NCBI GenBank assembly: GCA_016209155.1 | Contig: JACQWU010000213.1 | Location: 1-9,455, forward strand | DNA from: Candidatus Desantisiibacteriota bacterium | GTDB taxonomy: Bacteria > JACRDZ01 | Direction of reading: 5' to 3' | Length of the DNA stretch: 9,455 nt | Shown here: positions 1 through 9,455 of the stretch, one piece after another | Layout: every line of letters begins with the position of its first letter | How positions within the stretch are numbered: position 1 is the first letter of the stretch | The notes under the pieces: model-generated | Told to the model about the DNA's origin: nothing | What the model saw: the letters and a program-made list of their open reading frames with translations, nothing else | The model's database searches: none | Translations under genes and position numbers: made by a program

Positions 1-1
1 A

Positions 2-646
2 GTATATCATCTTTTTTCGGAAGAAATAATTGCTTTGAAGGGAATCAGTCTGAACATTAAAAAAGGTGAATTTGTTTCAATAATGGGGCATTCAGGCGCA
101 GGAAAAACCACTCTCCTGAATCTTATCGGGTGTCTGGACAATGTTACTTCCGGTCATCTTAAGGTTTTGGATGAGAACATTGAAACATTAAATGAACAAT
201 CTCAGCGTAATATGCGTCTTAATCATCTGGGATTTGTATTTCAGGAATTCTTTTTAATTAAAGAATCAACATCTCTTGAGAATGTTCAACTGCCAATGAT
301 TTTTGCTGATAATAAAAATATGGATTGGGCAAAACATCTTATGGAACGTGTCGGTCTCGGGAAAAGGATGAATCATCTGGCAAAAGAATTATTAGGCGGG
401 GAGATGCAGCGTGTTGCCATTGCCCGCGCTTTGGCTAATAAACCGGATATTTTACTGGCTGATGAACCGACAGGAAATCTGGATACAAAGAATGCTCAAA
501 GTATTTATGATCTATTCAAACAAATAGGCAAAGAAGAAAATATAACAATCATTGCCGCGACTCATAATGTTAAACTGGGTTACCAGGCAGACAGGGTAAT
601 ACATTTGAGAGAAGGAAATATTGAAAAAGATGAGGTGATATCATGA
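2..646 (+). CDS. ABC transporter ATP-binding protein, LolD/MacB type (5' end cut off by window)
   Basis: This is the nucleotide-binding subunit of an ABC exporter or lipoprotein-release type transporter. It would hydrolyse ATP on the cytoplasmic face to drive a membrane partner that is not in the window. The frame is open from base 2, and the leading residues VYHLFSEEIIALKGISL are normal N-terminal family sequence. The TTG at 35 is therefore an internal leucine, and the true start lies upstream. Counting from that TTG, the motifs are Walker A GHSGAGKTT (18-26), Q-loop Q70, signature LLGGE (119-123), Walker B ILLADEP (139-145), D-loop GNLD (147-150) and H-loop H177. The signature is odd: the family has LSGGQ, and the conserved serine is leucine here (codon TTA, one base from TCA). 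The stop overlaps the next gene's start as ATGA. The family call is firm; the substrate is unknown. Confidence 0.9.
   Translation, partial: VYHLFSEEIIALKGISLNIKKGEFVSIMGHSGAGKTTLLNLIGCLDNVTSGHLKVLDENIETLNEQSQRNMRLNHLGFVFQEFFLIKESTSLENVQLPMIFADNKNMDWAKHLMERVGLGKRMNHLAKELLGGEMQRVAIARALANKPDILLADEPTGNLDTKNAQSIYDLFKQIGKEENITIIAATHNVKLGYQADRVIHLREGNIEKDEVIS
632..638 (+). promoter_or_regulatory. Ribosome binding site of the second ABC gene
   Basis: GAGGTGA lies four bases before the ATG at 643, inside the last codons of the upstream ABC gene. With the ATGA overlap this fixes the start of the second ATPase and suggests translational coupling of the two genes. Confidence 0.7.
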
Positions 647-1296
647 ATAATATAGTTCTTGAAGCAAAAAATTTAAAAAAATACTACACACGCGGGGTAG
701 AAACAGTTAAAGCACTTGACGGTGTGGATTTTGGCATTAAAGCCGGAGAGATTGTATCTATTGTAGGACCATCCGGCTCAGGCAAAACAACATTAATGAA
801 TTTAATCAGCTGTCTTGATACTGCCACATCCGGAGAAGCACAGCTTGTCAACGTCAGGCGCCAATACATCGGATTTATTTTCCAGCAATTTTATCTTATT
901 CCTAATTTGCTTGCAGTTGAGAATGTAGAACTTCCTCTTATTTTTGCAAGAAAACCGATAGATAAAGAAAAAATATACAAAGTTATCGAGACCGTCGGAT
1001 TAAAAGGACGCGAGAACATTCCAGCCTTTATGTTATCCGGCGGAGATAAGCAGCGTATAGCTATTGCACGCGCCTTAATTAATGAACCTAAGCTTTTAAT
1101 CGCTGACGAACCTACCGGAAAATTAGAAATAAAAGTAAGAGATCAATTATTAAAATTATTTGATGAATTAGCAAAGAAAGGGATTGCTATTTTTATAGCA
1201 ACTCATGATTTGGAACTCGCAGACAAAACAAACAGAATAATTCATCTTCAGGACGGGAAAATTATACCAAAAGAACAATCAAATTTATATCATTAA
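643..1296 (+). CDS. ABC transporter ATP-binding protein, LolD/MacB type, second of a tandem pair
   Basis: This is a second LolD/MacB-type ATPase subunit of 217 residues. Its motifs are Walker A GPSGSGKTT (42-50), Q-loop Q81, signature LSGGD (131-135), Walker B LLIADEP (151-157) with catalytic E156, and H-loop H188. Two things are unusual. The stretch between the Walker A helix and the Q-loop is about 13 residues shorter than in the neighbouring paralogue: CLDTATSGEAQL runs straight into VNVRRQYIGF. The D-loop reads GKLE where the family has NLD. The ATG at 643 is set by a good upstream ribosome site and a 4-base overlap with the first gene, so the two are cotranscribed and probably work in one transporter, possibly as a heterodimer. 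The permease must lie upstream of the window, because the next gene downstream is convergent. The substrate cannot be told. Confidence 0.9.
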   Translation: MNNIVLEAKNLKKYYTRGVETVKALDGVDFGIKAGEIVSIVGPSGSGKTTLMNLISCLDTATSGEAQLVNVRRQYIGFIFQQFYLIPNLLAVENVELPLIFARKPIDKEKIYKVIETVGLKGRENIPAFMLSGGDKQRIAIARALINEPKLLIADEPTGKLEIKVRDQLLKLFDELAKKGIAIFIATHDLELADKTNRIIHLQDGKIIPKEQSNLYH

Positions 1297-1304
1297 AAAG
1301 AATA

Positions 1305-1331
1305 CCCCGCGAGTACTATAAGCTTGCGGGG
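1305..1331 (-). terminator. Intrinsic terminator between convergent genes, best for the minus strand
   Basis: CCCCGC at 1305-1310 pairs with GCGGGG at 1326-1331, and three further pairs (one a G-T) extend the stem around a loop of about nine bases. Read on the minus strand the hairpin is followed by TATTCTTTTTA, a good uridine tail, about 30 bases after the helicase stop. Read on the plus strand the tail ATCTTCTCC is poor in T, but the hairpin begins only eight bases after the ABC stop codon, so it may act weakly in both directions. Confidence 0.75.
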
Positions 1332-1359
1332 ATCTTCTCCGGATGATTTATTTACTCTA

Positions 1360-4300
1360 TCAATTATTAATTTCATCTATAAGTAATTTACCCTTTGCTA
1401 AATCTTGCACTTTAAGCTCCACTATTTTCCATGGAGCTGAACCGTTCTTAAGTTTTTCTCTAATGTATTTATCCCTTCTCAATGCTTGCCCAACATGAAA
1501 AGTAGCACTATCTATATAAATCGCTATTCTTCTTCCGGGAATAGCAAAATCTGCTATTGAAATAGGCGGTTCACTAGCTGAAGGTGAAACTGGAACTTGT
1601 TTTTCGACTGGTAAACCATGTTTCTCAAATAGCCTCAGGAATTTAAGCTCTAATGGTGAACCTACTCCTGCGGAATAAGCCTCAAGCCATGAAGAAGGAT
1701 CATCCATGTCCCCTCTTTCAAGCGGACGTTGTTCTGGTGAAACGCTATATAGAGCTTCTAAATCAGAAATGATTCCCGGCCATTTTAAATATTCATGATG
1801 TCTCTGATTTTGATATGCTTTAAGACATCTATAACAGGACGATTCACAATTCTTATGCTCTAAAAATGCTTCTGCTTCTTTCGCAACTTTATCGAATTCT
1901 TGTGCTATTTTCGGGAGGTAACCGCTTCCACCAATGTTTGGGTCAATAAAACTAAGCGCAGCTTGATTATATGTTATTTCGTTAATCTTTACTTTCCACG
2001 GCCCTTCCAATATAAATTCAACTTCGCCGCCATCAAGCGAATATCTATGTCTCATACCTGTTCTTAAGGAGTAACCAAGAGAATATCCCCATTCATATAG
2101 TGACTGTTCTGAAATATTATCCGGCACAGGAACAATTAAACGTAAAACCTCAATTTTATTTTCAGTATGAATAGCAATTGGATTTTCAGGAAGTCCCCGC
2201 TTTTCACACCTTGGAGAGTGATTAAATTGATCTTGTGATCCGGTTCTTTGAGGACTTCTTCTTCCACGTGCATTATTTTGTTCGGGAATTTGCGGCATAA
2301 GAATGTGCCCGCACGAAGGACAAAGAAGGAAACCTTTAGCTTCTGCATGAAGCAAATGTATCCCTCGTTCCAAATCTATTTCTTTTGGACGGTTACCTTC
2401 ATTCAGCCATACTACTTTCTCACCATGGCTCAAACGCAATCCCCAGCCCGGGCCAACAATCCATCTCCCGACAACTTGTCCATCCCACTGAGGATAACCA
2501 ATGACAAAACTGCGGGTTGCAAATCTTTCTTCCTCATCTAAAACAGGTGCTTCATCTTTTCGCGCAACAAAACCGGCATATTCAACTGAATTGATTGGTG
2601 CTCCGGCGGAAACGTCTTTACATCGCGGACAACGAGGCTCATTCGCGTCATATCGCAAATTACATTTTGAGCACAACCTGTATGGCCACCCTTGCTCAGC
2701 CCCAAAAGGATTCCATGGAGAAGACGTATCAAGGCCAACTACTTTCCACCTTTGAGCTCTGGCATAAACCTGCGCCTCAGGCTGATATTGAGCTATACCG
2801 AATCTTCTATTCACTGATATCAAATCTTCCTCATGAATTTCACCCCGTAACCTTAAGCTGGATGGTTGATCAGGAAATTCATATCCCGGCAGAATCCCAA
2901 ATTCTGCAAATCTGCGCAATGGATAACCGGACGACCTATCATCTGCATTTGCACCGGCTCTTGCTCCGGCAGTTGGAATCCCTAAAATCCGGGCAACTAA
3001 ATCACCTGCCCGCTGTCCGGCACGCCCACCTTGTAATCCTCTATAATATGATTCCAGTGCAATACGCAATTCTTTTACCTGACGGCTGGTACGGTTAAAA
3101 ACATCAATTGTTTTCTCTGAGAGCTTACTTAAAACTTCCCGCAAGGAATCATCACTCACTCCTGCAATAGAAAGGATATCTTCACCCCACGCACTTTTTG
3201 CAATACTTATTGTGTGTTCAATTTTTGATTGAAGCGCTTTGAGAAGGGAATCAACTATATCATTTTTTATCTCTCCCATAGGATCAATATATTCAACCAT
3301 CCTTCCAGCCAACCCCGGTTCAGCCGCGCCAAAAACAATCGCATTTAAGTGCCTAAACAAAATATCTTTATTTTCTAAAGAGAGCTGTGGAACTATAACT
3401 TCACCCGCGATCATTTCTTCAGGATGTTCATAGAAATATTGATCATGCGGAGTATTTCTGACGTATCCCAAAACTAAACCAATCCGCTGGCGTCTTCCTG
3501 CTCTTCCACCGCGCTGAGCATAATTATCCGGCCGTGGGGGAATATTACGCAGTAAAATTGCATCCAGGCCGCCAACATCGATACCCATCTCCAGTGTTGG
3601 AGAACATGCTAAAATATTCAATTTACTTATCTCCGAATCCGCCTTAAATCTTTCTTCTGCATTTAGACGAACCTCATTTGATACTTGGGCAGTATGCTCT
3701 TCCGCATCTAAAATAGGAAGAGTAGCCATTTTAATTCTTCTTACGTAACGTGATTTATTAACTTCCTGATCCGTAAAAACAACTAACCTGCCATGACAGA
3801 AAGGACAAGGGAAGCCTTCACAGGCAGAATTAATAATTACGCCACAGACACTGCATTTATACCGGCTATGTTCCTCGGCAAGTTTAAGACGTATACACTC
3901 GGAATTAACTTGTATTAGTTTTGCTGAATCCTGATAGCCAAAAAGTTCGGATGCAACAAGAAAACTTCCTCGTTTCAAAAATTCTAAAATATTAACGAGA
4001 AGATCTTTATTTGGATTAGCGCCGCCAAACCTATTCATCAATTGCTCAAAAAGTCTCTGAACCGCCGGGCCTTTACCACCTGAATTTTGCCTGCGCCATG
4101 GATTATGTACTTTAATTCCCTGAGGAAGAGTATGTTGATCTACATAGCCAATCGGATTCCCTGAATTATCAGCTGCAAATCCCTTGGGGTGCTTTACATT
4201 TCTTTCCCAATTAGCGGTTTTAAAATATTCCGGATGCCTTTGATTAGAAGGATGATACTTAATCATCTCGCGGTTCAAACAAGCCAAAGTACGCATTTTA

Positions 4301-6645
4301 TCCATAATACATTTACACAAATATAAAAACTCCGCTTCACCAAGTCCTAATTGTTTTAGTAAATCTTTCCCTTCAACTTTAATATATTCATCGAGCTGGT
4401 TATATACGATTTCAGCCATACCTAAATTAAAAACAGTAGCGCGGAACCCGGCATTAACCGCCAATTCATCCAACAAAGGAGCTTCTTCATAAGCCTGCAT
4501 ACGCTTACGGGCTTCTTCAGGAATCCAGCGGGATTCACCTTCAGGAATGTATGGATTATCTTTGTTCGTTACTCCTAATTCTGTTAATAATTCTACCATT
4601 CTTTGTATGGTTAAATGCCCTTCTTGTTTAAGTAAATAAATAGTACGCCTTCTCATGCGGTCATAACGGCTTGCAAAGCGTATAAAACGTGCTTGATGCG
4701 CTGCATCCTGCCGTGAATCGCTGAAAATTAAAATTCTTTCTTTTTTATCTCTTGTTACTTCATCTTTATGCGCATCTTCCAAAGCTTCAATTGTAGATTC
4801 ACACAAAACTTTCAATGCCGCGGATGTTCCTAACGTAACTGATGATACAACATTCCTACTGCCGGCAGTATTACCGCAGCAAAGACATCTGTTGCGTGCG
4901 GGCGCTAAGACTACTTTAAGCGAATACATATTCTGATTCGCACTAAAATTAAGGCTATAAGGATCTAATGAACCGTACAAAATAGCCCGGCCTTTCATTG
5001 TTCCTACAATACGCCGGTTAATTCTTTCTGAAGTATCTTCCGGAGTCTCGATCTCATCATCTTCATCATGCAATTCTCCGAATTTCTCAGGTTGATAAAT
5101 CATCCATTCAAAGATGTCTGATTTATCATTACTAGGCCTTAATACTGTTGGTTCTTCATCTCCTATAAATCTCAAATAATCTGCCCCGCAGAATCGGCAT
5201 AAATATAGTGGTGCTGTAACATGGCCGCATTCACATTTTTCTTCACCTTTTGGATATAATTTTCCGCATTCAGGATTAATGCAACGGTAAAACTGCCATC
5301 CACCGCGCATAAATTGATGCGCTTTAAGACGCAAATTTGCCGGAGCTGATTCCGGTAACACTGCGCCCAAAAGTAAAGCCATTTCAACTTCTTTTTTAAT
5401 ATTATCCAAGGTCCAACTCTTGCGTGCAGGAACGGTTTCAATTATTTTTTGAACAAGCTGTGAAATTGACATCGGCTTTTTAATCAACCAGGCATTAAAG
5501 TCCCAAATAATACGACAGCTCTTCAAAGCGGTATCTAAATCAACAGACAGATTAATCCCTGCTAATTTGCATATTTCTTTTCTTATTGATTCATCATCAG
5601 ATAGATCAGCTTCTACCGGTACAGAAAAATTTACGGAATATTTTGCCTCAGAAGGAATAACTATATCCTGCAACTCTTCTCCTAAAATTTTTATCGAATC
5701 CTGTTTAAACCCGGATAACTTAGAAAAAAATCCTTGAATTTCAGCATCTCTTTTCTTTAGCCATTCTGTTCGCGACAACCCAGCCTCGCTTTCACTTTTA
5801 ATAGTCGCGGATGTGCCTACTGCCAATAACTCAGGAAATCTTTGTTTCTGCAAATTCTCTGCTTGAGAAGTTCCCCAATCCTGACGCGCTTGTTTTAAGT
5901 GTGCCTTAAGACGCCTTACCAAAAGCGCAATGTTAGTTCCCAAAGCTCCACGATAAGTATGGACCTCATCCAAAACTAAAAATCTGCAACGGTGATTAGC
6001 AAAAATATCCTCTCTATCAGCAGGACGAACTAATAAATATTCAAGCATCATATAATTTGTAAGAAGAATATGCGGAGGATTTTTACGTAAATCTTCTCTT
6101 TGCGCCTGCGTAGTTCCCCGATCATACTTCGCCACCTTCACCAAGCCATTAAAACCGGCAGACTCCAAATATTCATCGATACGTATTAACTGGTCATTGG
6201 CTAAAGCATTCATTGGATAAAGTAGAATTGCTGTTAACCCTGCCTTTTTAAAACTAATCGCATCCTGAATCGCATTTTGTATAACCGGCAGGAGAAAACA
6301 TTCTGTCTTACCACTGCCGGTTCCGGTAGTTACCACTAAAGGAGATGCCTGGCCGCCCAGCAAATGCTCAATTGATAGTGATTGGTGCAGATAAGCAAAA
6401 TCGCTATGAGCCCGAATTGCTAACGTCTGAGCCAATTTTTTCTCGATAGGAAGTTCAACCCATCGTTTACCCACTTTAAAAGGACGATGCGCCTGAAAAA
6501 ATGGCTCCTGCGCCAGAAATCCGGGCTTTTCTAATTCGTGTTCTAATGCTTCTTTCAAAAGAGGATCTTTTGCGCGAAATTCTGTAAGTAGAAAATCTCG
6601 ATACTCATCAATAATCTGATTTAAAGCTTTAAGTGGATTAATCAT
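1360..6645 (-). CDS. Large DUF1998/MZB superfamily-2 helicase with C-terminal Vsr-like nuclease segment (defence type)
   Basis: A 1761-residue ATP-driven nucleic-acid translocase of the DEAD/DEAH type. Motifs seen: Q-motif-like LHQ (86-88), Walker A TGTGSGKTE (107-115), Ia YPMNALANDQ (143-152), Ib TNYMMLEYLL (196-205), II DEVH (226-229), III TSAT (278-281), IV FSDSRQDAA (641-649), V TLEMGIDVG (1017-1025) and VI NYAQRGGRAGRR (1041-1052). A roughly 350-residue insertion with cysteine clusters splits the two RecA lobes. DUF1998/MZB occupies about 1500-1612 (IGGSGYL at 1571-1577; C1600, C1604, C1607). The last 100 residues resemble a Vsr/DUF559-type nuclease. Relatives include DISARM DrmA/DrmB, Druantia DruE and MrfA; a single chain of this size is closest in layout to DruE-like helicases. 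The start is supported by AAGGA six bases upstream. It is last in the minus-strand operon behind a methylase and an AbiE pair. The helicase and DUF1998 calls are firm; the defence role and exact system are inferred. Confidence 0.92.
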   Translation of the reverse strand: MINPLKALNQIIDEYRDFLLTEFRAKDPLLKEALEHELEKPGFLAQEPFFQAHRPFKVGKRWVELPIEKKLAQTLAIRAHSDFAYLHQSLSIEHLLGGQASPLVVTTGTGSGKTECFLLPVIQNAIQDAISFKKAGLTAILLYPMNALANDQLIRIDEYLESAGFNGLVKVAKYDRGTTQAQREDLRKNPPHILLTNYMMLEYLLVRPADREDIFANHRCRFLVLDEVHTYRGALGTNIALLVRRLKAHLKQARQDWGTSQAENLQKQRFPELLAVGTSATIKSESEAGLSRTEWLKKRDAEIQGFFSKLSGFKQDSIKILGEELQDIVIPSEAKYSVNFSVPVEADLSDDESIRKEICKLAGINLSVDLDTALKSCRIIWDFNAWLIKKPMSISQLVQKIIETVPARKSWTLDNIKKEVEMALLLGAVLPESAPANLRLKAHQFMRGGWQFYRCINPECGKLYPKGEEKCECGHVTAPLYLCRFCGADYLRFIGDEEPTVLRPSNDKSDIFEWMIYQPEKFGELHDEDDEIETPEDTSERINRRIVGTMKGRAILYGSLDPYSLNFSANQNMYSLKVVLAPARNRCLCCGNTAGSRNVVSSVTLGTSAALKVLCESTIEALEDAHKDEVTRDKKERILIFSDSRQDAAHQARFIRFASRYDRMRRRTIYLLKQEGHLTIQRMVELLTELGVTNKDNPYIPEGESRWIPEEARKRMQAYEEAPLLDELAVNAGFRATVFNLGMAEIVYNQLDEYIKVEGKDLLKQLGLGEAEFLYLCKCIMDKMRTLACLNREMIKYHPSNQRHPEYFKTANWERNVKHPKGFAADNSGNPIGYVDQHTLPQGIKVHNPWRRQNSGGKGPAVQRLFEQLMNRFGGANPNKDLLVNILEFLKRGSFLVASELFGYQDSAKLIQVNSECIRLKLAEEHSRYKCSVCGVIINSACEGFPCPFCHGRLVVFTDQEVNKSRYVRRIKMATLPILDAEEHTAQVSNEVRLNAEERFKADSEISKLNILACSPTLEMGIDVGGLDAILLRNIPPRPDNYAQRGGRAGRRQRIGLVLGYVRNTPHDQYFYEHPEEMIAGEVIVPQLSLENKDILFRHLNAIVFGAAEPGLAGRMVEYIDPMGEIKNDIVDSLLKALQSKIEHTISIAKSAWGEDILSIAGVSDDSLREVLSKLSEKTIDVFNRTSRQVKELRIALESYYRGLQGGRAGQRAGDLVARILGIPTAGARAGANADDRSSGYPLRRFAEFGILPGYEFPDQPSSLRLRGEIHEEDLISVNRRFGIAQYQPEAQVYARAQRWKVVGLDTSSPWNPFGAEQGWPYRLCSKCNLRYDANEPRCPRCKDVSAGAPINSVEYAGFVARKDEAPVLDEEERFATRSFVIGYPQWDGQVVGRWIVGPGWGLRLSHGEKVVWLNEGNRPKEIDLERGIHLLHAEAKGFLLCPSCGHILMPQIPEQNNARGRRSPQRTGSQDQFNHSPRCEKRGLPENPIAIHTENKIEVLRLIVPVPDNISEQSLYEWGYSLGYSLRTGMRHRYSLDGGEVEFILEGPWKVKINEITYNQAALSFIDPNIGGSGYLPKIAQEFDKVAKEAEAFLEHKNCESSCYRCLKAYQNQRHHEYLKWPGIISDLEALYSVSPEQRPLERGDMDDPSSWLEAYSAGVGSPLELKFLRLFEKHGLPVEKQVPVSPSASEPPISIADFAIPGRRIAIYIDSATFHVGQALRRDKYIREKLKNGSAPWKIVELKVQDLAKGKLLIDEINN
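1363..1668 (-). other. Putative Vsr/DUF559-like endonuclease domain at helicase C-terminus (residues ~1660-1761)
   Basis: The segment runs SPLELKFLRLFEKHGL (1663-1678), then ADFAIPGRRIAIYID (1698-1712), FH (1716-1717), then RRDKYIREKL (1723-1732) and WKIVELKVQDL (1739-1749). This order is that of Vsr and DUF559 endonuclease-like folds: a helix with a glutamate, a strand with D-F, a strand ending in D/H-x-x-x-F-x-H, a helix with D-x-x-R, and a final V-E-L strand with a following D-L. Candidate catalytic residues are E1666, D1699 and H1717. This is a by-eye match, so the domain call is an inference. Confidence 0.6.
1810..2148 (-). other. DUF1998/MZB domain of the helicase (residues ~1500-1612)
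   Basis: The region holds LIVPVPDN, the LEGPWKV strand, FIDPNIGGSGYLPKIAQEF and the closing cysteine group C1600-x3-C1604-x2-C1607 followed by LKAYQNQRHHEYL. This is the hallmark layout of DUF1998. In MrfA of Bacillus the equivalent region binds zinc through four cysteines; a fourth ligand is not obvious here but could be C1442 or C1445. Confidence 0.85.
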
Positions 6646-6646
6646 T

Positions 6647-6784
6647 TTATTTCCTTTTTATCTCTTTAATATTAATTTGTTCCAAAAATAATTCGATTTC
6701 CATATCCGAAATATCTCTGCCATAAAAGATATTCTCAATTTCCCTTTTCTTTTCAGCCTTAGCGATCTGCCAATTAACCAGCAT
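6647..6784 (-). CDS. 45-codon reading frame between AbiEii and the helicase; possible AbiEii C-terminal remnant
   Basis: ATG at 6784 runs to TAA at 6647-6649, one base before the helicase ATG, in a frame different from the AbiEii gene that ends eight bases upstream. The peptide begins MLVNWQIAKAEKKREIENI and is rich in charged residues. It holds AEK, then ten residues, then RD-x-x-D (residues 10-27). AbiEii/DUF1814 proteins have a conserved C-terminal AEK...RDxxD motif with similar spacing, so this may be the displaced end of the toxin gene after a deletion and frameshift. It lacks a clear ribosome site of its own (only AAAGA upstream) and has no other family resemblance. It could instead be a small coupled leader peptide that delivers ribosomes to the helicase start, or chance. 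Confidence 0.4.
   Translation of the reverse strand: MLVNWQIAKAEKKREIENIFYGRDISDMEIELFLEQINIKEIKRK
6651..6657 (-). promoter_or_regulatory. Ribosome binding site of the helicase gene
   Basis: AAAGGAA on the minus strand places AAGGA six bases before the ATG at 6645. It overlaps the last codons of the 45-codon frame, whose stop TAA is followed by a single base and then the helicase ATG. This supports the chosen start and suggests reinitiation. Confidence 0.7.
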
Positions 6785-6791
6785 AGATTCT

Positions 6792-7184
6792 TTACTGAAG
6801 GAAATCTATTTCAACCTTTAAAGAATTGGGAAATCCTAAAGGTCCTGAATATTTCAGACGGGAAATTTTAATCGTCGCTTTTGAAACATAATCTTCTTTT
6901 ACTTCAAGAAAATCATAAGTTTCAAAAACTTTCTTTACATCATTAAGGGTAATTGACTTATCCAAAGAACCAAAATCAAGGTCTTCCGAAAAACGTGTCT
7001 GGGGAAGATAGCAATGATGTATGGCTGTTCCTCCCTTAAAAATAATCTTATCCTTTAAAGGAGATTCATATATTATTTTAGAAACCACAGCCAGAAAATA
7101 GTCTTTCTCTGCTATAGCCAGCGGATAGCGCAGGCTTTTTCTATTCAATAATTCCAATTCTCTACGGTTTAATAATTTAATCAT
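6792..7184 (-). CDS. AbiEii-family nucleotidyltransferase toxin, C-terminally truncated
   Basis: This is the toxin half of a type IV (AbiE) system, a cytoplasmic nucleotidyltransferase-fold protein of the AbiEii/DUF1814 family. Seen in the sequence: EKDYFL (26-31), FKGGTA (49-54), RFSEDLDF (64-71) with acidic D68 and D70, SGPLGF (113-118), and KVEIDF (123-128) with the third acidic residue D127. It stops two residues later at position 130, whereas family members usually run about 200-300 residues and carry a C-terminal helical part with an RDxxD motif. Only 146 bases separate the stop from the helicase start, so there is no room for the full missing domain. The start overlaps the antitoxin stop as ATGA. 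The nucleotidyltransferase half is intact by motif, but the protein is probably impaired or altered. The family call is firm; activity is doubtful. Confidence 0.85.
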   Translation of the reverse strand: MIKLLNRRELELLNRKSLRYPLAIAEKDYFLAVVSKIIYESPLKDKIIFKGGTAIHHCYLPQTRFSEDLDFGSLDKSITLNDVKKVFETYDFLEVKEDYVSKATIKISRLKYSGPLGFPNSLKVEIDFLQ

Positions 7185-7960
7185 TCTGTTTCAACCTTAA
7201 AACCTTCCGGATAATATAGCCTCCATTTTGCATTAAAAATCTTGCTGCCTGTTGTCATATAACTGCTGCTATTATCCATTTCTGTCAAATGATAAAGATG
7301 CCCTGAGTCTATTGACAGGTTATCAAATAAAAAACCAATCACACGCTGAACTACACGCGAATATTTTTCAACAAATGAATTTAGCCGGTCAAAATCAATC
7401 TGTTTTCTATGCTCTCGCAAAATTTCAGCTACCAAATCAACAGCATACCTGTCACGGCTAAATTGAAGAATGTCTAACATTGCTTTTTCTGATGTGGCAA
7501 TTTTCACTATAGAATTTTCAATAGATGTATTTTCCCAGCCAAAAAAAAGTTTGCTTTTTGTGTTTATAAATTTATATATAGTTCCCTGCACTTCTTTTGT
7601 TTGATACCTCTTAAGAGAAACCGATGTGACTGTTTTAAGCATCTGGTCAAACATTCCGTGATGCTGCAAAGCAGCAGCAAAAGAAATATATGAATCCTGG
7701 ACTAAAATTTGCGCTACTTTAAATGTATGTGTCTCAAGAAATCCGCGGCTTTCCAAACTGGATATGGCATAAGTGCCTTTTTTAATGCGGACCAGCCACC
7801 CGTTTTTCGTCAGCTTGTTAATTAAGTTCTTTGCGGACTGACGGGTTATCTGTTTCTCAAGAATACCATAAATCTGTTCAAAAGTAGTAACAAGGCCATA
7901 TCGCACTATTATTTCTTCAATTAATGATAGTTCCTTTTCGGACAATATTGTCTTTTTCAT
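7181..7960 (-). CDS. AbiEi-family antitoxin / transcriptional autorepressor
   Basis: This is the antitoxin partner of AbiEii, 259 residues. In characterised type IV systems AbiEi does not bind the toxin. It blocks toxicity by another route and represses its own promoter through an N-terminal winged helix that binds inverted repeats. The winged helix spans about residues 6-68, ending with GWLVRIKKGTYAIS. The AbiEi core follows with YISFAAALQHHGMFD (91-105) and IATSEKAMLDIL (154-165), both typical of the family. The length is normal and no break is seen, in contrast to its truncated partner. A strong promoter with symmetric elements lies just upstream. The stop overlaps the toxin start, giving coupled translation. 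The ribosome site before the ATG at 7960 is weak (only GAG about 14 bases upstream), so initiation may be inefficient. The pair sits inside a methylase-helicase locus in the same orientation. Confidence 0.9.
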   Translation of the reverse strand: MKKTILSEKELSLIEEIIVRYGLVTTFEQIYGILEKQITRQSAKNLINKLTKNGWLVRIKKGTYAISSLESRGFLETHTFKVAQILVQDSYISFAAALQHHGMFDQMLKTVTSVSLKRYQTKEVQGTIYKFINTKSKLFFGWENTSIENSIVKIATSEKAMLDILQFSRDRYAVDLVAEILREHRKQIDFDRLNSFVEKYSRVVQRVIGFLFDNLSIDSGHLYHLTEMDNSSSYMTTGSKIFNAKWRLYYPEGFKVETE

Positions 7961-7987
7961 GTTATAATAATACTCTATTTAAGGTTA

Positions 7988-8013
7988 CTTTATATACATA
8001 TTATATACTAAAG
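7988..8013 (-). promoter_or_regulatory. Candidate AbiEi operator: imperfect inverted repeat over the -10 box
   Basis: On the plus strand CTTTATATA at 7988-7996 faces TATATA-CT-AAAG at 8002-8013. This is an inverted repeat that is perfect apart from a two-base insertion. It also contains TATATAC twice (7991-7997 and 8002-8008), 11 bases apart, about one helical turn. It covers the -10 box of the AbiE promoter, where a repressor would block polymerase. AbiEi proteins are known to bind inverted repeats at their own promoter; that this is the site is inferred, and AT-rich DNA makes chance symmetry easier. Confidence 0.5.
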
Positions 8014-8027
8014 TGCGTTTAAGTCAA
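8000..8027 (-). promoter_or_regulatory. Sigma70-type promoter of the AbiE pair
   Basis: On the minus strand TTGACT (8022-8027) is followed after 16 bases by a perfect TATAAT (8000-8005). Transcription would start near 7993, leaving a leader of about 33 bases before the antitoxin ATG. The -35 box begins 13 bases after the methylase stop, so the AbiE genes, and through them the helicase, can be expressed independently of the methylase. Confidence 0.7.
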
Positions 8028-8039
8028 TATTTTTTTATC

Positions 8040-9455
8040 CTATTTTCTTTTTCTCAATTTTTTAGAAGCAACAATTTCGCCAAATAAATCCTTTTCCTCT
8101 TCTTCCTGAGGAATCGGAAGATGAATAACCGGCTGAGGAAGATTTTCGTTTAATGGAATATCCCAGTATGGATCATACTTTTTGGTAAAGACATCTAAGC
8201 CGATTTGTTTTAATTCATCAAACTTTGCCAGACAAATATCTGTGTATGGATTTGAGCCGCTGGCGCGATCAAAAGAATGTAACACGTGTTCATATTGTTC
8301 TCGATTTAATCCGTAGGCATCAGCTACTACTGCATCAATGGCGCTTCGCACTTCCCAGCGCTCTTCATCGGTTGACAAAACCGACCAGGTAAATGGTTTT
8401 TTATTTGGCTCACGCCAGTTGTCGCCGAGTTGTTCGTACCATATAAAGGCAAAGCCATCGTGGTTAGAAATTAACTGTAATGCGGTATGGGACAAAAATA
8501 TTTTTTTTATACCATCTATCTCAGGATACGGTAAATTTTCAATTAAGTAAAACATAACATTTGCTGATACTTTCTGCCTTACAAGGTAATCAAAAGTAAA
8601 AGAATTAAAAATAGAACATATACATAAAGCATAATACGTCGCCCTTGCATTTGGTATAGTTTCTGCACAGACTGAATCTACAAAAACAATTCCATAAGGT
8701 AGAATAGCAGACACCATAGTACGCTCATTTGTTGATGCCGCGACTTTTCTAAAAGCCAATCTATAATGAACAATAGACTCTGGCCAATGCGCTTTTTTAT
8801 AAAAATTATTAATATCTGTAGAATATTGTGGACGCTCACTAAATCTATCAGTATAAAGATAAAAATTTTTTCCTTCATAAACATAAACTATAGAATTTTT
8901 TAACGAAACATTAAATGTTTCCCATTTCTTTTCTTGAGTATAATGAATCAAACTATTTTCTCTATTTAAACTGAAACCTTGTCTTAAAATTATTTTTTTA
9001 TTATCAAGATATGATTTTAAAGTAAATCGACCGACATCAAGACATTTATTGAAAATAGAAAGAGATTTTGCATCCCGACATTCAAGAAAGGATAAGTGAA
9101 CTCCGCCGGTTTTTTCAACAAAAAACAAGCTGTATTTCAAGTCGATTCTCCGCTCATCAAATAACCATTCTTCATCATGTAAATAAAAAGCACAGGAGAA
9201 TTCTTTTGTACCTCCGAATTTTTTTTCTGCAACAATTAGTGCAAATTTAAACCTTGAGTCTATCTCAAATAATTTTTTCTTGTTTTCATAGGAATAACAA
9301 TATTTTAAACTCATTTGGTTCAAAAAAAGTTTGCGTATTCCTGTCGCCCCTTCATTCGCATGAATAGCTGATGGTAAAACTAATCCAACCACTCCGTAAT
9401 TATTCATTAATTGGTAAGTACGTTCACAAACTATTTTATATATGTCTGGTCTTCC
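8040..9455 (-). CDS. C-terminal part of a large Eco57I/PglX-like adenine-N6 DNA methyltransferase (5' end off window)
   Basis: This would transfer methyl groups from S-adenosylmethionine to adenine in a specific DNA site. The frame is open to the right edge, where GRPDIYKIVCERTYQL precedes the methionine at 9407. That stretch is the usual family sequence just after the NPPF/Y motif, so 9407 is an internal methionine and the true start lies outside. Visible are 471 residues: GVVGLVLPSAI, the RFKFALIVAEKKF strand, a TaqI-like target-recognition region, RLAFRKVAASTNERTM (a hallmark of large type IIG, PglX and DrmMI-like enzymes), and YGLNREQYEHVL plus LAKFDELKQIG near the end. The tail has a QEEEEKDLFG acidic run and ends KKLRKRK. 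The NPPY and SAM-binding motifs, and any N-terminal nuclease, are not in view, so type IIG restriction enzyme versus pure methylase cannot be decided. It is followed by the AbiE pair and the DUF1998 helicase on the same strand. Confidence 0.88.
   Translation of the reverse strand, partial: GRPDIYKIVCERTYQLMNNYGVVGLVLPSAIHANEGATGIRKLFLNQMSLKYCYSYENKKKLFEIDSRFKFALIVAEKKFGGTKEFSCAFYLHDEEWLFDERRIDLKYSLFFVEKTGGVHLSFLECRDAKSLSIFNKCLDVGRFTLKSYLDNKKIILRQGFSLNRENSLIHYTQEKKWETFNVSLKNSIVYVYEGKNFYLYTDRFSERPQYSTDINNFYKKAHWPESIVHYRLAFRKVAASTNERTMVSAILPYGIVFVDSVCAETIPNARATYYALCICSIFNSFTFDYLVRQKVSANVMFYLIENLPYPEIDGIKKIFLSHTALQLISNHDGFAFIWYEQLGDNWREPNKKPFTWSVLSTDEERWEVRSAIDAVVADAYGLNREQYEHVLHSFDRASGSNPYTDICLAKFDELKQIGLDVFTKKYDPYWDIPLNENLPQPVIHLPIPQEEEEKDLFGEIVASKKLRKRK

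Follow-up and report, generated by a model that had tools for sequence, protein, structure and literature searches.

The stretch of DNA analysed here (the window, 9,455 nucleotides) contains a gene whose product is probably the ArmC-like component of an antiphage system of the ARMADA kind, an SF2 helicase of the YprA family with a C-terminal nuclease of the EDxHD/Vsr type acting broadly as proposed below. The protein is built of a RecA core, zinc modules, a DUF1998 canopy and the C-terminal nuclease domain. This arrangement of helicase and C-terminal Vsr nuclease is already known, having been described for ARMADA in 2025 (PMC12458937). The window confirms it in a new member, and the parts that may be new are the clade to which the system belongs and a variable slot in its operon.

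Helicase gene and operon

The SF2 helicase motifs GTGSGKT (residue 108), DEVH (226), TSAT (278) and QRGGRAGR (1044) were located in the open reading frame of 1761 amino acids, together with eight CxxC motifs. An AlphaFold2 (AF2) model of residues 1110-1761, which begins with long helices, matched the DUF1998 helicase MrfA (6znp, E 1.5e-7). Scanning a single genome for each species yielded 54 related loci (L numbers below), and the helicase shares 47-56% full-length identity with about 22 full-length relatives from many phyla. No close relatives of the helicase were found on viral contigs.

Features identified in the window, with the evidence for each (aa, amino acids)
Feature	Position	Strand	Evidence
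ArmC-like DUF1998 helicase of the YprA family, ending in a predicted nuclease domain, 1761 aa	1360..6645	-	ORF, Pfam, PADLOC
DEAD/DEAH helicase domain, residues 87-283	5797..6387	-	PF00270, E 6.5e-23
Helicase C-terminal domain, residues 978-1052	3490..3714	-	PF00271, E 2.4e-10
MZB/DUF1998 zinc-binding domain, residues 1525-1608	1822..2073	-	PF09369, E 3e-6
Predicted Vsr/EDxHD-type nuclease domain, residues 1660-1761	1363..1668	-	Conservation, family Pfam matches, AF2 structure
Short AbiEii-like nucleotidyltransferase, 130 aa	6792..7184	-	Pfam AbiEii 6.7e-12, profile positions 7-84 of 238
AbiEi-like antitoxin/regulator, 259 aa	7181..7960	-	PADLOC AbiEi 2.7e-37; Pfam AbiEi_1 1.4e-4
PglX/DrmMI-like adenine methyltransferase (ArmB-like), C-terminal 471 aa	8040..9455	-	Cut by contig end

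The window is one whole contig of a draft assembly of 352 contigs and the methylase gene is cut at position 9455; no further part of this gene turned up on the other contigs. The fragment matched Eco57I (Pfam, 3.1e-4) and REase_MTase_IIG (PADLOC, 4e-28) and is 44% identical to residues 965-1431 of an ArmB-like protein of 1459 amino acids from Pseudanabaena. The contig breaks off within the methylase, before any BrxHII-like helicase gene could be reached, and elsewhere in the draft the top matches to such a gene are other helicases, with 28-41% identity over parts.

In relatives with enough flanking sequence, a helicase of about 1,080 amino acids and then a methylase of about 1,450-1,500 amino acids are located upstream of the nuclease-helicase. 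The operon order is BrxHII/DrmD-like helicase (present in L010, L015, L018, L029 and L035, for example), PglX/DrmMI-like methylase, one or more variable genes, nuclease-helicase. At L010, the methylase scored as DrmMI (1.4e-86) and the upstream helicase as DrmD (1.8e-112) and BrxHII (3.6e-76). Annotated ARMADA-type loci carry the same three kinds of gene (helicase, methylase and YprA helicase), and the BrxHII/DrmD-like helicase upstream in the relatives marks the system as ARMADA. Of the ARMADA features, the window itself holds a YprA-family helicase with DUF1998, a C-terminal domain of the Vsr nuclease type and part of a PglX-like methylase. ARMADA helicases are further characterized by a BrxA-like domain after RecA1 and a finger-like coiled-coil HTH after RecA2. 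The earlier note had considered a methylase-helicase pair for which the fused domain would supply the lacking nuclease. The fused domain was found, but the pair is not an isolated one, the BrxHII/DrmD-like helicase being a third core gene in the relatives.

Bell et al. (2025; PMC12458937) described the ARMADA core genes and reported that the YprA helicases of types I and II bear a C-terminal Vsr domain predicted to be active. Protection by the E. coli type II system was non-abortive and required all four genes as well as the Walker motifs of ArmC. The gene order helicase-methylase-YprA, seen in the relatives of the window system, is also that of cyanobacterial type I and of type II systems, whereas overall identity with the references from Acidithiobacillus caldus, Haloquadratum, Chlorohelix and E. 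coli is about 25%, and variable effector genes stand here between methylase and helicase. A likeness to DISARM class 1 (DrmD, DrmMI, DrmA/DrmB) is present as well, with the upstream helicase and methylase of the relatives scoring best as DrmD and DrmMI. The DUF1998 module is related to DrmB, but here helicase and DUF1998 are parts of a single polypeptide, and the window showed no drmC, the separate gene for a PLD nuclease.

It is quite improbable that the protein is a Druantia DruE and not an ARMADA helicase. The two have a common YprA-family helicase architecture, the top PADLOC models were DruE1 (2.4e-127) and DruE3 (1.1e-117), and a Vsr nuclease is sometimes present in Druantia III-like systems (PMC12458937). 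However, PADLOC 2.0 (2023) is older than the ARMADA description of 2025, so that no model closer than DruE was available to it. DNA cleavage has been reported for DruE, a related helicase with PLD nuclease domains at its C-terminus (PMC13192584). DruE III of E. coli, with this different nuclease and with DruH as partner, is just 21-37% identical over parts, and the Druantia core is devoid of BrxHII and PglX genes, whereas the neighbours of the helicase in the relatives are BrxHII/DrmD-like and DrmMI/PglX-like. Neither an adjacent DruH nor C-terminal PLD domains were encountered within the window, where the helicase is flanked by the methylase, AbiEi/AbiEii and ABC transporter ATPases and has a Vsr-like C-terminus of its own.

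Two adjacent ABC transporter ATPase genes (window 2-1296), convergent with the helicase gene, are probably unrelated to the defence operon.

The predicted C-terminal nuclease domain

Residues 1660-1761 were confirmed, by modelling and residue conservation, as a predicted Vsr/EDxHD-type nuclease domain of PD-(D/E)XK-type fold, Vsr branch. The earlier note had proposed such a domain within some 150 residues following DUF1998; the MZB match stops at residue 1608, leaving 153 residues, and its numbering of E1666, D1699, D1712 and H1717 was exact throughout. The proposal depended on a nuclease-fold match and on conservation of E1666, D1699 and H1717 among homologues, and both were found.

The C-termini of 26 homologues were aligned, including L030 and L033 at only 20-22% identity. 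Of the 140 aligned columns 13 were invariant, among them E1666, D1699, D1712, H1717 and D1725, identical in all 26 sequences; the chance of five random columns all being invariant is 3e-6. S1663-P1664, F1700 and Y1710 also belong to the 13. Within the EDxHD set, D1699, H1717 and D1725 are in register with Vsr and I-Bth0305I by profile, while E1666 was placed by its position in the preceding helix of the AF2 model. The spacing between the nuclease D and H is five, like that of Vsr, compared to four (DUF559-like) in several type I relatives.

Single sequences gave faint matches. The window sequence alone matched MTES_1575 in Pfam weakly (E 0.026, falling far short of the Pfam threshold), and phmmer with the last 129 residues found no match among PDB sequences up to E 10. 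When the family was scanned one by one, MTES_1575 was matched by 23 of 26 members (best 1.5e-5), Vsr by six (best 0.019) and DUF559 (PF04480) weakly by six (best 3.4e-4), the window sequence itself not being among the DUF559 matches; the curated cut-off of DUF559 was not reached. A profile of the 26 sequences retrieved only four chains from the PDB, I-Bth0305I and three of Vsr, at E values of 0.25-2.4 that are not significant alone, and with D-F...D...H in register with Vsr.

In the AF2 model of residues 1622-1761 mean pLDDT was 87.6, with a ten-residue block just before and around H1717 among the lowest (mean confidence 69). VIA-align matched the model to the catalytic domain of I-Bth0305I (3r3p; Z 10.5, 2.4 Å over 89 residues), Vsr with DNA (1cw0; Z 9.0, 3.9 Å over 107 residues), an endonuclease-like protein (3hrl; Z 8.8, 2.4 Å over 83 residues) and Vsr (1vsr; Z 8.1, 2.3 Å over 89 residues). 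With Z values of 9.0 and 8.8, mitoribosomal proteins reached similar scores. A fold match by itself is thus insufficient for a function, and the argument is completed by the conserved active-site residues. Foldseek against the PDB returned nothing under E 0.001 (best 5.3e-3), with Vsr-like folds ranked 2 and 9 and mitoribosomal proteins 1, 3 and 4. Given this weak result, the fold assignment is based on two lines of evidence combined, the Z values from VIA-align and the conservation of residues.

The Vsr mismatch endonuclease proper (PF03852) has a structural zinc site of cysteines and an aromatic wedge which intercalates at T:G. We take F67 of Vsr to be the first aromatic of this wedge. The domain of the window contains no cysteine in residues 1660-1761, and hence no structural-zinc cysteines of the Vsr kind. 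Position 1715, opposite F67, is Ala in 20 of the 26 sequences, position 1716, opposite W68, is F, V or W, and D1712 is aligned opposite H64. The absence of cysteine, the predominance of Ala opposite F67 and the D1712-H64 pairing make the label ‘mismatch endonuclease’ unsuitable. What the earlier note had read as the core of Vsr mismatch endonucleases is retained as a Vsr-like nuclease (related to EDxHD, MTES_1575 and DUF559) and abandoned as a mismatch endonuclease. The fold and the E-D-x-H-D residues are common to this domain, I-Bth0305I and Vsr, while here the domain is fused to a helicase and lacks both the zinc cysteines and a conserved double-aromatic wedge.

A genuine mismatch endonuclease, repairing T:G after cytosine methylation by the adjoining methylase, is hardly conceivable. 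The Vsr-like fold and D-to-H spacing would suit it, but the missing cysteines and the lack of an aromatic at 1715 do not, and the methylase resembles adenine methylases of the Eco57I and Alw26I type, which create no T:G mismatches.

Predicted activity

A restriction mechanism is proposed for the ArmC-like helicase and its partners. Judging from its gene family, the PglX-like methylase would mark or sense self DNA. The BrxHII-like helicase and the nuclease-helicase would act on phage DNA that is unmodified or being replicated, probably via exposed single strands, and, by analogy with MrfA and DruE, both would translocate along it. The tethered C-terminal domain may then cleave or nick the moving DNA, with E1666, D1699, H1717 and D1725 arranged around one or more metal ions as putative catalytic residues. 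Cleavage by the C-terminal domain, the choice of translocated phage DNA as its target and the sparing of self through the methylase are all inferred. The suggestion that motor, zinc modules and nuclease are combined on one chain thus stands for the domains and the fold, with cleavage as a predicted activity. The literature searched yielded no test of the fused nuclease, by mutation of the ARMADA helicase or otherwise.

Alternatively, the domain could have kept a Vsr-like fold while being catalytically dead, and serve in DNA binding or assembly, a role proposed for the Druantia I and II helicases, on which inactivated Vsr domains have been reported (PMC12458937). The nuclease residues seem to be lost in some ARMADA type I relatives, such as Akkermansia L045/L046 and Opitutaceae L044. 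Moreover, Y1710 stands where the IExDG motif of DUF559 has E, and the metal site would therefore differ in detail. A dead domain, however, is expected to lose some of these residues, as L044-L046 did, whereas the EDxHD set and D1712 are kept throughout the alignment, across many phyla and down to its most distant members. Loss of activity in the window protein is therefore regarded as unlikely.

In L044, L045 and L046 themselves the nuclease residues seem to be absent though the operon is kept, and the nuclease may thus be dispensable or replaced there.

As a predicted-active nuclease, the window domain is a cleanly conserved case among ARMADA Vsr domains and names E1666, D1699, H1717 and D1725 as candidate residues. 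If it cuts, ARMADA can be understood as a restriction system that couples a motor to a nuclease; otherwise, the effector has to be sought elsewhere.

Clade and variable operon slot

Reference helicases were taken from A. caldus and Haloquadratum (type I content), from plasmids of Nostoc and Pseudanabaena galeata (reversed order) and from E. coli (type II, located beside Druantia III and Zorya II). The type labels are our own and follow the definitions of PMC12458937, applied to the content and order of the genes. DruE1 loci were also sought as references among the genome relatives, with one match only. In a quick tree with long branches, the window clade with L030 and L033 stood apart both from type I and from E. 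coli plus Tsukamurella (support 99-100). AU tests did not reject joining the window clade to type I (p-AU 0.34) or to type II (p-AU 0.31). We tentatively suggest, as a possibility with somewhat less than even chances, that the window represents a third ARMADA lineage spread across phyla, in which a position between methylase and nuclease-helicase in the conserved core is reserved for varied effector modules, serving as back-up or output.

In the window this slot holds the AbiEi-like and AbiEii-like genes. The 130-residue AbiEii is without the C-terminal half, ending in ...VEIDFLQ* directly behind the VEID motif, with some 147 bp left to the start of the helicase gene, and is either a truncated or a minimal form. 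The AbiEi/AbiEii pair is regarded as an accessory module, its toxin half being probably incomplete in the window. In L003, L005, L006 and Pseudanabaena the slot contains a relative of ArmD (24% identity) in the form of a ParE/RelE-UvrD fusion. Elsewhere among the relatives it is occupied by GmrSD-type, Schlafen AlbA_2, HEPN/RES, SIR2, AAA ATPase, PLD and TPR-EAD7 proteins or by an MqsA-like regulator with a CapP-like peptidase, and in L010 and L025 it is nearly empty (181-321 bp). For each gene cluster a single representative was assigned by profile, and its other members by clustering. Loci were chosen by helicase similarity and not by slot similarity, and the survey covered the slot positions alone.

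The slot was seen at 6792-7960 of the window and in L003-L006, L009, L010, L012, L015, L016, L018, L020, L021, L024-L029, L032, L035, L036, L039 and L042, its contents varying among modules of defence or toxin type. Neither a variable effector slot nor any mention of AbiE, Schlafen or GmrSD was found in the main text of PMC12458937. A Phd/YefM-VapC toxin-antitoxin pair was observed between the genes for the BrxHII-like helicase and the methylase (L089, 22109-22743; L085, 5416-6121), a second insertion point which occurs in systems of type I (A. caldus) and of the window clade (Pseudanabaena).
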